DNA of 64,000 nucleotides, from contig NZ_FTOV01000002.1 of the NCBI RefSeq assembly GCF_900156825.1, positions 1 to 64,000 on the forward strand, given 5' to 3'. A model generated the notes under the pieces. That model did no database searches. It saw nothing but the letters and a program-made list of their open reading frames with translations, and was not told the DNA's origin. Positions within the stretch are counted from its first letter, which is position 1, and the number at the start of each line of letters is the position of its first letter. Below, one piece after another: positions 1 through 64,000 of the stretch. The DNA is from Chryseobacterium gambrini. Lineage in GTDB: Bacteria; Bacteroidota; Bacteroidia; Flavobacteriales; Weeksellaceae. A program made the position numbers and the translations under genes.

Positions 1-1961
1 ACCGGAGTGTACGTCGTTACATTGGCAGCAGTAAGATCAAAAAAACCTTTTCCGTTGTACTGACAGGCTTTGATGGTGGTGTCCGTTAAAATAAACGGAA
101 CCACTGTAAGATTTAAAGTTACCTTTTCACAGTCAATAAATTCGGGAGCATTTCCGCAGAACTGGTAAACAATAGTATCGGGACCTAAATATCCCGGATT
201 CGGGATATAGGTAATCTGTCCTGCGCCGTTTACCGTTGCAGTACCGTTTGTCGGATAGGTAAGGATGGTTACCGTACTTGCAACAGGCGTCTGTGTTGTG
301 GTGAACGAGAAAGCGGGCGTAATGACTTTCGTTGCACAGGCATTAAGAGCTGCTGTTGTATTTCTTACACATGAAAAAACTTTATAGATGGGAGTGGTAA
401 CGGGTGGACAGGTTCCCATGGTTACTTTCACGGTATAGTTTCCTGCTACGGTAGGCGTATAAACGTTTTGTGTTGCTCCGGTGATCGGGTTTCCGTTCAG
501 ATACCACTGGTAGCTTTCATAGCTGTCGTCAACCTCAAGAATAATTCCCGGGACACATTCTCCTGTTTTTTTCGCAATAATCGGAATGGAAGAGAATCCC
601 GCGAAATATCCTCCGTACCCTGCAGTGCTGTATCCACCGTTCACTCCTGCTGTTACCGCTTTGGTGGAAGTTACCACTACATTTCCTGTAGGATTATCGA
701 TGGCATAGGTTACCCAGTTGGTATTTCCGGTTAACGGATAAGGTCCCTGAGCAGCGGTTGGAGTGGTTGCCGCTCCGCCGTCGATGCTGTACGTAACAGC
801 AGCACCTGCTTCAGTTAAGATGTTTAATTTCAGAGTAACTCCGGAAACACCCGGCATTTCGTTGATCTTTCCGATCTCGTCAATTTTTCTCGGCAGGAAG
901 CAGTTCAATGGTGGAATATAATTGTAACCTCCATTGTATGAGAATCCCTGAATCCCTATAAACTGATATAAGTAAACATTTTTAGAAGTGGAAATGAACA
1001 TATTGAAATGTCCGCTTCCCGCGGTTTGTTCTACATAACTTGTTTCGTTAATTCTATACCATTCCCCTTCATTAATTGTGGCAACAGGTGTTGTGGCTCC
1101 ATTAATAAAAATCTGGGTATTGTCTTCTGTGGCAATAACAATTCCACCTTCCATATTCAAGGTAGGATTGGTTGCTTTGGTTTTTACCATGGCAAATGTG
1201 TTCCCCAGTCTTTCCACCGGAACCGACTGGTCCATAATTAAATCTGAACCATCGGAAGTATTTGTCGCAAAGTTTCCGTTAGCATTTCCATTGGTAAGGG
1301 TTACAGGTTTATCTGAAACGACTTTGGCACCGATGAAGCCGTTTAAATTAGCTGATGTTAAATGATTTCCTGCTAAAATATAAGACTGTCCTTTATTTAA
1401 AGTAAATGTCTGTGAATTTCCTCCGGGCGTACCTCCGATAAAAACTAAACCTGCAGTATTCCAGGATACGGTAACTGATGTATTGTCTTCCGTAGCCAAA
1501 ATCCCTGCTGTAAAATTGTTAGTGGAGCTGCTCGCTGTACTGGGAGTTGCTGCTACATAGAATTTTTTTCCGATTCCTGCTTTACCTTTTGACGTGATAA
1601 TTTCTCCATGTGCCGTCTGAGCGGATCTTAAGGTACAGTAAAACGGTTTATCTCCTTTGAGGTATAATCCTTTTGTTCCAACCGTAAAGGCGTCTGCGGC
1701 GCTGGTTCCATTGATGAGATTGGCGGCAATAGCGTAAGAAACGGGTGATCCTTTTGCAACGGAAACTGTCTGAATCAGGTTATTGTTATTGTATATTCTT
1801 ACGTCAAACGGAGTGGTTGAGTCCGTAGAAAGATATACAGCATTGTTATATCCTGTAACCGATGTATAAAACGGAGCAATCCAGTGATCGGTGTCTCTTT
1901 GGGCAAAAAGCGTGTTAATCGTACAAAATATCAATACGAAAGACAGTAGAAATCTTCTCAT
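1..1961 (-). CDS. Large secreted IgGFc-binding-like protein, T9SS cargo family (C-terminus beyond window)
   Basis: Open reading frame from an ATG at 1959-1961 that runs off the window, giving about 653 N-terminal residues. It starts with a signal peptide (MRRFLLSFVLIF..., cleavage after LFAQ) followed by DTDHWIAPF, the same mature start as the two next genes upstream. Residues of about 25-450 resemble the IgGFc-binding-protein N-terminal region (repeated TEDNT, MDQSVPVERLGNTF, YNYIPPLNCFLP segments), then comes an Ig-like stretch with paired cysteines. The family's usual T9SS tail lies outside the window, so secretion by T9SS is inferred from the paralogs. A TAnnTTTG box (TAAATTTG) lies at 1991-1984. 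Probably a cell-surface or released adhesin-like protein; ligand unknown. Confidence 0.8.
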   Translation of the reverse strand, partial: MRRFLLSFVLIFCTINTLFAQRDTDHWIAPFYTSVTGYNNAVYLSTDSTTPFDVRIYNNNNLIQTVSVAKGSPVSYAIAANLINGTSAADAFTVGTKGLYLKGDKPFYCTLRSAQTAHGEIITSKGKAGIGKKFYVAATPSTASSSTNNFTAGILATEDNTSVTVSWNTAGLVFIGGTPGGNSQTFTLNKGQSYILAGNHLTSANLNGFIGAKVVSDKPVTLTNGNANGNFATNTSDGSDLIMDQSVPVERLGNTFAMVKTKATNPTLNMEGGIVIATEDNTQIFINGATTPVATINEGEWYRINETSYVEQTAGSGHFNMFISTSKNVYLYQFIGIQGFSYNGGYNYIPPLNCFLPRKIDEIGKINEMPGVSGVTLKLNILTEAGAAVTYSIDGGAATTPTAAQGPYPLTGNTNWVTYAIDNPTGNVVVTSTKAVTAGVNGGYSTAGYGGYFAGFSSIPIIAKKTGECVPGIILEVDDSYESYQWYLNGNPITGATQNVYTPTVAGNYTVKVTMGTCPPVTTPIYKVFSCVRNTTAALNACATKVITPAFSFTTTQTPVASTVTILTYPTNGTATVNGAGQITYIPNPGYLGPDTIVYQFCGNAPEFIDCEKVTLNLTVVPFILTDTTIKACQYNGKGFFDLTAANVTTYTP

Positions 1962-2042
1962 ATATAATTAATTATGATTTCTACAAATTTAAAATAATAT
2001 TTAATAAATGTTAACGAAAAATAAAAGAAAGTTTAAAAAATA

Positions 2043-5000
2043 TTAACGATTCTTAATCAATAGCCATCCGGAATACGAAACCGGTAATTTGGTATCGGGT
2101 TCATTCCATTTTAATAAATACCAATATGTACCTGTTGATAAGGGTCTTCCGTTAATTTTTCCGTCCCAGGTGTAATTTTTATCTGACGATCTGTATACCG
2201 GAGCTCCGTAACGGTCTACGACTTCGATTGAAACATTTTGTTTAATTCTTAGGTCGGAATAATCCAGTATGTCGTTAAGTCCATCTCCATTCGGAGTAAT
2301 CGCATTGATAAGATTTAATACTAAAAATTCTTTAACAACCGGAGAACATCCGTCTTTACTTAAAACATAAACAGTATGCATTCCTCTGGAAAGACCTGTA
2401 AAAATATTAGATGTCTGATAGTCTATTCCGTTTAATGAATATTGATATGGAGGAGTTCCTCCGGCAACGGTAACGGTAGCATTATATCCGGAAACTTCAA
2501 TTTTAGAAATAACGGGAGATTCAGCTGTTGTGATCTTCACATACTGTCTGTACACACATCCGTTGAATCCAAGGTCTACATAATAATTTCCTGCTCCGGC
2601 AATAATGGATTGTGTAGTTGCTCCGGTACTCCAGGAATAAGATGTAAATCCTGCACCTGCATCTAATGTTGTTGTGTCATTAAGGCATACCACTTTATCG
2701 GCAAGTCTGGTAGATTTTTTCGGTGTTTTTAAATTGATTGTTAAAACGCCTGTACTCGGACATTCTGTAGCGGAAGTAAATCTGATGTAGAAGGTACTTA
2801 TGGCAGAAATAGTCTGGTTCGGTGAAATAGCATTGGTTCCCGCCTGTGCATTAGCCAATGTAGAGTAGAATGTAAGACTTACTCCTGCATTCGCCGTAAA
2901 AAGATTTTTATAATCATTTAAATTTACCGCTTCAGAGCCACTGATGTCACTGTCACAGATATCTGTTGCTGCATTTCCTGTAATTAAGGTAATTTTGTTT
3001 CCTATGGTAAAGTTAATCTGACCAAAAACAGCAGGACAGCTTCCGGTAAGTGCATCCACCCTCACATAAACAGTGGTATTGGCTGTGTAAGTCCAGTTTG
3101 CAGGAAGCGTATTGTTATTACCCGCATTGGCATCAGCTTGAAGTAAATAATATCTTACATTGAAATTTGCAGAATTGGTGACAATAACAGGAGTGATGCT
3201 TGGGAAATTTACATTCACGATGCCATCAAAATTATCATCGCAAAGCGTTGCGTTATAATTGCCTGTATTGATGTTTGGAGAAGGGGTTGTTGTTAAAGTA
3301 ATCTGTGCTACTTTTTTACACCCGTAAGAAGATGTTACGTTTGCATAAATCGTTCCAGCCGGTCCTGAATAATTTCCGGGTGCTGCAATTGGAGTTCCTG
3401 TTAATGCTGCATTAGTAAAATACTGTACCGTAGTTCCCGAATCTGGTGTTACATTAGCTGAGGTTAAGTTAAACGTTCCATTTCCGTTGGTGTCTACACA
3501 TGAAGTTAATGATGCGTTTGTTGTCTGCAAAACATCTGTATTGATAATAATTTTAAAATATTCAAAGCTTGCAGGACTTCCGTTTCCTTCTATGTAGTAA
3601 ATGAAACTATCTGTTGTATCTGCTGTAAGTCCTGCATTGGGAGTATAGGTAATTTGCCCCGTTGCAGAATTAACGGTTGCTGTTCCGGAAGTAGGAGCTA
3701 AAATAATGCTTGTATTACCCGGAACAATAGCCTGTGTAGAATTTGTGAATACAGGTGTAATCACTTTTGTATTGCATGAACCAATGTTATACGTTGTCGT
3801 TGTGATCGGAGGACACAATGTATAGGAATAGGCATCAGTAAGCAAAGAACCACAATTGTTTTTAGAAACCATACAGGTATAGTTTCCTGCGCCGTATAAT
3901 TCAGGATTGATGGAATATGAAGTGGCTCCCGGAATAGGATTTCCATTCAGATACCATTGATAATTATCGTACGTATTGTCTACCTGTAGTAAAATTCCGA
4001 GATAGCAATCTCCTGTTTTTGAAATCACAGGGACAGAAGAAAATCCTGCGAAATATCCTCCATATCCAACTGCTCCGCTTCCCGCCGCAATTCCTGCCGT
4101 TACGGATTTTGTAGAGTTAACGGTAATGGTGCCAGTAATATTAGGAACAGTATAGGTTACCCAGTTAGGATTTCCGTTTACAGGATAAGGTCCGTTAACT
4201 GTAGCAATCGGATTTCCGTTTAAAGTTACGGTTGCTCCGGTTTGGGTGATAATATTGAGACGGGTGTTAAATGTCTGATTCCCGATTTGATTGATAAATC
4301 CTATTTCATCTACTTTGTTAGGCATAAAGCAACTCAAAGGCGGGATGAAATTCATTCCTCCTGTAGCGTATTCATTGCCTCCGGTTGTAGATGAAACTCC
4401 TGCTAATAACTGATAAACATAGATGTTGTTATTGGCAGAAATGCTCATATTGTAATTGTCTCCGGTTCCGTGCTGTATATAATTATTACTTGGAACCATA
4501 TAATACTGTCCCTCATTCAGTGTAATTCCTGTAGCAATGCCGTTAATTGTAATTTGGGTGTTGTTTTGTGTTGCCACAATCAGCGCGGTTTCCATTTCGG
4601 AAAGTATGGTTCCGTTTCCCTTCACCACAACAAACTCTTTTCCCAGTCTTTCTACAGGAGCTGCCTGATCCATAAGAATATCATTGTTGGTGAAATTTAA
4701 ATTGGTATAAATTCCGTTAAAATTTCCGTTGGTAACGGAAATCGGTTTCGAAGATTGTATTTTCGCCCCGATTAATCCGTCAAGATTCACTGCAGAATCT
4801 GTACTTAATGCATCTACGATATAGGATTCTCCTTTATTTAAGGTAAATGTTTTTGTGGGGCTGGAAGATCCGTCAGAAAAAACAACATTGGGATTATATC
4901 CTGATATCACAACATTAGTATTGTCTTCTGTAGCAGTAACTCCTATAGTGGAGTTGACATAAGTTGCAGCACCGGTAATAGGTGCCATTCCTACGTAGAA

Positions 5001-5399
5001 CGTTTTTCCTAATCCTGCTAAACCTTTAGAGGTAATAATTTCAGCATGGCTTGGGACAGAAAATCTATAATTGGCGAAGAATTTTTTTGTTCCTTTCAGG
5101 TAAACTCCCATTGAATTCGGACTAAATAAATCCGATGGATTAGTAGTGATTAAAAAACTGTTTGGAATACTTACCTGAGCAGGATTTCCTTTACTCACCT
5201 GTACTGTGGTATAAAGAGCATTGCTATTATAAATTTGCACACTGAAGGGAGTGGTTTCATTGGTGGATAAATATAAATATCCCTGAAGATTCCCTGTACC
5301 AGACTTTGAAGCCATTGGAGCAAACCAATGATCGGTGTCAAGCTGTGCATTGAATAATAGACAAAGAAATGTACAAATGGTTAGTAAAAGTTTTTTCAT
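2043..5399 (-). CDS. Large secreted IgGFc-binding-like protein with T9SS type B sorting domain (1118 aa)
   Basis: The start is set at the ATG of MKKLLLTICTF (5397-5399). A longer reading from a TTG at 5420 would begin inside the promoter box TACATTTG (5425-5418), so it is unlikely. Order of parts: signal peptide (about 19 residues, ends NAQ); IgGFc-binding-like region (about 20-440); Ig-like segment (YQWYLNGNPIPG); one copy of the 83-residue repeat that is expanded in the next gene; a second Ig-like module (WSTGATTQSI); and from about residue 1030 the gliding-motility-associated C-terminal domain with NAITPNGDGLND. That last domain is the type B T9SS signal, so the protein should cross the outer membrane by T9SS. 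The family's role is inferred to be surface binding or adhesion; no catalytic motif is visible. Confidence 0.88.
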   Translation of the reverse strand: MKKLLLTICTFLCLLFNAQLDTDHWFAPMASKSGTGNLQGYLYLSTNETTPFSVQIYNSNALYTTVQVSKGNPAQVSIPNSFLITTNPSDLFSPNSMGVYLKGTKKFFANYRFSVPSHAEIITSKGLAGLGKTFYVGMAPITGAATYVNSTIGVTATEDNTNVVISGYNPNVVFSDGSSSPTKTFTLNKGESYIVDALSTDSAVNLDGLIGAKIQSSKPISVTNGNFNGIYTNLNFTNNDILMDQAAPVERLGKEFVVVKGNGTILSEMETALIVATQNNTQITINGIATGITLNEGQYYMVPSNNYIQHGTGDNYNMSISANNNIYVYQLLAGVSSTTGGNEYATGGMNFIPPLSCFMPNKVDEIGFINQIGNQTFNTRLNIITQTGATVTLNGNPIATVNGPYPVNGNPNWVTYTVPNITGTITVNSTKSVTAGIAAGSGAVGYGGYFAGFSSVPVISKTGDCYLGILLQVDNTYDNYQWYLNGNPIPGATSYSINPELYGAGNYTCMVSKNNCGSLLTDAYSYTLCPPITTTTYNIGSCNTKVITPVFTNSTQAIVPGNTSIILAPTSGTATVNSATGQITYTPNAGLTADTTDSFIYYIEGNGSPASFEYFKIIINTDVLQTTNASLTSCVDTNGNGTFNLTSANVTPDSGTTVQYFTNAALTGTPIAAPGNYSGPAGTIYANVTSSYGCKKVAQITLTTTPSPNINTGNYNATLCDDNFDGIVNVNFPSITPVIVTNSANFNVRYYLLQADANAGNNNTLPANWTYTANTTVYVRVDALTGSCPAVFGQINFTIGNKITLITGNAATDICDSDISGSEAVNLNDYKNLFTANAGVSLTFYSTLANAQAGTNAISPNQTISAISTFYIRFTSATECPSTGVLTINLKTPKKSTRLADKVVCLNDTTTLDAGAGFTSYSWSTGATTQSIIAGAGNYYVDLGFNGCVYRQYVKITTAESPVISKIEVSGYNATVTVAGGTPPYQYSLNGIDYQTSNIFTGLSRGMHTVYVLSKDGCSPVVKEFLVLNLINAITPNGDGLNDILDYSDLRIKQNVSIEVVDRYGAPVYRSSDKNYTWDGKINGRPLSTGTYWYLLKWNEPDTKLPVSYSGWLLIKNR

Positions 5400-5417
5400 A
5401 TTTCTCAATAAGGGATG

Positions 5418-5425
5418 CAAATGTA
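5418..5425 (-). promoter_or_regulatory. -7 promoter box TACATTTG of the 1118-aa secreted protein gene
   Basis: Matches the Bacteroidota -7 consensus TAnnTTTG, 19 bases before the chosen ATG. The flanking bases (AATAAGGG.TGCAAAT.TAAG on the plus strand) are shared with the promoter of the next paralog at 9705-9712, so the promoter was duplicated with the gene. No clear -33 element seen. Confidence 0.5.
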
Positions 5426-5535
5426 AGTATTAAAAGTCAATTTTTTACATAAAATTTAATTAGTAATTTCTATAATTATGAATATTGTTGAATATTTAAT
5501 ATTTTTTTAATAATTAAGAATATATTGTAATGTTA

Positions 5536-5569
5536 ATAAAAAATCCTGATGAATTAAAATCATCAGGAT
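5536..5569 (-). terminator. Terminator after the 1363-aa secreted protein gene
   Basis: Perfect 10-bp stem (ATCCTGATGA at 5543-5552 with TCATCAGGAT at 5560-5569), loop of 7, followed on the minus strand by six T. Confidence 0.85.
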
Positions 5570-5594
5570 CAATATTTTTTGGTAAAGTAAAAAG

Positions 5595-8500
5595 TTATTC
5601 TCTGTTTTTTATTAAAATCCATCCGGAGTAGGAAACCGGAAGTTTTGTATCAGGTTCAATCCATTTTAAAATATACCAGTAAGTTCCCGTTGGAAGAGGT
5701 CGCCCTCCCGATTTTCCGTCCCAGATATAACTTTTATCTGTGGATTTATAAACAGCAGCTCCATATCTGTCTGAAATTTCAATCGACACGTTTTGTTTTA
5801 TTTTCAGATCAGAATAATTGAGAACATCATTGATGCCGTCTCCGTTCGGGGTAATTGCATTGATGATATTTACAATTAAAAACTCCTTAACCACAGGTGA
5901 ACAGCCATCTTTTCCAAGTACATAAACGGTATGAATTCCTCTTGAAAGACCGATAAATGTATTGGAAGTCTGATAATCTATTCCGTTTAACGAGTACTGA
6001 TAAGGGGGTGTTCCGCCTGTAACATTTACAGTCGCATTAGAAGCCGTTACGTTGATGCTGGTGATTGTCGGAGCCTGCGAAGTCGTCACATTTACATACT
6101 GACGATAAACACAACCGTTAAAACCTAAATCTACATAATACGTTCCCGCACCGGCAAGAATGGTCTGAGTCGTTGCTCCTGTACTCCAAGTGTAAGAACT
6201 GAATTCCGCACCCGGATCCAATACCACTTTTTCTGTGGAACAAACCACTTTGTCAGTAAGCTGACTGGATTTTTTAGGCGATTTAAGCGTTACATTAATT
6301 ATTCCTGTATTCGGACATTCAGTTCCGCTTACAAATCTTACATAGAACGTTTTTGGCGAAGTAATGGTTTGGTTTGCAGGAATTGTATTAATACCGTTTT
6401 GAGCATCTGCTAAAGTGGCATGAAAAGTTAAAGTAATGGCAGGATTAGTGGTAAATAAATTTTTATAGTCATTAAGATTTACGTTTTCAGAACCGTTAAG
6501 ATCATTATCGCAAACATCCATATTCACGACGTTGGTAAGCAATGTGATCTTATTTCCGATTTTAAAATTAATCTGTCCGAAAGCCGGAGGACAACTTCCT
6601 CCCACTGTATCTACTCTTACATAAACGGTTGTATTTGCTGTATACGTCCAGTTTACAGGCAGAGTGTTGCTATTTCCGGCATTTGCATCTGTCTGATTCA
6701 AATAATATCTTACCGTAAAATTCGCAGCATTGGTAACAATCTGAGGGGTTACGGTTGAAAAATTCACGTTAACGATACCGTCAAAATTATCATCACAAAG
6801 ACTCGCATTATAATTTGCGGTGTTAATATTAGGCGATGGAGTGGTTGTTAAAGTAATCTGTGCCTGTCTGGAACATCCATTCGCAGAAGTAATGTTTGCA
6901 TAAATAATTCCCGCCGATCCTGAATAATTCGCAGGGTTTGTAATCTGTCCGGTTAAATTAGAATTGGTAAAATAAGTTATCGTAGTTCCCGGATCAGAAG
7001 AAACGTTGGCTGTGGTTAAATTATAAGTTCCGTTTCCGTTGGTTCCTGCGCACGAAGATAAAGTAGCATTCGTAACAGTAGGCAAAGGATTTACCGTTAA
7101 AATAATCTGAGCTGCTTTTGAACAGCCTGCTGCAGAAGTTACATTGGCATAAATAATTCCAGAAGTTCCCGAATAATTCGCAGGGTTTGCAATCTGTCCG
7201 GTTAAATTAGAATTGGTAAAATAAGTTACCGTAACTCCCGGATCAGAAGAAACGTTAGCTGAAGTTAAATTAAAAGTTCCGTTTCCGTTGGTTCCTGCGC
7301 AAGATGTTAAAGTCGCGTTATTCGTATTGGGTAAAGAATTTACCGTTAAAGTGATCTGAGCGGTTTTCGAACAACCGTTTGCAGAAGTTACATTCGCATA
7401 AATAATTCCTGAAGGACCTGAATAGGTTGCAGGATTAGTTATTTGTCCTGTCAGATTAGAATTCGTAAAATACGTCACCGTAATTCCCGGATCAGAAGAA
7501 ACGTTGGCAGAAGTTAAATTGAACGTTCCGTTTCCACCTGTTCCCGTACATGAAGCCAGAGAAACATTATTAACATTCGGTAAAGCATTTAAAGTTAATG
7601 TAATCTGAGCGGTTTTTGAACAGCCGTACTGTGAAGTCACATTGGCATAAACAGTTCCTGCCGGTCCGGAATAGTTCGCAGGATTTGCAATCTGTCCGGT
7701 TAAATTAGAATTGGTAAAATAAGTTACCGTAACTCCCGGATCAGAAGAAACATTTACAGAAGTCAGATTGTAAGTTCCGTTTCCGTTGGTTCCTGCACAG
7801 GATGCCAGAGAACCGTTGTTTATCTGTAAAACATTTGTATTAATAATGATTTTAAAATATTCAAAATCAAAAGGATTTCCATTCCCCTGAACATAATATA
7901 TAAAATTATCAGTAGTGTTCGTTGCAGAAGGATTGGGTGTATAAGTAATTTGTCCTGTTGTTGGATTTACCGTAGCAGTTCCCGATGTAGGCGGTGAAAT
8001 GATACTGGTAAGCGATGGAACGATGGTTTGCGTAGAGTTCGTAAACGAGGGAGTAATCACTTTTGTGTTACAAGACCCGATATTGTAGGTTGTTGTAGAA
8101 ATAGGAGGACATAAAGTATAGCTGTAAACTCCGGTTAATCTGGTTTCACAGTTGTTTTTTGTAATTAAACAGGTATAATCTCCGGCTCCGTATAATTCTG
8201 GATTGATTGAGAAAGAAGTGGCTCCAGCAATCGGATTTCCATTTAAAAACCACTGATAAGAATCGTAATTGTTATCAACCTGCAAAAGAATTCCTGCGTA
8301 GCAGTCGCCGGTTTTTGTAATGGCGGGAACGGATGAAAATCCTGCAAAATATCCACCATAACCTACTGCGCCGTTTCCTGCTGCAATTCCCGCTGTAACA
8401 GGAAGCGTAGAATTTACTGTAATATTTCCGTTAACTCCCTGAAGAGAATAGGTTACCCAACCCGGATTTCCCGTTACTGGATAAGGTCCGCTGATCGCGC

Positions 8501-9686
8501 CGATGGCACTTCCGTTAAACGTTACATTGGCTCCTGTCTGGGTAATGATATTAAGTTTGGTATCAAAAGAATTGCTTCCTATTTTATTGATAAAGCCGAT
8601 TTCGTTAATTTCTTTCGGTAAAAAACAGCTTAAAGGCGGGATGAAATTCATTCCGCCGGTTGCATATACTGTACTTCCTGAAGTTCCTGCAAGAAGTTGG
8701 TAAACATAGACATTATTATTAGCAGAAATACTCATGTTGTAATGTCCGTTCCCCTGATTGATATAGCTGGTTCCCTGAACAATGTAATATTGTCCTGCAT
8801 TCAGTGTAACACTTCCTAAAAGGTTTCCGTTTACCGTAAGTTTGGTGTTGTTTTCCGTGGCGATTACTAAAGCAGCTTCCATTCCGGAATTGGCAGGTCC
8901 GTTTCCTTTTACCAAGGCAAATGTTTTTCCTAATCTTTCCACAGGAACAGCCTGATCCATCAGAATATCTACATTGCTGTTATTTTGGGTGGTATAAATA
9001 CTGTTGAAATTACCGTTGGTTACCGAAATAGGTTTGTTGGCAGTAATTTTTGCACCTACTAATCCTGTTAAATTACTTGAGGACAAATCACTCTGCGCTT
9101 CAATAATATATGATTTCCCTTTATTGATGGTAAACGTTCTTGTGGGCGATGAAGTACCGTCGGAGAAAATAACGTTCGGATTGTAGCCGGATAAGGTAAC
9201 GGTTGTATTGTCTTCCGTCGCAATAAATCCAATGGTTGAATTAACGTAAGGTTTTGCGGTTGTATTTGGGGCAACGCCTACGAAAAAGTTTTTCCCGATT
9301 CCTGCCAAACCTTTGGAAGTGATGATTTCTGCCTGATTGGGAACTGCAAATCTGAAATTGGCGAAGAATTTTTTAGAACCTTTTACCTGTAATCCCATTG
9401 ATCTTTGTGTAAAAAGATTGGATGGAGTAGAGGCAATCATATAATTGTTCGGAACTGTAACCTGTACCGGATTGTTTTTACTCACCTGAACAGTAGAAAA
9501 CACCGTATTGTTGTTGTAAATCTGAACCGAAAACGGAGTTGTTTCATTGGTGGATAAATACAGGTAGCATTCCGGAGTACCCTGAAGAGAGCTTGCGGAC
9601 ATTGGAGCAAACCAGTGTTCTGTATCCAATTGGGCATTAAGAATAAAATAAAAAAAAGAGCAAAAGATTAGTAGAAATTTTTTCAT
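5595..9686 (-). CDS. Large secreted IgGFc-binding-like protein with four 83-residue repeats and T9SS type B sorting domain (1363 aa)
   Basis: Close paralog of the gene that follows it on the minus strand. Start chosen at the ATG of MKKFLLIFCSFF (9684-9686); a TTG 21 bases further out lies inside the TAGATTTG box. Parts: signal peptide (ends LNAQ), IgGFc-binding-like region (about 20-440), Ig-like segment (YQWFLNGNPIAG), four tandem repeats at about 620-950 (each with SC.GT.GNGT, SSDPG, TYFTNSNLTGQI and GCS), a further Ig-like module, and the type B T9SS domain from about 1275 (NAITPNGDGIND). Secretion by T9SS follows from the tail; binding or adhesion is an inference from the N-terminal family. 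A terminator follows at 5543-5569, so it is probably transcribed apart from its neighbour. Confidence 0.88.
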   Translation of the reverse strand: MKKFLLIFCSFFYFILNAQLDTEHWFAPMSASSLQGTPECYLYLSTNETTPFSVQIYNNNTVFSTVQVSKNNPVQVTVPNNYMIASTPSNLFTQRSMGLQVKGSKKFFANFRFAVPNQAEIITSKGLAGIGKNFFVGVAPNTTAKPYVNSTIGFIATEDNTTVTLSGYNPNVIFSDGTSSPTRTFTINKGKSYIIEAQSDLSSSNLTGLVGAKITANKPISVTNGNFNSIYTTQNNSNVDILMDQAVPVERLGKTFALVKGNGPANSGMEAALVIATENNTKLTVNGNLLGSVTLNAGQYYIVQGTSYINQGNGHYNMSISANNNVYVYQLLAGTSGSTVYATGGMNFIPPLSCFLPKEINEIGFINKIGSNSFDTKLNIITQTGANVTFNGSAIGAISGPYPVTGNPGWVTYSLQGVNGNITVNSTLPVTAGIAAGNGAVGYGGYFAGFSSVPAITKTGDCYAGILLQVDNNYDSYQWFLNGNPIAGATSFSINPELYGAGDYTCLITKNNCETRLTGVYSYTLCPPISTTTYNIGSCNTKVITPSFTNSTQTIVPSLTSIISPPTSGTATVNPTTGQITYTPNPSATNTTDNFIYYVQGNGNPFDFEYFKIIINTNVLQINNGSLASCAGTNGNGTYNLTSVNVSSDPGVTVTYFTNSNLTGQIANPANYSGPAGTVYANVTSQYGCSKTAQITLTLNALPNVNNVSLASCTGTGGNGTFNLTSANVSSDPGITVTYFTNSNLTGQITNPATYSGPSGIIYANVTSANGCSKTAQITLTVNSLPNTNNATLTSCAGTNGNGTFNLTSANVSSDPGVTVTYFTNSNLTGQIANPANYSGTSGIIYANVTSAAGCSKAAQIILTVNPLPTVTNATLSSCAGTNGNGTYNLTTANVSSDPGTTITYFTNSNLTGQITNPANYSGSAGIIYANITSANGCSRQAQITLTTTPSPNINTANYNASLCDDNFDGIVNVNFSTVTPQIVTNAANFTVRYYLNQTDANAGNSNTLPVNWTYTANTTVYVRVDTVGGSCPPAFGQINFKIGNKITLLTNVVNMDVCDNDLNGSENVNLNDYKNLFTTNPAITLTFHATLADAQNGINTIPANQTITSPKTFYVRFVSGTECPNTGIINVTLKSPKKSSQLTDKVVCSTEKVVLDPGAEFSSYTWSTGATTQTILAGAGTYYVDLGFNGCVYRQYVNVTTSQAPTITSINVTASNATVNVTGGTPPYQYSLNGIDYQTSNTFIGLSRGIHTVYVLGKDGCSPVVKEFLIVNIINAITPNGDGINDVLNYSDLKIKQNVSIEISDRYGAAVYKSTDKSYIWDGKSGGRPLPTGTYWYILKWIEPDTKLPVSYSGWILIKNRE
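6824..7820 (-). repeat. Four tandem 249-bp in-frame repeats
   Basis: Within the 1363-aa secreted protein gene. A landmark (GGTTCCTGCG or close variant) recurs at 7041, 7290, 7539 and 7788, an exact period of 249 bases (83 codons). The copies differ at scattered positions, including silent ones, so they are not assembly artefacts of a perfect repeat. The paralog at 2043-5399 holds only one copy, about 3240-3520. Confidence 0.9.
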
Positions 9687-9704
9687 GTCTAATAATAAGG
9701 GCTG

Positions 9705-9712
9705 CAAATCTA
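9705..9712 (-). promoter_or_regulatory. -7 promoter box TAGATTTG of the 1363-aa secreted protein gene
   Basis: TAnnTTTG match 19 bases before the chosen ATG, in the same sequence surroundings as the box at 5418-5425. No convincing TTTG at the -33 position. Confidence 0.5.
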
Positions 9713-9827
9713 AGCATTAATAATCAATTTTTTATGATGATTTTTATCCAAATAACTCCATTTAATGTAAATTTTAAATATTTAATAATGCGTTAATATT
9801 TAGACGGTTTGCTGCTTTTTAAACATA

Positions 9828-9855
9828 AAAAAATCCCGATGAAAAATCACCGGGA
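9828..9855 (-). terminator. Terminator of tsf
   Basis: Stem TCCCG.TGA (9834-9842) with TCA.CGGGA (9847-9855), one internal mismatch, then a run of seven T on the minus strand. Confidence 0.8.
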
Positions 9856-9879
9856 CTGTATTTTTAATCCTGAAAAAGA

Positions 9880-10704
9880 TTATAAGCTTACTCTTACAAA
9901 TCCTGTAACTTTAAGATCTCCGTTTACAGACTTCACATAATCAGCAACAGACATGCTGCTGTCTTTAATGAAATCCTGGTGTACCAAAGTATTGTCTTTG
10001 TAGAATCTCTGCATTTTACCTTTAAGGATATTATCGATAATGTTTGCAGGTTTACCTTCTTCTACAAGTTTGTGTCTTTCGATTTCCAATTCTTTATCAA
10101 TCGTTTCCTGAGAAACAGAAGTCTCATCAAGAGCAATTGGATTCATCGCAGCAGCCTGCATAGAAACAGATTTTGCAACTTCGTCTGCTCCTTCTACTTT
10201 TGCAGAAAGAGAAGTGATGGCAGCGATTTTGTTTCCAGCGTGGATGTAAGCTCCTAAATAAGGACCTGTAATTCTTTCGAATGCACCGATCTCGATTTTT
10301 TCACCGATAACACCTGTTTGCTCGATTAATTTTTCAGCAACAGTGATTCCGTGGAAATCTGTAGCCAATAATTCTTCTTTAGAAGCAGCAAAAATTGCCA
10401 TTTCAGCCAATTCATAAGCTAGCTCGATGAAAGCTTCGTTTTTACCTACGAAGTCAGTCTCACAGTTTAAAGAGATAATAGCACCTAACGTGTTATCTTC
10501 GTTTACTCTGGCGATTACTGCACCTTCAGTAGACTCTCTGTCAGCTCTGTTAGCAGCAACTTTCTGTCCTTTTTTTCTAAGGATATCTACCGCTTTTTCG
10601 AAATCTCCTTCAGCTTCAACTAAAGCTTTTTTGCAGTCCATCATACCTGCACCTGTTTGGTTTCTCAATTTTGCTACGTCTGCAGCAGCTGGTGTATAAG
10701 ACAT
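9880..10704 (-). CDS. tsf: Translation elongation factor Ts (274 aa)
   Basis: Guanine-nucleotide exchange factor that reloads EF-Tu with GTP in the cytoplasm. The N-terminal UBA-like part has the typical KLRNQTGAGMMDCKKALVEA segment, then FEKAVDILRKKG and the core with NCETDFVGKNEAF; length fits the long family form. In most bacteria tsf follows rpsB; here the upstream neighbour is a divergent unrelated gene, so tsf appears to have its own promoter (TATCTTTG at 10774-10767) and terminator. Identification is firm. Confidence 0.97.
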   Translation of the reverse strand: MSYTPAAADVAKLRNQTGAGMMDCKKALVEAEGDFEKAVDILRKKGQKVAANRADRESTEGAVIARVNEDNTLGAIISLNCETDFVGKNEAFIELAYELAEMAIFAASKEELLATDFHGITVAEKLIEQTGVIGEKIEIGAFERITGPYLGAYIHAGNKIAAITSLSAKVEGADEVAKSVSMQAAAMNPIALDETSVSQETIDKELEIERHKLVEEGKPANIIDNILKGKMQRFYKDNTLVHQDFIKDSSMSVADYVKSVNGDLKVTGFVRVSL

Positions 10705-10766
10705 AATATCTATTATTTTTTTTATTTAAGATTAGTATTAATTTTTAGCTTAATTTTAAAGCGATG

Positions 10767-10774
10767 CAAAGATA
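10767..10774 (-). promoter_or_regulatory. -7 promoter box TATCTTTG for tsf
   Basis: TAnnTTTG match in the 145-bp divergent gap, about 63 bases before the tsf ATG. The -33 position holds TTTT rather than TTTG, so the match is partial. Confidence 0.5.
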
Positions 10775-10849
10775 ATGATTTTAATGATAAACTAAAAAAT
10801 GACTTTTTGCGTTATTTGTATATTTAATAAATTTTTAAATGCTTACTTA

Positions 10850-11548
10850 ATGAAAAAAATATTTCTCCTCATATTTTTATGCATTTTCACTCTCGGATTT
10901 TCGCAAAAAAAGAAAAAAACGAAATCCAAAGGCATCGTGGAAAAGGAAACCGCCATCATTTATACAGAAAATGATGCGGAAACCACTGCGGAAGCAAGAG
11001 TGATTGCGGGATTCCTGAAACAAAATCCCGGACATGCCAAAACAGATTATTTCAAAAGAAAACTAATTGCCATCATCACGGCAGGAAATTCTCCTGAAGC
11101 CAAGCCAACCATTAAAGCGTTGAGTGAAGATAAAATAAAGCAGATGGTTTTGGATAACAACAGCCTGAACAATTCTAAAACCATTGCAGCCAATGCTTCC
11201 AAAGCAGAAAGAACCGTAAACTACGCGAGTGTTGCCGGATCGGCTAAAAAATCTTCCGGAGCAAGCGAACAGAACAAAAAGACAGCAGCCATGCTAACGC
11301 ATCTTTTTAATAATGATCCGATGGATAAGGAAGCTTACATCAATATTAAAAACAGGTCTAAATGTAATCTGATTGTAAAGATCAATGGAAAAAAATATTA
11401 TAATCTGGATGTTCCGGCAAACGGACAGAATTTTCTATTGGTAGAGAAAGGTGAATATATTTTAACCACAATGGTTTGTGATGCCAAATATTCGTCCCTG
11501 AAAAAGATCAATAAAGATATTGAGATCGAATTGAATCTGAGTGAATAA
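10850..11548 (+). CDS. Small secreted protein of unknown function (232 aa)
   Basis: Start set at the ATG of MKKIFLLIFLCIF because this gives a clean signal peptide (cleavage near LGFSQ); the longer reading adds 17 residues before it. The mature part begins with a lysine run (KKKKTKSKG), has an alanine-rich, charged middle, and ends in a compact domain (residues about 160-232: INIKNRSKCNLIVKING, NLDVPANGQNFLLVEKGEY) that looks like a small beta-sandwich. It resembles a family seen in Chryseobacterium (possibly DUF6759), recalled but not verified. Function unknown; likely periplasmic or surface. It shares a bidirectional terminator with accA. Confidence 0.7.
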   Translation: MKKIFLLIFLCIFTLGFSQKKKKTKSKGIVEKETAIIYTENDAETTAEARVIAGFLKQNPGHAKTDYFKRKLIAIITAGNSPEAKPTIKALSEDKIKQMVLDNNSLNNSKTIAANASKAERTVNYASVAGSAKKSSGASEQNKKTAAMLTHLFNNDPMDKEAYINIKNRSKCNLIVKINGKKYYNLDVPANGQNFLLVEKGEYILTTMVCDAKYSSLKKINKDIEIELNLSE

Positions 11549-11570
11549 TTGAATAGAGAAAAGAGCTAAA

Positions 11571-11607
11571 AAAAACCGGTTAAGAAGATTTTTCTTAACC
11601 GGTTTTT
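11571..11607. terminator. Bidirectional terminator between the secreted-protein gene and accA
   Basis: Perfect 16-bp stem: AAAAACCGGTTAAGAA (11571-11586), 5-base loop, TTCTTAACCGGTTTTT (11592-11607). T-runs on both strands serve the two convergent genes. Confidence 0.9.
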
Positions 11608-11612
11608 ATATT

Positions 11613-12569
11613 TTATCCTTTAAATTGCCCCATCGCAATGAATTTCTCCTGTCTCTGGGTTTCAAGTTCTTTTCCAGTGAATTTTGAAAAGGCTTTGATG
11701 TTCTGCAATATTGAATTTTTAAGGTTCAGATACGTTGTTTCCGGATCGTAATGCGCTCCGCCAAGAGGTTCTTCCACAATTCCGTCGATGAATTTTTCTC
11801 TTAAAGCATCTTTCGGAGTCAGGTTCAGAGCGTTTGCCGCATCTTCTTTATGATCCCAGTTTCTCCAAAGGATAGATGAACAGCTTTCCGGTGCAATTAC
11901 CGTATACCATGTGTTTTCCAACATATATACTTTGTTTCCTACACCAATTCCTAATGCTCCGCCACTCGCTCCTTCACCAATAATGTAAGTGAAAATAGGC
12001 GTTTTAAGCATCGTCATTTCGAAAATGTTTCTTGCAATTGCTTCTCCCTGTCCTCTTTCTTCCGCTTCAAGACCAGGATAAGCTCCTGGTGTATCTACCA
12101 AAGTAATTACAGGAATTCTGAATTTTTCTGCAAGCTTCATCAGTCTCAAAGCTTTTCTGTATCCTTCAGGATTCGGCATTCCGAATCTTCTGTGCTGTCT
12201 TTCTTTTGTAGTTCTTCCTTTCTGAGTTCCGATGATCATTACTTTCTGACCGTCCAAGGTTGCTAAACCACCGATCATGGCAGGATCATCTGCGAAATTT
12301 CTGTCTCCGTGAAGTTCTAAGAAACTGCCTTTATCCACCATTCCGTGGATATAGTCCAGTGTGTAAGGACGATCCGGATGACGGGAAAGTTGTACTCTTT
12401 GCCAAGGGGTAAGATTTCCATAGATTTCTTTTTTCTTTTCTATGATTTTATCCTCGATCTGGCTACATGCTAATTTTACATCAACACCACTTTCTTCTCC
12501 TACTAAAGAACAGGTTTGGTATTGGTCCATTAATTCTTTTATAGGAAGTTCGAAACTTAAATATTCCAT
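11613..12569 (-). CDS. accA: Acetyl-CoA carboxylase carboxyltransferase subunit alpha (318 aa)
   Basis: Alpha half of the carboxyltransferase that moves CO2 from carboxybiotin to acetyl-CoA, the first step of fatty acid synthesis. Length and motifs are typical: [45 protein letters not shown], and the [12 protein letters not shown] oxyanion/CoA loop. The partner accB and accC genes lie at 19.9-21.8 kb; accD is not in the window. A TAAATTTG box (12599-12592) sits about 23 bases before the ATG, so it is probably transcribed apart from gltX. Confidence 0.97.
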
Positions 12570-12616
12570 TCTTGAAGTAAATTAAATCTTTCAAATTTAT
12601 GAAAAATTATCAAAAT

Positions 12617-14122
12617 CTATTTAAAATTATTGATGGCATTGTTTATTCTGGAGATAGTTTCCTCTTTTCCAAGAAGTTCCATGATGTCCGGAACATCTGG
12701 TCCTTTCAGTTCTCCAACCAACGATAAACGTAAAGGCATCATCACTTTACCCATTCCCAAACCTTTATTTTCCGCGAAATCATGAACCGTCTGCTTAAGA
12801 TTTTCAGCATTAAAATCAGCTTCTTCAAGATTTGAAGCCAATTCCCCTAAAATTGCCGAAGTTTCATCATTCCATGCTTTTTTAGATGCTTTTTCATCAT
12901 AAGAAGTGGGGGCTTCGAAGAAAAACTTTCCGTTTTCATAGATATCTTTTGGGAAAGTAGCTCTTTCCTTCATCAGCTTAATCACTTTTAACAGTTTGTC
13001 ATCTGACAATGTTAAATTTAAATCTGAATTTTTAAGAATATTCAGTAAATCTTCATCCGAAGTTTTCTGGATGTACTGATGATTGAACCATTCTGCTTTT
13101 TCCTTGCTGAATCTTGCTCCGGCTTTATGAACTTTATTCAGATCAAATTCTTTTGCCATTTCATCCAGAGATAAAATTTCTTTATCGTCTGCAGGAGACC
13201 AGCCCAAAAGTGCAACCATATTGATGAAAGCTTCAGGCAGATATCCGCTTTCTCTGTATCCTTTGGAAACATTTCCTGTTGCAGGATCTGTAAAATTCAA
13301 AGGAAATACAGGGAACCCGAATTTATCGCCGTCTCTTTTGCTTAGTTTTCCTTTTCCTTCAGGCTTCAAAATCAAAGAAAGATGGGCAAACTGAGGCGCT
13401 TCCCAACCCATTGCTTCATATAATAAAGTATGCAGTCCCAGAGAAGGCAGCCATTCTTCACCACGGATAACGTGAGAAATTTCCATTTCGTGGTCATCAA
13501 TGATGTTGGCGAAATGATAAGTCGGCATTCCATCGTTTTTTACAAGAACTTTATCGTCTAAAGTATTGGTATTCACAGAAGAATTTCCTCTGATGATATC
13601 CACAAGATTTAATGTTCTGTCGATCGGCATTTTGAATCTCACAACATACGGCGTTTTTTCGTCCAGTAATCTCTGAACTTCCTCTTCAGAAAGTGCAATA
13701 CTGTTTCTCAAACGGTTTCTTGATTTATTGTCATAAGAAAAAACGTCTCCTCTTGCCTCATATTCTGCACGGATCGCGTCCAGTTCTTCTGCTGTATCAA
13801 AAGCGATATAAGCATAATCTGTTTTTAAGATCTGCTCTGTATATTTATCGTAAATATGTCTTCTTTCAGATTGTCTGTACGGAGCGAATGTTCCTCCTTT
13901 TTTCGGGCTTTCATCGGCAATAATTCCGCACCATTCAAGGGCTTCTTCAATGTATTCTTCTGCTCCTTCAACGTATCTTGCGGTATCTGTATCTTCAATT
14001 CTCAATACAAATTCACCTCCCTGGTTTTTAGCAAAAAGATAATCGTATAATGCGGTTCTTACGCCTCCTAAATGTAAAGGTCCCGTAGGACTTGGAGCAA
14101 AACGTACTCTTACTTTGTCCAT
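12617..14122 (-). CDS. gltX: Glutamate--tRNA ligase (501 aa)
   Basis: Class I aminoacyl-tRNA synthetase that charges tRNA-Glu. The start is the ATG of MDKVRVRFAPSPTG, seven codons inside the longest reading, since this puts the HIGH-type motif (HLGG, residues 17-20) at the usual distance. The second class I motif is KLSKR near residue 260. The C-terminal helical anticodon-binding part (GMGKVMMPLRLSLVG) is complete. A TAAATTTG box at 14148-14141 gives a short leader of roughly 15 bases. Confidence 0.97.
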   Translation of the reverse strand: MDKVRVRFAPSPTGPLHLGGVRTALYDYLFAKNQGGEFVLRIEDTDTARYVEGAEEYIEEALEWCGIIADESPKKGGTFAPYRQSERRHIYDKYTEQILKTDYAYIAFDTAEELDAIRAEYEARGDVFSYDNKSRNRLRNSIALSEEEVQRLLDEKTPYVVRFKMPIDRTLNLVDIIRGNSSVNTNTLDDKVLVKNDGMPTYHFANIIDDHEMEISHVIRGEEWLPSLGLHTLLYEAMGWEAPQFAHLSLILKPEGKGKLSKRDGDKFGFPVFPLNFTDPATGNVSKGYRESGYLPEAFINMVALLGWSPADDKEILSLDEMAKEFDLNKVHKAGARFSKEKAEWFNHQYIQKTSDEDLLNILKNSDLNLTLSDDKLLKVIKLMKERATFPKDIYENGKFFFEAPTSYDEKASKKAWNDETSAILGELASNLEEADFNAENLKQTVHDFAENKGLGMGKVMMPLRLSLVGELKGPDVPDIMELLGKEETISRINNAINNFK

Positions 14123-14307
14123 TTTAAATAAAAATTTTTGCAAATTTACTTAAACTAATATAAAAAGGTACATTTATTTGCGATAAACTAATTTTAATCA
14201 TCTATTTGAACGATTTAATTTTCTAAGTGTAAAAATCAATTAAAATAATATTCTTTTCGAAAAATAACAGATATAATGCTGTATTTTTGTGGAGTTTTAA
14301 ATTCACC

Positions 14308-15243
14308 ATGGCACAAGTTAAAAAACAAAATAAGTTATCCTTTTATATTCAGGGATTTGCACGAGGATTATTTCCTGTAAAATCTTTTGAAAAAAAAATT
14401 GATGATCTCTATAAAACCGTTTCCAAAGAACAGCTTACAACAGTTGAAAGAAGAGTAGATTACTACAACAAAATTTCATCGGAAACCCAAGTAAATCATT
14501 CAGGAACTACAATCGCAGATCTTTTGAAGCCTAAAACTCCGAAAGCCTACTATTTTGATACTTATGAGTATGCAAGATATTTTCCAAAGGATTTAAAAAT
14601 AGATTTTGCATTTGGTGATGTCAATACCATCCTTGATTTTCCCAAAATAACGAAAAGCCGTCCTATTCACGGAAATAATGAAAACAATATTTTACTGAAT
14701 CTGGACAAAGCAAGACATTTCGTCTCTGTAAAGGACAGTCTGAATTTTTCTGAAAAGAAAAATATTATGATCGGCAGAGCGGCAGTTCATCAGGAACACC
14801 GAAAAAGATTTTATGAAAAATATTTTAACAATCCGCTTTGTGATCTCGGACAGGTTAATAAAAACGGAAATCAGGAGTGGATAAAACCTAAGATTTCTAT
14901 CGGGGAGCATTTAAAAAGTAAATTTATTTTAAGCCTTGAAGGAAATGATGTTGCCACGAATTTAAAATGGATCATGTCTTCTAATTCTATTGCCGTTTCG
15001 CCGCCTTTAAAGATGGAAACATGGTATATGGAAGGAACTTTAAAACCAGATGTACATTTTATCGGGATTGATGAGAATTATGAAAATCTTGAGGAAAAGC
15101 TTCAGTATTACATCGATCATGAAAATGAAGCTCTGGAAATAATCAGAAATGCCAAAGAATACAGAGCGCAGTTTAATGATAAAAATGTTGAAAATTTAAT
15201 ATCACTTTTGGTATTGAAAAAATATTTTGACTACATTCGCTAA
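14308..15243 (+). CDS. Glycosyltransferase family 90 (CAP10/LpsA-like) (311 aa)
   Basis: Resembles the CAP10/LpsA sugar transferases of LPS and capsule synthesis. Seen: KNIMIGRAAVHQEHRKRFYEK and the C-terminal hallmark block KFILSLEGNDVATNLKWIMSS...PPLKMETWYMEG, with the conserved glycine/asparagine and the glutamate of the LEG motif. ATG at 14308 is preferred to a TTG at 14287 that adds seven residues. A TATTTTTG box at 14282-14289 lies just upstream and covers that TTG. The stop is 16 bases before a cupin gene, so the two probably form an operon. Donor and acceptor sugars are not predictable. Confidence 0.82.
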   Translation: MAQVKKQNKLSFYIQGFARGLFPVKSFEKKIDDLYKTVSKEQLTTVERRVDYYNKISSETQVNHSGTTIADLLKPKTPKAYYFDTYEYARYFPKDLKIDFAFGDVNTILDFPKITKSRPIHGNNENNILLNLDKARHFVSVKDSLNFSEKKNIMIGRAAVHQEHRKRFYEKYFNNPLCDLGQVNKNGNQEWIKPKISIGEHLKSKFILSLEGNDVATNLKWIMSSNSIAVSPPLKMETWYMEGTLKPDVHFIGIDENYENLEEKLQYYIDHENEALEIIRNAKEYRAQFNDKNVENLISLLVLKKYFDYIR

Positions 15244-15259
15244 AAATTATTAGACAGAT

Positions 15260-15604
15260 ATGCTAGAAATCGGAGAAAGACCTTGGGGAAAATATTATGT
15301 TTTAGCGGATGAACCACATTATAAGCTGAAAAGAATAGAAGTAAATCCGGGGCAGAAATTATCTTACCAGTATCATCATAAAAGACAGGAACAGTGGACG
15401 ATTATTGAAGGTAATGCGACCATCGTTCTGGATGATAAGGAGATCAGTTTATCTTACGGTGAAAGTATTTTTATACCTCTTGGTGCGAAACACAGAATAA
15501 TGAATCTTTCGGATAAGCCGGTCGTTTTTATTGAAGTACAGACCGGAACGTATTTCGGAGAGGACGATATTGTGAGACTCGAGGATGAATATGACAGGAA
15601 TTAA
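15260..15604 (+). CDS. Mannose-6-phosphate isomerase type II-like cupin (114 aa)
   Basis: A single cupin domain equal to the C-terminal isomerase part of the two-domain mannose-1-phosphate guanylyltransferase/isomerase enzymes, here free-standing. Seen: GERPWGKYYVLADEPHYKLK, the metal-binding YQYHHKRQEQW (two His, Glu-type set), and GESIFIPLGAKHRI with the fourth histidine. Likely interconverts fructose-6-P and mannose-6-P, or epimerises a related sugar for the neighbouring glycosyltransferase. Its 16-base spacing from the GT90 gene supports joint expression. Confidence 0.8.
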   Translation: MLEIGERPWGKYYVLADEPHYKLKRIEVNPGQKLSYQYHHKRQEQWTIIEGNATIVLDDKEISLSYGESIFIPLGAKHRIMNLSDKPVVFIEVQTGTYFGEDDIVRLEDEYDRN

Positions 15605-15610
15605 GAATAA

Positions 15611-15640
15611 AAGGTTACAGATTGCTGTAGCCTTTTTTTA
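15611..15640. terminator. Terminator after the cupin gene, probably bidirectional
   Basis: Stem AAGGTTACAG (15611-15620), loop ATTG, CTGTAGCCTT (15625-15634) with one G-T pair, then seven T on plus; TTTTATT on minus serves the convergent GT2 gene. Confidence 0.85.
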
Positions 15641-16609
15641 TTACTTTTCCAGTTGTCTTTTGTTTTTGATTTTGTCGACAATATTTAAAATGAAAAAACG
15701 AACAGGATATTTCTTTTTCATTTCCTCTTTATATTTGTAGTAAAGGCTTTTGAAAAGATCCAGATTTTTACTGAAAATATCATGATGAACCTGAGATTCT
15801 TCCAAAATATGTTTATGTTTCTGATACGAGTTGGCAATTCTTTTTAACAGATGTTTATAATTTGAAAAGGTCTGTACATTAAAATCCAGGCTGAAAAATC
15901 GTAATAACGTATTTTTTTTCCTTTCGTTATTATCAAAAAATACACCTCCTACCTGTTGACTTTGATGCTGTCTGTAGTAAAACATTTTATCATCAATGAA
16001 ATCAAATCTATTTTCAGAAGCTGCTATTAATGCAATCCATTCATCATGGTGAAACTCCGGAACAAGAGGAAAAGGAATTGTTTTTTTTACAAAATCTTTT
16101 TTAATTGCCATTGTTGCACCGGTTGCGATATTTCCCGAAAAACTTATAATCTCAAAAAAGTCAATCTTAATATTTTTTGCCTTCATGAAACCTATAACAT
16201 CCCAAATGGTGATTACGTCCAAAAGCTTTCCATCATCATCAATCCCAAAACCATTAGAAGCAATGACTTCTGTTTCAGGATGATTTTCAAAATAATTTAG
16301 ATATTTTTCGACTTTATTCTCAACCCAGATATCGTCCTGATCGCTAAGAAATATAATTTCGTGGGTACACAACGAAATTGCCTTTTCGAAGTTTTTTACA
16401 CTTCTTAAATTTTTTTCGTTGATATGAATTTGAAATAGTTCGGGATATTTTTCTTTGTAAGAATTTAGTATTTCTACTGTAGCATCAGTCGATCTGTCAT
16501 CGCATACGATTATTTCATCAACAGGATGAGTCTGATTCAGGATTGAATCAATTTGTTTTTGTAAAAATTTTTCGCCGTTATAAGTGCATAATGCTACAGA
16601 AGTTTTCAA
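15641..16609 (-). CDS. Glycosyltransferase family 2 (322 aa)
   Basis: GT-A fold sugar transferase. Seen near the N-terminus: SVALCTYNGEKFLQKQIDSI, the nucleotide-binding CDDRSTDAT, and FLSDQDDIW, whose DQDD is the metal/nucleotide motif typical of rhamnosyltransferase-like GT2 enzymes. The C-terminal third is lysine-rich and helical, as in membrane-associated members. The reading begins with TTG (16609-16607); no in-frame ATG would keep the first beta strand, so TTG is likely the real start. Last gene of the rocD-led operon, 11 bases after the gene before it. Confidence 0.88.
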   Translation of the reverse strand: MKTSVALCTYNGEKFLQKQIDSILNQTHPVDEIIVCDDRSTDATVEILNSYKEKYPELFQIHINEKNLRSVKNFEKAISLCTHEIIFLSDQDDIWVENKVEKYLNYFENHPETEVIASNGFGIDDDGKLLDVITIWDVIGFMKAKNIKIDFFEIISFSGNIATGATMAIKKDFVKKTIPFPLVPEFHHDEWIALIAASENRFDFIDDKMFYYRQHQSQQVGGVFFDNNERKKNTLLRFFSLDFNVQTFSNYKHLLKRIANSYQKHKHILEESQVHHDIFSKNLDLFKSLYYKYKEEMKKKYPVRFFILNIVDKIKNKRQLEK

Positions 16610-16620
16610 ATAAATCTTTT

Positions 16621-17613
16621 TTAATTACTATTCAGAATATGCTTTATCCACTCAGTGAAAGAATATTTTTCTCTGATTTCATTGGGAAGTTCCACGAAAT
16701 CCTGTTTTAAAAAATGTTCTGCCTCATGAATGTTCTCATTCGAGAATACAAAGATATTATTAGGATTATAAAAATCATAATTTTTCACCAAAGGATTGTT
16801 GGTAATCAGTTTTTTCTGATATCCGACCGCTTCAAAAACCCTGAAGGAGACTCCGTTGTGCATTGAATTCTGAAAATCTAATATCACGTTGGATTGTTGC
16901 GTATTAAGGATACTGTCTTTAAAATCCATCCCTGATTTTGTGAAATGGACAGGAAAGTCACTATACTTTTTATAATACTTTGATTTGCTGCATATGATAT
17001 TAATGCTGCTTTTAAGACCAATCTTTTTAAAAATTAAAGATAGCTGCAGTAATTCATTAATACGGTCTTTCATAAAAGTTCCTACAAAAAAGATATCCTG
17101 TTTAATTTCTTTTTTCGGATGCAGGTAATCGAAGTAAAAATTATTAATAGGTTGTACATTAGGATACTTTTTTACATCGTTACTGTCAAAAACAAAAAAA
17201 CGATTAAAATAAGGAATCATATTTTCAGCCAACGGAAATCGCTTCATTCCATCCCATTGATAACCAACGGTATGATTGCTTTTAGATTTGATTTTTTGAA
17301 GCACATTTTCACTGAAAAGATCAGGTCTTACTACCAAAGCATAATCTGCAGATTCAATTCCGTTAAGAAAAGTAATTTGTGGACTTTCTTTTTCCAGTGC
17401 GGTGATTATGGCTTTATGAGTTTTATTCTTACTAAACGTTTTTTTATAAAGATGAATAAGAGAATCTTTGGTTTTAAGTTTGATCTTGGAATTATCATGC
17501 TTCACCAGATAGACTGTAAAGCCCAAAAACTCAAGATTTTCTTTAAAAACCTGAGGAAGTCCGAAATGATCCGGAACTGCTAATATGATGCTTTTATCTT
17601 TGAAGTTATTCAT
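16621..17613 (-). CDS. CgeB-like putative glycosyltransferase (330 aa)
   Basis: Looks like a GT-B type transferase of the CgeB/spore-protein-like group: an N-terminal Rossmann-like half (IILAVPDHFGLPQVFKENL), a middle YQWDGMKRFPL, KQDIFFVGTFMKDRINEL opening the second half, and FRVFEAVGYQKKLITNNPL, the usual donor-binding glutamate region of these enzymes. Sits between a DUF5672-like and a GT2 gene with 3- and 11-base gaps, so it belongs to the same sugar pathway. The specific reaction is unknown; the fold assignment is by motif resemblance only. Confidence 0.65.
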   Translation of the reverse strand: MNNFKDKSIILAVPDHFGLPQVFKENLEFLGFTVYLVKHDNSKIKLKTKDSLIHLYKKTFSKNKTHKAIITALEKESPQITFLNGIESADYALVVRPDLFSENVLQKIKSKSNHTVGYQWDGMKRFPLAENMIPYFNRFFVFDSNDVKKYPNVQPINNFYFDYLHPKKEIKQDIFFVGTFMKDRINELLQLSLIFKKIGLKSSINIICSKSKYYKKYSDFPVHFTKSGMDFKDSILNTQQSNVILDFQNSMHNGVSFRVFEAVGYQKKLITNNPLVKNYDFYNPNNIFVFSNENIHEAEHFLKQDFVELPNEIREKYSFTEWIKHILNSN

Positions 17614-17616
17614 GCT

Positions 17617-18414
17617 TTATATAGAATATCCTGCTTTAGAAAAGTAGGGTTTCCAAAATTCTCTCTCTTTATTCCATCTATGGCAGCCAAAAGGAAGCCT
17701 GCCATTATTGATCTCCAGTGCTTTCTGCTGCTTGTTTTCAATAGAAAATCCACACGCTTCTTTATAGTCTGGTTTAGAAAAATTAATTCCATTTCTTTCC
17801 GGCTCTATGCTGAAAAATACATCTTCAGCATAAAATTCACTTATATTTTCTTTCTTCAGATAAACATCTTTAACATCTGAAAGATTTTTTAATACTTCGA
17901 TAAATTTTTCGCGCTTTCTTAAAGATAAACCTCCGTTTCCGACTGCATTATAAAGTAAAGATTTGTCTTTCTGCGATTTTCCGTTGCCTTTGAAGTTGAT
18001 TAAAGCTTTTAATTTTGCCAAACCTCGGTCTGAAATCAGTTTGACCAAAGATATCTTCTCAGAACTTCTGATCCAGGGAGCGCCAATATAATCAAAATCT
18101 TTATTACACCAATCCAGAAGCTCGTCTTTAAACACGAAACAGTCGGTCTGATAAATCAGTAAATATTTTTCCGAAAAGCTGTTGTAGAAATCTACACTCA
18201 GCATAAGACGGTTGTAGCCGTGGATATTTTTAAAGTAAACATCATCAAAAGCCAAAAAACTGGATGTGAACTTTTCATAGTTGCTCACATCCAAACTTTC
18301 GGGATGAATAAACGTAATTTTGTGATTTTTTAAAATATGGAATGCCTGATTTATCGAAATCAGATCATCTGCATCAGGTGTTTTTTTGTATATCGGAATA
18401 ATAATTTCTACCAA
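17617..18414 (-). CDS. DUF5672-like putative glycosyltransferase (265 aa)
   Basis: Matches the DUF5672 pattern: YEKFTSSFLAF, HGYNRLMLSVDFY, then KYLLIYQTDCFVFKDEL (the DxD-like TDC segment), DWCNKDFDYIGAPW, and NGGLSLRKREKFIE. The family is thought to be a GT-A related sugar transferase; biochemical role is inference. The reading starts with TTG (18414-18412), seven bases after rocD, suggesting coupled translation. The C-terminus (PFGCHRWNKEREFWKPYF) is also typical. Confidence 0.75.
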   Translation of the reverse strand: MVEIIIPIYKKTPDADDLISINQAFHILKNHKITFIHPESLDVSNYEKFTSSFLAFDDVYFKNIHGYNRLMLSVDFYNSFSEKYLLIYQTDCFVFKDELLDWCNKDFDYIGAPWIRSSEKISLVKLISDRGLAKLKALINFKGNGKSQKDKSLLYNAVGNGGLSLRKREKFIEVLKNLSDVKDVYLKKENISEFYAEDVFFSIEPERNGINFSKPDYKEACGFSIENKQQKALEINNGRLPFGCHRWNKEREFWKPYFSKAGYSI

Positions 18415-18421
18415 AACAGGT

Positions 18422-19663
18422 CTATTCTAAAATAGTTTTCTCAATAATTTTCACGCAATCCAGCAATTGCTCTTCTGTAATCACCAAAGGCGGAGCCAAT
18501 CGGATGATATTTCCGTGGGTAGGTTTTGCAAGCAGTCCGTTTTCTTTTAACTTCAGACAAAGATTCCATGCGGTGGAACTTTCAGGAGTGTCGTTAATTA
18601 AAATAGCATTCAGCAAACCTTTTCCTCTAACCTTTGTGATAAGGTCTGTTTTTTCAATAATTTTTTCAACTTCGGAACGGAATAATTTTCCCAGTTCTTC
18701 CGCTCTTTCAGAAAGTTTTTCTTCTTCTACAACATCTAAAGCTGCAACAGCTACTGCACACGCAATCGGATTTCCTCCGAACGTAGAGCCATGTTGTCCC
18801 GGTTTAATCACATTCATGATCTCATTATCCGCCAAAACTGCTGAAACGGGGTACATTCCTCCGGAAAGGGCTTTTCCTAAAATTAAAATATCAGGTTGTA
18901 CATCTTCGTGATGACATGCGATTAATTTTCCTGTTCTTGCAATTCCTGTCTGAACTTCATCGGCAATAAAAAGAACATTATGCTTTTTACACAATTCAGA
19001 AGCATTTTTTAAAAATCCGTCATTCGGAACATATACTCCGGCTTCACCCTGAATAGGCTCAACCAGAAATGCCGCAATATTTTCTGCTTCTCTGTTTAAA
19101 ACTTCTTCTAAAGCTTCAAGATCGTTGTAAGGAATTTTAATAAATCCGGGCGTAAACGGACCGTAATTCTGGTTCGCATCAGGATCATTGGAGAACGAAA
19201 CAATTGTTGTGGTTCTTCCGTGGAAATTATTTTCACAAACTACGATTTTTGCAGCATTTTCAGAAATTCCTTTTACTTCGTAGCTCCATTTTCTTGCTAA
19301 TTTTACCGCCGTTTCCACTGCTTCAGCACCGGAATTCATCGGTAAAACTTTATCAAAACCAAATAGGGTAGTGATCTTTTTTTCGTATTCCCCCAATTTC
19401 GAATTGTAAAAAGCTCTTGAAGTTAAAGCCAGTTTCTGAGCCTGCTCAATTAATGCTCCTACAATTTTCGGATGAGAATGACCTTGGTTCACAGCAGAAT
19501 AGGCTGAAAGAAAATCGTAGTATTTCTTTCCTTCCACATCCCAGACAAAAACACCTTCTCCTTTATCTAAAACAACCGGAAGAGGGTGGTAGTTGTGGGC
19601 TCCGTGTCGGTCTTCAAGATCAATGAAATATTGTGAGTCTTTTACTGTTTCTACTGTTGACAT
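18422..19663 (-). CDS. rocD: Ornithine--oxo-acid transaminase (413 aa)
   Basis: PLP enzyme that turns ornithine and 2-oxoglutarate into glutamate-5-semialdehyde and glutamate (arginine/ornithine breakdown, link to proline). Class III aminotransferase signs: [42 protein letters not shown], and the Schiff-base lysine K264 in ILGKALSGG. Length is typical. It is the first gene of a four-gene run whose other members are putative glycosyltransferases with gaps of 7, 3 and 11 bases, an unexpected combination. A TAAATTTG box at 19687-19680 may be the promoter. Confidence 0.95.
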
Positions 19664-19839
19664 AAATTTAGGTTTTGTACAAATTTAAACATTATAATTG
19701 ATATGAATAAACAGAAATCTTCTACTGAAAAATTTCGTGGGAAAAGTACAATTTAATGATAGAACAGAATGTTTTAGAAATTATTATTCCAATCACTTAT
19801 CAATTACAGTTTAAATATCTTTTTGTTTTGATTTTAATA

Positions 19840-19868
19840 AAAAACCGCCCCAAAAATGAGGCGGTTAA
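19840..19868 (-). terminator. Terminator of the accC operon
   Basis: Stem AACCGCC (19843-19849) with GGCGGTT (19860-19866) and a short loop, followed on the minus strand by six T. Confidence 0.85.
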
Positions 19869-19889
19869 AATATTTTTAAATAATCAATC

Positions 19890-21245
19890 TTAGTGATTAT
19901 CATATTTTCTGTCCATTACAAAATCCTCCATAAATTTTGTAGTATAGTTTCCTGAAAGGTAATCCTCATTATCCATCAGTTGTCTGTGGAAAGGAATTGT
20001 TGTTTTTACACCCTCAATGTAGAACTCCTCCAGTGCTCTTCTCATTTTTGCAATAGCTTCTTCACGCGTCTGAGCCGTTGTGATTAGTTTTGCAATCATA
20101 GAATCGTAGTTAGAAGGAATTGTATATCCTGAATAAACGTGCGTATCCACTCTTACTCCATGTCCTCCGGGAATATTTAATCCTGTGATTTTCCCCGGAG
20201 AAGGTCTGAAATCCATGTAAGGATCTTCCGCATTAATTCTGCACTCAATTGAATGCAATTTCGGATAATAATTAATTCCCGAAATCGGAGTTCCTGCAGC
20301 CAGAAGAATCTGTTCTCTGATCAGGTCATAATCGATAACCTGCTCAGTAATAGGGTGCTCTACCTGAATTCTTGTATTCATTTCCATGAAATAGAAATTT
20401 CTGTGCTTGTCTACAAGGAATTCGATAGTTCCCACCCCTTCATATCCAATAAATTCTGCAGCTTTTACAGCCGCTTCTCCCATTTTTTCACGAAGTTCGT
20501 CCGTCATGAAAGGAGAAGGAGTTTCTTCCGTAAGTTTCTGATTTCTTCTCTGAACCGAACAGTCTCTTTCAGAAAGGTGACAGGCTTTACCAAACTGGTC
20601 TCCCGCAACCTGAATTTCGATATGTCTTGGCTCTTCGATCAGTTTTTCCATGTACATTCCTCCGTTTCCGAATGCCGCTACAGCTTCCTGAATTGCAGAT
20701 TCCCAGTGGTCTTTAAGGTCTTCGGCTTTCCAAACGGCTCTCATCCCTTTTCCGCCACCTCCTGCAGTTGCTTTGATCATCACCGGATAACCAATTTCCT
20801 CAGCAGTTGTTGCAGCGATTTCATAAGACTCGATCAAACCGTCTGAACCCGGTACGCAAGGTACACCTGCCGCTTTCATGGTTGCCTTAGCGTTAGCTTT
20901 GTCTCCCATTTTTTCAATTTGCTCAGGAGTCGCACCGATGAATTTAATACCGTTTTTTTGACAGATTCTGGAGAAGTTAGCGTTTTCAGATAAGAAACCG
21001 TAACCCGGGTGAATAGCGTCTGCATTGGTAATTTCCGCAGCAGCAATAATATTAGGAATTTTTAGATAGGAATCTTTGCTCATTGCCGGACCGATACAAA
21101 CCGCTTCATCAGCAAATCTTACGTGAAGACTGTCTTTATCTGCAGTAGAATATACCGCAACGGTCTTAATTCCCATTTCTTTACAAGTACGTAAAATACG
21201 CATTGCAATTTCGCCACGATTGGCTATTAATATTTTTTTGAACAT
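19890..21245 (-). CDS. accC: Biotin carboxylase subunit of acetyl-CoA carboxylase (451 aa)
   Basis: ATP-grasp enzyme that carboxylates the biotin on AccB. Seen in order: the N-terminal [29 protein letters not shown], the glycine-rich ATP lid [42 protein letters not shown] (metal and catalytic residues) and the C-terminal INAEDP segment. Length is standard. It follows accB by 92 bases of very AT-rich sequence holding degenerate AAATTTTAAATTATAA-type repeats, and is closed by its own terminator. Confidence 0.97.
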
Positions 21246-21337
21246 CTCTCCGAAATTTTAAATTATAAATTTTGAATTTTAAATTATTTTAAATGAAAAG
21301 CTTCATCTAAAATTTATAATCTTTAATCTAAAATTCC

Positions 21338-21823
21338 TTAAGATGGATCTACTAAGAATAAAGGTTGATCGTATTCTACAGGAGTTGCATCGTCTACTAA
21401 AATTTTAACGATTTTTCCGCTCACCTCAGATTCGATCTGGTTGAATAACTTCATTGCCTCGATAACGCAAACTACTTTTCCGTTAGAAACCTCATCACCA
21501 ACATTTACGAACACGTCTTTGTCTGGAGATGGCTTTCTGTAGAAAGTTCCGATCATTGGAGACTTAATGGTCACGTATTTGCTGTCGTCAGAAGTAGCTT
21601 CTGTACTTGCAGCAGGTGCAGCAGCCGGAGTTGCAGCCGGTGCAGGAGCAGCAGCTACCTGTTGTGGAGCAGTGTGGTAAACCGCAGGTTGAGCGTAAGC
21701 AACTTCACTTCCAGCCAATGGAGTTTTAATAGTGATTTCGAAATCTTTAGTTTTGTACTTTACTTCAGAAACTTCTGCCTTAGATACAAACTTAATAAGA
21801 TTTTGTATGTCTTTAATGTCCAT
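21338..21823 (-). CDS. accB: Biotin carboxyl carrier protein of acetyl-CoA carboxylase (161 aa)
   Basis: Carries the biotin that shuttles CO2 between AccC and AccA/AccD. The ATG at 21823 ([10 protein letters not shown]) is chosen; the longer reading adds 22 residues that would start upstream of the promoter box. Parts: N-terminal helix (1-35), Ala/Pro-rich flexible linker (about 42-75), and the biotinyl domain with the EAMK motif (biotinyl lysine K125). It has its own likely promoter inside the rpmF terminator area. Confidence 0.96.
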
Positions 21824-21846
21824 AAAATTGATATTTGATTTTGTTC

Positions 21847-21879
21847 CAAAGATACCAAAAAAACATAAAAAACAACAAA
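21847..21879 (-). promoter_or_regulatory. Promoter of accB
   Basis: TTTG (21879-21876), 21 bases, then TATCTTTG (21854-21847) on the minus strand, 24 bases before the accB ATG. The TTTG is part of the T-rich tail of the terminator behind rpmF, so terminator and promoter overlap. Confidence 0.6.
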
Positions 21880-21914
21880 AAACCGCCAAATTTTATCAAA
21901 ATTGGGCGGTTTTT
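21876..21914 (-). terminator. Terminator behind rpmF
   Basis: Long stem: AACCGCC.AATTTT (from 21881) with AAAATTG.GCGGTT (to 21912), short loop, six T on the minus strand and five T on plus. Separates the pdxA-yceD-rpmF part from accB-accC. Confidence 0.8.
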
Positions 21915-21950
21915 GTATTAAAATGAGTGTTTTTCGAGGAAAATCGACTC

Positions 21951-22154
21951 TTAGTTTTCTTCAGTAGATGCTACTTCTTTTTCCAATACTACTTTACCTC
22001 TGTAGTAAAGTTTTCCTTCATGCCAGTGAGCTCTGTGGTATAGGTGAAGCTCTCCTGTTGTTGCATCTTTAGCTAATTGAGGAACTACAGCTTTGTAGTG
22101 AGTTCTTCTCTTATCTCTTCTTGTAGACGACTGTCTTCTCTTTGGATGTGCCAT
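21951..22154 (-). CDS. rpmF: 50S ribosomal protein L32 (67 aa)
   Basis: Small basic ribosomal protein. [20 protein letters not shown] is the standard L32 N-terminus; [17 protein letters not shown] is the usual C-terminal half of Bacteroidota L32. It follows the yceD gene, the usual pairing for L32, with a 59-base gap. Confidence 0.97.
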
Positions 22155-22213
22155 TTTGTAATAACTTTTTTAATTGATGAGCGATGAGATTCATCATCTC
22201 ATCATTAAACTAT

Positions 22214-22744
22214 TTAATTTTTATTCTTCAAATTTTTTAGTGCGTCCCATCTCGGGTCGCTTTCATGTTCTTCCTCCTCTTCTTCCTGAATTTCTTTCGG
22301 GCTGAACTTTTCCAGAATGGCAAGATCATCATCACTTACATTCGGGGAAATCTTTTTCATCGGAATGGAAAGTGCTACGTTTTCGTAAATCAGCTGAGCG
22401 ATATTAAACGCATGATCTGAAGTCGGGATCGTGATTACATCTTCTTCGCTGTCATCATACTCTTCCCCGAATTTTACCAAAACTTTGATCTGGTTTTCAA
22501 TAGGATGATCGAAATTTTCATTCGAAATATCACAAACCAGTTCTACCGTTCCGTTTACTTTGATCTCAAATTCTAAAAAGGTAGAATGCTTATCTAATAA
22601 GACATCCACCGCAATTTTAGGATTTGTAAATTCCTGTTCAGTGTCAAATAATTGAAAGAACTCTTTATCTATCTCAAACCTGAACTCGTGCTTGCCGGTT
22701 TTTAACCCGGAAAAGCTTACGTCATAGTTTCTTAACTTGTCCAT
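22214..22744 (-). CDS. YceD/DUF177 family protein (176 aa)
   Basis: The start is the ATG of MDKLRNYDVSFSGLKTG, five codons inside the longest reading. The family partners with rpmF across bacteria and has been tied to 23S rRNA or ribosome assembly. Seen: a conserved CDISNENFDHPI region (the family's C.R C motif is reduced to one Cys), acidic EEYDDSEEDVI, and the C-terminal FSPKEIQEEEEEEHESDPRWDAL, whose DPRWDAL is the standard family ending. Its position before rpmF supports the call. Confidence 0.88.
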   Translation of the reverse strand: MDKLRNYDVSFSGLKTGKHEFRFEIDKEFFQLFDTEQEFTNPKIAVDVLLDKHSTFLEFEIKVNGTVELVCDISNENFDHPIENQIKVLVKFGEEYDDSEEDVITIPTSDHAFNIAQLIYENVALSIPMKKISPNVSDDDLAILEKFSPKEIQEEEEEEHESDPRWDALKNLKNKN

Positions 22745-22828
22745 AAAATGAGTGTGCAAAAATATGCAATTTTTTTATAATAACAAATAAAATTTCTAAC
22801 AAATTAATTTAAAATCTTTATTAAAGAT

Positions 22829-23920
22829 TTATCCTTCAGTTTCATCCGGCAGATCTTCGTCTATTCCGTTATCTACTGCCATTTTTCTTGGCTGCAGACG
22901 ATTGCTCATCAGATCATTGTATTCCGTTCTGTTCCTGAAAATTTTAATGGCAGTGAAAATTGCTTCTGTAAAACTCTGTGGATCGGCAACATTTTTTCCG
23001 GCAATGTCATAAGCCGTTCCGTGATCGGGAGATGTTCTGATGAATGGAAGTCCTGCCGTATAATTTACGCCTTCTTCATACGCCAGAGTTTTGAAAGGAG
23101 CCAGTCCCTGATCGTGATACATGGCTAAAACAGCATCGAAGCTCTTGTATTTTCCGGGCTGGAAAAAACTGTCTGCCGGAAAAGGCCCGAAAGCCAGAAC
23201 TCCATTATCGGAAAGTTCTTTGATTGCCGGAGCAATAACTTCAATTTCTTCTTTTCCGATTACTCCGCCGTCTCCTGCGTGAGGATTTAAGCCCAGAACT
23301 GCGATTTTAGGTCGGGTAATATTAAAATCTTCAATTAAAGTCTGATTTAAAACCCGGATCTGTTTTTTAATTTTTTCCTTGGAAATATTCTCCGCAACCT
23401 GTGCAATTGGAATATGATGCGTTGAAACTGCTACCTTCAGATCTTCTGTCACTAAGAACATCAATCCTTTTTTATTGAATTTCTCTTCAAAATATCCTGT
23501 GTGACCAGCGTGTTTAAAGCCCATTTTCACCATTTCATCTTTGTTGATCGGTGCCGTAACCAAAACATCGATTTCCCCTTTCAGTAAAGCTTCGGTAGCC
23601 GCTTCCAGAGAATCGATCGCCATTTTGGTGGATTCTTCAGTAGGCGTTCCCAGTTCTACCATCGAATTTTCCTTCACCAGATTCACCATGTTCAGTTTTG
23701 CTGCCTGAGCCTGCGAAGCTTCGGTGATGTAGTTAAAATTTAAATTTAACTTAAAAATATTTTTCTGATAGGTAAATAATTTTCCCGAACCAAAAATTAC
23801 AGGTGTGAAAAAATCCGTAATGGTTTTGTCTGCAAGAGATTTCATGATGATTTCGGGACCGATGCCGTTGAAATCTCCAATTGAAATTCCTACTCGTACT
23901 TTATGGTTTTTTGGGCTCAT
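22829..23920 (-). CDS. pdxA: 4-hydroxythreonine-4-phosphate dehydrogenase (363 aa)
   Basis: NAD-dependent enzyme of the DXP-dependent pyridoxal-5-phosphate route. Seen: RVGISIGDFNGIGPEI, VTAPINKDEM, the metal histidine in HAGHTGYFEE, NPHAGDGGVIGKEE, and MYHDQGLAPFKTLAYEEGVNYTAGLP with further metal and substrate residues. Slightly longer than usual because of a polar C-terminal tail (ending EDLPDETEG). It heads the pdxA-yceD-rpmF run and is divergent from ribE over a 49-bp gap with promoters for both. Confidence 0.96.
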   Translation of the reverse strand: MSPKNHKVRVGISIGDFNGIGPEIIMKSLADKTITDFFTPVIFGSGKLFTYQKNIFKLNLNFNYITEASQAQAAKLNMVNLVKENSMVELGTPTEESTKMAIDSLEAATEALLKGEIDVLVTAPINKDEMVKMGFKHAGHTGYFEEKFNKKGLMFLVTEDLKVAVSTHHIPIAQVAENISKEKIKKQIRVLNQTLIEDFNITRPKIAVLGLNPHAGDGGVIGKEEIEVIAPAIKELSDNGVLAFGPFPADSFFQPGKYKSFDAVLAMYHDQGLAPFKTLAYEEGVNYTAGLPFIRTSPDHGTAYDIAGKNVADPQSFTEAIFTAIKIFRNRTEYNDLMSNRLQPRKMAVDNGIDEDLPDETEG

Positions 23921-23926
23921 TTTGAT

Positions 23927-23957
23927 TATCTTTGAACATTATAATTTTACAAATTTA
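23927..23957. promoter_or_regulatory. Divergent promoter boxes between pdxA and ribE
   Basis: TATCTTTG on plus (23927-23934, for ribE) and TAAATTTG on minus (23957-23950, for pdxA) lie inside the 49-bp gap, 15 bases apart. The plus box begins seven bases after the pdxA start, so its -33 region is pdxA coding sequence. -33 elements are weak for both. Confidence 0.5.
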
Positions 23958-23969
23958 GCAAAAAATAAT

Positions 23970-24554
23970 ATGTTCACAGGAATTATTGAAGCAGTTGGAG
24001 TAATTGAGAAGATCGAAGAAAACGGAAGCAATATAGATTTTACCTTAACATGCCCGTTTACCAATGAATTAAAAATTGATCAAAGCCTTGCGCATAACGG
24101 ATGTTGTCTTACGGTTGTGAAAATCGAAGGAGACCGTTATGTGGTAACCGCCATCAATGAAACTTTAGAAAAAACAAATCTTGGAAAATGGCAGGAGGGA
24201 ACCGTGGTGAATCTTGAGCGTTGCATGAAAATGGATGGGAGGCTCGACGGACATATTGTTCAGGGGCATGTTGATAAAACAGGTGAAGTGGTAAATATCG
24301 AAAATAAAGAGGGAAGTTATTTTATTACCATGAAATATGAAGATAACGGAAATTTTGTAACCGTTCCACAGGGTTCAATTACGGTGAATGGGATCAGTTT
24401 AACGGTGGCAAAAAGCGAGGATACGCAGTTTTCTGTAGCGATCATTCCGTATACATGGGAATTCACAAATATGAAATATTTAAAAATTGGAGATAAAGTT
24501 AATCTGGAATTTGATATAATTGGTAAGTATATTGCTAGGTTAATTAAAAAATAG
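23970..24554 (+). CDS. ribE: Riboflavin synthase, alpha chain (194 aa)
   Basis: Joins two 6,7-dimethyl-8-ribityllumazine molecules to give riboflavin. The start is the ATG of MFTGIIEAVG; the longer reading runs into pdxA antisense. The two lumazine-binding halves are visible, with NGCCLTV in the first and NGISLTV in the second, plus GHIVQGHVD. It is followed after 3 bases by a histidine kinase gene. Confidence 0.96.
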   Translation: MFTGIIEAVGVIEKIEENGSNIDFTLTCPFTNELKIDQSLAHNGCCLTVVKIEGDRYVVTAINETLEKTNLGKWQEGTVVNLERCMKMDGRLDGHIVQGHVDKTGEVVNIENKEGSYFITMKYEDNGNFVTVPQGSITVNGISLTVAKSEDTQFSVAIIPYTWEFTNMKYLKIGDKVNLEFDIIGKYIARLIKK

Positions 24555-24557
24555 CGG

Positions 24558-26012
24558 ATGTCAATTAATATGTATAAAGGATATAGCTTAAGGAACCGTG
24601 TGTTCTTCGGTTTCTTATTGGTTTGCCTTTTAAGTGTTGTCGCTTCTTCGCTGGTTCCATACTTTGTTTTGAAAGAAAATTACGAAAAACAGAGTGAGAT
24701 TGATATGCAGAATAAGACAGGTGCCGTAATGGGCTATCTGGATTATGCACTCAGTAGGACGCAGGTAAAAACTGATGATCTGAAAAAAGTTTTGGAAAAT
24801 AAAATTTTTGAAATTGCGGACATCAATCATCATGATATTTACATATATGATCTTAAAGGAAACTATCTTTTGTCTAACAGGGAAAATAATCTTGTTGAAC
24901 AAAAAAGTGTACCTATTAATATCATAAACAAGATTTTAGCAACCAAAGCAAGGGTTGATATCAAAGGGTATGATTCCGCCAAGGATGCAGTTCTTACGTC
25001 CTCATATTTATTGTTGAGAAATAATGATTTAGAACCTATAGGGATCGTATACATTCCGCTTTATCATGATGAAGCTGCGTATTTTGATGTCTTAAATGTT
25101 TATGTAAAGTATATTGTTCTTGTAGATGTTTTATTGATTTTATTCAGTGTGTGGTTTAGTTGGGTGATGTCCAATAACCTGGCAAAAAATATTACGAAAT
25201 TCTCGGATATGATTACGCGCATTACATTGTTTGAAAATGAAATGCGCCCGATCCGTTACTATAAAAATGACGAACTGAATGCTTTGGCAAGAGCGTATAA
25301 CAGAATGATTCTCCAGATTCAGGATCAGAAGGAAAGGCTTCGTTTTAAAGCTTCGGAAGAAGCGTGGAGAGAAATGGCAAAACAGGTTGCGCATGAGGTG
25401 AAAAATCCTTTAACACCAATGAAACTGACCATTCAGAATTTTGAAAGAAAATTTGATCCCGAAGATCCTAATATCAGAGAAAGAGTAAAGCAGATGAGCA
25501 AAACCATGGTCGATCAGATCGATTTGATTGCTACCGTAGCTTCTGCATTCTCGGAATTTGCCAAACTTCCTGAAAAAAACAATGAAATCATCAATCTGAA
25601 TACAGAGGTGGAAGATATTCTCCGTGTTTTTAATGATGACAGTATTTTCATGCATTCCAATAAAAGCAATATCATGATCAATATGGACAGGATTTATCTG
25701 TCCAGAATCATTACCAACCTTGTGACGAATGCAAGACAGGCGGAAAGCGATGAAAGAAAATTAATCATCAATGTAGATCTGGAACAGCATCAGAGACGTG
25801 TGATGATTTCCATACAGGACAATGGAATCGGAATTCCGGAAAATATTTATGAAAGGATTTTTGAACCTAATTTCACCTCTAAGAACAGCGGTATGGGACT
25901 TGGTCTTTCCATGGTAAGAAAAATGGTGGAAGATTACAAAGGAGAAATCACCGTTAAATCTGAAGTCGGAAAAGGATCAACATTTACCATCATGTTACCC
26001 ACAAATTTATAG
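24558..26012 (+). CDS. NtrY-like membrane sensor histidine kinase (484 aa)
   Basis: Parts: TM1 (about 13-35), an extracytoplasmic sensor of about 150 residues (DIYIYDLKGNYLL suggests a PAS/dCACHE-like strand), TM2 (about 185-205), HAMP, the HisKA dimer helix with H279 in VAHEVKNPLTPMKL, and HATPase_c with ITNLVTNARQAE, DNGIGIP and GMGLGLSMVRKM. The HEVKNPLTP form is typical of NtrY-type kinases. No response regulator lies nearby, so it is an orphan kinase. The gene begins 3 bases after ribE, and its TAG stop shares the G with the GTG start of the next gene. Signal sensed is unknown. Confidence 0.9.
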   Translation: MSINMYKGYSLRNRVFFGFLLVCLLSVVASSLVPYFVLKENYEKQSEIDMQNKTGAVMGYLDYALSRTQVKTDDLKKVLENKIFEIADINHHDIYIYDLKGNYLLSNRENNLVEQKSVPINIINKILATKARVDIKGYDSAKDAVLTSSYLLLRNNDLEPIGIVYIPLYHDEAAYFDVLNVYVKYIVLVDVLLILFSVWFSWVMSNNLAKNITKFSDMITRITLFENEMRPIRYYKNDELNALARAYNRMILQIQDQKERLRFKASEEAWREMAKQVAHEVKNPLTPMKLTIQNFERKFDPEDPNIRERVKQMSKTMVDQIDLIATVASAFSEFAKLPEKNNEIINLNTEVEDILRVFNDDSIFMHSNKSNIMINMDRIYLSRIITNLVTNARQAESDERKLIINVDLEQHQRRVMISIQDNGIGIPENIYERIFEPNFTSKNSGMGLGLSMVRKMVEDYKGEITVKSEVGKGSTFTIMLPTNL

Positions 26013-26707
26013 TGAAGCCTTTTACATTCAGACAATTTGAAATTCAGCAGTCTAAAAACGTCTTTCGCGTAGGAACGGACGGTGTTTTGCTGGGTGCTTT
26101 AGCTTGTGTTGATAACGCTTCTAAAGTATTGGAAGTCGGAACAGGAACCGGATTAATTTCGATGATGTTGGCGCAAAGAAATCAGGAGACACGATTTTTG
26201 GGAATAGACATCAATGAAGAAGCAGCACATCTCACCAAACTTAATTTTGAAAATTCACCTTTCGCTTTACGATTAAAGAATATTCAGCAGGACTTTAAAT
26301 ATTTCCAATCCGAAGAAAAATTTGATCTGATCGTTTCCAATCCGCCATATTTTGAAGCTTCCGGCTCTGAAAAAGATAAAATCGCAAGGCAGACCGTGGA
26401 ATTAAATTTTAGGCAGTTAATTTCAAAATCATCTTCTTTACTAACGGAAAAAGGAATATTTTCAGTCATTATCCCTGTTGAAGCCGGAAACGATTTTATT
26501 CAGATTGCGAATGAAAATCAGTTGTTTTTAGTTAAAAAAATCAATATTAAAGGCATTGAAAACTCAAAAACAAAAAGATTGATTCTTGAATTTTCCATAA
26601 GCGAAAGATTTTATGAAGAACTCGAATTTACCATAGAAAAAAGTCCGAGACAATACTCGGACCAATATCTTGAACTCACTAAAGAGTTTCATGTTTTTAG
26701 AAAATAA
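26012..26707 (+). CDS. trmN: tRNA1(Val) (adenine(37)-N6)-methyltransferase (231 aa)
   Basis: YfiC/TrmN6-type SAM-dependent methylase acting on A37 of tRNA-Val. Seen: FRVGTDGVLLGAL, SAM motif EVGTGTG (41-47), the acidic DIN after strand 2, and the amino-methylase motif NPPY (110-113). The start is GTG, overlapping the stop of the kinase gene by one base, so translation is coupled. Other small Rossmann methylases look similar, but NPPY and the N-terminal GTDGVLLG favour this call. Confidence 0.88.
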   Translation: MKPFTFRQFEIQQSKNVFRVGTDGVLLGALACVDNASKVLEVGTGTGLISMMLAQRNQETRFLGIDINEEAAHLTKLNFENSPFALRLKNIQQDFKYFQSEEKFDLIVSNPPYFEASGSEKDKIARQTVELNFRQLISKSSSLLTEKGIFSVIIPVEAGNDFIQIANENQLFLVKKINIKGIENSKTKRLILEFSISERFYEELEFTIEKSPRQYSDQYLELTKEFHVFRK

Positions 26708-26843
26708 AACCTATTTTTAACCATTGAGCTGGTTGTTAATAAGTTAAGGATGTTAAATAATCTTTATTTTGAAATCAATAATTTAAATTTAATCGATTTC
26801 TTAAAGAAACTTAACTTCTTAAATTGTTTTTAATGGTTAAATT

Positions 26844-27554
26844 TTATTCAAATAATTCTGCTGTATCAAGCACAGAAACTTTTCCGTCTTCACATCTTAT
26901 GGCTTCACCCGGAAAATTCTGGATCATATGATAATCGTGTGTTGCCATGACTACGGCAGCTCCGTTTTCAAGCGCAACCTGCTTTAGTAAAGTCATGATT
27001 TCATTGGAAGTTTCAGGATCAAGGTTTCCTGTAGGCTCATCCGCAAGAATAAGATCCGGATGATTGAGAAGCGCTCTCGCGATAGCAACACGCTGTTGTT
27101 CTCCTCCTGAAAGTTCATGCGGCATTTTGTGCTTCTTACTTTTCATGTTTACGCTGCCAAGAACTTCGTTAATGCGGTCTTCCATTTTTGTCTTATCGCT
27201 CCATCCTGTTGCTTCCAGTACGAATTTCAGGTTTTTTTCAACCGTTCTGTCAGAAAGCAATTGGAAATCCTGAAAAACAATTCCTAATTTTCTTCTCAGG
27301 TTCGGAACATCGGAAGCTCTCAGTTTGGCAAGGTCGAAACCTACCACTGCGCCGTGTCCGGAAGCCAAAGGAATATGCCCGTACAAAGTTTTCAGCAGGG
27401 AACTTTTTCCGGAACCTGTTTTCCCGATAAGATAGCAGAATCTTCCTTTTTTGATGTTCAGATTCACATCAGAAAGAACCGTGAAGTTTTTTTGGGCAAT
27501 CTTCGCGTGCTGTAAGCTGATGATATTGTCTCCGGCGATATTTGTATGTGGCAT
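26844..27554 (-). CDS. ftsE: FtsE-like ABC transporter ATP-binding protein (236 aa)
   Basis: ATPase of the FtsEX cell-division complex, which activates peptidoglycan hydrolases at the septum. Walker A GKTGSGKS (44-51), Q-loop VFQDFQLL, signature LSGGEQQRVAIARALL, Walker B LILADEPTGNLD and the H-loop histidine in MATHDYHM are all present. ftsX is not adjacent, as often in this phylum. LolD/MacB-type ATPases are close relatives; the phrase SDRTVEKNLKFVLEATGW and the short length fit FtsE best. Confidence 0.82.
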   Translation of the reverse strand: MPHTNIAGDNIISLQHAKIAQKNFTVLSDVNLNIKKGRFCYLIGKTGSGKSSLLKTLYGHIPLASGHGAVVGFDLAKLRASDVPNLRRKLGIVFQDFQLLSDRTVEKNLKFVLEATGWSDKTKMEDRINEVLGSVNMKSKKHKMPHELSGGEQQRVAIARALLNHPDLILADEPTGNLDPETSNEIMTLLKQVALENGAAVVMATHDYHMIQNFPGEAIRCEDGKVSVLDTAELFE

Positions 27555-27654
27555 AATTCAGTTTTAAAGTACTTTTTCTTAAAATTTTTTCAGATTTTAA
27601 AAATAGGAAAAAGAAGAATAAACAACCTAAATTTTGGGAAAATTTAACAACAAA

Positions 27655-27683
27655 AAATGCCTGAAAAACTACTTTTCAAGCAT
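27655..27683 (-). terminator. Terminator of rpmH
   Basis: Stem ATGC.TGAAAA (27657-27667) with TTTTCA.GCAT (27673-27683), loop of about five bases, followed by six T on the minus strand. Confidence 0.75.
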
Positions 27684-27707
27684 GATTTGTATATGATAAT
27701 AAAAAGA

Positions 27708-27866
27708 TTATCTCTTAGCGCGTGAAGCACTTACAGTTAAACTCTTTCTGCCTTTAGCTCTTCTCGCAGCCAAAACTCTTCTTCCATTTGGCGTAGACAT
27801 TCTTTCTCTGAAACCGTGTTTGTTTCTTCTTTTTCTTTCTGATGGCTGGAATGTTCTTTTACTCAT
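27708..27866 (-). CDS. rpmH: 50S ribosomal protein L34 (52 aa)
   Basis: Read directly from the minus strand: 52 residues starting [19 protein letters not shown], then [17 protein letters not shown] and a lysine/arginine-rich end. This is a standard L34, exiting the usual 44-46 residues with a short Bacteroidota C-terminal extension. It has its own strong promoter and terminator and sits alone between ftsE and a DHH phosphoesterase rather than beside rnpA. Confidence 0.96.
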
Positions 27867-27909
27867 TACTATATGTTTAAATCGTAATTATCTATTAATT
27901 TTCAGGTTG

Positions 27910-27940
27910 CAAAGATATGGAATTTTTTAAAAGTTGCAAA
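27910..27940 (-). promoter_or_regulatory. Promoter of rpmH
   Basis: TTTG (27940-27937), exactly 19 bases, then TATCTTTG (27917-27910) on the minus strand: a full match to the Bacteroidota consensus, about 44 bases before the rpmH ATG. Confidence 0.75.
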
Positions 27941-28060
27941 CTTTACAAATCTTTTTTTAAAAAAATTACACTGTTTTTTCATGCATTCTTTGTAAATGCC
28001 GATGGGATGCGTACTTTCCCGATATTCAAAAATAATGCACAATGATTTGTTTAAAAGCTC

Positions 28061-28068
28061 TATCTTTG
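28061..28068 (+). promoter_or_regulatory. -7 promoter box TATCTTTG for the DHH phosphoesterase gene
   Basis: Perfect TAnnTTTG box, 31 bases before the ATG at 28100. No good -33 TTTG at the right distance. Confidence 0.5.
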
Positions 28069-28099
28069 GAAACTCAAATTTAAAGAAAAAATAAACATC

Positions 28100-29110
28100 A
28101 TGATGTTTACACCAGCAGAACTTTTAGAAATCAACAAGTTACTTACTCCGGAACATAAAATTGTAATTCTTACCCATTATAATCCGGATGGCGATGCTAT
28201 TGGTTCCAGCCTTGGTTTAAAACATTATCTGAAAACAAAAGGAATTCATGCAGAGGTAATTGTTCCCAACGATTTTCCTAAATTTCTAAAATGGATGCCG
28301 GAAGCGAAAAAGGTTCTGATTGCAGACTACAAAAGAAAAGTAGCTTCTGATCTTATTTATGAAGCAGATGTTATTTTCTGTCTGGATTTCAATGCGCCTT
28401 CCAGAATAGGGATTTTGGGAGACTGGCTTACGAATTCCAGAGCGAAAAAGATTCTTATCGACCATCATCAGCAGCCTGAAAAATTTGACTTTGTTTATTC
28501 CAATACCGTAATTCCTGCGACCTGTCAGATGGTTTATCATTTCATAGAAGCGATGAATGATGAAAATCTGGTGAATAACGATATTGCAGAATGTCTTTAT
28601 ACCGGAATTATGACGGATACAGGAGGTTTCAGATTCCGTTCTACAAGTGCAACCACGCACAGAATTATTGCCAATCTCATCGAACACGGAGCAGATCCTG
28701 CAATGATTACTTCCAATACATGGGATACCAATACCGTTTCCCGTCTTCATTTATTAGCCCTGATTTTAGGAAGAATAGAAGTGGTAAAAGACGGAAAAGT
28801 GGCTGTTCTTTATTTAACAAGGGAAGAACTAAAAGAATATGGCTTCCAGAAAGGCGATACGGAAGGTTTCGTTAATTACGGACTGAGTATTTTAGGCGTA
28901 AAAATGGCAGCATTCTTCATGGAAGATCTGTATGAAGATTTTATTAAAATTTCTTTCAGAAGTAAGGATGATATGGATGTGAATCAATTTTCAAGAAAAT
29001 ATTTCAATGGAGGAGGTCACATTAATGCAGCCGGAGGAAAATCTTACGAATCTTTGCAGGGAACCATTGAAACATTCAAAGTGAAAATAGAAGGAGAGGA
29101 GAGTTTGTAA
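28100..29110 (+). CDS. NrnA-like DHH/DHHA1 phosphoesterase (336 aa)
   Basis: Manganese-dependent phosphoesterase that degrades short oligoribonucleotides or 3'-phosphoadenosine-5'-phosphate. Metal-binding residues are in THYNPDGDAIGSS (D30, D32), DFNAP (D96) and the DHH at 121-123 (LIDHHQQPEKF). MTDTGGFRFRST is the fourth motif, and the DHHA1 part ends with NGGGHINAAGG. Complete and of typical length. Two adjacent ATGs (28100, 28103) are possible starts. Choice between NrnA and other DHH enzymes is by overall resemblance. Confidence 0.9.
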   Translation: MMFTPAELLEINKLLTPEHKIVILTHYNPDGDAIGSSLGLKHYLKTKGIHAEVIVPNDFPKFLKWMPEAKKVLIADYKRKVASDLIYEADVIFCLDFNAPSRIGILGDWLTNSRAKKILIDHHQQPEKFDFVYSNTVIPATCQMVYHFIEAMNDENLVNNDIAECLYTGIMTDTGGFRFRSTSATTHRIIANLIEHGADPAMITSNTWDTNTVSRLHLLALILGRIEVVKDGKVAVLYLTREELKEYGFQKGDTEGFVNYGLSILGVKMAAFFMEDLYEDFIKISFRSKDDMDVNQFSRKYFNGGGHINAAGGKSYESLQGTIETFKVKIEGEESL

Positions 29111-29369
29111 GTTGAGGCTAAGATTGAGGTTCAGTTTAAGATTGAGTTTAAGATTTAGATTCATGCTGAGAAAGCTGCGTATTTGTCTTTTATAACAAAA
29201 TGTGTAGTGAAGAATCTGAATTTTATTGATTTTAAATCCTGAAAAATAATCAACACAGAATTTAAATTTCTTTTAAAGAGATGGCTTCTTCGCTCCGCTC
29301 TTCGGAATGATACGCTTCATACTCTAAAACTCTCAACACCAAAACACTAATACCCTAAAGCCCTTAACT
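29111..29369. other. Intergenic region with degenerate repeats, convergent genes
   Basis: No gene seen. 29109-29160 holds about four imperfect copies of a GTTGAGGTTAAGATT-type unit, which recurs in altered form at 44501-44566. 29281-29315 has the motif CTTCGCTCCGCTCTTCGG with weak self-complementarity. The rest is C/A-rich low-complexity sequence up to the patatin stop. Confidence 0.5.
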
Positions 29370-30164
29370 CTAACTCCTCGAATATCCCTTTTCCTCAAGC
29401 TCTTTACAGGTGTATTCATAAACTTCCTGAAACATAATATCTAAGAATTTTTTGTTGAAAAGACTGAATTTCGTCATCTTCGGAGGATCCAGAAAAATAT
29501 CACAGGTCTTGGCTTTGGAATACACAGATTTTGCGATGGCCAAATGTAAAATCCGGTCAAATTCCTTCATTAAGCTCATTTTTTCCAGACTGTCGTAGCT
29601 GATGGAATTGACGTGGGAAGCAATCAGGAAATCGCATTTGTCTACAATTGGTTCAATCGGTAGATTGTCTAAAACACCGCCGTCTACATAAATTTTTTCG
29701 CCAATTTTTACCGGAGGCAAAACAAAAGGAACGCTCGAAGAAGCCAATAACGGGATGAAAAGTTCACCTTCCGAGAAAAAATCTACAATTCCGTGCGTCA
29801 TTTCAGTGGCGGCAACATACAAAGGAATTTTTAAAATGTTAAAATCATCTTCCGGAAAATGATCGGTGAAGAGTTTCAGAATGAATTTCGAGCTGAAAAT
29901 TCCGTTCTTGGAGAGTTTAAGATAAGACCTCGAAAAAAAAGTAGTCTGCTTTACGATTTCCATCATTTCATCCGGAGATTTCCCGAAAGAATAAAAAGCT
30001 CCTACAATTGATCCTGCACTGGTACCTGAAATAATATCCGGTTTCAGATGATACTCTTCCAAAGCTTTCAGAACCGCAATATGAGCAATTCCGCGCATTC
30101 CTCCGCCTGAAAGAGTCAGACCGATGACGGGTTTCTTTTTTTTGAAAGAGAAAAAATCCAGCAT
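29370..30164 (-). CDS. Patatin-like phospholipase (264 aa)
   Basis: Lipid acyl hydrolase of the patatin/RssA type. Oxyanion loop GGGMRGIAH (20-28), nucleophile S49 in GTSAG, and catalytic D161 in VDGGVLDNLP make a complete Ser-Asp dyad. No signal peptide, so cytoplasmic. Starts one base after the end of the alpha/beta hydrolase gene, so the two are one transcription and probably translation unit. Substrate lipid unknown. Confidence 0.9.
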   Translation of the reverse strand: MLDFFSFKKKKPVIGLTLSGGGMRGIAHIAVLKALEEYHLKPDIISGTSAGSIVGAFYSFGKSPDEMMEIVKQTTFFSRSYLKLSKNGIFSSKFILKLFTDHFPEDDFNILKIPLYVAATEMTHGIVDFFSEGELFIPLLASSSVPFVLPPVKIGEKIYVDGGVLDNLPIEPIVDKCDFLIASHVNSISYDSLEKMSLMKEFDRILHLAIAKSVYSKAKTCDIFLDPPKMTKFSLFNKKFLDIMFQEVYEYTCKELEEKGYSRS

Positions 30165-30165
30165 A

Positions 30166-30948
30166 TTAAAAGACCAAATGTTTCGGCATATTGTGAAGAA
30201 GCTCTGTATTGATGATCTCTGCGCAGATTTTTGGCTTTTCCCAATGTCCGTTGTGTCCGCAATCGAGAATGTAGGATTTGATGTTGGTGCGGTCGGGAAG
30301 ATGCTTAATCATGGTTTCGGTTTTCACCGCGTTGTCATGCTTTCCGGCAAGAACCAAAATTTTTGCCTCAAGATTTTCCATGATATGCTTTTTGTCCGTT
30401 CGTTCCACCATTCCTTTTACAGATGCCAAAGCTCCGAGATTATTGGTAGAAAGGGCAACTTCCAGTGCGGTTTCTATTTTTCCTTCCAGAATGTCTTTTT
30501 CATTGGGATTGAACAGATTCGGAACTCCCGCTCTCGCGTAATGCGCGAAAGCATCTTTGATGATGCGGTAACTTTTGATGCGCTGTTCTTTTTTTTCAGC
30601 ATCATCCGGAAAATACGTGGAGAAAAATAAAGTTAAACTTTTCAGGTATTCAGGATATTTTTCTGCGAAAGCCAAAGAAACGTACCCTCCCATCGAATGT
30701 CCGAGTAAGTGAATTTTGGTTATATTTTCATGATCCAAAACTTTTTTTACCTCTTCCGCCACCAGTTCCATCGTCTGAACTTCCGCAATGATTTCAGATT
30801 GTCCATGACCGGGAAGATCAATTTTTAACAATGAAAAATTGTCGGAAAGATGAGGCTCCATATCGCTCCAGATAGAAAGATTTTCCATGAAGCCGTGAAG
30901 CAGAACCAAAGTTTCTTTTCCGTTTCCTTTTCTCTCGAAGTTTAACAT
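30166..30948 (-). CDS. Alpha/beta hydrolase (260 aa)
   Basis: Serine hydrolase fold: oxyanion region LLHGFMENLSIW, nucleophile S85 in GHSMGG, and a late histidine in DCGHNGHWEKP (about 237). No signal peptide. Could be an esterase, lactonase or similar; substrate not predictable. Coupled to the patatin gene (1-base gap) and preceded by a lipoprotein gene 10 bases upstream, suggesting one operon concerned with lipids or envelope. Confidence 0.85.
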   Translation of the reverse strand: MLNFERKGNGKETLVLLHGFMENLSIWSDMEPHLSDNFSLLKIDLPGHGQSEIIAEVQTMELVAEEVKKVLDHENITKIHLLGHSMGGYVSLAFAEKYPEYLKSLTLFFSTYFPDDAEKKEQRIKSYRIIKDAFAHYARAGVPNLFNPNEKDILEGKIETALEVALSTNNLGALASVKGMVERTDKKHIMENLEAKILVLAGKHDNAVKTETMIKHLPDRTNIKSYILDCGHNGHWEKPKICAEIINTELLHNMPKHLVF

Positions 30949-30958
30949 ATTTCAGTAA

Positions 30959-31468
30959 TTAAAAGTGGATGTCAATATATTCAACAAATCCTGAACCATT
31001 TACCATATCCTGAAGTCGATACGTTTTTCCGCCGTCTTTAGATAGGAAGGTTTTTGTTCCTTTTCTGGTATAAGGTTTTCCGTTGTCGTTTGCCGAAATA
31101 CTTTCTGTAATTTCTCCTGTAAAATTCATGTGTTTGTCTGAAACAACTGCCATAAATCCTTTTATTTCAACGGTGTTTTTTCCGGAGCTGATATTTCCTG
31201 AAACGGCGTAATGGTCTCTTTCGCCATCAATTTTTTTGAAATTTACAGAACCCGAATTTTTAATTGAACTGTGAGTGAATTTATGAGATCCGCTGAAATC
31301 TTTAAAATGATTTTTAGATTTTATGCTGTCGTTGATTTTTGTTCTCGCAGCATTAATAGAATCGATGATTTTTGTACTGTCGGTCTTATCGGAAGTAGAA
31401 GTTGCTTCTTTTTTGGAGCATGAAACAATAAAAGCTGCTAAAATAACTGCGGTTAAAAAGTTTTTCAT
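30959..31468 (-). CDS. Putative lipoprotein (169 aa)
   Basis: The start is the ATG of MKNFLTAVILAAFIVSC, seven codons inside the longest reading, which leaves a clean lipobox with the lipidated Cys at residue 17. The mature part is Ser/Thr/Lys-rich (SKKEATSTSDKTDS), then about 110 residues of probable beta structure (HKFTHSSIKNSGSV, RDHYAVSGNISSGKNTVEIKG, TYRLQDMVNGSGFVEYIDIHF). Not recognised as a named family. First gene of the lipoprotein-hydrolase-patatin run. Confidence 0.75.
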   Translation of the reverse strand: MKNFLTAVILAAFIVSCSKKEATSTSDKTDSTKIIDSINAARTKINDSIKSKNHFKDFSGSHKFTHSSIKNSGSVNFKKIDGERDHYAVSGNISSGKNTVEIKGFMAVVSDKHMNFTGEITESISANDNGKPYTRKGTKTFLSKDGGKTYRLQDMVNGSGFVEYIDIHF

Positions 31469-31497
31469 TAAAGAATAAATTATACTCAAAAGTAAAT

Positions 31498-31526
31498 AAA
31501 AAAAAGAGCATTTTAAAAATGCCCTT
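31498..31526 (-). terminator. Terminator of the stand-alone exbD
   Basis: Stem AAGAGCATTTT (31504-31514) with AAAATGCCCTT (31516-31526), one G-T type pair, minimal loop, then eight T on the minus strand. Confidence 0.8.
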
Positions 31527-31532
31527 CTTATT

Positions 31533-32060
31533 TTATTTGATTAATTCTTCGTAAACTTTCTTTTCCCAAGGTTTAATGTCGGTAACTCCGTATCTTTCTT
31601 TCTTCGAAATGGCAATATTATCCAGGACATCTACAAAGTTTTTATAGTTTGCGTCATCTGTAGGTTCAACGATAATGCTGAAATTTTCCTTATTGGGAGC
31701 GTTATTGTAGGCTTCCGAAATGATTTTAGTGATATTAATTCCACTGAAATTTGTCTCTTTCAAATTACTTGTATTTAATCCTTCTTTAAAGCTTTGATGA
31801 TAAAATACTCTGTTATCTTTTCCTAAAATAAAGGTAACCTGATTTAAAGGTTTTATTACGGGTATGTGCGTTGGGTCTGGATGTGGATCCTTCGCAGGCA
31901 ATCCTAAATCCATCACATTGGGTTTAGTGAAATTCGTGGTAAACATAAAAAAGGTGATGAGTAAAAATCCCAAGTCTACCATTGGAGTCATGTCAACTCG
32001 GATCAGTTTTTTTCTTTGTTTGCTTCCTCCCTGCTTCTCTTGTGCAATAACTGCAGCCAT
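31533..32060 (-). CDS. exbD: ExbD/TolR-family biopolymer transport protein, stand-alone (175 aa)
   Basis: Stator subunit that, with ExbB, couples the proton gradient to TonB-type work. A basic cytoplasmic N-terminus, one TM (about 23-43) with the proton-carrying aspartate D29 in VDMTPMVDLGFLLITFF, then a periplasmic domain. It is clearly a paralog of the second exbD at 55535 (shared TMDLGLPAK-type stretch after the TM and the NFVDILDNIAISK..RYGVTDIKPWEK ending). No exbB is adjacent; it has its own terminator. It may pair with the distant ExbB. Confidence 0.88.
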   Translation of the reverse strand: MAAVIAQEKQGGSKQRKKLIRVDMTPMVDLGFLLITFFMFTTNFTKPNVMDLGLPAKDPHPDPTHIPVIKPLNQVTFILGKDNRVFYHQSFKEGLNTSNLKETNFSGINITKIISEAYNNAPNKENFSIIVEPTDDANYKNFVDVLDNIAISKKERYGVTDIKPWEKKVYEELIK

Positions 32061-32310
32061 AATTAATAGTTTTTAAAATGTTAAACAATTTTCAATAAAG
32101 GGTATTGTATCTCTATTTTTATTTCTGAATCAATACAAAGTTTATACCTAAATTTTAAAAATGGTATTAATTTAACATTTTAATTGCTGTTTGAATTTAA
32201 ATGTGTTTAAAATCAATACATTAAAAAAGCCCTATCAACAGAAAACGCTGATAAGGAGTTTTTATAATAAATATTTGATTTATGACTACCTGATTTTTAA
32301 TCATTGTGAG

Positions 32311-32470
32311 TTTCATTTAAACGCAATGTTCGGAAAGTTTTTGAATGACGTGAAAATACTTTTCCGTTCGCAAGGGCGTTTCACTCAGCGATGGCTTTGT
32401 GCTATGAAGTGCCTTTGCGAACCAAAAATAAAAACATAGTTGTATTAAATCTTGTCGTCGTTGCGTTTAA
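32311..32470. repeat. MITE-like element, copy 1 (right end degraded)
   Basis: Begins TTTCATTTAAACGCAA; the interior matches copy 2 over most of its length (GGAAAGTTTTTGAAT, CGTTCGCAAGGGCGTTTCAC, CAGCGATGGCTTT). The inverted right end survives only as TTGCGTTTAA (32461-32470). About 16 bases of the inner right arm present in copy 2 are missing. Confidence 0.7.
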
Positions 32471-32555
32471 TAATTATCTATATCAATCTTATTTTTTTGA
32501 AATCTTGTATGTTTGTGATAAATTTTTGATTACCAGATTTTTTAATAAGAGCAAC

Positions 32556-32735
32556 TTTCATTTAAACGCAATGCTCGGAAAGTTTTTGAATAACGTGAAA
32601 ATACTTTTCCGTTCGCAAGGGCGTTTCACTCAGCGATGGCTTTATGCTATCATTCGCTGAACGAAGTGCCTTTGCGAACCAAAAATAAAAAAGCATAGTT
32701 ATATTAAATCTTGTGATCGTTGCGTTTAAATGAAA
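32556..32735. repeat. MITE-like element, copy 2 (intact)
   Basis: 180 bp with perfect 16-bp terminal inverted repeats: TTTCATTTAAACGCAA (32556-32571) and TTGCGTTTAAATGAAA (32720-32735). Inside are two nested inverted pairs, GTTCGCAAGGGC with GTGCCTTTGCGAAC and CAGCGA with TCGCTG, so the whole element can fold as one long hairpin. No transposase is encoded. Confidence 0.75.
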
Positions 32736-32769
32736 TTCACCAAATTAGATTATTTTAAAACAAAGTATT

Positions 32770-32801
32770 AAAAAAGCCTCACCAGAAAAACTGATAAGGC
32801 T
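32770..32801 (-). terminator. Terminator of dsbD
   Basis: Stem AGCCTCACCAG (32775-32785), loop AAAAA, CTGATAAGGCT (32791-32801), two wobble pairs, then six T on the minus strand. Confidence 0.8.
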
Positions 32802-32822
32802 GATTTATGAGAATTGAATATA

Positions 32823-34898
32823 TTATTTATTCTGTTTGTAGTAATTTACACCACATTCGAGGAATTTTTTGAATTTTTCTTTCTCCATATATCCTGAAAC
32901 CGGGGTGTTGATTACTTTTCCGTCCGGCGTTAATAAAACGTAATGCGGCTGGGAATTATTATTGAAATTCACCTGCTGGAAAAGGCTCCATCGGTCACCG
33001 ATGGTTTTTACTTTTTTCACCTGTCCGTCACCAAGATCGACTTTTGTTTTCTGATCTTCAGGAAGTTCTTCTTTATCATCCACATAAAGAGAAGCCAGAA
33101 CCACGTCGTTTTGAAGAATCGGTAAAATATCCGGTTCGCTCCACACAAATTCTTCCATTTTCCTACAGTTTTCACATCCGTAACCCGTGAAATCAATTAA
33201 GATCGGTTTGCCTTCCTTTTTCGCTAATTCAATAGCGGTAAAGAAATCGTGTTCAGGATGCATTCCCAGAATTCCGTCTTTTTCATCATGGAAATAGCTA
33301 ACATTTAACGGAGGTAAAATTCCGCTTAATAATTGCAGTTTTGGTCTGTCAGAAGGAATTAATCCCTGAACCAGATACACCACAAAACCAATTCCTAAAA
33401 CCCCTAAAATTTTTCTGGTAACAGAAATTTTAGGTTTCTTGTCGTCATGCGGGAATTTGATTAATCCAAATAAATAAATGGCTAAACCAATCGCTACAAC
33501 GATCCAGATTCCGATGAAAAGTTCTCTTTTAATGAAGAACGTTTTAGAAACAAGATCTGCTTTGGATAAGAATTTTAAAGCAAGAGCCAGTTCCACGAAA
33601 CCTAAAACAACTTTCACCGTATTCATCCAACCTCCGGATTTCGGAAGACTTTGCAATGCCTGCGGAAATAAAGCCAGCAAACCGAAAACAATTGCCCAAG
33701 CCAATCCGAATCCTGCCAAAGCAAAAGTTAGCAGCATCGGAACATTAGCAGAACCCGTAATCGCGCTTCCCAATAAACTTCCCAAAATAGGACCTGTACA
33801 GGAGAAAGAAACGATAACTAAAGTCAAAGCCATAAAGAAAATCCCGATAATTCCTCCCGCTTCTTCCGCTTTTGAAGATTTATTGGCAATAGAACTTGGC
33901 AAAGTAATATCGTAATAGCCGAAGAAACTTCCCGCGAAAAAAATGAATATGATGAAGAACGCAATATTCAGCCATACATTGGTTGAAATTTCGTTGAAAA
34001 TATTTCCTGCAATTCCATCAATTAAATGGAAAGGAACACTTAATAAAACAAAGATCAAAAGAATGAAAAATCCGTAGATTAAAGCATCTCTTTTTCCTTT
34101 TGCCGGATTTTTATTTCCTTTGGTGAAGAACGAAACCGTTAAAGGAATCATCGGGAAAACGCAGGGCGTTAATAAGGCAATTAAACCTCCGATAAATCCT
34201 AACAAAAGATATGTCCAGTAGTTTTCGCTTATTTTTGATGCTCCTGTTCCGCAATCCGTTAATGGTTTCTGGAAATTAATGGATTCTATTTTTAAATTTT
34301 TAGGATCAAGTTTTTGGGTTTCTGCAGTTGGAACAGCGGTTTGAACAACATTACCCAAAGTATCCACAACAGGCTGCAAAGAATCTTTTGCCGTTGTTTT
34401 TTCATCGGTTTTTACTTCTTCAGCCGCACCTTTTGGCGTAACTTGTTTATTGAATTCCAACGTATTGGGAGCAAGACAGACTCTGTCGTCACAGGTCTGA
34501 TAAGTAATTTCAGCAACAACATCTCCCGGTTTTGTTCCGTCTTTCAGCTTAAATTTCTGCTTGAAACCTGCCGTATTGGAGTAGAAAATAATTTTTCCGC
34601 CGAAAGCCTCAGAAAATTCTTCATGCTTTTTACCCACTTCGGTAAATTTCCCGATCAGTTCTATGTTTTTCCCTGAAACTTTATAGTCGGTAGGAATTCC
34701 CGTATCTTCCGGAATGTCTTTGGAGTAAATATGCCAACCGCTTTCCATGGTGGCATTCAGGACGGCTTCATATTGATTGTCGCCTAGTTCGTTGATGGTA
34801 AATTTAAATTTTACAGGATTTTTGATTTGTCCCGAAACTGCAAGGGTAATAAAAAAGAAAAGCAGCAACGGGATTTTATAAATCGAAGAGAATTTCAT
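32823..34898 (-). CDS. dsbD: Thiol:disulfide interchange protein DsbD (691 aa)
   Basis: Membrane protein that carries electrons from cytoplasmic thioredoxin to periplasmic partners. All three parts are visible: a signal peptide (ends AVSGQ) and N-terminal periplasmic domain with the Cys pair in TCDDRVC; a central domain of about eight TM helices (about 225-490) with redox cysteines in TPCVFPMIP and FSCTGPILG; and a C-terminal thioredoxin domain with GCENC near residue 572. Complete. It has a likely promoter inside the end of the preceding ATP-grasp gene and a good terminator. Confidence 0.95.
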   Translation of the reverse strand: MKFSSIYKIPLLLFFFITLAVSGQIKNPVKFKFTINELGDNQYEAVLNATMESGWHIYSKDIPEDTGIPTDYKVSGKNIELIGKFTEVGKKHEEFSEAFGGKIIFYSNTAGFKQKFKLKDGTKPGDVVAEITYQTCDDRVCLAPNTLEFNKQVTPKGAAEEVKTDEKTTAKDSLQPVVDTLGNVVQTAVPTAETQKLDPKNLKIESINFQKPLTDCGTGASKISENYWTYLLLGFIGGLIALLTPCVFPMIPLTVSFFTKGNKNPAKGKRDALIYGFFILLIFVLLSVPFHLIDGIAGNIFNEISTNVWLNIAFFIIFIFFAGSFFGYYDITLPSSIANKSSKAEEAGGIIGIFFMALTLVIVSFSCTGPILGSLLGSAITGSANVPMLLTFALAGFGLAWAIVFGLLALFPQALQSLPKSGGWMNTVKVVLGFVELALALKFLSKADLVSKTFFIKRELFIGIWIVVAIGLAIYLFGLIKFPHDDKKPKISVTRKILGVLGIGFVVYLVQGLIPSDRPKLQLLSGILPPLNVSYFHDEKDGILGMHPEHDFFTAIELAKKEGKPILIDFTGYGCENCRKMEEFVWSEPDILPILQNDVVLASLYVDDKEELPEDQKTKVDLGDGQVKKVKTIGDRWSLFQQVNFNNNSQPHYVLLTPDGKVINTPVSGYMEKEKFKKFLECGVNYYKQNK

Positions 34899-34926
34899 AT
34901 TGTAATTTTATGTAAATACTTTACTA

Positions 34927-34957
34927 CAAAAGTAACTGTTTTTTGCAGATTAATCAA
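34927..34957 (-). promoter_or_regulatory. Promoter of dsbD
   Basis: TTG (34957-34955), 20 bases, then TACTTTTG (34934-34927), ending 28 bases before the dsbD ATG. The -33 part lies over the stop codon region of the ATP-grasp gene. Confidence 0.55.
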
Positions 34958-36002
34958 CCGAAGAAATCTTCCTCAGCCTTTTTTCTATGGCAAGATTGTT
35001 TTTCAGCGCAGAAAATCCCTCTTTGATATCCAGATAAGGAAATCCGGTTTCGTGGTTTTTTCTGCTGATTTCTGCCATGATGTTCCAGTGTTTTGCAATT
35101 TCTTTCCATGCAAAAAATAAGGAGTGTTTCGGATCGTACATATGCGTTGGTTCGCTTTTAGTACCGTTTATTTCGATGATTTTTAAATTCTTTCCCTCTT
35201 TTAGAAGTTCCAAATTTTCAAACATGACATCCAGTCTTCCGAAATAAAAGCCATTCACTTTGGTACAGATTTCATCTATTTTTTGTTCTAATTTTTCGGT
35301 AACTTCACTTGAAATATCAATAAATTTCGCGCCTCTCGTATGGCTTCCGAACGGGATCAGAATTATTTCTTCGTTTTCAGGAACTGTTTTCTGCATTTCG
35401 CTTCCCATTTTCTGTTCTATGGCTTTGATCTGGAACGCACTTCTGGGATTTTCCATCACCAGTTCTCTCAACGTTTTTCTGCCATTTCCTTTTACGGAAA
35501 GAAATTCTTTCTTCACCATTCCTGTGATCTTTCCTTTTTTTTCGTCCGGAAAACGGTGGTAAAAAATCCCGACTTCATGCTGATAATTTATTTTTTCCTG
35601 AATTAAAAAATCACAGTCATTATTTTTTTGATAATCTTCCAGTTCGTTTACATTTTCAACCTGAACAACGCCCAAACCTTTCAATCCGATATTGGGTTTT
35701 ACAATAACGGGGAAGTTGATGGTTTGTGATTTTAATTCAGATAAAATGTCCTGAAATGAAACTTCCGGGGATGCAAAAACCGTTTTCGGGATCCAGTTTT
35801 CGGGAATCAGATCGTAGATTTCTTTTTTGCTTTCCATTGCCATTCCTCCGTATTTTATAGAAGGATTCGCACCGTGGAAGAACAAAAGCGTTCTTGCTTT
35901 ATATGCACAGTACAGCCAAACCGGAAAAAGCGGCAGGTAAATGGAAAAAGTAGACCAGTATTCCCAATGTGCAATTTTATGAAGGCGATGTTTGAGTTTC
36001 AT
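34950..36002 (-). CDS. ATP-grasp protein, D-Ala--D-Ala ligase-like (350 aa)
   Basis: Seen: an N-terminal hydrophobic/aromatic stretch (about 15-45), FFHGANPSIKYGGMAMESKK, then the ATP-grasp core with FPVIVKPNIGLKGLGVV, FLIQEKI, the Mg-binding GRLDVMFEN and IEINGTKSEPTHMYD (E-x-N). It is a recognised but uncharacterised Flavobacteria type; a ligase joining a carboxylate to an amine is inferred, substrate unknown. It begins 25 bases before the reading frame of the broken NRDE gene would end, so the two overlapped in the ancestral operon. Confidence 0.78.
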   Translation of the reverse strand: MKLKHRLHKIAHWEYWSTFSIYLPLFPVWLYCAYKARTLLFFHGANPSIKYGGMAMESKKEIYDLIPENWIPKTVFASPEVSFQDILSELKSQTINFPVIVKPNIGLKGLGVVQVENVNELEDYQKNNDCDFLIQEKINYQHEVGIFYHRFPDEKKGKITGMVKKEFLSVKGNGRKTLRELVMENPRSAFQIKAIEQKMGSEMQKTVPENEEIILIPFGSHTRGAKFIDISSEVTEKLEQKIDEICTKVNGFYFGRLDVMFENLELLKEGKNLKIIEINGTKSEPTHMYDPKHSLFFAWKEIAKHWNIMAEISRKNHETGFPYLDIKEGFSALKNNLAIEKRLRKISSVD

Positions 36003-36687
36003 TTTTGAGGGAAATTTTTTCGGGTTTTGAATCTGGGTTCAGTCGGTCATAATGTTTCAGTGTCATTTCATCGGAAATAACGAGCTGTGTCGTACTGATG
36101 GTTTGTATCGTATTTTGTCTTTTGATGGTAATTCCGTTTTCCAGATCATCGGTTTTCTGATGGTGGAAATCTAAAATATCTTTTTCGGAAATCGGCTTGG
36201 TTTGCAGAAATTCTTTGAAAATTTCCCTTCTTTTTTCCTGTGCTTTTGCATCCTACAAAGTTGCGGAAGACCAGATGTACGGAAGATGAGCGTCTAATCT
36301 TTTAAAATGTTTTTCAGTTCCGTCCCAGCGAAATTCCGCCAATTGTTTTTCCTGAAAAATCACCAGCGTAAAAGGTTCAATGTTTTCCAAATCAATTAAT
36401 TTTATTGACTTGAAAATATCTTCTTCCGCTATCAGATCCAAAACAATCAGTCCACGGCTTTTTCGGTAATTTGTTTTTACCGGATGATTTTCAAAAGCAC
36501 CGTTTAATAAAATGAGGGCATTTCCATTTTCTGAAACCGCAAACCACGTTCCGTTTTTGGTAGCATCTTTCGGATAAAAGATACCTTTTTCACGATGAAT
36601 TTCCTGTGCAGAACGATTCGGTTTCTCATCCCGGTTGGAAGTCAGAACAATTTTATTTTTAAGCGGAAAATACGTTACAGTACACAT
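35977..36687 (-). pseudogene. NRDE-family (TANGO2-like) gene interrupted by an in-frame TAG
   Basis: The first 144 codons (36687-36256) give MCTVTYFPLKNKIVLTSNRDE, the hallmark NRDE motif and N-terminal Cys, and reach PYIWSSATL. Codon 145 is TAG (36255-36253). The same frame then stays open for 91 more codons (DAKAQEKRREIFKEFLQ, HHQKTDDLENGITIKRQN, TISTTQLVISDEMTLKHYDRL) to TAA at 35979-35977, giving a 236-codon frame, the size of full family members. In relatives SSATLY is expected here, so TAG probably replaced a tyrosine codon. Could be a real nonsense mutation, amber readthrough or a sequencing error. Follows the DinB gene without a gap. Confidence 0.8.
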
Positions 36688-37197
36688 TTAGTTTAGGTTT
36701 TGGGTTTCTCTGTATTGAATTGTTGAAGGGGCAATTCCGAAATTTTTGTTGAGTAAATGACTCATTTTAATTTCGTTAAAAGCTACTTTTATCAACGCCT
36801 GATGATGGATGCAATGCTCAATATTGTACAAAAGTTCCCGAAAGAAATTGGTCGGAATTTCCAAAGAAATAGTTCCCACGGTTTGATGCATTGTCAAATT
36901 TTTGTTGGGCAAATTAATGCTGAAAAGTATTTCGGAAATAATTTCTATCGCTTTTTCAGGATTCTGTTCCAGTTCCGGATTTCTCTGTCTTTCGTCATAA
37001 TTAATCTGATTCGTATGGTAAGAGTTCCGTAAAATTTCCAGAAACTCAATAATATGTCTTGTGTGACCGCCAATGGTAGAACCGTCCAGAGAAGGAATAC
37101 TCTGAGTGTACATTTTTGCCGAAACTTTTCTCAGTAAATTCTGTTGTTCGGTAAGGATCTCGTGTAAGATCGCATAAACCGATTGGTCTTTATTCAT
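36688..37197 (-). CDS. DinB-like superfamily protein (169 aa)
   Basis: Four-helix-bundle metal-binding protein of the DinB/YfiT type. The expected histidines are present: GGHTRHIIEFLEIL (around 45) and NIEHCIHHQALIKVA (around 128). Members may act as thiol-dependent transferases or hydrolases, in some bacteria with bacillithiol; BshB1 is encoded at 59.9 kb, so such a role is possible but only inferred. Overlaps the DoxX stop by 8 bases and ends directly against the NRDE start (TAAATG), so it sits in a tight operon. Confidence 0.8.
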   Translation of the reverse strand: MNKDQSVYAILHEILTEQQNLLRKVSAKMYTQSIPSLDGSTIGGHTRHIIEFLEILRNSYHTNQINYDERQRNPELEQNPEKAIEIISEILFSINLPNKNLTMHQTVGTISLEIPTNFFRELLYNIEHCIHHQALIKVAFNEIKMSHLLNKNFGIAPSTIQYRETQNLN

Positions 37198-37558
37198 ACT
37201 TTCCTTTTTTAAATTTAATTAAAAGAATCACACAGAAAACAAAAACGGTAAGCGCAAGGTAAAATAATTTTCCGCCATCGTTATTGGTATCGATTCCCAG
37301 AATGAAAATGTGTGAGGCAATTGCTCCAATCATCGTTACAAGTCCCAGAACTGCTCCCCAAAAAGTGGTTTTAGGGTTTAGAATTAAAACTGCCGTAATG
37401 AGTTCCAAAACTCCTGAAAAAATCCTTCCGAAAGGTTCTGCGTGGAGTCGGGAAAAAATAGCAACCGAATCCGGATGTGCTGTGAATTTGAAAAATAAAG
37501 TCTGCAGTAAAATAATGGCGGGAATTAATCGTAATGCCCAATCGATATAGTTTTTCAT
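37190..37558 (-). CDS. DoxX-like membrane protein (122 aa)
   Basis: Start at the ATG of MKNYIDWALRLIPAIILLQ, 29 codons inside the longest reading. Four TM helices are evident (about 5-22, 45-62, 70-90, 98-116), with the DoxX-like FFKFTAHPDSVAIFSRL after helix 1 and GVLELITAVLIL. DoxX members work with redox or thiol-stress partners in some bacteria; here the neighbours are a DM13 lipoprotein and a DinB protein. Confidence 0.8.
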   Translation of the reverse strand: MKNYIDWALRLIPAIILLQTLFFKFTAHPDSVAIFSRLHAEPFGRIFSGVLELITAVLILNPKTTFWGAVLGLVTMIGAIASHIFILGIDTNNDGGKLFYLALTVFVFCVILLIKFKKGKYE

Positions 37559-37568
37559 ATTTGTAATG

Positions 37569-37997
37569 TTATTTTTTTTCCAATAAAGCGTAAGAAAACA
37601 GATGATTGTATTGTTGGCAATGAACAACTGCGTATTTGTACTCATCGAAGTTTACTGAACCCGTAAAAGTATAGGTTTGTCCGCCGTTCACAGATTTCAG
37701 CTTACCTAAAGAAACAAATTGCGATGGCTGCTGTTCTTTGCTTACATACACGTAAAGATCCGGACCGTTGCTGATGGTGAAGTTTTCATTTAAAACCAAT
37801 GTGAAGACTCCGTTTTTTTCATAGATTTCTGCTTTTCCGTTAACGTTATTTCCGTAAGGTCCCTGCATAAAATCTCCGGAATATTTTAAGACCGAATTTT
37901 CAGGAGCCATTTCCATTAAATCTTCTGTTGCAGTGCTTTCTCTGACGCAGGAAACCAAGAGAAAGGACGCGAAAATAAAGGTGATCATTGTTTTCAT
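37569..37997 (-). CDS. DM13-domain lipoprotein (142 aa)
   Basis: Lipobox FASFLLVSC puts the lipidated Cys at residue 17. The DM13 domain covers about 40-140, with YSGDFMQGPYGNNVNGKAEIY, ISNGPDLYVYVSKE and YKYAVVHCQQYNHLFSYA holding the single conserved Cys. DM13 domains are thought to be redox-active or to bind electron carriers in the envelope; function here inferred. Sits 10 bases before the DoxX start. Confidence 0.88.
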   Translation of the reverse strand: MKTMITFIFASFLLVSCVRESTATEDLMEMAPENSVLKYSGDFMQGPYGNNVNGKAEIYEKNGVFTLVLNENFTISNGPDLYVYVSKEQQPSQFVSLGKLKSVNGGQTYTFTGSVNFDEYKYAVVHCQQYNHLFSYALLEKK

Positions 37998-38043
37998 AAT
38001 TTCTGATGTTTTTATTTGATTGTAAATTTTCTGATTAAGGAAT

Positions 38044-38958
38044 TTAAAATTTCACTCTGTATTCAACATTGGCAATGAAGCTTCTCGTCAGTCCATCGGG
38101 TCTGGATGTTCTCACGACAAAAGGAACACCTACATTAAGCTGAAGTCCATTTCTCCGGTTGATTTCGTAATCCAGATAGACATTTCCGTTCAGTGTAAGC
38201 CCTTTCGAATTGTTAATTTCCAGTTCTACATTGTTTTGGTTGGTAAAACGGTCGTTCTTCAGGTGATAAATAGGCAAAATACTTGGCGTAAGTCTTATTT
38301 TCGGATGAATCATTAAAGGATAAGAAACCCTCAGCAAAACATCGCCGCTTCTCTGGAATTTATTGGTGGATAAAAATCCTCTCAGTGCTGAACTTGCGGG
38401 ATACTGTGATGCCAGAAACTGATTGTCATTCTGCGTTAAAGGCTGTTGTAGAGCGGCAACCAACTGAATTTTTTTGATTTCGTAACCCACTCCCACAATT
38501 AAATCCAACGTTCCTAAGCTGGACTGATAATCCATTGGCAAGGGGATATTATTCTTAGATTTCCCTGCATCTGACAAAGGGATTTTCGCACCTAATGTAA
38601 ATTTCAGTTTTTCGTTAGCTTTATAATTGGCATTCAGAAACAAATCAGAAAGTCCAAAAGTAGAAACATCGTTTCCGTTTTGTGCTAATGTGGTGATTTT
38701 GGCATCAATGCTGAATTGTTCATCGATCTGTCTGTTGTATTCTACGTAATTTCCAAAAACAGAAATCGAATTATCTGCTTTGCCAAAGAAAATTCCGGTT
38801 TTAATCTGATTATGGTAAGTTTTGATGCTGTCGTTGCTATTCGGCTGAAAACTGTTAACCGTACAGAATCCGGCGTCACTGCATCCCTGTGCAACTAAAT
38901 GATTGCTTTGCAAAAGCAGTAAAAATGCTGTTATCAGGAAAATTTTAAATGTTTTCAT
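38044..38958 (-). CDS. Outer-membrane beta-barrel protein of unknown function (304 aa)
   Basis: Signal peptide (ends HLVAQ), then CSDAGFCTV, an unusual N-terminal Cys pair, followed by many alternating amphipathic strands and a terminal aromatic residue (ANVEYRVKF), the mark of Bam-inserted barrels. Estimated 12 or so strands. Related proteins are often annotated only as transporter or hypothetical. Its place between YHS and DM13 genes suggests a shared envelope task, perhaps metal- or redox-linked. Confidence 0.7.
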   Translation of the reverse strand: MKTFKIFLITAFLLLLQSNHLVAQGCSDAGFCTVNSFQPNSNDSIKTYHNQIKTGIFFGKADNSISVFGNYVEYNRQIDEQFSIDAKITTLAQNGNDVSTFGLSDLFLNANYKANEKLKFTLGAKIPLSDAGKSKNNIPLPMDYQSSLGTLDLIVGVGYEIKKIQLVAALQQPLTQNDNQFLASQYPASSALRGFLSTNKFQRSGDVLLRVSYPLMIHPKIRLTPSILPIYHLKNDRFTNQNNVELEINNSKGLTLNGNVYLDYEINRRNGLQLNVGVPFVVRTSRPDGLTRSFIANVEYRVKF

Positions 38959-38980
38959 AATTTTAATTTTTTTGTGAGGA

Positions 38981-39430
38981 TTAATTGGTCAGTTTTTTCC
39001 AGTTTTGGTCAGCACTTTTTTTCAGTTTTGCCTCGTTCTTGTTCCATGAAGTCAGGGTATTGTTGAAAAATTTATTGTAGAACAGGTGTGTTTTTCCGTC
39101 AATGATTTTAAAAGTGGTGGGATTGATTTCCACTTTTTCGCCATAATCTCCCATTGCAAAAGCGCACCAACCGCCGTAAACAGGTTCGTATTTTGCGGGA
39201 TCTTTTTTCAGGAGTTCTTTATTTTTTTCCGAAGAAGTATAATAAATGGCTCCGTTTACATTGACCGCAAATTCTTTTTTCCCTTTTACCGCTTTTTTCT
39301 GTTCGATGTAAGAAACGGGATCATAACCCTGAATTGCCAGTTTGTTTTCTAAATTTCTATGTTCTGCTTTTTGGGGAAATGCCAAAAAAGGAAGCAGAAA
39401 TACGAGAATGAGGGTGAATGTATTTTTCAT
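38981..39430 (-). CDS. YHS-domain secreted protein (149 aa)
   Basis: Signal peptide (ends LAFPQ), then a YHS-type domain: KLAIQGYDPVSYIEQKKAVKGKKEF, AIYYTSSEKNKELLKKDPAKYEP, YGGWCAFAMGDYGEKVEINP and the closing DGKTHLFYN. YHS domains often bind metal in copper or heavy-metal contexts. Periplasmic location is predicted. Followed 22 bases on by the barrel gene, so probably co-transcribed. Confidence 0.85.
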   Translation of the reverse strand: MKNTFTLILVFLLPFLAFPQKAEHRNLENKLAIQGYDPVSYIEQKKAVKGKKEFAVNVNGAIYYTSSEKNKELLKKDPAKYEPVYGGWCAFAMGDYGEKVEINPTTFKIIDGKTHLFYNKFFNNTLTSWNKNEAKLKKSADQNWKKLTN

Positions 39431-39462
39431 AATTTTTTAATTAAAGTTGTTTAGATAAAATG

Positions 39463-39591
39463 TTTTAACCGCAAAAGAATCAAAAGTTTGCATCGGATTT
39501 TAGATTTTCAAAAGTTTTCAAAATATGCGTTTTTGCTTTCTTTTATGTTTCTTTTTATTAGTCATTTCTTTTGCCACTTTTGCGGTGAAAA
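39463..39591. repeat. Second type of MITE-like inverted-repeat element
   Basis: 129 bp bounded by TTTTAACCGCAAAAG (39463-39477) and CTTTTGCGGTGAAAA (39577-39591), inverted with one mismatch. The interior is AT-rich, non-coding, with further short complementary runs. It fills the gap between the double-thioredoxin and YHS genes. Confidence 0.6.
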
Positions 39592-39598
39592 TTTTTAA

Positions 39599-40561
39599 TT
39601 AAAGCTGTTTTACAATATCCTCCAGTGAAGCTCTTTCTTTGTAATCGGGATTGAAATGTCTCCAGATGATTTTTTGATTTTCATCTAAAATATAGGTCGC
39701 AGAAACGGGCAGTCTTCCGGAATCATCGGAACGACTTTTCTTAAAATCGTCTCCCAATCGGTTTTCGTAGAAGTCAAGCGTTTTTTTCTCGGGTGTGTAC
39801 AGAACATCAAAAAGTTCTGCTATTCTGTAGTTTTCATCATACAAAACGGAATACACGGTTTTGGTTTTGCTGATGGTTTTTGCGATAAACTCAGGTTTTT
39901 CAGGAGAAATAATGACCAATCTTGTGTTTTTTGACTGTAATTCGGGAGCAAGATTTTGTAGGCTTTCAACATATTTATTACAATACGGACACCATTGTCC
40001 ACGAATGAAAACCACCACGGTTTTCTTTTTTTCCTGAGACAGAGAAAATGTTTTTTCAAACTGATCTTTTGCTGTAAAGTTGGGAATCGTTTCACCCACC
40101 ATTTTGCCCTTCACTTCGCTGATTGTCGGTGTTTTTTTGTCTGAATTTCTTTTCTCTGTAACCGATTGTCCGATATTTAAAAATTGTGCAGCGTTGTAAT
40201 ATCCATATTCGTACTGCACCAGTTCGCCGTTCTGGTCTAAGAAAAGAAAGGAAGGATAATTAACGATTTTAAATTTTTTGGCAAGTTCTGTTCCTTCTTT
40301 TTCGGCATTAATATAAAGGCTGATGAAATTTTTATTGAAAAATTCTCCCAGTTCAGGATTCGGGAACGTATTCTTTTTCATCAGCTTGCACGGACCGCAC
40401 CAAGTGGTGTACAGATCGATGAAGATGAGTTTGTTTTCCTGTTGTGCCAATTTTTTGGCTTCTTCTAAATTTTTAGTCTGAAATTGAATTCCGGTTTTGC
40501 TTTGTGCATTGAACGAAATGGCAACTAAGAAAAAGAACGTATAAATTATTTTGGTGAACAT
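39599..40561 (-). CDS. Secreted two-domain thioredoxin/peroxiredoxin-like protein (320 aa)
   Basis: Signal peptide (ends ISFNAQ), an N-terminal thioredoxin domain with TTWCGPCKLM (Cys 55/58), and after the linker around 140-155 an AhpC/TSA-like domain with GQWCPYCNKYVESLQNL (CPYC near 190-193). Both redox pairs are intact, so this looks like a self-contained envelope reductase of peroxides or disulfides. It begins the redox run downstream of the sigma factor gene and is separated from it by a terminator-like hairpin. Confidence 0.88.
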   Translation of the reverse strand: MFTKIIYTFFFLVAISFNAQSKTGIQFQTKNLEEAKKLAQQENKLIFIDLYTTWCGPCKLMKKNTFPNPELGEFFNKNFISLYINAEKEGTELAKKFKIVNYPSFLFLDQNGELVQYEYGYYNAAQFLNIGQSVTEKRNSDKKTPTISEVKGKMVGETIPNFTAKDQFEKTFSLSQEKKKTVVVFIRGQWCPYCNKYVESLQNLAPELQSKNTRLVIISPEKPEFIAKTISKTKTVYSVLYDENYRIAELFDVLYTPEKKTLDFYENRLGDDFKKSRSDDSGRLPVSATYILDENQKIIWRHFNPDYKERASLEDIVKQL

Positions 40562-40595
40562 AAGATAAAGTATTTACTATGTAGTTCCCAAAAAC

Positions 40596-40628
40596 AGAAA
40601 AAATCACCCTGCGAAAAGATGATTTTTT
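40596..40628 (-). terminator. Terminator after the sigma factor gene
   Basis: AAAAATCA and TGATTTTT arms with a 13-base loop, T-run on the minus strand. The stem is AT-rich, so partial readthrough into the thioredoxin gene is possible. Confidence 0.5.
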
Positions 40629-40660
40629 AATTATTTTATTTAAAGTATTGATAATCAGGT

Positions 40661-41215
40661 TTAAAAATTATCGTCTTTTTTTATTTTTCGGATTTGTTCC
40701 ACACATTTATGCTTTTGATTTTGCGCATTGTGCTTGGTGGAATACTTGTATTTTTCCTGTATTTCTTCCATATTTTTATTCTTCATAAAAATATCGTGGA
40801 TGAGGTTTTGGCAGTGCGAAGAAATTTTATTGATGTAATCATTAAGTTTATCATAATAATTCCTTTCGTTTTCTATTGCCTGGTTGATCTCTTCTTTGTT
40901 TTCAAAATAATAGCTTTCGTGCATTTCCACAAAAAAGTTTCGGTTGCGCAATTTTTTCAGCCAAAGGTTTTTGGAAATTCCGGTAACGTAGTTCGCAAGA
41001 CAAGTGTAGGCTTTGAAATCGTCATCATATAATTTTTCGTACAGAATAATTAAAGCGTCCTGAAAAACATCTTCTGCATCTTCAGAATTTCCTTTGTTGG
41101 AAAGAACAAATTTTCTGGTGTAGCCGAAATATTTCCGGTACAGAATACCAAAGGCAACATTGTTGTCCTTCTGGAAATCTTCTATTGCTAAAGTGTTTGT
41201 TGTTCTTTTGTTCAT
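40661..41215 (-). CDS. ECF-type RNA polymerase sigma factor (184 aa)
   Basis: Region 2 with FGILYRKYFGYTRKFVLSN, SEDAEDVFQDALIILYEKL (the -7 melting and core-binding helices), and region 4 helix-turn-helix at the C-terminus (MEEIQEKYKYSTKHNAQNQ). The start is the ATG at 41215, whose ATGA overlaps the tilS stop; a longer reading exists but the overlap supports this one. No anti-sigma factor gene is next to it. The redox and envelope genes that follow are candidates for its regulon (inference). Confidence 0.85.
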   Translation of the reverse strand: MNKRTTNTLAIEDFQKDNNVAFGILYRKYFGYTRKFVLSNKGNSEDAEDVFQDALIILYEKLYDDDFKAYTCLANYVTGISKNLWLKKLRNRNFFVEMHESYYFENKEEINQAIENERNYYDKLNDYINKISSHCQNLIHDIFMKNKNMEEIQEKYKYSTKHNAQNQKHKCVEQIRKIKKDDNF

Positions 41216-42534
41216 GTAATCTTCAGAACTTTCTCTGTGTTTTTCGTTGCCATACATCTTCGGTCCTGCCTGAAAGGAATAATTCCCAAAACCGAATCTT
41301 CACCGTCGGTAAGGAGCCAGATTTCCTGCCTTGCTAAAATAGATATTTTTTCGTCCCTAAAAAACTTAGAAACTTTCTTTTTCCCCGAAAATCCTGCCGG
41401 AAAAAATTCGTCACCGTCTTTCTGCCTTCTTAAACGCAGTGGGAAACAAAGTTTTTCTGCATCAAATGCCCAGTTCAGACTGTTATTGATTTGCTCAATT
41501 TCAATGATATTTTCGAGATTAACGGTAATCTGGTTTTCAGAAAAGTCAAAATTTTCCATCAGAAGAATTTCATCATCACTGTGCTTTTCAAACTTCCATT
41601 TTCCATCTTCCGTCTTTTTGCTTAAAATTAGTTCATCATAATTGACGATCAGCAGATAATCTTTTGAGAAAAAAGAACTTCCGTTTTCAGCTTTAAAAAT
41701 TTTCGGAATTTCTTCTTCCTGATTAAAACCATACTTTTTAAGGATCTCAAATTTCACAAAATCACTTTCTTCATTCAGCTTACTTTTGGATAAAACTGTA
41801 TATTCTCTGTTGAAAACCGAAATCCTGTTTTCGATCTCCTGAATCTGCTGCTGGACAAAATCTTTGGTCTGGTTTAAATAAGAAGAGCTTTTTTTGAAAT
41901 TTTCCAGAAAATGATCGTTGGTTTCCAGAAGTTTCGGAACAATTTCGTTTCTAATTTTATTTCTTAAATAATCATTTTTCTTATTAGACAGATCTTCACG
42001 GTACTCAATATTATTTTCTTCTGCGAATTCGTAGATTTCTTCTTTTGTGAAATTTAAAAGAGGTCTTAAAATGTGATTTTCGTTTGCCGGAATTCCGCTC
42101 AATCCGTTAATTCCGGCTGCTTTTGAAAGATTGATGATGAAAGTTTCCAGTTGGTCGTTCAGATGATGTGCGGTGACTAAAAATTCCAGATTTTCTTCTC
42201 TTTGAACATTTCTGAAAAATTCATACCGCAGTTTTCTTGCCCAAAGCTGGATAGAATGTTCCGGCTTCTGGTCTTTTTCTGAAACTTTGTATAAATGAAA
42301 TTTAATATGGTTTCTCTCACAAAAATCCGCCACCGTTTTCTGATCTAGATCCGAATCTTCTCCACGAAGTTTATAATTGATGTGGGCAATCTGAAAATGA
42401 ATGCCTAAGTCCTTAAAGCAGTGTGCTAAAACCATAGAATCTGCACCTCCGCTCACCGCAAGAAGATAGCTTCGGTTTTCGGGGGAATCAACAATGTTTT
42501 TAAGCTGATTTTGGAAGTTGTCTACGTTCAGCAT
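41212..42534 (-). CDS. tilS: tRNA(Ile)-lysidine synthase (440 aa)
   Basis: Modifies C34 of tRNA-Ile(CAU) to lysidine so that it reads AUA. PP-loop motif SGGADS (28-33), AHINYKLRGEDSDLD, ARKLRYEFF, TAHHLNDQLETF and the TilS substrate-binding C-terminal part (LRLRRQKDGDEFFPAGFSGKKKVSKFF). Full length for the phylum. TATCTTTG at 42565-42558 may be its -7 box. Its stop overlaps the sigma factor start by 4 bases (ATGA). Confidence 0.95.
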   Translation of the reverse strand: MLNVDNFQNQLKNIVDSPENRSYLLAVSGGADSMVLAHCFKDLGIHFQIAHINYKLRGEDSDLDQKTVADFCERNHIKFHLYKVSEKDQKPEHSIQLWARKLRYEFFRNVQREENLEFLVTAHHLNDQLETFIINLSKAAGINGLSGIPANENHILRPLLNFTKEEIYEFAEENNIEYREDLSNKKNDYLRNKIRNEIVPKLLETNDHFLENFKKSSSYLNQTKDFVQQQIQEIENRISVFNREYTVLSKSKLNEESDFVKFEILKKYGFNQEEEIPKIFKAENGSSFFSKDYLLIVNYDELILSKKTEDGKWKFEKHSDDEILLMENFDFSENQITVNLENIIEIEQINNSLNWAFDAEKLCFPLRLRRQKDGDEFFPAGFSGKKKVSKFFRDEKISILARQEIWLLTDGEDSVLGIIPFRQDRRCMATKNTEKVLKIT

Positions 42535-42557
42535 GGATGTCCGGAATTTCTTTTATG

Positions 42558-42599
42558 CAAAGATAATTCATATAATTAAAATGAATTTCGTTACCTTTG
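42558..42599. promoter_or_regulatory. Divergent -7 boxes between tilS and the OmpA-family gene
   Basis: TATCTTTG on minus (42565-42558) and TACCTTTG on plus (42592-42599) in an 87-bp gap. Both fit TAnnTTTG; -33 elements are not clear. Confidence 0.45.
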
Positions 42600-42621
42600 G
42601 TTCGTCTAAAAATGATTATTT

Positions 42622-43455
42622 ATGAAAATTTTTAAAATTTTAGCAGTATCTGCAATGGTGTTGGGAATGACATCTTGTATCAGCAAAAAGCAGTATGATG
42701 CATTGAGCTCAAATTACAAGCAATGTATTGAAAACGTAGGTGAAAGACAGAGAGAAATTCAGGAACTGAAGTCTCAGAATTCAGCTTTAACAAGTGAAAA
42801 TAATTTATTGAAAAGTCAGCATGATGCTTTGAAATCTTCATTGGATGCGTGTCTTTCGAATTCAGGGAAAAGCTCTGCCAATATCGACAAGCTGGTTGGA
42901 GAAATCAATTCTTCAAACTCTTATATCAAACAGCTTATATCAAGCAATGCGAAAAACGACAGCTTGAATTTAGCATTATCAAACAAACTGAAAAGATCGT
43001 TGGATAACGTAGCAGACAGCGATGTTCAGGTAAAAGTGCTGAAAGGAGTGGTAATGATCTCTCTTTCAGATAAAATGTTGTACAAAACAGGAGATTACAA
43101 CGTATTACCTGCCGCTCAGGAAGTGTTAGGAAAAGTAGCTAAAGTAATTAACGATTACGATAAATATTCTGTCCTTATCGAAGGAAATACAGATAACGCT
43201 CCTTTAAGCTCTCCGAATTTACCAAAAGACAACTGGGATCTTTCTGCTTTAAGAGGAACTGCGGTTGCTAAAGTTCTTCAGACTCAGTTTGGAGTAGATC
43301 CTGCAAGAATTACAGCAGGTGGACGTTCCGAATACAATCCTAAAGCGACTAACATGAGCGTTTCAGGAAGAGCGGAAAACAGAAGAACGGAGATCATCAT
43401 TATGCCTAAACTTGATGAGTTTATGAAATTAATGGATATCGCGCCAAAGAAATAA
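42622..43455 (+). CDS. OmpA-family peptidoglycan-binding lipoprotein (277 aa)
   Basis: Lipobox VLGMTSC (Cys 19), then a coiled coil (about 25-80: QREIQELKSQNSALTSEN...), a linker, and an OmpA C-terminal domain (about 140-265) with IEGNTDNAP, LSALRGTAVAKVL, ITAGGRSEYNP and GRAENRRTEI, the peptidoglycan-binding set. Anchors the outer membrane to the wall; similar to MotB-like and Pal-like lipoproteins. Followed by a strong terminator. Confidence 0.92.
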   Translation: MKIFKILAVSAMVLGMTSCISKKQYDALSSNYKQCIENVGERQREIQELKSQNSALTSENNLLKSQHDALKSSLDACLSNSGKSSANIDKLVGEINSSNSYIKQLISSNAKNDSLNLALSNKLKRSLDNVADSDVQVKVLKGVVMISLSDKMLYKTGDYNVLPAAQEVLGKVAKVINDYDKYSVLIEGNTDNAPLSSPNLPKDNWDLSALRGTAVAKVLQTQFGVDPARITAGGRSEYNPKATNMSVSGRAENRRTEIIIMPKLDEFMKLMDIAPKK

Positions 43456-43484
43456 TTTACAATCAACATTCAGTCAATACAAAA

Positions 43485-43517
43485 CAAATCCCGAAGCAAT
43501 TCGGGATTTGTTGTTTG
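43485..43517 (+). terminator. Terminator of the OmpA-family gene
   Basis: Perfect 11-bp stem CAAATCCCGAA (43485-43495), loop of 4, TTCGGGATTTG (43500-43510), then TTGTTTG. Confidence 0.85.
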
Positions 43518-43524
43518 TGATTAA

Positions 43525-43680
43525 TCAAATTAGTTCTTCTTTTTTCAGCAAAGAAATAATTTTTTGAAAAAATGAATTGGATAGTTCCGGTTTAGTTTTT
43601 TTAGAAAAAGAATCCACAGTGCTTTTACGCACTGTAGTCTTCTGATTTCTCTGGTTAATTTGTTTTTTTCCCGCAAGCAT
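43525..43680 (-). CDS. Possible small basic protein (51 aa)
   Basis: An open frame of 51 codons, ATG at 43680 to TGA at 43525, encoding a lysine-rich peptide beginning MLAGKKQINQRNQKTTVRKS and ending SLLKKEELI. A TAACTTTG box (43715-43708) lies 28 bases upstream, the right place for a promoter with a short leader, and the gap has no other use. No recognised family, no signal peptide. In favour: promoter placement and codon use like the neighbours. Against: short length and no second line of support. Confidence 0.4.
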   Translation of the reverse strand: MLAGKKQINQRNQKTTVRKSTVDSFSKKTKPELSNSFFQKIISLLKKEELI

Positions 43681-43852
43681 TATGTCGTGTGTTTTTACCC
43701 TTCATTGCAAAGTTAGGCTTATTCGCAGACGAGACCATCCGTATTTTTACGGTAATTAAACTGGGGGATTTTCCCATCTTTCCGGAATCTTTAGGATTGT
43801 TTCCGCTTTTTTGTTATATTTAAGTAAATTTGACCGAAATAAAATTTGCAGC

Positions 43853-44500
43853 ATGAGCTTTTTTGAAGAAAAACTTCCGGAAATGGACAGGTACCTTGAA
43901 ACGCACGCTTCATCGGAACCTGAAATTCTGAGAAAACTGAGAAGGGAAACATACCAAAAGACCACACAGCCACACATGATCTCCGGTTATCAGCAGGGAA
44001 GATTGTTAACCATCATTTCGCAGATGATGCAGCCAAAAAATATTCTGGAAATAGGGACTTTTACAGGCTATGCAACACTTTGTCTGGCAACGGGAATGGC
44101 AAAAGACGGAAAAATTACTACTTTGGATGTGAATGAAGATTTGGCATACCTTCCTAAAAAGTATTTCGCGGAAAGTGAATACGCTTCTCAGATTCATTTC
44201 AGGCTTCAGGATGCGAAGGAATTTCTAAGAGAAACCGATGAGTTTTTTGATCTGGTTTTCATTGATGCCGACAAAGAAAATTATGCAGAATATTTCAGAT
44301 TAATAAAGCCAAGAACAAAATCCGGCTCGGTGGTGATGTTTGATAATGTTCTCTGGTACGGAAAAGTTCTGGAAGAAAATCCGAAACAGAAATCTACGCA
44401 GGTCATTAAGGAACTGAATGATTTGATTGCAAAAGATGATGATTTTGAAAATCTTATTTTACCTTTGCGTGACGGGCTGAATTTTTTACGCAGAAAGTAA
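43853..44500 (+). CDS. Class I SAM-dependent O-methyltransferase (215 aa)
   Basis: Caffeoyl-CoA/catechol O-methyltransferase-like fold. ATG at 43853 (MSFFEEKLPEMDRYLE) preferred over a longer reading. SAM motif LEIGTFTGYATLCLA, acidic TLDVNED, metal-site FIDADKENY, and DNVLWYGKV, all standard for the cation-dependent O-methyltransferase family. Substrate unknown; in this phylum such genes are common and uncharacterised. Confidence 0.9.
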   Translation: MSFFEEKLPEMDRYLETHASSEPEILRKLRRETYQKTTQPHMISGYQQGRLLTIISQMMQPKNILEIGTFTGYATLCLATGMAKDGKITTLDVNEDLAYLPKKYFAESEYASQIHFRLQDAKEFLRETDEFFDLVFIDADKENYAEYFRLIKPRTKSGSVVMFDNVLWYGKVLEENPKQKSTQVIKELNDLIAKDDDFENLILPLRDGLNFLRRK

Positions 44501-44566
44501 TTTGAGGTTGAGTTTAAGGTTAGATTTTACAGAGTATTTTCTCAACCTGAACCGAAGTCTTAACCT
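44501..44566. repeat. Degenerate GTTGAG/TTAAGG repeats in an intergenic gap
   Basis: GAGGTTGAGTTTAAGGTTAGA (44504-44524) is followed by the reverse-complement style CTCAACC (44541-44547) and TCTTAACCTTTTA (44558-44570). Related to the repeats at 29109-29160. The arms are not simply nested, so this is a repeat cluster more than a plain terminator. Confidence 0.4.
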
Positions 44567-44583
44567 TTTAATTAGAAAAATAA

Positions 44584-45300
44584 ATGGATAAAGGAATTTG
44601 TGTTGTTACAGTAGCTCCTGTTCGTGCAGAAGGTTCGGACAGAGCAGAAATTGTTACGGAAATATTGTTTGGGGAAAGTGCAGATATTCTGGAAGTGAAT
44701 AAGAACTGGACCAGAATAAAAATGCATTATGACGGCTATGAAGGATGGATGGATACGAAACAGCTTAAACCTGTAACAGACGAATATCTGGCTAAACGGA
44801 AAGTAACCGTTGTAACCGAAGACTTTTCTTCTGTCTTGATGAATGACGGAAAAACACTGCTTTCCATGGGTTCGGAAGTTGAATTTCCTGCGGTAGCGTC
44901 GAGAAGAAGTCACGACGTGCGAGAAAGTATTGCTTTAACGGCAAAAGAATTCCTGAATGTGCCGTATTTATGGGGCGGTAAAAGCTTTTTTGCGGTAGAC
45001 TGCTCAGGTTTTACACAGTTGGTTTACAAAATTCACGACATAAAATTACCGAGAGACGCTTCACAGCAGGTTGAAGTGGGAGAATCATTAAGCTTTGTTG
45101 AAGAAAGTCAGCCGGGAGATCTTGCGTTTTTTGAAAATCCGGAAGGAAAGATTATTCACGTCGGAATCATGCTGGATAACCAGAGAATTATCCACGCTTC
45201 CGGAAAAGTGAGAATCGACACGCTGGATTCTACAGGAATTTTCAACAAAGAAATGAATAAACATACCCATAAACTGAGAGTAATTAAAAGTTTGCTTTAA
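44584..45300 (+). CDS. C40 (NlpC/P60) peptidase with SH3-like domain (238 aa)
   Basis: Cysteine peptidase that cuts gamma-D-Glu-diamino acid bonds in wall peptides. N-terminal SH3-like part (5-60: VAPVRAEGSDRAEIVTEIL), then the catalytic domain with C140 in DCSGF, H192 in IIHVGIM and H204 in IIHASGK. No signal peptide, so probably cytoplasmic and used in muropeptide recycling, as dipeptidyl-peptidase VI. Followed 17 bases on by the DUF1648 gene. Confidence 0.9.
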   Translation: MDKGICVVTVAPVRAEGSDRAEIVTEILFGESADILEVNKNWTRIKMHYDGYEGWMDTKQLKPVTDEYLAKRKVTVVTEDFSSVLMNDGKTLLSMGSEVEFPAVASRRSHDVRESIALTAKEFLNVPYLWGGKSFFAVDCSGFTQLVYKIHDIKLPRDASQQVEVGESLSFVEESQPGDLAFFENPEGKIIHVGIMLDNQRIIHASGKVRIDTLDSTGIFNKEMNKHTHKLRVIKSLL

Positions 45301-45317
45301 CTTAAAATCTGTCTGAA

Positions 45318-45785
45318 ATGGAAAATATTCTCTTTACTGTTTTTGATATTTTTAATTTTGGATTACTGGTTTTTCTGTGGTGGTTTACGGTGAAACATTA
45401 TAAATCACTGCCTCAGATTATACCCATTCATTTTGATTTTGACGGAAAAGCGGATAATTTCGGAAGTAAGAAATATGCCTTTTTAATGCCTGTGGTTTTA
45501 ACCGGACTTTACTTCTTATTTGCTTTTATTGTGAGAGATCCAGAATCTGCCAATTATCCTGTTAAAATTACTGAAGAAAATCAGGATGCTCAGTTCATGA
45601 TCATGGAAATTTTTATCAGATGGCTGTTTATGATAATCACATTGCTATTTTTAAACAGTCAGGATTATATGTTCCGGTATTCTTTTGATGAAAACGTAAA
45701 ACCAAGAGTCCCGATGTCTTCGGCAATTTTTTCGGTGATTGGAAGTTTAATTATTTTGTTCGTTTTTGTAGGTGTTTTCAAATGA
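45318..45785 (+). CDS. DUF1648-domain membrane protein (155 aa)
   Basis: An N-terminal hydrophobic segment, then the DUF1648 signature PQIIPIHFDFDGKADNFGSKKYAFLMPV, and three more TM helices (LTGLYFLFAFIV, WLFMIITLLFL, FSVIGSLIILFVFVG). Family function is poorly known; SdpI-type immunity proteins contain the same domain, but this one lacks a peptide partner here. Its stop overlaps the cupin start by 4 bases (ATGA). Confidence 0.8.
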   Translation: MENILFTVFDIFNFGLLVFLWWFTVKHYKSLPQIIPIHFDFDGKADNFGSKKYAFLMPVVLTGLYFLFAFIVRDPESANYPVKITEENQDAQFMIMEIFIRWLFMIITLLFLNSQDYMFRYSFDENVKPRVPMSSAIFSVIGSLIILFVFVGVFK

Positions 45786-46120
45786 TAAAATCTAAAAATA
45801 ATTCTGAACATTATATCTGGGGAGACAACTGCGATAGCTGGATTCTGAAAAATGATGCCCATTTATCCGTCAAGCAGGAAATTATGCTTTCCGGAACTTC
45901 AGAAAAGCTGCATTTTCATCATCTCGCAGAACAGTTTTTTTATATTTTAAAAGGGAAAGCTGTCTTTTTTATTGATGGCGAAAGGTTGTCTGTAAAAAAC
46001 GGTGAAAGCATTACCATTCCCCCAAAATCTAAACATTATATTGCTAATGAATCTGATGAAGATCTGGAATTTTTAGTCATTTCCAGTCCTTCGGCTGATA
46101 ATGATAGAATTGTGCTTTAA
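45782..46120 (+). CDS. Cupin-domain protein (112 aa)
   Basis: Single cupin barrel: EIMLSGTSEKLHFHHLAEQFFYILKGKA gives the HxH...E metal ligands, and GESITIPPKSKHYI the last histidine. Could be a small sugar or amino-acid handling enzyme or sensor; not more can be said. Overlaps the DUF1648 gene by 4 bases, so it is co-translated. Confidence 0.8.
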   Translation: MIKSKNNSEHYIWGDNCDSWILKNDAHLSVKQEIMLSGTSEKLHFHHLAEQFFYILKGKAVFFIDGERLSVKNGESITIPPKSKHYIANESDEDLEFLVISSPSADNDRIVL

Positions 46121-46139
46121 ATGGAAATTAAAAGATATT

Positions 46140-46472
46140 ATGACTGCGAATATTTTAAATAGTTGGAATTTAAAAGCTGAAAGTTATATGGAAGCTAAAC
46201 TCAGGTATTCTGGTTTTGGCTGTGAAATTTTTGAGTTTTTTAAATACGAATTATCTTTAAATCTGAATAACTTCCAATTTTACCAGCCGATAAATCAACC
46301 TGAAGACTTAATAGCATATTATAAATTAGACAACATAGAGTTTGCTGTTCAGTTAGATCCTCTATGTGAAGTTATATGTATTTGGAATAATAGCATTTCT
46401 GTAGAAGTTAATTTTTTTGTTAAAGACTATTATGCTAAAGTAATAGAAATAATAAAGACCAAGATTTTATAA
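46140..46472 (+). CDS. Hypothetical protein (110 aa)
   Basis: Not recognised. ATG at 46140 (MTANILNSWNLKAESYMEAK) is chosen because the longer reading starts inside the cupin gene. Aromatic-rich with PINQPEDLIAYYKLDNIEFAVQLDPLCE, no signal peptide or TM segment. Base composition is more AT-rich than neighbours. Lies between cupin and waaA, so it may be a recent insertion in this operon. Confidence 0.6.
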   Translation: MTANILNSWNLKAESYMEAKLRYSGFGCEIFEFFKYELSLNLNNFQFYQPINQPEDLIAYYKLDNIEFAVQLDPLCEVICIWNNSISVEVNFFVKDYYAKVIEIIKTKIL

Positions 46473-46483
46473 ATTTAAAAGAA

Positions 46484-47713
46484 TTGAAAACTCTATACAA
46501 CATATTTATCCATCTGCTCATCTTCGGGATGAAGGTTTTTGCGTTATTCAATGATAAAACTAAAAAAGGCGTTGAAGGCAGGAAAGAATCTTTAGGAAAG
46601 GTGAAGTCAGGCTTTAAAAAATCTGATCAAGTGATCTGGATGCACGCTTCAAGTCTTGGAGAATATGAACAGGGACTGCCTGTTTTGGAACAGTTGAAAG
46701 AAAGATTTACGGATCATAAAATTTTAGTCACCTTCTTTTCTCCATCCGGTTATGAAAACGTGGTGAAAAAGAAACATTTTGCCGATGTGATCTGTTATCT
46801 TCCTTTTGATAAAAAATCTGCTGTAAAAGAATTTACAGACCAGTTTGATGTTCAACTATTTTTTACGGTGAAGTATGATTACTGGTATCATCTTCTTGGT
46901 GAACTTAAAAATAAAGGAGCAAAAACGTATGTGATTTCAGCTTTGTTCTATGATCGTCAGTCGTTTTTTACATCGTATGGAAAATGGTTTGTACAGCAAC
47001 TTCAGAAAAATATCGACTGGTTTTTTCATCAGACCCAAATGTCCTTTGCTCTGGCTAAAAGCATTGGATTAACGAAATCTTCGGTAACGGGAGATACGAG
47101 ATTTGACCGTGTAAAACAGTTGAGACATCGAGACAATCAAGTAGATTGGATTAAAGATTTTATTGGCGAAGATAAAACCGTGGTTTTCGGAAGTTCTTGG
47201 CAGGCGGAAGAAAAAATTGCGCTGGAAGTCTCGCAGGGAAGTCCTTATGCAAAATTAATTATTGCTCCGCATGATCTGAAGAGAGTTTCCCATTTGAAAC
47301 AGCTTTTTCCGGAAGCAATTTTATACAGTGAAATTAAAAATTCTGTTGAGGATTTTAACTCAAATATTTTAATTATCGACAGCATCGGTTTGCTTTCAAA
47401 ATTGTATTCTTACGCCGATGTTGCGGTGGTAGGAGGAGGGTTTCATGATGCGGGACTTCACAATATTCTGGAAGCGGCAACCTTTGGCGTTCCGGTAATT
47501 TTCGGAAATCAGTATAGAAAAAATCCTGAAGCAGACGGTCTTATTTCGGCGGATGGAGGAAGGTCTTTTGAAAATGCAGGTCTTGCTGCAGATTTTGTTC
47601 TGTTTTTAATTAATAATGAAGATTCCCTTCAGGCAATGTCTGAAAATGCTGAAAAATTTGTCTCTGAAAAACCGAATTCTACGGAACTGATCTTACAGAA
47701 AATCTTATCGTAA
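46484..47713 (+). CDS. waaA: 3-deoxy-D-manno-octulosonic acid transferase (409 aa)
   Basis: Adds Kdo to lipid A precursor at the inner membrane. An N-terminal membrane anchor (LYNIFIHLLIFGMKVFALF), then GT-B halves: WMHASSLGEYEQGLPVLEQL, VTFFSPSGYENV, and DVAVVGGGFHDAGLHNILEAATFGVPVIFG, the Kdo transferase hallmark. The reading begins with TTG (46484); the next in-frame ATG (46529) would cut off half the anchor, so TTG is preferred. Its last 9 bases overlap the end of the opposite-strand gene. Confidence 0.92.
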   Translation: MKTLYNIFIHLLIFGMKVFALFNDKTKKGVEGRKESLGKVKSGFKKSDQVIWMHASSLGEYEQGLPVLEQLKERFTDHKILVTFFSPSGYENVVKKKHFADVICYLPFDKKSAVKEFTDQFDVQLFFTVKYDYWYHLLGELKNKGAKTYVISALFYDRQSFFTSYGKWFVQQLQKNIDWFFHQTQMSFALAKSIGLTKSSVTGDTRFDRVKQLRHRDNQVDWIKDFIGEDKTVVFGSSWQAEEKIALEVSQGSPYAKLIIAPHDLKRVSHLKQLFPEAILYSEIKNSVEDFNSNILIIDSIGLLSKLYSYADVAVVGGGFHDAGLHNILEAATFGVPVIFGNQYRKNPEADGLISADGGRSFENAGLAADFVLFLINNEDSLQAMSENAEKFVSEKPNSTELILQKILS

Positions 47714-48331
47714 AAATCCCTGATTTTTAATGTCTTTGATGATCTGGTCAAAATTTTCCGGAATCTTATCGCTGGTCAGCCAGTTAAAATCGATCCCGTT
47801 GTTAATGAAAAGTTTGGATAAATATGTATTCTCAAGGATTTTATCTTTTAAATTATCCAGATGCTCATCAATTTCCATCCAGTAATCGACATCCAGTTTT
47901 TTGGTTAAAAGCAAAGCTTTCACCACTTTATTAATGATGTAGAGATACAGTTTATAAACATTATCGAATCTTTGTCGGCTCAGATCTTCGTTATATTCTA
48001 AAATCTTATTAATCAACAATAAATTAAGAGAAACTTCTCCGAATTTATCGGTCGTTACTTTTACGTGTTCGGTAATTTCACTGCTTATTTTACGGATAAT
48101 TCCCAGAAAATATTTCTGATTGCTGATGTATTTTGATGCCAGTAAAACTTTTTCGGAAACAATTTCCTCCATCGCATCTCTTTTATTGTCTGTGGTTTCA
48201 GGATCAATAAGTTCGAAGTATAGTTTTTTAGATAAAAGTTTATCTTTTTTTAATAATCTGAAAATCAGGCGGTCTTTTTCTACAGAAGAAAAATTGCTCA
48301 GAGCAGTTTTGAACTCTTTTGAATATTCCAT
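47705..48331 (-). CDS. Conserved hypothetical protein (208 aa)
   Basis: Mostly alpha-helical by sequence, rich in Lys, Leu and Asp (EKDRLIFRLLKKDKLLSKKLYFELI, LDVDYWMEIDEHLDNLKDK). No signal peptide, TM segment or recognised motif. It looks like a cytoplasmic helical-repeat protein of the Flavobacteria core set, from memory of style only. Convergent with waaA and 9 bases downstream of a GT2 gene's end, so it could be transcribed apart from it. Confidence 0.65.
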   Translation of the reverse strand: MEYSKEFKTALSNFSSVEKDRLIFRLLKKDKLLSKKLYFELIDPETTDNKRDAMEEIVSEKVLLASKYISNQKYFLGIIRKISSEITEHVKVTTDKFGEVSLNLLLINKILEYNEDLSRQRFDNVYKLYLYIINKVVKALLLTKKLDVDYWMEIDEHLDNLKDKILENTYLSKLFINNGIDFNWLTSDKIPENFDQIIKDIKNQGFLR

Positions 48332-48340
48332 TCAATAAAA

Positions 48341-49099
48341 TTAATTAAAAATTTTCGAATATTTCAAAAATCCGTTGAATGCCCAGTTTGCGGTATAGTA
48401 TAAAGATTTAACTGTAGAAAATCCCATGAAATCTTTATACACCAGATATTGATCTCGGATGATGTTTTTTTTCTTTCTGGAAACACTGTTTTCGCGCATC
48501 CTGTATTTAGCAAGTGTTTTATTCAGCGGATAGCCTTTCGGGATTTTTTTCAGAAGATTCAGCCACATCACATGATCTTCGCGCTTGCTTTTCACGGGGA
48601 AGAAGAATTTTCCCACTCTTTTGGTATCGTACATTGTAGAAACCGGAGCCAGTCTGCAGGTTTTAAGCAGGTTGGAAAAGGTAACGACTGTATCGGCTTC
48701 AAAATCTTTTAGAACCGGTTCCATCGTATGTTCATCACATCTGGAATAATTGCAGTACACCAATTCTGCATTGTTTTTATCCATAAACCCGATCATCTCG
48801 TCAAGATATTCAGGATACCAGAAATCATCGGAATCCAGAAAGGCGATGTAACGACCTTCCGCTCTTTCGAGGCTTTTATTTCGGGCATTTCCTGCGCCGC
48901 CGTTTTTTTCAAGAACGTGTAATTTTATTCTGGGATCATTGTACTTTCGGATCAGCTCAACCGTATTATCTTTGGAACGGTCGTCCGAGATCAGCCATTC
49001 CCAGTTTTCATACGTCTGGCTGAGTACAGACTGTATGGTTTCCTCTATAAATTCCGCCGAATTGTAGGAGGGGGTGATTATCGAAACTAATTCTTTCAT
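48341..49099 (-). CDS. Glycosyltransferase family 2 (252 aa)
   Basis: GT-A transferase: VSIITPSYNSAEFIEETIQSVL, LISDDRSKDNTVEL, the GGAGNARNKSLE loop, FLDSDDFWYPEYL with the DSDD metal site, and KREDHVMWLNLLKK as the general base region. Typical for O-antigen or capsule side-chain synthesis. Lies directly downstream (8-base gap) of an acyltransferase gene, suggesting joint modification of a surface glycan. Confidence 0.92.
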   Translation of the reverse strand: MKELVSIITPSYNSAEFIEETIQSVLSQTYENWEWLISDDRSKDNTVELIRKYNDPRIKLHVLEKNGGAGNARNKSLERAEGRYIAFLDSDDFWYPEYLDEMIGFMDKNNAELVYCNYSRCDEHTMEPVLKDFEADTVVTFSNLLKTCRLAPVSTMYDTKRVGKFFFPVKSKREDHVMWLNLLKKIPKGYPLNKTLAKYRMRENSVSRKKKNIIRDQYLVYKDFMGFSTVKSLYYTANWAFNGFLKYSKIFN

Positions 49100-49107
49100 C
49101 TTGTGTT

Positions 49108-50091
49108 TTATAAAAATTTTTTCTCATAAAAATGCCATGAGCTTACCCCAACGGCAATAACCACCATCATACATGCAAAAGCCATCACGTAAGGATTGTA
49201 ATCTTTAAATAATCCCAGTGTGGTAAAAGTTCTGATGATCGGGAAGTGGAAGATATAAATTCCGTAGGTAAAATCTCCATATTTTCCGAAATTATTTAAA
49301 AACTTAAAAGAATATGCGATGTACAGGACGATAATCCCGATCATCATCGGAGAAAAAAGCTGAATCTTTGTAAATAAATCGATCCACACTGTGGCTATGG
49401 CAATGATAAAAAGGGTGTTTTTATATTTGATGAATTTGTCAAAATTAAAATAAATCAGCATTCCCGGTATGAAATAAGACAGCGTTCCCGGAAGCTGTTT
49501 CGCCATTGAAATTTTTCCCTGATGTTCAAAATAATTAAGATAAACGAGCGACAGAAAATATAGGATCATTAAACTGATGTTCCTATACTTGTTGTTTTTT
49601 CCGAACAGTAGAAACATCAGCGGAACAGCAAAATAATAGCACATTTCTATCTTTAGTGTCCAAAGAGCTCCGTTGACTGCCTGATTTCCGAAAACTCCGG
49701 GAAGCCACGGTGCTTTAAAATTTAAAAAAATGGAATTCCAGAAAAGATATTTGTAGACCTGCGTATTACTAAAATATTCCCTGAACGAATAAGTGCTTAC
49801 AAGACTGAGTAAAATGGCACAGAGAAAAACAACCAATAAATAAGCGGGAACAATTCTCCTGATTCTTTTGCTAATATAGCTTTTAAGACTGGAAGAACGC
49901 TCATAACTTCTGGCGATGAGAAATCCGCTCACCACAAAAAAACCGAAAACGGCAATTTCGATAGGGCTGTGTTCCAGAAATTTCAGCTCCGGAGAAACGC
50001 TTAAAGCTCCAAGATGCCCTAAAAAAACGATGAAAGCGAGGAGAACACGGATAAAATCAAAATTATTTTTCGTAAGGTCTTGCATTTGCAT
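49108..50091 (-). CDS. Acyltransferase family 3 (O-acetylase) membrane protein (327 aa)
   Basis: Start placed at the ATG at 50091 (MQMQDLTKNNFDFIR); the longer reading lacks support. Acyltransferase-3 signs: NNFDFIRVLLAFIVFLGHLG (with the catalytic His region) and ISKRIRRIVPAYLLVVFL, then about ten TM helices. Acetylates sugars of LPS or capsule using acetyl-CoA. Paired with the GT2 gene. Confidence 0.9.
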   Translation of the reverse strand: MQMQDLTKNNFDFIRVLLAFIVFLGHLGALSVSPELKFLEHSPIEIAVFGFFVVSGFLIARSYERSSSLKSYISKRIRRIVPAYLLVVFLCAILLSLVSTYSFREYFSNTQVYKYLFWNSIFLNFKAPWLPGVFGNQAVNGALWTLKIEMCYYFAVPLMFLLFGKNNKYRNISLMILYFLSLVYLNYFEHQGKISMAKQLPGTLSYFIPGMLIYFNFDKFIKYKNTLFIIAIATVWIDLFTKIQLFSPMMIGIIVLYIAYSFKFLNNFGKYGDFTYGIYIFHFPIIRTFTTLGLFKDYNPYVMAFACMMVVIAVGVSSWHFYEKKFL

Positions 50092-50284
50092 TTGTTTGTT
50101 ACAAAAATAGTTTTTTTCGAAGAAAAGATCATATTTCCGGTAATGAATGTTTGCTGAATAAAGGAAAAACAACGCTTTTGAAATGCCGATACACAGAAAA
50201 TAATAAATTTTAACAATATTTTTTTAAAAAAATTGTATAATAATATAAATAAATCATAATTTTAGCGCTTGAAAAAATTGATAT

Positions 50285-50758
50285 ATGAAGAAATTAGCAT
50301 TATTATTTGCAGGTTTATCATTATTTGTAGCAACAGGATGTAATAACGACGACGAAGTAGTACAGGAAGCTCCGTTAGTGGGAGTTTGGCAGCCCGTGAA
50401 AAAAGTAGTAACCGTAGTTGCAATAGGAGAAGTTCCTGTTTCGGACGGTATTTCTTTTGATACCACTTGTCAGCAGACTTCAAGATGGACGTTCGCTTCC
50501 GGAAATGCAGGAACAAGAAAAGATATGGGAGACAGCGCAACGCCGGGAACCTGTACACCTACTTTCGACAGAACATTTACTTATACTTATGATAAAGACA
50601 GCAAAGCTATTCAGATAAAATATCAGGGAATTGTTCAGCCGGATCAGGGAAGAATCATCAGCATCAGCGATACTGCTTTAAACATCATGTTTGAAGACAA
50701 ATCAGATCCTACCGAATTCCATTCTGAAACCTATACATTTAAGAGAATACCTCAGTAA
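50285..50758 (+). CDS. Lipocalin-like lipoprotein (157 aa)
   Basis: Lipobox SLFVATGC (Cys 19) with an acidic mature start (NNDDEVVQ). The mature part starts LVGVWQPVKKVV, the typical first strand of the lipocalin-like family of Bacteroidota, and has a Cys pair (TTCQQT, PGTCTP) and strands to the end (HSETYTFKRIPQ). Function unknown. Own terminator at 50785-50811. Confidence 0.82.
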   Translation: MKKLALLFAGLSLFVATGCNNDDEVVQEAPLVGVWQPVKKVVTVVAIGEVPVSDGISFDTTCQQTSRWTFASGNAGTRKDMGDSATPGTCTPTFDRTFTYTYDKDSKAIQIKYQGIVQPDQGRIISISDTALNIMFEDKSDPTEFHSETYTFKRIPQ

Positions 50759-50784
50759 TAGTCTGAATTATCAATATAAAATAC

Positions 50785-50811
50785 AAATCTCATCTACTGA
50801 TGAGATTTTTT
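50785..50811 (+). terminator. Terminator of the lipocalin-like gene
   Basis: Perfect 10-bp stem AAATCTCATC (50785-50794), loop TACT, GATGAGATTT (50799-50808), then a T-run. Confidence 0.85.
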
Positions 50812-50934
50812 TGTGCATTATTTCGTCAAATTTAAATTTCCATTTCTTTTAAAATCATTATTTTTGTGAAAATTAGAAAAGGAATTTAAAAGAATCCGGC
50901 ATCTAATATCTTAACATCTAATATCTATAAAAAA

Positions 50935-53748
50935 GTGTTTTACGATCATCAGCAGATAGAAAAAAAGTGGCAGAAGTACTGGGAAGATAATCAAACGTAT
51001 AAAACTTCCGACAACACAGACAAACCTAAATTTTATGTTCTCGATATGTTTCCGTATCCATCCGGAGCAGGACTTCACGTAGGTCATCCGCTTGGATATA
51101 TCGCATCCGACATTTACGCGAGGTACAAAAGACATCAGGGTTTTAATGTTCTCCACCCTGTTGGTTACGACAGCTTCGGGCTTCCTGCTGAACAGTACGC
51201 TATTCAGACAGGGCAGCATCCTGCGATTACGACAGAGCAAAACATTACAAGATACGAAGAGCAGTTAAGAAAAATTGGCTTTTCTTTCGACTGGAGCAGA
51301 GAAGTAAGAACTTCCGATGCTTCTTATTATAAATGGACACAGTGGATTTTTATTGAGCTGTTCCATTCGTGGTATAATAAAGATACTGATAAAGCGGAGC
51401 CTATTTCATCTTTGGTTAAACGTTTTGAAGAAAAAGGAACGGAAGGGTTAAATGCCAATCAGAACGATGAATTAAATTTCACGGCGGAAGAGTGGAAAGA
51501 AGCTTCAGGAATTGATAAAGAAGACATTTTATTAAATTACCGTTTGGCTTACAGAGCGGAAACCACTGTAAACTGGTGTCCTGCTTTGGGAACCGTTCTG
51601 GCAAATGATGAGGTGAAAGACGGAAAATCCGAAAGAGGAGGTTTTCCTGTTTTCCAGAAGAAAATGATGCAGTGGAGCATGAGGATTTCTGCGTACTCTG
51701 AAAGATTATTGCAGGGATTAAAAACTTTGGACTGGCCACAACCTTTGAAAGATTCTCAGGAATACTGGATCGGAAAATCTCAGGGAGCACAGGTGAGATT
51801 CAATGTGGAAGGACATGACGAGATCGTTGAAGTGTTTACAACAAGACCAGATACTATTTTCGGAGCGACTTTTATGGTTCTGGCTCCCGAAAATCCTTTG
51901 GTGGAAACCATCACAACCGCAGAGCAAAAAGCTGAGGTAGATTCTTATATTGAAGAAACTTCTAAGAAAACGGAACGTGACAGAATGGCGGACGTGAAAA
52001 ATGTTTCAGGCGCTTTCACGGGAAGTTATGCTTTAAACCCTTTCAGTGGAGAAAGAATGCCGATCTATATTTCAGATTATGTTTTGATGGGTTACGGAAC
52101 AGGTGCTGTAATGGCGGTTCCTGCACATGACGAGCGTGATCACAGATTTGCAAAGAAATTTAATTTAGAAATTAAGAAAGTAGTGGAAACGGACGAAGAT
52201 GTTCAGGAAGCTTCTTTCGATTCTAAAGATTCGGTTTGCGTAAATTCTGATTTCTTAAATGGATTAAATTATAATGATGCAAAGGCATTGATTATTTCTG
52301 CTATTGAGAAAAAAGGAATCGGACACGGAACAACGAACTACAGACAGCGTGATGCGATTTTCTCAAGACAAAGATATTGGGGAGAACCGGTTCCTATCTA
52401 TTATAAGGATGGAATGCCTTATACATTGCCGACTTCCGCTTTGCCTTTGGAACTTCCGGAAGTTGAAAAATATCTGCCGACTGAAGACGGAGATCCGCCA
52501 TTGGGAAATGCAAAAACGTTTGCATGGGATGAAGCTAATCAAAAAGTAGTCGATACAAATTTGATTGATGAAAAAACGGTTTTCCCTTTAGAATTATCCA
52601 CAATGCCGGGTTGGGCAGGAAGCTCATGGTATTTCCTAAGATATATGGATTCGAAAAATGATGAGGTTTTTGCTAAAAAAGAACTTTCAGATTATTGGGG
52701 ACAGGTGGATTTGTACATCGGAGGAAGTGAACACGCGACAGGACATTTATTATATTCCCGTTTCTGGAATATGTTCTTAAAAGACAGAGGATATATTAAT
52801 CAGGATGAGCCTTTCCAAAAGTTGATTAATCAGGGGATGATTTTGGGGATGAGTGCTTTTGTGTATAGAGTTGACGGAACTAATCAATATGTTTCTAAAA
52901 ATTTAGCAAAAGATTATACAACTCAGGCAATTCACGTTGATGTATCTTTATTAAAAGGAACTTCTGATGAACTGGATACTGAAGCTTTCAAAGCTTGGAG
53001 ACCGGATTATGCAGATGCAGAATTTATTTTAGAAGATGGAAAATACATCACAGGTCGTGAAGTAGAAAAAATGTCCAAGTCAAAATACAATGTGGTAAAT
53101 CCGGATGACATCTGTGAAGAATACGGAGCAGACGGTTTAAGATTGTATGAAATGTTCTTAGGTCCGTTGGAACAATCTAAGCCTTGGAACACGCAAGGTC
53201 TGAGTGGAGTCTACGGTTTCCTTAAAAAGTTCTGGAATTTATATTTTGACGGGGATACTTTCTCGGTTTCCGATGAAGAGCCAACCAAAGCAGAATACAA
53301 AGTTTTACATACCTTAATAAAGAAGGTGGTTTACGATATTGAAAACTTCTCTTTCAATACGTCTGTCTCTTCTTTTATGATCGCTGTAAACGAATTGCAA
53401 AAAATAAAATGCAACAAACGCAATATTTTAGAACCTTTAGCCGTTATCATTTCTCCGTATGCACCTCACATCTGTGAAGAACTTTGGAGTTTATTGGGGC
53501 ATCAGGATTCTATAGAATTTGAAAAATTCCCTGTATTGAACGAGGATTACTTAGTTGAAGATGAGATTTTGTATCCGGTAAGTGTAAACGGAAAAATGAA
53601 GTTTAAAATTTCACTTTCCGCGCAGCTTTCACCTAAAGAAGTGGAGGAAGTGGTACTTAAAGACGAAAAAATGGTGCAGATTCTGGAAGGGAAGACCCCG
53701 ACGAAAATCATTGTAGTGCCTCACAGAATTGTGAATATAGTAATTTAA
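50935..53748 (+). CDS. leuS: Leucine--tRNA ligase (937 aa)
   Basis: Class I synthetase charging tRNA-Leu, with editing domain. HIGH motif HVGH (48-51) in [15 protein letters not shown], editing CP1 region with [15 protein letters not shown] and [20 protein letters not shown] at 712-716, and a full anticodon-binding end. The start is GTG (50935), giving [16 protein letters not shown]; no upstream ATG fits. A TATTTTTG box at 50859-50866 may be its promoter; the leader holds direct repeats of ATCTAATATCT. Confidence 0.97.
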
Positions 53749-53988
53749 AAAAAAATTAACATTGGCAAATTAAAAAAAATGAAGGCTTAAATTTTTTGAT
53801 TTTTTAACGTAAATGTTAAAATTGAAAAATATTACCAAAAAAAGAGAAAATAATTGTAATATCGAAAGTGTATTAAAATTTCTTTATCAAAAAAATGGCA
53901 AATGTTTATTTAAGACTCTTGCATTTTAATTATTTTTGCCTTTAATTTACACCTTGTAAAATTTTAAAACAATATAATTTAGTTAAAT

Positions 53989-54852
53989 ATGGAAATGAAT
54001 GTTTCAAAAAATGATGAGCAAGTAATTGCTAGAAAGTCGGGAGGTTTAAACCCAGCTGTAATTATTCCTATTATCTTTGCAATAGGAGTTTGTATTTATT
54101 TATTCGTTCTAGGTAACCCAGGAAACTTTAAAGATGCTAATGAATTAGGAGGAGCATCTGTTGCTTTTGCTGACAAGGAGGGGAAAGACATTCACCCAGA
54201 ATCGTTCTTAGGTATTATCTACAAAGGAGGGGTTATTGTACCTATCTTGATTACTTTCATGATCACGGTAATCGTTTTCTCTTTTGAAAGATATTTCGTT
54301 CTTAGCAAAGCTGCCGGAAAAGGAAACTTAGACAACTTCGTTGTACAGGTAAGAAGCTTACTAAACCAAAACAAAATTGATGAAGCTTTAGAAGAGTGCG
54401 ACAGACAGCAAGGTTCTGTTGGTAACGTAGTAAAAGAAGGTCTTACTACTTACAAAGCTTTATCTCACGATACAACGCTTAACAAAGAGCAAAAAATGGT
54501 AGCGCTTAACAAAGCAATCGAAGAAGCGACTACTCTTGAAATGCCAATGCTTGAGAAAAACATGATGATCCTTTCTACTTTAGGTACTGTTGCAACGTTA
54601 GTAGCACTTTTAGGTACGGTAATCGGGATGATCAAGGCGTTCTTCGCATTAGGTTCAGGAGGGGGTACTCCGGATGCCGCTGCACTTTCTACAGGTATCT
54701 CTGAAGCCTTGATTAACACAGCTTTAGGTATTGGTACTTCAGCAATCGCTATCATCCTTTATAACTTCTTTACTTCTAAAATCGACGGATTAACTTATAA
54801 GATCGACGAGATCGCAATGAGCATCCAACAGTCTTTCGCTGAATTCAACTAA
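53989..54852 (+). CDS. exbB: MotA/TolQ/ExbB proton channel protein (287 aa)
   Basis: Proton channel stator of the TonB energising system. Three TM segments: VIIPIIFAIGVCIYLFVLG (about 20-40), VIVPILITFMITVIVFSF, and the paired C-terminal helices with LGTVATLVALLGTVIGMIKAFFALG (Thr residues of the ion path) and TALGIGTSAIAIILYNFFT. Longer N-terminus than E. coli ExbB, as usual in Bacteroidota. Followed by two exbD genes and tonB. Confidence 0.94.
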   Translation: MEMNVSKNDEQVIARKSGGLNPAVIIPIIFAIGVCIYLFVLGNPGNFKDANELGGASVAFADKEGKDIHPESFLGIIYKGGVIVPILITFMITVIVFSFERYFVLSKAAGKGNLDNFVVQVRSLLNQNKIDEALEECDRQQGSVGNVVKEGLTTYKALSHDTTLNKEQKMVALNKAIEEATTLEMPMLEKNMMILSTLGTVATLVALLGTVIGMIKAFFALGSGGGTPDAAALSTGISEALINTALGIGTSAIAIILYNFFTSKIDGLTYKIDEIAMSIQQSFAEFN

Positions 54853-54913
54853 GAATTGTAGCAAGGAATTTGCAGTAAGTAAAAAGAAGTTTAATTAAAA
54901 ATCATTAATAATA

Positions 54914-55522
54914 ATGGCGAGAGTCAAACCAAAAAGACATGGAGTAGTGACGGATATGACGGCAATGTGTGACGTTGCGTTCCTACTGCTTACATTCTTT
55001 ATCTTGACCACTCAGTTTAAAAAACCTGATGTGGAGCAGATTAAACCGCCATCTTCAATATCAGAGAAGTTACTTCCTGATGCAAGTTTGATGACCATCA
55101 ACGCTACACCGGACGGAAAATTTTATTTCCAGCCTGTAGAAAATGCATCAGAGAGACTGCAGCTTTTAGACAATATGGGAAAAAAGTACGGAGTTACTTT
55201 TGACAATAATGAAAAAGCTGCATTCCAGAAAGTACAAGCAATTGGGGTTCCTATGAACCAGCTTAAAAGCTATCTTGATTTGCCAGATGACGAGCAGAAG
55301 AATTTCAAGAGTCCTACAGGGATTCCTATGGATAGTACGAATAAGCAGTTAGTAGACTGGGTAAAAGAAAGTTTGAACGTAAATCCTGATTACAAATTAG
55401 CAATCAAAGGAGACGTTACAACAGAATATCCGAAAGTTAAAAGCTTATTCGAGGGTTTAAGAGATATCGATTTTCTTAAATTTTGGTTGATTACATCACA
55501 AGAAGGTAAACCTAATGAATAA
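54914..55522 (+). CDS. exbD: ExbD/TolR-family protein, first copy (202 aa)
   Basis: Stator subunit: basic N-terminus, TM with D20 in VTDMTAMCDVAFLLLTFFIL, then a longer periplasmic domain than the second copy (GKKYGVTFDNNEKAAF, YPKVKSLFEGLRD). The two ExbD copies differ in the periplasmic part, so they may form a mixed channel. Spacing of 61 and 12 bases with neighbours puts it in the exb-ton operon. Confidence 0.92.
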   Translation: MARVKPKRHGVVTDMTAMCDVAFLLLTFFILTTQFKKPDVEQIKPPSSISEKLLPDASLMTINATPDGKFYFQPVENASERLQLLDNMGKKYGVTFDNNEKAAFQKVQAIGVPMNQLKSYLDLPDDEQKNFKSPTGIPMDSTNKQLVDWVKESLNVNPDYKLAIKGDVTTEYPKVKSLFEGLRDIDFLKFWLITSQEGKPNE

Positions 55523-55534
55523 TATCATTTAGAA

Positions 55535-56107
55535 ATGGCAGAAGTACAAGTACAGGAAAAGGGCGCCAAAGGCGGCAAGGTACGTTCCAAGAAACAGAGT
55601 ACCAGAGTCGATATGACTCCGATGGTGGACTTGGGTTTTCTATTGATTACCTTCTTTATGTTCACAACCACATTCTCTAAACCGAATGTAATGGATTTGG
55701 GTCTTCCGGCAAAACCGAAGGATGAAACAAAAAAACCACCTCCAACAGAAATTAAACTTTCGAACTCTATATCTTTATTATTAGGTAAAAACAATAAGAT
55801 CTTCTGGCATCAGCAGGACAATACGTCTTTAACAGATCAGAATCTTAATGAAACTACTTTCGATAGAGAAGGAATCCGAAAAGTAATTGAGCAGGCAAAA
55901 GCAAATGCGGCTGATAAAACTAAATTTACAGTTATTATTAAGCCAACTGACGATGCTGTATATAAAAACTTCGTAGATATCCTGGACGAAATGGCAATTA
56001 CTAAGAGTGAGCAGTACGGTGTTACTGATCTTAAACCTTGGGAAAAAGCTATTTACGATAGAAAAGTGGGTAACTCTGGTGCTGCAGCAGCTCCGGCTAC
56101 TAAGTAA
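55535..56107 (+). CDS. exbD: ExbD/TolR-family protein, second copy (190 aa)
   Basis: TM with D32 in VDMTPMVDLGFLLITFFMF and a periplasmic domain ending SEQYGVTDLKPWEKAIY. It is more like the stand-alone ExbD at 31533 than like the first copy next to it. An Ala-rich tail (GAAAAPATK) is unusual. The 12-base gap to the previous gene suggests coupled translation. Confidence 0.93.
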   Translation: MAEVQVQEKGAKGGKVRSKKQSTRVDMTPMVDLGFLLITFFMFTTTFSKPNVMDLGLPAKPKDETKKPPPTEIKLSNSISLLLGKNNKIFWHQQDNTSLTDQNLNETTFDREGIRKVIEQAKANAADKTKFTVIIKPTDDAVYKNFVDILDEMAITKSEQYGVTDLKPWEKAIYDRKVGNSGAAAAPATK

Positions 56108-56131
56108 TTTAAACCATAAAATTGTAAATCT

Positions 56132-56974
56132 ATGGCAAACGAAAATGTATACGATCCTAATCTTACCTTAGATGAGATTGTATTTGAAAATAGAAACAAG
56201 GAATATGGTGCATACGATTTAAGACATCAGTACCCAAAACTTCTGACAAAATCTTTCATCGTTGGAACAGCATTATTCCTTATTGCGGCTTTGTCTCCAT
56301 TTATCTATCTTACCATTAAGAGACTTACTGAACCTGAAAAACAAGAAGTTAAAGCAGATTTGGTAGAGATTCTTCAGGAAGATAAAGTTATTGAGCAGCC
56401 AAAAGAAGAAGAACCACCTCCACCACCTCCACCAAAAGAGGAAGAGAAAATTGAAATTATCCAGAACGTGGTTCCTGAGCCTGTAAAAGCTCCGAAAATT
56501 GAAACACCACCACCGCCAATTTCTAAGCAGTTAGAAACAACAACCGGTCTGGTTAATCAGGAAGGGGTAAAAGCTCCGGCTTACACTCCGCCGCCACCGC
56601 CACCATCAACAGGTACAAAGGCGTCTACAGCAGAAGTAAAACCTCAGGTAAGTGATACTCAGGTTTATACAGAAGTAGAGCAGACTGCTGAATTCCCTGG
56701 AGGTATTAATGCTTTCAGAAATAAAGTATCCAGTAACTTCGATGGTTCAGCGATGAACGGAGATGAAGGTACAGTAAAAACTGAAATCACTTTCGTTGTA
56801 GAAAGAGACGGAAGTATTACGGACGTTAAAGCAAGCGGTGGAAACTCTGACTTCAATGCTGAAGCAATCAGAACCATCAAGTCTATTAAAAATAAATGGA
56901 CTCCTGCTAAAATTAACGGACAATCTGTACGTTATAGATTCAGATTACCTTTAACAATGAATTTTGAAGGATAA
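56132..56974 (+). CDS. tonB: TonB-family energy transducer (280 aa)
   Basis: Transmits ExbBD-derived force to TonB-dependent receptors. An unusual N-terminal cytoplasmic part (PNLTLDEIVFENRNKEYGAYDLR, typical of Bacteroidota), one TM (about 41-63), a proline-rich periplasmic span (EEEPPPPPPPKEEEK, TPPPPPPST), and the TonB C-terminal domain (about 195-280: FPGGINAFRNKV, DGSITDVKASGG, WTPAKINGQSVRYRFRLPLTM). Complete. Confidence 0.94.
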   Translation: MANENVYDPNLTLDEIVFENRNKEYGAYDLRHQYPKLLTKSFIVGTALFLIAALSPFIYLTIKRLTEPEKQEVKADLVEILQEDKVIEQPKEEEPPPPPPPKEEEKIEIIQNVVPEPVKAPKIETPPPPISKQLETTTGLVNQEGVKAPAYTPPPPPPSTGTKASTAEVKPQVSDTQVYTEVEQTAEFPGGINAFRNKVSSNFDGSAMNGDEGTVKTEITFVVERDGSITDVKASGGNSDFNAEAIRTIKSIKNKWTPAKINGQSVRYRFRLPLTMNFEG

Positions 56975-56999
56975 GATTTATCTTTAAATAATAATTAAA

Positions 57000-57030
57000 A
57001 AAGAGAAGCATTTGCTTCTCTTTTTATTTT
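57000..57030 (+). terminator. Terminator after tonB
   Basis: AAGAGAAGC (57001-57009), loop ATTT, GCTTCTCTT (57014-57022), then TTTATTTTTTTT. Confidence 0.85.
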
Positions 57031-57048
57031 TTTTGGTATTTTTGTTAT

Positions 57049-57246
57049 ATGATGTTCAATTGGTTATCCCTCGTTACGGGATTATTTTATATCGTTCTGG
57101 GAATCGTGGTAATGTACTACAGATTTTTCTTCACAGTTCTGGAACCCGGAGTTGCCTATGCATTAGGCGGACTTCTTATTTTGTATGGAATTTTCAGAAT
57201 TTACAGAGCGGTTACAAAAATTAAAAATTCAGGAAATGAAGAATAG
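57049..57246 (+). CDS. Small two-TM membrane protein (65 aa)
   Basis: Two hydrophobic segments (LSLVTGLFYIVLGIVVMYY and YALGGLLILYGIFRIYRA) with a short loop and a basic end. Family unrecognised, but its overlap of 11 bases with the next gene shows that the pair is translated together, and its location in the exb-ton cluster suggests an accessory part. Confidence 0.75.
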   Translation: MMFNWLSLVTGLFYIVLGIVVMYYRFFFTVLEPGVAYALGGLLILYGIFRIYRAVTKIKNSGNEE

Positions 57247-58108
57247 TGTTAAGCTTCTAATGCTGTTTTTCATTAGCATAATAGCAGTTGGTTGTAAAAA
57301 AGAAGAAAAATCTCCGTCTTACCATAAAGGAGAAATGACGATTCTTACGGATGAATCTTTTAAAAGTGTTACGGAAGCTTTAGCAGAAGGATATATGATT
57401 AATTATCCCGAAACAAAGATCAAAGTCGTTACGAAAAAAGAAGATCTCGGATTCATTGATTTATTAAACAATAAGACAAGAATCGTGGTAATGTCCAGAG
57501 ATCTTACGCCGGAAGAAATTAAGACATACGAAGAACAGATCGAACTGAAGTTTTTACCTGCAAAATTCGCTGCAGATGCTGTTATTTTTATTGTTCCGAA
57601 AGATTCTCCAAAAGAAAGTATTACCATGGAGGAAATTCAGAAAGGATTGCAGTCGGATAATAAAGAATTTATTTTCGACGGAGCCAATTCCAGCAATCTG
57701 AATTTTGTGGCTCAGAAACTTAAAAAACAGCCGAAAGATTTAAAGTTTTCAGTTATTCCGGGAAGCAAGAATATTATTGAAGAACTCAATAAATACCCGG
57801 ATAAAATAGGGGTTATCGGTCTTAATACATTCAGCCGTCCTTATGATAAAGAGTCTGAACAGTTGAGAAATATGGTAAAAATTCTTCCTGTGGAAGACAA
57901 AGGAAAACTTTACACTACAGATTTTGAAAACCTCCGCAAAATGAATTATCCCTTTACAAGAGTTTTGTATTTTTTAACAAACGAAGGAAACTTCAATATT
58001 GCCAATGGTTTTATAAGGTATTCGTGCACCCAGCTTGGGCAAATGATCGTTCAGAAAGAAGGATTGCAACCATACAATCTTTACAGAAGAGAAGTTCAAA
58101 TGCGTTAA
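57236..58108 (+). CDS. PstS-like substrate-binding lipoprotein (290 aa)
   Basis: Start at the ATG at 57236 (MKNSVKLLMLFFISIIAVGC), lipidated Cys 20. The mature part looks like a type 2 periplasmic binding protein of the phosphate (PstS) group: MTILTDESFKSVTEALAEGY, KVVTKKEDLGFIDLLNNKTRIVVMSRDLT, FAADAVIFIVPKDSP, FTRVLYFLTNEGNFNIANGFIRYSCTQLGQMIVQKEGLQP. No phosphate ABC transporter genes are near. Ligand and task unknown; a partner of the Exb-Ton complex is plausible. Confidence 0.8.
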   Translation: MKNSVKLLMLFFISIIAVGCKKEEKSPSYHKGEMTILTDESFKSVTEALAEGYMINYPETKIKVVTKKEDLGFIDLLNNKTRIVVMSRDLTPEEIKTYEEQIELKFLPAKFAADAVIFIVPKDSPKESITMEEIQKGLQSDNKEFIFDGANSSNLNFVAQKLKKQPKDLKFSVIPGSKNIIEELNKYPDKIGVIGLNTFSRPYDKESEQLRNMVKILPVEDKGKLYTTDFENLRKMNYPFTRVLYFLTNEGNFNIANGFIRYSCTQLGQMIVQKEGLQPYNLYRREVQMR

Positions 58109-58204
58109 AAAGTATTAAATTAATCCTTTAACCAAAATAAATGTATTATTTTGGTCTGAAAATTGTGTATTACTTAAATCGAAATTTAGATTAGAAAATA
58201 TAAA

Positions 58205-59854
58205 ATGAAAGATATAATGAATATGAATGTAAAGAAGCTTGCCTTTGGAGCGGCTGTAGTGTTTTTTACCAACTTTGCCGTTGCACAAACTGTACAGGAT
58301 GGTATCAACAGTATAGACAGTGATAAATATGCTCAGGCAAAAACTAATTTTACGAACATGATCGCTTCGGCGCCTACTGCAGAAAACTATTTCTATTTAG
58401 GAAATACATATCTTAAGCAGGGAGAGCCAGATTATGCGGCAGCAACTGATAGTTTTAACAAAGGTCTTGCAGCAGATGGCAAAAGCTATTTAAATAAATT
58501 AGGTTTGGCAACTGTAAAACTGGGTAAAGGAGATAAGGGTGCTATTGCGGAAATTCAGAAAATCGTTACCGATTCAAAAGAAAAAGATGCAGAAGTTCTT
58601 TTCAGAGCGGCAGAAGCTTTAACTTTATTTGAGAAAAATAACTCTCCGGATTTGGCTATTCAATATTTGAATAAAGCGATTGAAAGAGCAGAGAAAAAAG
58701 GTGTTCCGGCTCATTACTATTATACTTTAGGGGATGCTTACAGACTAAAAAGAATGCCAGGAGATGCAATGTCTGCTTATGACAAAGCGCTTCCTTTAGC
58801 TAAAAATAAAGCATCGGTTTATACAAGAATCGGGACTTTATGGATGGCTGCACAACAGTGGCAGCAGGCTAAAACAAGTATAGATAAAGCAATTGCCACA
58901 GATCCATCTTATGCTCCGGCGTATAAAGCTCTTGCAGCTTATGATATCAGATATCAGCAAAATGCGAAAGCGACTCAGGATTTGATCAATTATACAAAAT
59001 ATGCCGATGAAGATCCATATACTCAATTAGAAATTGCTAAGCTTTATTTTACCAATGAAGATTATGCAAATTCCAAGCAGGTTTTAGATAAGATTTTTGA
59101 TAAGATTAATGATCCTATTAAATTTAAGTTGAGAGCTTACCAATTGTATGCTGACGGAAAATATACTGAAGCAAAACAAAATATGGATAGCTTTGTTTCT
59201 CAGGCGGATAAATCAAGAGTACAGCCTGCAGACCAAGGTTTACAGGGGTTAATTGCAGCAGGTTTGGCTAAAACTGAAACAGATGCTGCTAAAAAAACAG
59301 CTTTAACTACTGAAGCACAGCAGAAAATTGCCATCGCAAAAGCGGCTAAAGATGAAACCTTGAAGTGGGATATGGAATTGGTGAAAATCGCAGGAGGAGG
59401 AGCTTCTCAGGCTGATATTGATGCAGGACCTACAAACCCTACGATTGAAGGATTAAAGCAGAAAGTGGCCGCAAATGCTCAGGACTCAGATTCTTTATTC
59501 AAACTTGCGACTGCTTATCAGGATGCAAAGAACTGGAATGGTGCAATAGCTACATGGCAGAAAATGAATGCCCTTTTACCAGATTGGGCTCCGGGTTACT
59601 ACAGCTTAGGATATTCTTATCAGCAGGCTGGAAATAATGATGCGGCTAAAATGGCGTATGAGAAATTCATCAGTACGGTAAAACCTGCAGAGCAGGAAGC
59701 TAATAAGCAGACTTTAGCTTATGCTTACTTTGCTGTGGCATATATGTCTAAGGATTCTGATGTAGCAAAAGCAAAAGACTATGTTGCAAAATCTGTACAG
59801 TTGGATCCAACCTATCAGGATGCAGTAAAGTTGAATGCAGAAATCAACAAATAA
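58205..59854 (+). CDS. TPR-repeat secreted protein (549 aa)
   Basis: N-terminal signal peptide (LAFGAAVVFFTNFAVAQ), then tetratricopeptide repeats across most of the length (YFYLGNTYLKQGEPDYAAA, YYYTLGDAYRLKRMPGDAMSAYDKA, VYTRIGTLWMAAQQWQQAKTSIDKA, WAPGYYSLGYSYQQAGNNDAAKMAYEKF). Several ATGs (58205, 58217, 58223) are possible starts. Acts as a scaffold in the periplasm or envelope; its fixed place behind the exb-ton genes suggests a role in that complex (inference). Confidence 0.85.
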   Translation: MKDIMNMNVKKLAFGAAVVFFTNFAVAQTVQDGINSIDSDKYAQAKTNFTNMIASAPTAENYFYLGNTYLKQGEPDYAAATDSFNKGLAADGKSYLNKLGLATVKLGKGDKGAIAEIQKIVTDSKEKDAEVLFRAAEALTLFEKNNSPDLAIQYLNKAIERAEKKGVPAHYYYTLGDAYRLKRMPGDAMSAYDKALPLAKNKASVYTRIGTLWMAAQQWQQAKTSIDKAIATDPSYAPAYKALAAYDIRYQQNAKATQDLINYTKYADEDPYTQLEIAKLYFTNEDYANSKQVLDKIFDKINDPIKFKLRAYQLYADGKYTEAKQNMDSFVSQADKSRVQPADQGLQGLIAAGLAKTETDAAKKTALTTEAQQKIAIAKAAKDETLKWDMELVKIAGGGASQADIDAGPTNPTIEGLKQKVAANAQDSDSLFKLATAYQDAKNWNGAIATWQKMNALLPDWAPGYYSLGYSYQQAGNNDAAKMAYEKFISTVKPAEQEANKQTLAYAYFAVAYMSKDSDVAKAKDYVAKSVQLDPTYQDAVKLNAEINK

Positions 59855-59879
59855 TTTAAACTTTAAATTATAAATAATG

Positions 59880-59914
59880 AAACTTCCCATTCGTAATGTT
59901 TGGGAAGTTTTTAT
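59880..59914 (+). terminator. Terminator of the TPR gene
   Basis: AAACTTCCCA (59880-59889) with TGGGAAGTTT (59901-59910), 11-base loop, then TTATTTT. It also holds the TTTG of the bshB1 promoter at 59899-59902. Confidence 0.8.
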
Positions 59915-59930
59915 TTTAATCCTATCTTTG
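59899..59930 (+). promoter_or_regulatory. Promoter of bshB1
   Basis: TTTG (59899-59902), 20 bases, TATCTTTG (59923-59930), a full consensus match. The box ends only 5 bases before the bshB1 ATG (59936), so the transcript would be leaderless or nearly so. The -33 element lies in the loop and 3' arm of the preceding terminator. Confidence 0.65.
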
Positions 59931-59935
59931 ATTGT

Positions 59936-60655
59936 ATGAAAACAGATATATTAGCTTTTGGAGCGCATCCTGATGATGTAGAATTGGGATGTGGAGGAAC
60001 GATAGCCAAATTGGTTTCAGAAGGGAAGACCTGCGTTATCGTTGATCTCACGAGAGGAGAACTCGGAACGAGAGGAACAGAAGAAACCAGAAAGGCGGAA
60101 GCCAATGATGCTGCAAGAATTTTAGGTGTTTCTATAAGAGAAAATCTCGAGATGAGAGACGGGTTTTTAGAAAATTCCGAGGACTATCAGATGAGGATCG
60201 TAAAAATGGTTCGCAAATATAGGCCGGAAATCGTCTTTGCGAATACAATTGATGATAGACATCCAGATCATGCAAAAGGAGCGAAATTAGTATCGGATGC
60301 GTGCTTTTTGTCTGGATTAAGAAAAATTGAAACGGTTTTGGAAGGGGAGATTCAGGAAGCGTGGAGACCAAAGCATATTTTTAACTATATGCAATGGAAA
60401 AATGTAGAGCCTGAATTCGTTATTGATATTTCAGAATTTTTGGATGCAAAAATTGCGGCATGCAAAGCATTTAAAACTCAGTTTTATGATCCGGATTCTA
60501 AGGAACCTGAAACCCCGATTACTTCAAAAAACTTTTTAGACAGCTTAACTTATCGCGCAATGGATTTGGGCAGATTATCGGGAGTAGCTTATGCAGAGGG
60601 ATTTACGTCTGAAAAGTTAATTGCTTTGAAAAATTTTGACGGAATTGTTTGGTAA
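59936..60655 (+). CDS. bshB1: Bacillithiol biosynthesis deacetylase BshB1 (239 aa)
   Basis: Removes the acetyl group from GlcNAc-malate in bacillithiol synthesis, the low-molecular-weight thiol of this group. PIG-L/LmbE fold: AFGAHPDDVELGCGGTIAKL (metal ligands H, D, D), TRGELGTRGT, ANTIDDRHPDHAKGAKLV (third metal His) and FNYMQWKNVEPEFVIDIS. The start is the ATG at 59936; the longer reading begins inside the terminator. It supports bacillithiol-dependent redox or detoxification roles elsewhere in the window. Confidence 0.92.
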   Translation: MKTDILAFGAHPDDVELGCGGTIAKLVSEGKTCVIVDLTRGELGTRGTEETRKAEANDAARILGVSIRENLEMRDGFLENSEDYQMRIVKMVRKYRPEIVFANTIDDRHPDHAKGAKLVSDACFLSGLRKIETVLEGEIQEAWRPKHIFNYMQWKNVEPEFVIDISEFLDAKIAACKAFKTQFYDPDSKEPETPITSKNFLDSLTYRAMDLGRLSGVAYAEGFTSEKLIALKNFDGIVW

Positions 60656-60678
60656 TTAAAAAATCTTTCCTATATTTG
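60648..60678 (+). promoter_or_regulatory. Promoter of tRNA-His
   Basis: TTTG (60648-60651), exactly 19 bases, then TATATTTG (60671-60678). The box ends 13 bases before the tRNA. The -33 element lies at the bshB1 stop. Confidence 0.75.
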
Positions 60679-60691
60679 CACTCACAAAACG

Positions 60692-60765
<74 letters not shown>

Positions 60766-60770
60766 CAATA

Positions 60771-60802
60771 AAAGTACACTTTTCAAAAGTGTACTTTTTT
60801 AT
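60771..60802 (+). terminator. Terminator of tRNA-His
   Basis: Stem AAAGTACACTTTT (60771-60783) with AAAAGTGTACTTT (60785-60797), one-base loop as drawn, then TTTATTTT. Confidence 0.85.
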
Positions 60803-61063
60803 TTTATACCAAATCTAAGTTCATATTTTCATTATTTTTTGTTATAAAAGTTTGTGGATCAGTATAAAAAACTGGAGTCAAACCCCAAAGTTGGGAATTT
60901 CATGGGTGCTTTTTTTATGGAGACCTTATTATAACTTCCTAATGCAAAGCAGGTTTAATATCGTATGATATTTCTTGCGTTTTCTCATTGCATTTTGTGA
61001 AAAAATAAAGTAATCCTTATTAATGTGAGAATAATGATTCGGGATAATTTAAAGAGTGGCGTT
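60803..61063. other. Intergenic region between tRNA-His and the AraC-type gene
   Basis: No gene seen. A small hairpin (CCCCAAAGTTGGG, 60886-60898) and a short inverted repeat AATATCGTATGATATT (60956-60971) are present; neither has clear meaning. No integrase or direct repeat of the tRNA 3' end, so no integrated element at this tRNA is visible. Confidence 0.4.
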
Positions 61064-62818
61064 CTAAATATTTACTTTCGTATTTTCTTTTTTTACATAT
61101 TCAATAAATTTAGAAGGAGGAATACCTGTTTTTTCTATGAATATTCTGGTAAAAACAGTATGAGAAGAAAAACCGCATTCTTCGGCAAGATAACTTATTT
61201 TGTAATTAAGATATTCGGGGTTTTGTTTCAGCTTCAAAATGATGTAGTCGATTCTTAATTGGTTGATATAGCCATTAAAATTATTTTTTTTATATTTTTT
61301 AATTGTAAGGGTAAGATAATTATAATTAACATTCATGCTGGAAGCCAAAGAACTCAGTGATAGGGTGGATGATAAAAACTGTTGCTTTTTTTCAAACTTA
61401 TTTAGCTTATCTAAAATTTCATTTTCTTTTTTCAGAGATAAGATGTTCTTATCTGTTTTAATTACTTCTTCAGCCTTTTTGGAAGCTATAGCTACTTCTT
61501 TTTCTTTCTTTTCTAACCGGGCATTAATTTCTATAAATCTTTTTTTATACTTTCTTAATGTAAAGAAACGGTTGATGAGATATGTTGTGAATAGTAATAG
61601 GAATAGTATAATCAACCAGAGATAAGTCATGAAATGTTTAGAGTTATTCAATTCATATTTAAGGGGTTGTATTTGGTCTAAATTATAGAGTTTGGCAATG
61701 AAATCTGCCTTTGAATTGTAATCAAACTTTTGATTTGCTTTCTCGTAAAACCGGGAATATTTAAGGTAGGCTTTTTCATCTTCCATTTTATCAGTTGCCT
61801 GCATTGCGATTTTATAAAGTTCCAGTTCGTGGTTGATGAATCCAAAACTTATTTGTTTGGATTTAAGTGCCTGTTCGCAATACGCTAATGAGATTTTATA
61901 TTTTTTTTTGAGAATATATGCTTGCGCTAAATAGTACGAATCATAAAAAACTGTTATTTTGTCATCTCTAAACTCATTCAAATCTTTATTTGCCTTTTCA
62001 ATAGCACCATCCAGATTTCCGGATAAAATATCGTAATGAATCTCACTATCACGTATTCCTTCGCTATCTAAATCGTTTAAGGATAAAGGCAGACTTTTAA
62101 TTTTTTTTAAATAAAGAGCAGCAGAATCTAATTTTTTCTGTAGCAGATAGGCATCAACAATACTGTTATATTTTTCCCGCTTAGCACGATTTATTTCTAG
62201 AATAATTTCCGGTGCGATTTTTTTCTGATTAGCCAAATAATCATCTAAATCTTTTATTGCTTTTATGTAGCCTATTATTTTCTTGTCAAAATCACCAATC
62301 ACGCCATAAACCAAACCTTCATCACCTCCAAAAATCAATTCTTGAATATTAGACTTGTCTCTGGATTCATACATCCTCTTTTTTTTCAGGCAGGACAATG
62401 CCAAATCATTTTTATTTTGAAGAGCATATATTAATGCTATCATATTCAAATTGTTGGCATACATTGTAAAATCTCTCTCTTTTTGAGCATAAAAATTAGA
62501 AACTTTTATAAACTGTACTGATTTATCGAAGTTATTTAATATCTCCAGATAATAAATCTCTCCACAGATTCTATAATATTTCATTTTATCTTTGTCAGAC
62601 AAATTTCTTTTTGCCATCTCATCACAATAGATTTTAGGATTTTTTTCAGAATAAGATTTTCTGATGAGATCACCTACAGAATACTTTTTCAGAGAATCAT
62701 TTTTATTTTGTTTTGGCACTATTCCTTTTTGTGAAAACAGGATGTGAAAACAGAAAAAAAACAATACTATGATGATACGTTTATTTGAGCAGGTATAATT
62801 TAAGTAATTGTAAAACAT
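61064..62818 (-). CDS. AraC-family regulator with TPR sensor and membrane segment (584 aa)
   Basis: Order: N-terminal signal or TM helix (IIIVLFFFCFHILFSQ), a helical TPR-like part (about 40-390), one TM (YLWLIILFLLLFTTYLI, about 397-418), a coiled coil (RLEKKEKEVAIASKKAEEV), and a C-terminal AraC DNA-binding domain (about 487-584: LASSMNVNYNYLTLTIKKYKK, ISYLAEECGFSSHTVFTRIF, TGIPPSKFIEYV). Such membrane AraC regulators with extracytoplasmic TPRs are common in Chryseobacterium and sense unknown surface or nutrient signals. The neighbouring secreted gene at 63.3 kb could be a target (inference). Confidence 0.88.
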   Translation of the reverse strand: MFYNYLNYTCSNKRIIIVLFFFCFHILFSQKGIVPKQNKNDSLKKYSVGDLIRKSYSEKNPKIYCDEMAKRNLSDKDKMKYYRICGEIYYLEILNNFDKSVQFIKVSNFYAQKERDFTMYANNLNMIALIYALQNKNDLALSCLKKKRMYESRDKSNIQELIFGGDEGLVYGVIGDFDKKIIGYIKAIKDLDDYLANQKKIAPEIILEINRAKREKYNSIVDAYLLQKKLDSAALYLKKIKSLPLSLNDLDSEGIRDSEIHYDILSGNLDGAIEKANKDLNEFRDDKITVFYDSYYLAQAYILKKKYKISLAYCEQALKSKQISFGFINHELELYKIAMQATDKMEDEKAYLKYSRFYEKANQKFDYNSKADFIAKLYNLDQIQPLKYELNNSKHFMTYLWLIILFLLLFTTYLINRFFTLRKYKKRFIEINARLEKKEKEVAIASKKAEEVIKTDKNILSLKKENEILDKLNKFEKKQQFLSSTLSLSSLASSMNVNYNYLTLTIKKYKKNNFNGYINQLRIDYIILKLKQNPEYLNYKISYLAEECGFSSHTVFTRIFIEKTGIPPSKFIEYVKKENTKVNI

Positions 62819-63298
62819 GGTTTTAAAAACTTATAAATTGTTTTTATAGGGTACAGAATTAATTTTTTTAAAATTATCTTTTATGAGTAATTGGTTCATT
62901 AACAATGCATACTATATTTTTTCAATTAATGATTTTATATAAAACTGTATATAGGATAAGTTTAAATATTCAATAAAAAATTAATATATCGAATGATAAA
63001 CAGAAAGAGTAATCTGGGGCGTGTAAGTAAATATAAATCAAAGAAATGAATTCTTTATTATCCATTGCAAAAAACAGGATAAAAAAGAAACTGAATTTAA
63101 ATTTATCATTAAAAAAATGTAAATAACAACAATCGGTATATTTTTAAGTCGTTATTTTATATTACATCTTTAAAGAAATCGTGGTATTAAACTGATTGTT
63201 TTATATTTTGAATCATCATAATATAAACACCTCAAAAAAATTGAGGTGTTTATGTGTTCAACTGTTATATTGTAACCGGGTACTTCTTCAATAATTTA
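62819..63298. other. 480-bp AT-rich gene-free region
   Basis: Upstream of the AraC-type gene. Very AT-rich. A 26-codon frame on plus at 63046-63126 encodes a Lys/Leu/Asn-rich peptide; it lacks other support. A hairpin at 63225-63251 marks the end of the next gene. No RNA gene recognised. Confidence 0.5.
63225..63251 (-). terminator. Terminator of the gene at 63299-64000
   Basis: Perfect 11-bp stem AAACACCTCAA (63225-63235), loop of five A, TTGAGGTGTTT (63241-63251). The T-run after it is weak on both strands. Confidence 0.65.
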
Positions 63299-64000
63299 TT
63301 AATTGGAATAATTTTCAGATACCCAATATGTACCATTACTTGTAATAGTAACTTTATTTACACCAGCAGCCCATGAGATAAAGTAGTTCCCAATAGCTGG
63401 CTTTCCATAAGGAACCTGGCTGCTGTTTACGGTATTGTAGATAGGATAATTGGTGAAAATATGTGCATATGTTGCAGATGGATAATTTGCTTCATAGGAA
63501 GCATTATAGATCTTTAGTTCTCTTCCTTTGCAAGTCGTAGGATCTGGTAATATAAAATTAGCAGCCGCATTTACTCCTAAAGGATAAGTGTAAGGTGTAA
63601 GATTACCATTAGAATGATTGTAAGCAAGAGCATGGTAGATTTAGCCTGCCATTCTATGATATGATCATCTGCCTGTACTGTATAAGGCGCATAACCCTGT
63701 TGATTATTATTCGCATTATAAGTTTCTCCGGTACCCACTATTTTATGATTGAGTACAACAGCACCTCCTGCTCCTCCTGCGCAGTTCCATTTTGTACCAT
63801 CGAATATGGATAGGCATTTTTTTGTAGTATCGTATACTACCATACCTGTTTCGGATGTTGCTGCACCCAGTGCCTCAATTTGAGCAGTAGTAAGTCTGGT
63901 GGGTAAAAAACCTTTGTTGTTGGAAGACAGCTCTAAAAGAGCTTTGCTGTTTTCTGTGTTTTTATTACCCATCGTTGTAGAACCACTATGATGGATAAAT
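63299..64000 (-). pseudogene. Secreted-type repeat protein C-terminus, frameshifted and cut by the window edge
   Basis: From the window edge the frame reads FIHHSGSTTMGNKNTENSKALLELSS (open to the edge), then GFLPTRLTTAQIEALGAATSETGMVVYDTTKKCLSIFDGTKW, a common Flavobacteria surface-protein module, to YTVQADDHIIEWQAK. There the frame shifts; the continuation is in another frame (IYHALAYNHSNGNLTPYTYPLG ... WGAAGVNKVTITSNG ... WVSENYSN) to a stop at 63301-63299. Adding one A to the AAA at 63642-63640 (minus strand) joins the two halves. Real mutation or sequencing error cannot be told apart here. No T9SS tail is seen, so the C-terminus may be complete as a small beta domain. Confidence 0.6.

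Follow-up and report, generated by a model that had tools for sequence, protein, structure and literature searches.

Variation in repeat number is already well known in the surface proteins of Gram-positive pathogens and in hagA of Porphyromonas gingivalis. Among the former, the M protein of group A streptococci and the alpha C protein of group B streptococci are sortase-anchored, with repeats unrelated to the 83-residue unit considered here. According to the available part of PMC9704523, both vary in size by recombination between repeats within one gene, and this intragenic change of size is what they have in common with the present locus. The closest concept is that of the Periscope Proteins (SasG, Rib, and Sgo_0707). 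As described in the available parts of PMC8201768 and PMC9704523, these carry tandem folded domains of more than 50 residues, flanked by an N-terminal domain on one side and a C-terminal anchor on the other; their repeat number is variable, homologous recombination between repeats has been proposed as the cause, and length is thought to set their reach.

The nearest precedent found in the phylum Bacteroidota is hagA of P. gingivalis together with its gingipain relatives. HagA-type adhesins of this species are T9SS cargo, and Kozarov reportedly described variable hagA repeats in 1998. In hagA, rgpA, and kgp, direct repeats vary in number and modular domains are common to related genes, as presented in the available part of PMC5266723. 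These genes encode Bacteroidota surface adhesins, and they resemble those of the present locus in their variable direct repeats and in the domains shared among related genes. They differ in containing the cleaved adhesin domain and DUF2436, neither of which appears in the Pfam results, at E values up to 1, for genes A (3 families) and B (4 families) described below; furthermore, adjacent copies exchanging one array are not described in the available part of PMC5266723.

The locus reported here allows repeat-number variation to be followed genus-wide in Bacteroidota at one conserved place, with readable junctions and with exchange of the array between adjacent paralogs, the latter being new here. 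It thereby constitutes a tidy natural system for measuring stalk-length evolution. Among the matches listed by a search of open-access papers, none is evidently on this array or on PF17517 proteins as flavobacterial T9SS cargo, and the available part of PMC5808330 holds nothing on such repeats. The observations are probably best explained by stalk units of variable number, recombining within gene A and converted between the arrays of genes A and B.

Organisation of the locus

The window, i.e., the whole stretch of DNA analysed, comprises the first 64 kb of contig C16 from the Chryseobacterium gambrini genome (4.84 Mb, 51 contigs) and starts at contig base 1. By EF-Ts, the nearest named records are one Weeksellaceae metagenome record (96%) and five Chryseobacterium species (90-93%). 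Downstream of a conserved gene, presumably tsf, a cluster of paralogs is found on the minus strand, in the order gene A, gene B, and third paralog. The features are as follows:

9880..10704, minus strand: presumed tsf (elongation factor Ts), conserved neighbour anchoring the locus
5595..9686, minus strand: gene A, encoding a putative T9SS surface protein that carries four 83-residue units (domain searches, A/B alignment)
8388..9299, minus strand: PF17517 IgGFc_binding domain of gene A (residues 137-440; E 1.1e-40, 140.2 bits, cut-off 25.6)
7584..7832, minus strand: unit 1 of gene A (residues 626-708 of the TTG-started ORF; TRF, unit profile)
7335..7583, minus strand: unit 2 of gene A (TRF, unit profile)
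7086..7334, minus strand: unit 3 of gene A (TRF, unit profile)
6837..7085, minus strand: unit 4 of gene A (TRF, unit profile)
5610..5870, minus strand: C-terminal T9SS type B sorting domain of gene A (residues 1280-1366; CHU_C, 66 bits, cut-off 27; TIGR04131, 65.3 bits, cut-off 35)
2043..5399, minus strand: gene B, adjoining paralog with one unit (domain searches, A/B alignment)
3282..3533, minus strand: single unit of gene B (84 residues; 113 bits to the unit profile)
3..1967, minus strand: third paralog of the cluster, truncated by the contig end close to the beginning of its unit-like domain

The gene A ORF (5595-9707, 1370 residues) is counted from a TTG, and its likely start is the ATG at 9686, which is followed by a signal-peptide-like stretch. 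Both the start and the signal peptide were judged by eye, the candidate Sec signal peptide being the hydrophobic start that comes after MKK. The gene B ORF (2043-5420, 1125 residues) likewise begins with a TTG, with a likely ATG at 5399. In both proteins, a PF17517 domain lies close to the N-terminus and a T9SS type B domain forms the C-terminus, all above the curated cut-offs; gene B scores 141 bits to PF17517, 64.4 to TIGR04131, and 61.7 to CHU_C, against the same cut-offs as gene A.

The 83-residue repeat array

Gene A contains four in-frame units of exactly 83 codons each, arranged head to tail at 6837-7832. TRF places an array with a period of 249 bp at 6847-7796, with 3.8 copies, 79% matches, and 0% indels. 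Identity at a lag of 249 bases reaches 0.783 over the array, whereas 500 dinucleotide shuffles give 0.260 on average (sd 0.017) and 0.332 at most; it does not exceed 0.347 in 747-bp stretches taken at 50-base steps elsewhere in the window, away from the array. The repeat signal is far beyond chance. An earlier sequence-only reading had described exact 249-bp tandem repeats: the period holds, and the landmarks it gave (7041, 7290, 7539, and 7788) sit on the same motif in all four units, but the copies are not exact, as the six unit pairs display 73.9-80.7% DNA identity and 71.1-83.1% protein identity. It had also pointed out the single unit of the neighbouring gene, and in the protein alignment of A and B the three extra units of A indeed form one insertion, the remainder showing small gaps only.

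Differences at third codon positions, also noted in that reading, account for 195 of the 342 pairwise unit differences (57%). Together with dN/dS values of 0.10-0.28 (NG86; dS 0.5-1.3) and with the pairwise divergence given above, they indicate that the units are of old origin and under purifying selection. In register, at offsets of 249 bases or multiples thereof, exact repeats within the window array reach 68 bp at most, which also argues for old copies. Each unit has 28 invariant positions, including two cysteines, in ten aligned sequences. No Pfam or NCBIfam model scores above its cut-off on the array, and a search of PDB sequences with the whole-family profile, up to E 0.01, returns a single match, a tail protein aligned over ~40 profile positions outside the unit.

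The units might also be kept alike by selection for a ligand-binding site carried by each of them, in which case they would serve avidity and not spacing, and recombination would be incidental. The low dN/dS and the invariant positions with their two cysteines are in line with this proposal, but residues that keep the fold would alone produce the same conservation. Moreover, protein-level selection cannot account for the synonymous likeness of A and B arrays described below, and the lack of any annotated model above cut-off on the unit leaves it with no annotated binding function. Avidity is thus rather unlikely to be what keeps the units alike.

Unit number across the genus

The genomes compared are one per species, and the variation seen is therefore between species. 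An array match at E 0.001 is found in 173 of the 173 genomes of the genus that were searched, and two or more similar tandem units in 18, namely G000 (the window's own), G097, G026, G088, G094, G114, G127, G058, G014, G019, G049, G039, G013, G003, G103, G150, G024, and G062. Units were counted in fetched loci, and the absence of a similar array from unfetched genomes is inferred from the genus-wide search, whose listed matches go down to E 1.5e-25, the weakest of the 18 being at 1.9e-63. Contig ends truncate G150 and gene A of G039; G033, whose contig stops inside unit 1, is not counted among the 18 but may belong with them.

The fetched loci include 69 genes with strong units (70 bits or more to the profile), a count comprising contig-cut genes and two records present twice (L014 and G008 being one such record). 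Thirty-nine of them have one strong unit, 10 have two (most not adjacent), 3 have three, 15 have four, and 2 have seven. Repeating the count without HMMER filters changed the number of strong units in none of 226 ORFs. Tandem copy number in relatives is 1, 2, 3, 4, or 7. The sequence-only reading had proposed that unequal recombination varies the length of a surface protein and had named a uniform copy number in all relatives as the observation that would count against it; numbers do vary between species, and the tree and hybrid units described hereafter point the same way.

A tree of the N-terminal part, with the array left out, comprises 67 of the 69 strong-unit genes (a short G098 gene and the contig-cut G039 fragment being omitted), 63 of which have a state; gene A of G039, G130, L009, and G150 (the same contig as L009) have none, as a contig end cuts the gene. 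The tree requires at least 7 changes of contiguous unit number, as compared to 18.3 on average with shuffled labels. G003 (four units) and G043 (one unit) are sisters with full support, indicating that units have been gained or lost outside the window's clade as well. Nor is the expansion confined to A-type genes: an expanded A beside a single-unit B, as the sequence-only reading had it, holds in the window but not in general, since a B-type gene with four units is present in five relatives (G013, G014, G019, G039, and G049). Outside the genus, full-length array matches of 42% are found in G176 and G223, and in a family sample of 60 genomes some match occurs in 40, spanning 24 of 33 genera.

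Some loci depart from this general arrangement. In G013 (L126 12844-16977), the four-unit gene at the tsf locus is of B type by its N-terminus and no A-type gene was found there; A may have been lost. A 1688-residue protein of G159 (L199 2904-7967) carries a separate array of six diverged units (14-27 bits each), which was dropped by the default HMMER filter, probably due to biased composition, and recovered with filters off. In L137, L142, L143, L139, and L140, genes of 1301-1388 residues have one or two strong units and, in the same place, ~185 residues of other sequence; unlike domains seem to be inserted at the array position too.

Hybrid units in the seven-unit arrays

The closest relatives with seven units are G026 and G088. 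In both, units 1, 2, 6, and 7 are similar to window units 1-4 (93-95% identical), and three further units lie between the window-like units 2 and 6. Diagnostic sites, which tell the window units apart, identify unit 3 of G026 as a 3|2 hybrid, and units 4 and 5 of G088 as 4|3 and 4|2 hybrids, respectively. The first 124 bp of unit 4 of G026 are identical to those of unit 3; its 3' half carries diagnostic sites of units 4 and 1 without a close match to any window unit. For these four units, which were chosen after painting all 14 and have 7 to 12 diagnostic sites each, run tests give 0.0004, 0.043, 0.044, and 0.059 singly and 0/20,000 shuffles jointly, the painting having left out sites that match no reference unit.

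Hybrid units are the expected residue of crossing-over or conversion between unlike units. The G026 array also harbors a 200-bp exact repeat one unit apart, a sign of recent exchange. These features support a change in unit number by out-of-register recombination. Since the junctions differ between G026 and G088, the two arrays appear to have been expanded, or at least reshuffled, separately. In a core flank of 1736 bp, covered by one BLAST piece per genome, G000 groups with G097 at 14 sites, with G026 at 6, and with G088 at 5; in the N-terminal tree G000 joins G026 for gene A and G097 for gene B. These groupings of the four close relatives conflict with one another, and the seven-unit arrays may or may not have a single origin.

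Assembly and stability of unit number

The four-unit genomes of the window's clade are draft assemblies of 51 and 250 contigs, the seven-unit genomes are near-closed (5 and 1 contigs), and assembly collapse could explain this contrast of four with seven. Collapse is the less likely cause of the window's own four units: no stray unit is found elsewhere in the genome, the best match outside A and B being 42% identical, and the longest in-register exact repeat is the 68 bp mentioned above. Draft genomes can nevertheless break inside such arrays, and perhaps miscount them.

The nearest relative was determined for 77 units, from the 18 genes with three or more complete units. For 37 units, the largest class, it is the unit that occupies this position in the same gene of a different species, which suggests that turnover is not fast everywhere. 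For 15 of the 77 the adjacent paralog in the same genome provides it, again at the corresponding position, and for 12 it lies in the same array. Concerted evolution as a simple rule, with units always most alike within one array, was rejected on this basis, only 12/77 fitting it. In the unit tree, strong support is found on only 25 of 90 inner branches.

It is distinctly improbable that the extra units arose once, long ago, with a copy number essentially stable ever since and the differences among drafts being artefacts. The age of the window's units (dS 0.5-1.3), the predominance of same-position matches between related species (37/77), and the contigs of G033, G039, and G150 that end inside the array, indicating that short reads stumble here, would all suit such a history. 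Long contigs, however, carry different numbers, i.e., four units in G058, G003, and G013, seven in G088 and G026, and one in G028 and G046; the fully supported sisters G003 and G043 differ as well, and the hybrid units are unlike in the two seven-unit arrays.

Exchange between adjacent paralogs

Recombination between units within gene A is probably complemented by conversion between the arrays of A and B. In G019 and G049, both genes possess four units. The identity of A with B is ~57-80% outside the array for most of the length, and mostly 82-98% inside. Where A and B encode the same residue, 240 of 301 codons (80%) are identical in the G019 array and 365 of 713 (51%) outside it; the corresponding counts are 262/306 (86%) and 383/723 (53%) in G049, and 156/258 and 352/715 in G014. 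In a circular-shift control, in which overlapping windows are included, array-sized windows score at least as high as the array in 10/1014 (G019), 18/1029 (G049), and 36/973 (G014) cases. This high codon likeness within the arrays of G019 and G049, and its lower value outside, show that arrays are also copied between neighbours; the G014 signal is by itself weak, and its trace looks older.

The N-termini of the A and B genes of G019 and G049 fall in separate clades of the N-terminal tree, which likewise indicates copying of the array between the two genes. The single-unit B genes of the window, G026, G088, and G097 branch beside the four-unit B clade, in which the array of B would, on the simplest reading, have come from A. 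A/B identity also rises in short tracts near residues 1000-1040 (G019 and G049) and at about 320-400. Codon constraint or assembly chimerism, in place of gene conversion, is a highly improbable source of the A/B likeness: G019 and G049 are both drafts (70 and 110 contigs), but array third positions differ freely between orthologs (~30-65% identical for G000A vs G014A), two separate species show the likeness, each with its own sequence, and same-position A/B units still differ (84-94% identical in G019, 89-92% in G049), so that they are not one contig stretch used twice.

Predicted structure and proposed mechanism

Of five AlphaFold predictions of two units, one is confident (pLDDT 91.8, the other four being at about 40-42) and suggests an Ig-like fold of the 83-residue unit. 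Structural matches of the two-unit model include animal Ig-tandem adhesion proteins, which come first by Foldseek E-value, the grappling hook protein GhpA of Aureispira, and Rib tandems. The best VIA-align match is GhpA (PDB ID: 9fls), with a Z of 8.4 and 3.4 Å over 143 residues, a Z near 8 possibly meaning only a common arrangement. The model of whole gene B (mean pLDDT 71.3) is nearly all β and resembles strings of β-sandwiches; its single unit has a strand pattern closely similar to that of the two-unit model. GhpA (PDB ID: 9flp) is also its top Foldseek match by E-value, with a TM-score of 0.11. GhpA shares with the present proteins the tandem β-sandwiches in a giant protein (9fls, 9flp, and others), but is far larger, with ~20% identity.

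The comparison with Periscope Proteins is closer. Gene A has tandem 83-residue units between an N-terminal domain and a C-terminal anchor, the domain order fits, and the unit number varies; by analogy, the array would work like a Periscope-type variable stalk. According to the available part of PMC8201768, repeats were searched there at 80% identity or more. At the protein level, one of the six unit pairs of the window reaches this value, and 13 of 21 in G026; the window's array is therefore not filed as a member. Other differences are the T9SS setting and modest repeat identity here, the variation among strains there and between species (1-7 units) here, and the additional exchange between adjacent paralogs, the term 'gene conversion' being absent from the available part of PMC9704523. 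The string 'Bacteroid' is absent from the main text of both PMC8201768 and PMC9704523.

From these elements, a mechanism can be proposed. Genes A and B are predicted to encode long surface proteins, with a signal peptide, a PF17517 head, a string of β-sandwiches, and a T9SS type B C-terminus that would export and anchor the protein. Each 83-residue unit would form one stalk domain. Gene A would have gained its extra units through out-of-register homologous recombination between units, all gains keeping the reading frame, as the period equals 83 codons. The likeness of units also lets neighbouring genes convert each other's array, as in G019 and G049 and, with a weaker and older-looking trace, in G014; due to such conversion, units would both change in number and be re-homogenised in register across A and B. 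Added units would most simply lengthen the stalk, holding the N-terminal domain further from the cell. The likely benefit would be that reach, contact, or surface exposure can be tuned; the surface location and any effect on binding are likewise putative.

A more far-reaching reading takes the array as a stalk cassette prone to recombination and common to neighbouring T9SS surface-protein genes, expanded separately in sister species to seven units (through the 3|2 and unit-4 junctions in G026, and the 4|3 and 4|2 junctions in G088) and copied as a block from gene to gene. It is put forward tentatively, as possible but not favoured. If true, a bacterium could retune the lengths of several of its surface proteins at once.

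Two further observations concern the surroundings of the array. The contig starts inside the third paralog (1-1967 of the window), possibly at a break of the assembly within this repeated gene family; in G026 (L118 1840-4968 and 5071-8166) and G097 (L189 664-3792 and 3894-6980), the third paralog is a tandem pair with ~87-88% DNA identity. Beyond the cluster, a 20-bp direct repeat (1.9 copies, 83% matches) is located at 12593-12630 of the window, near the boundary of two genes.
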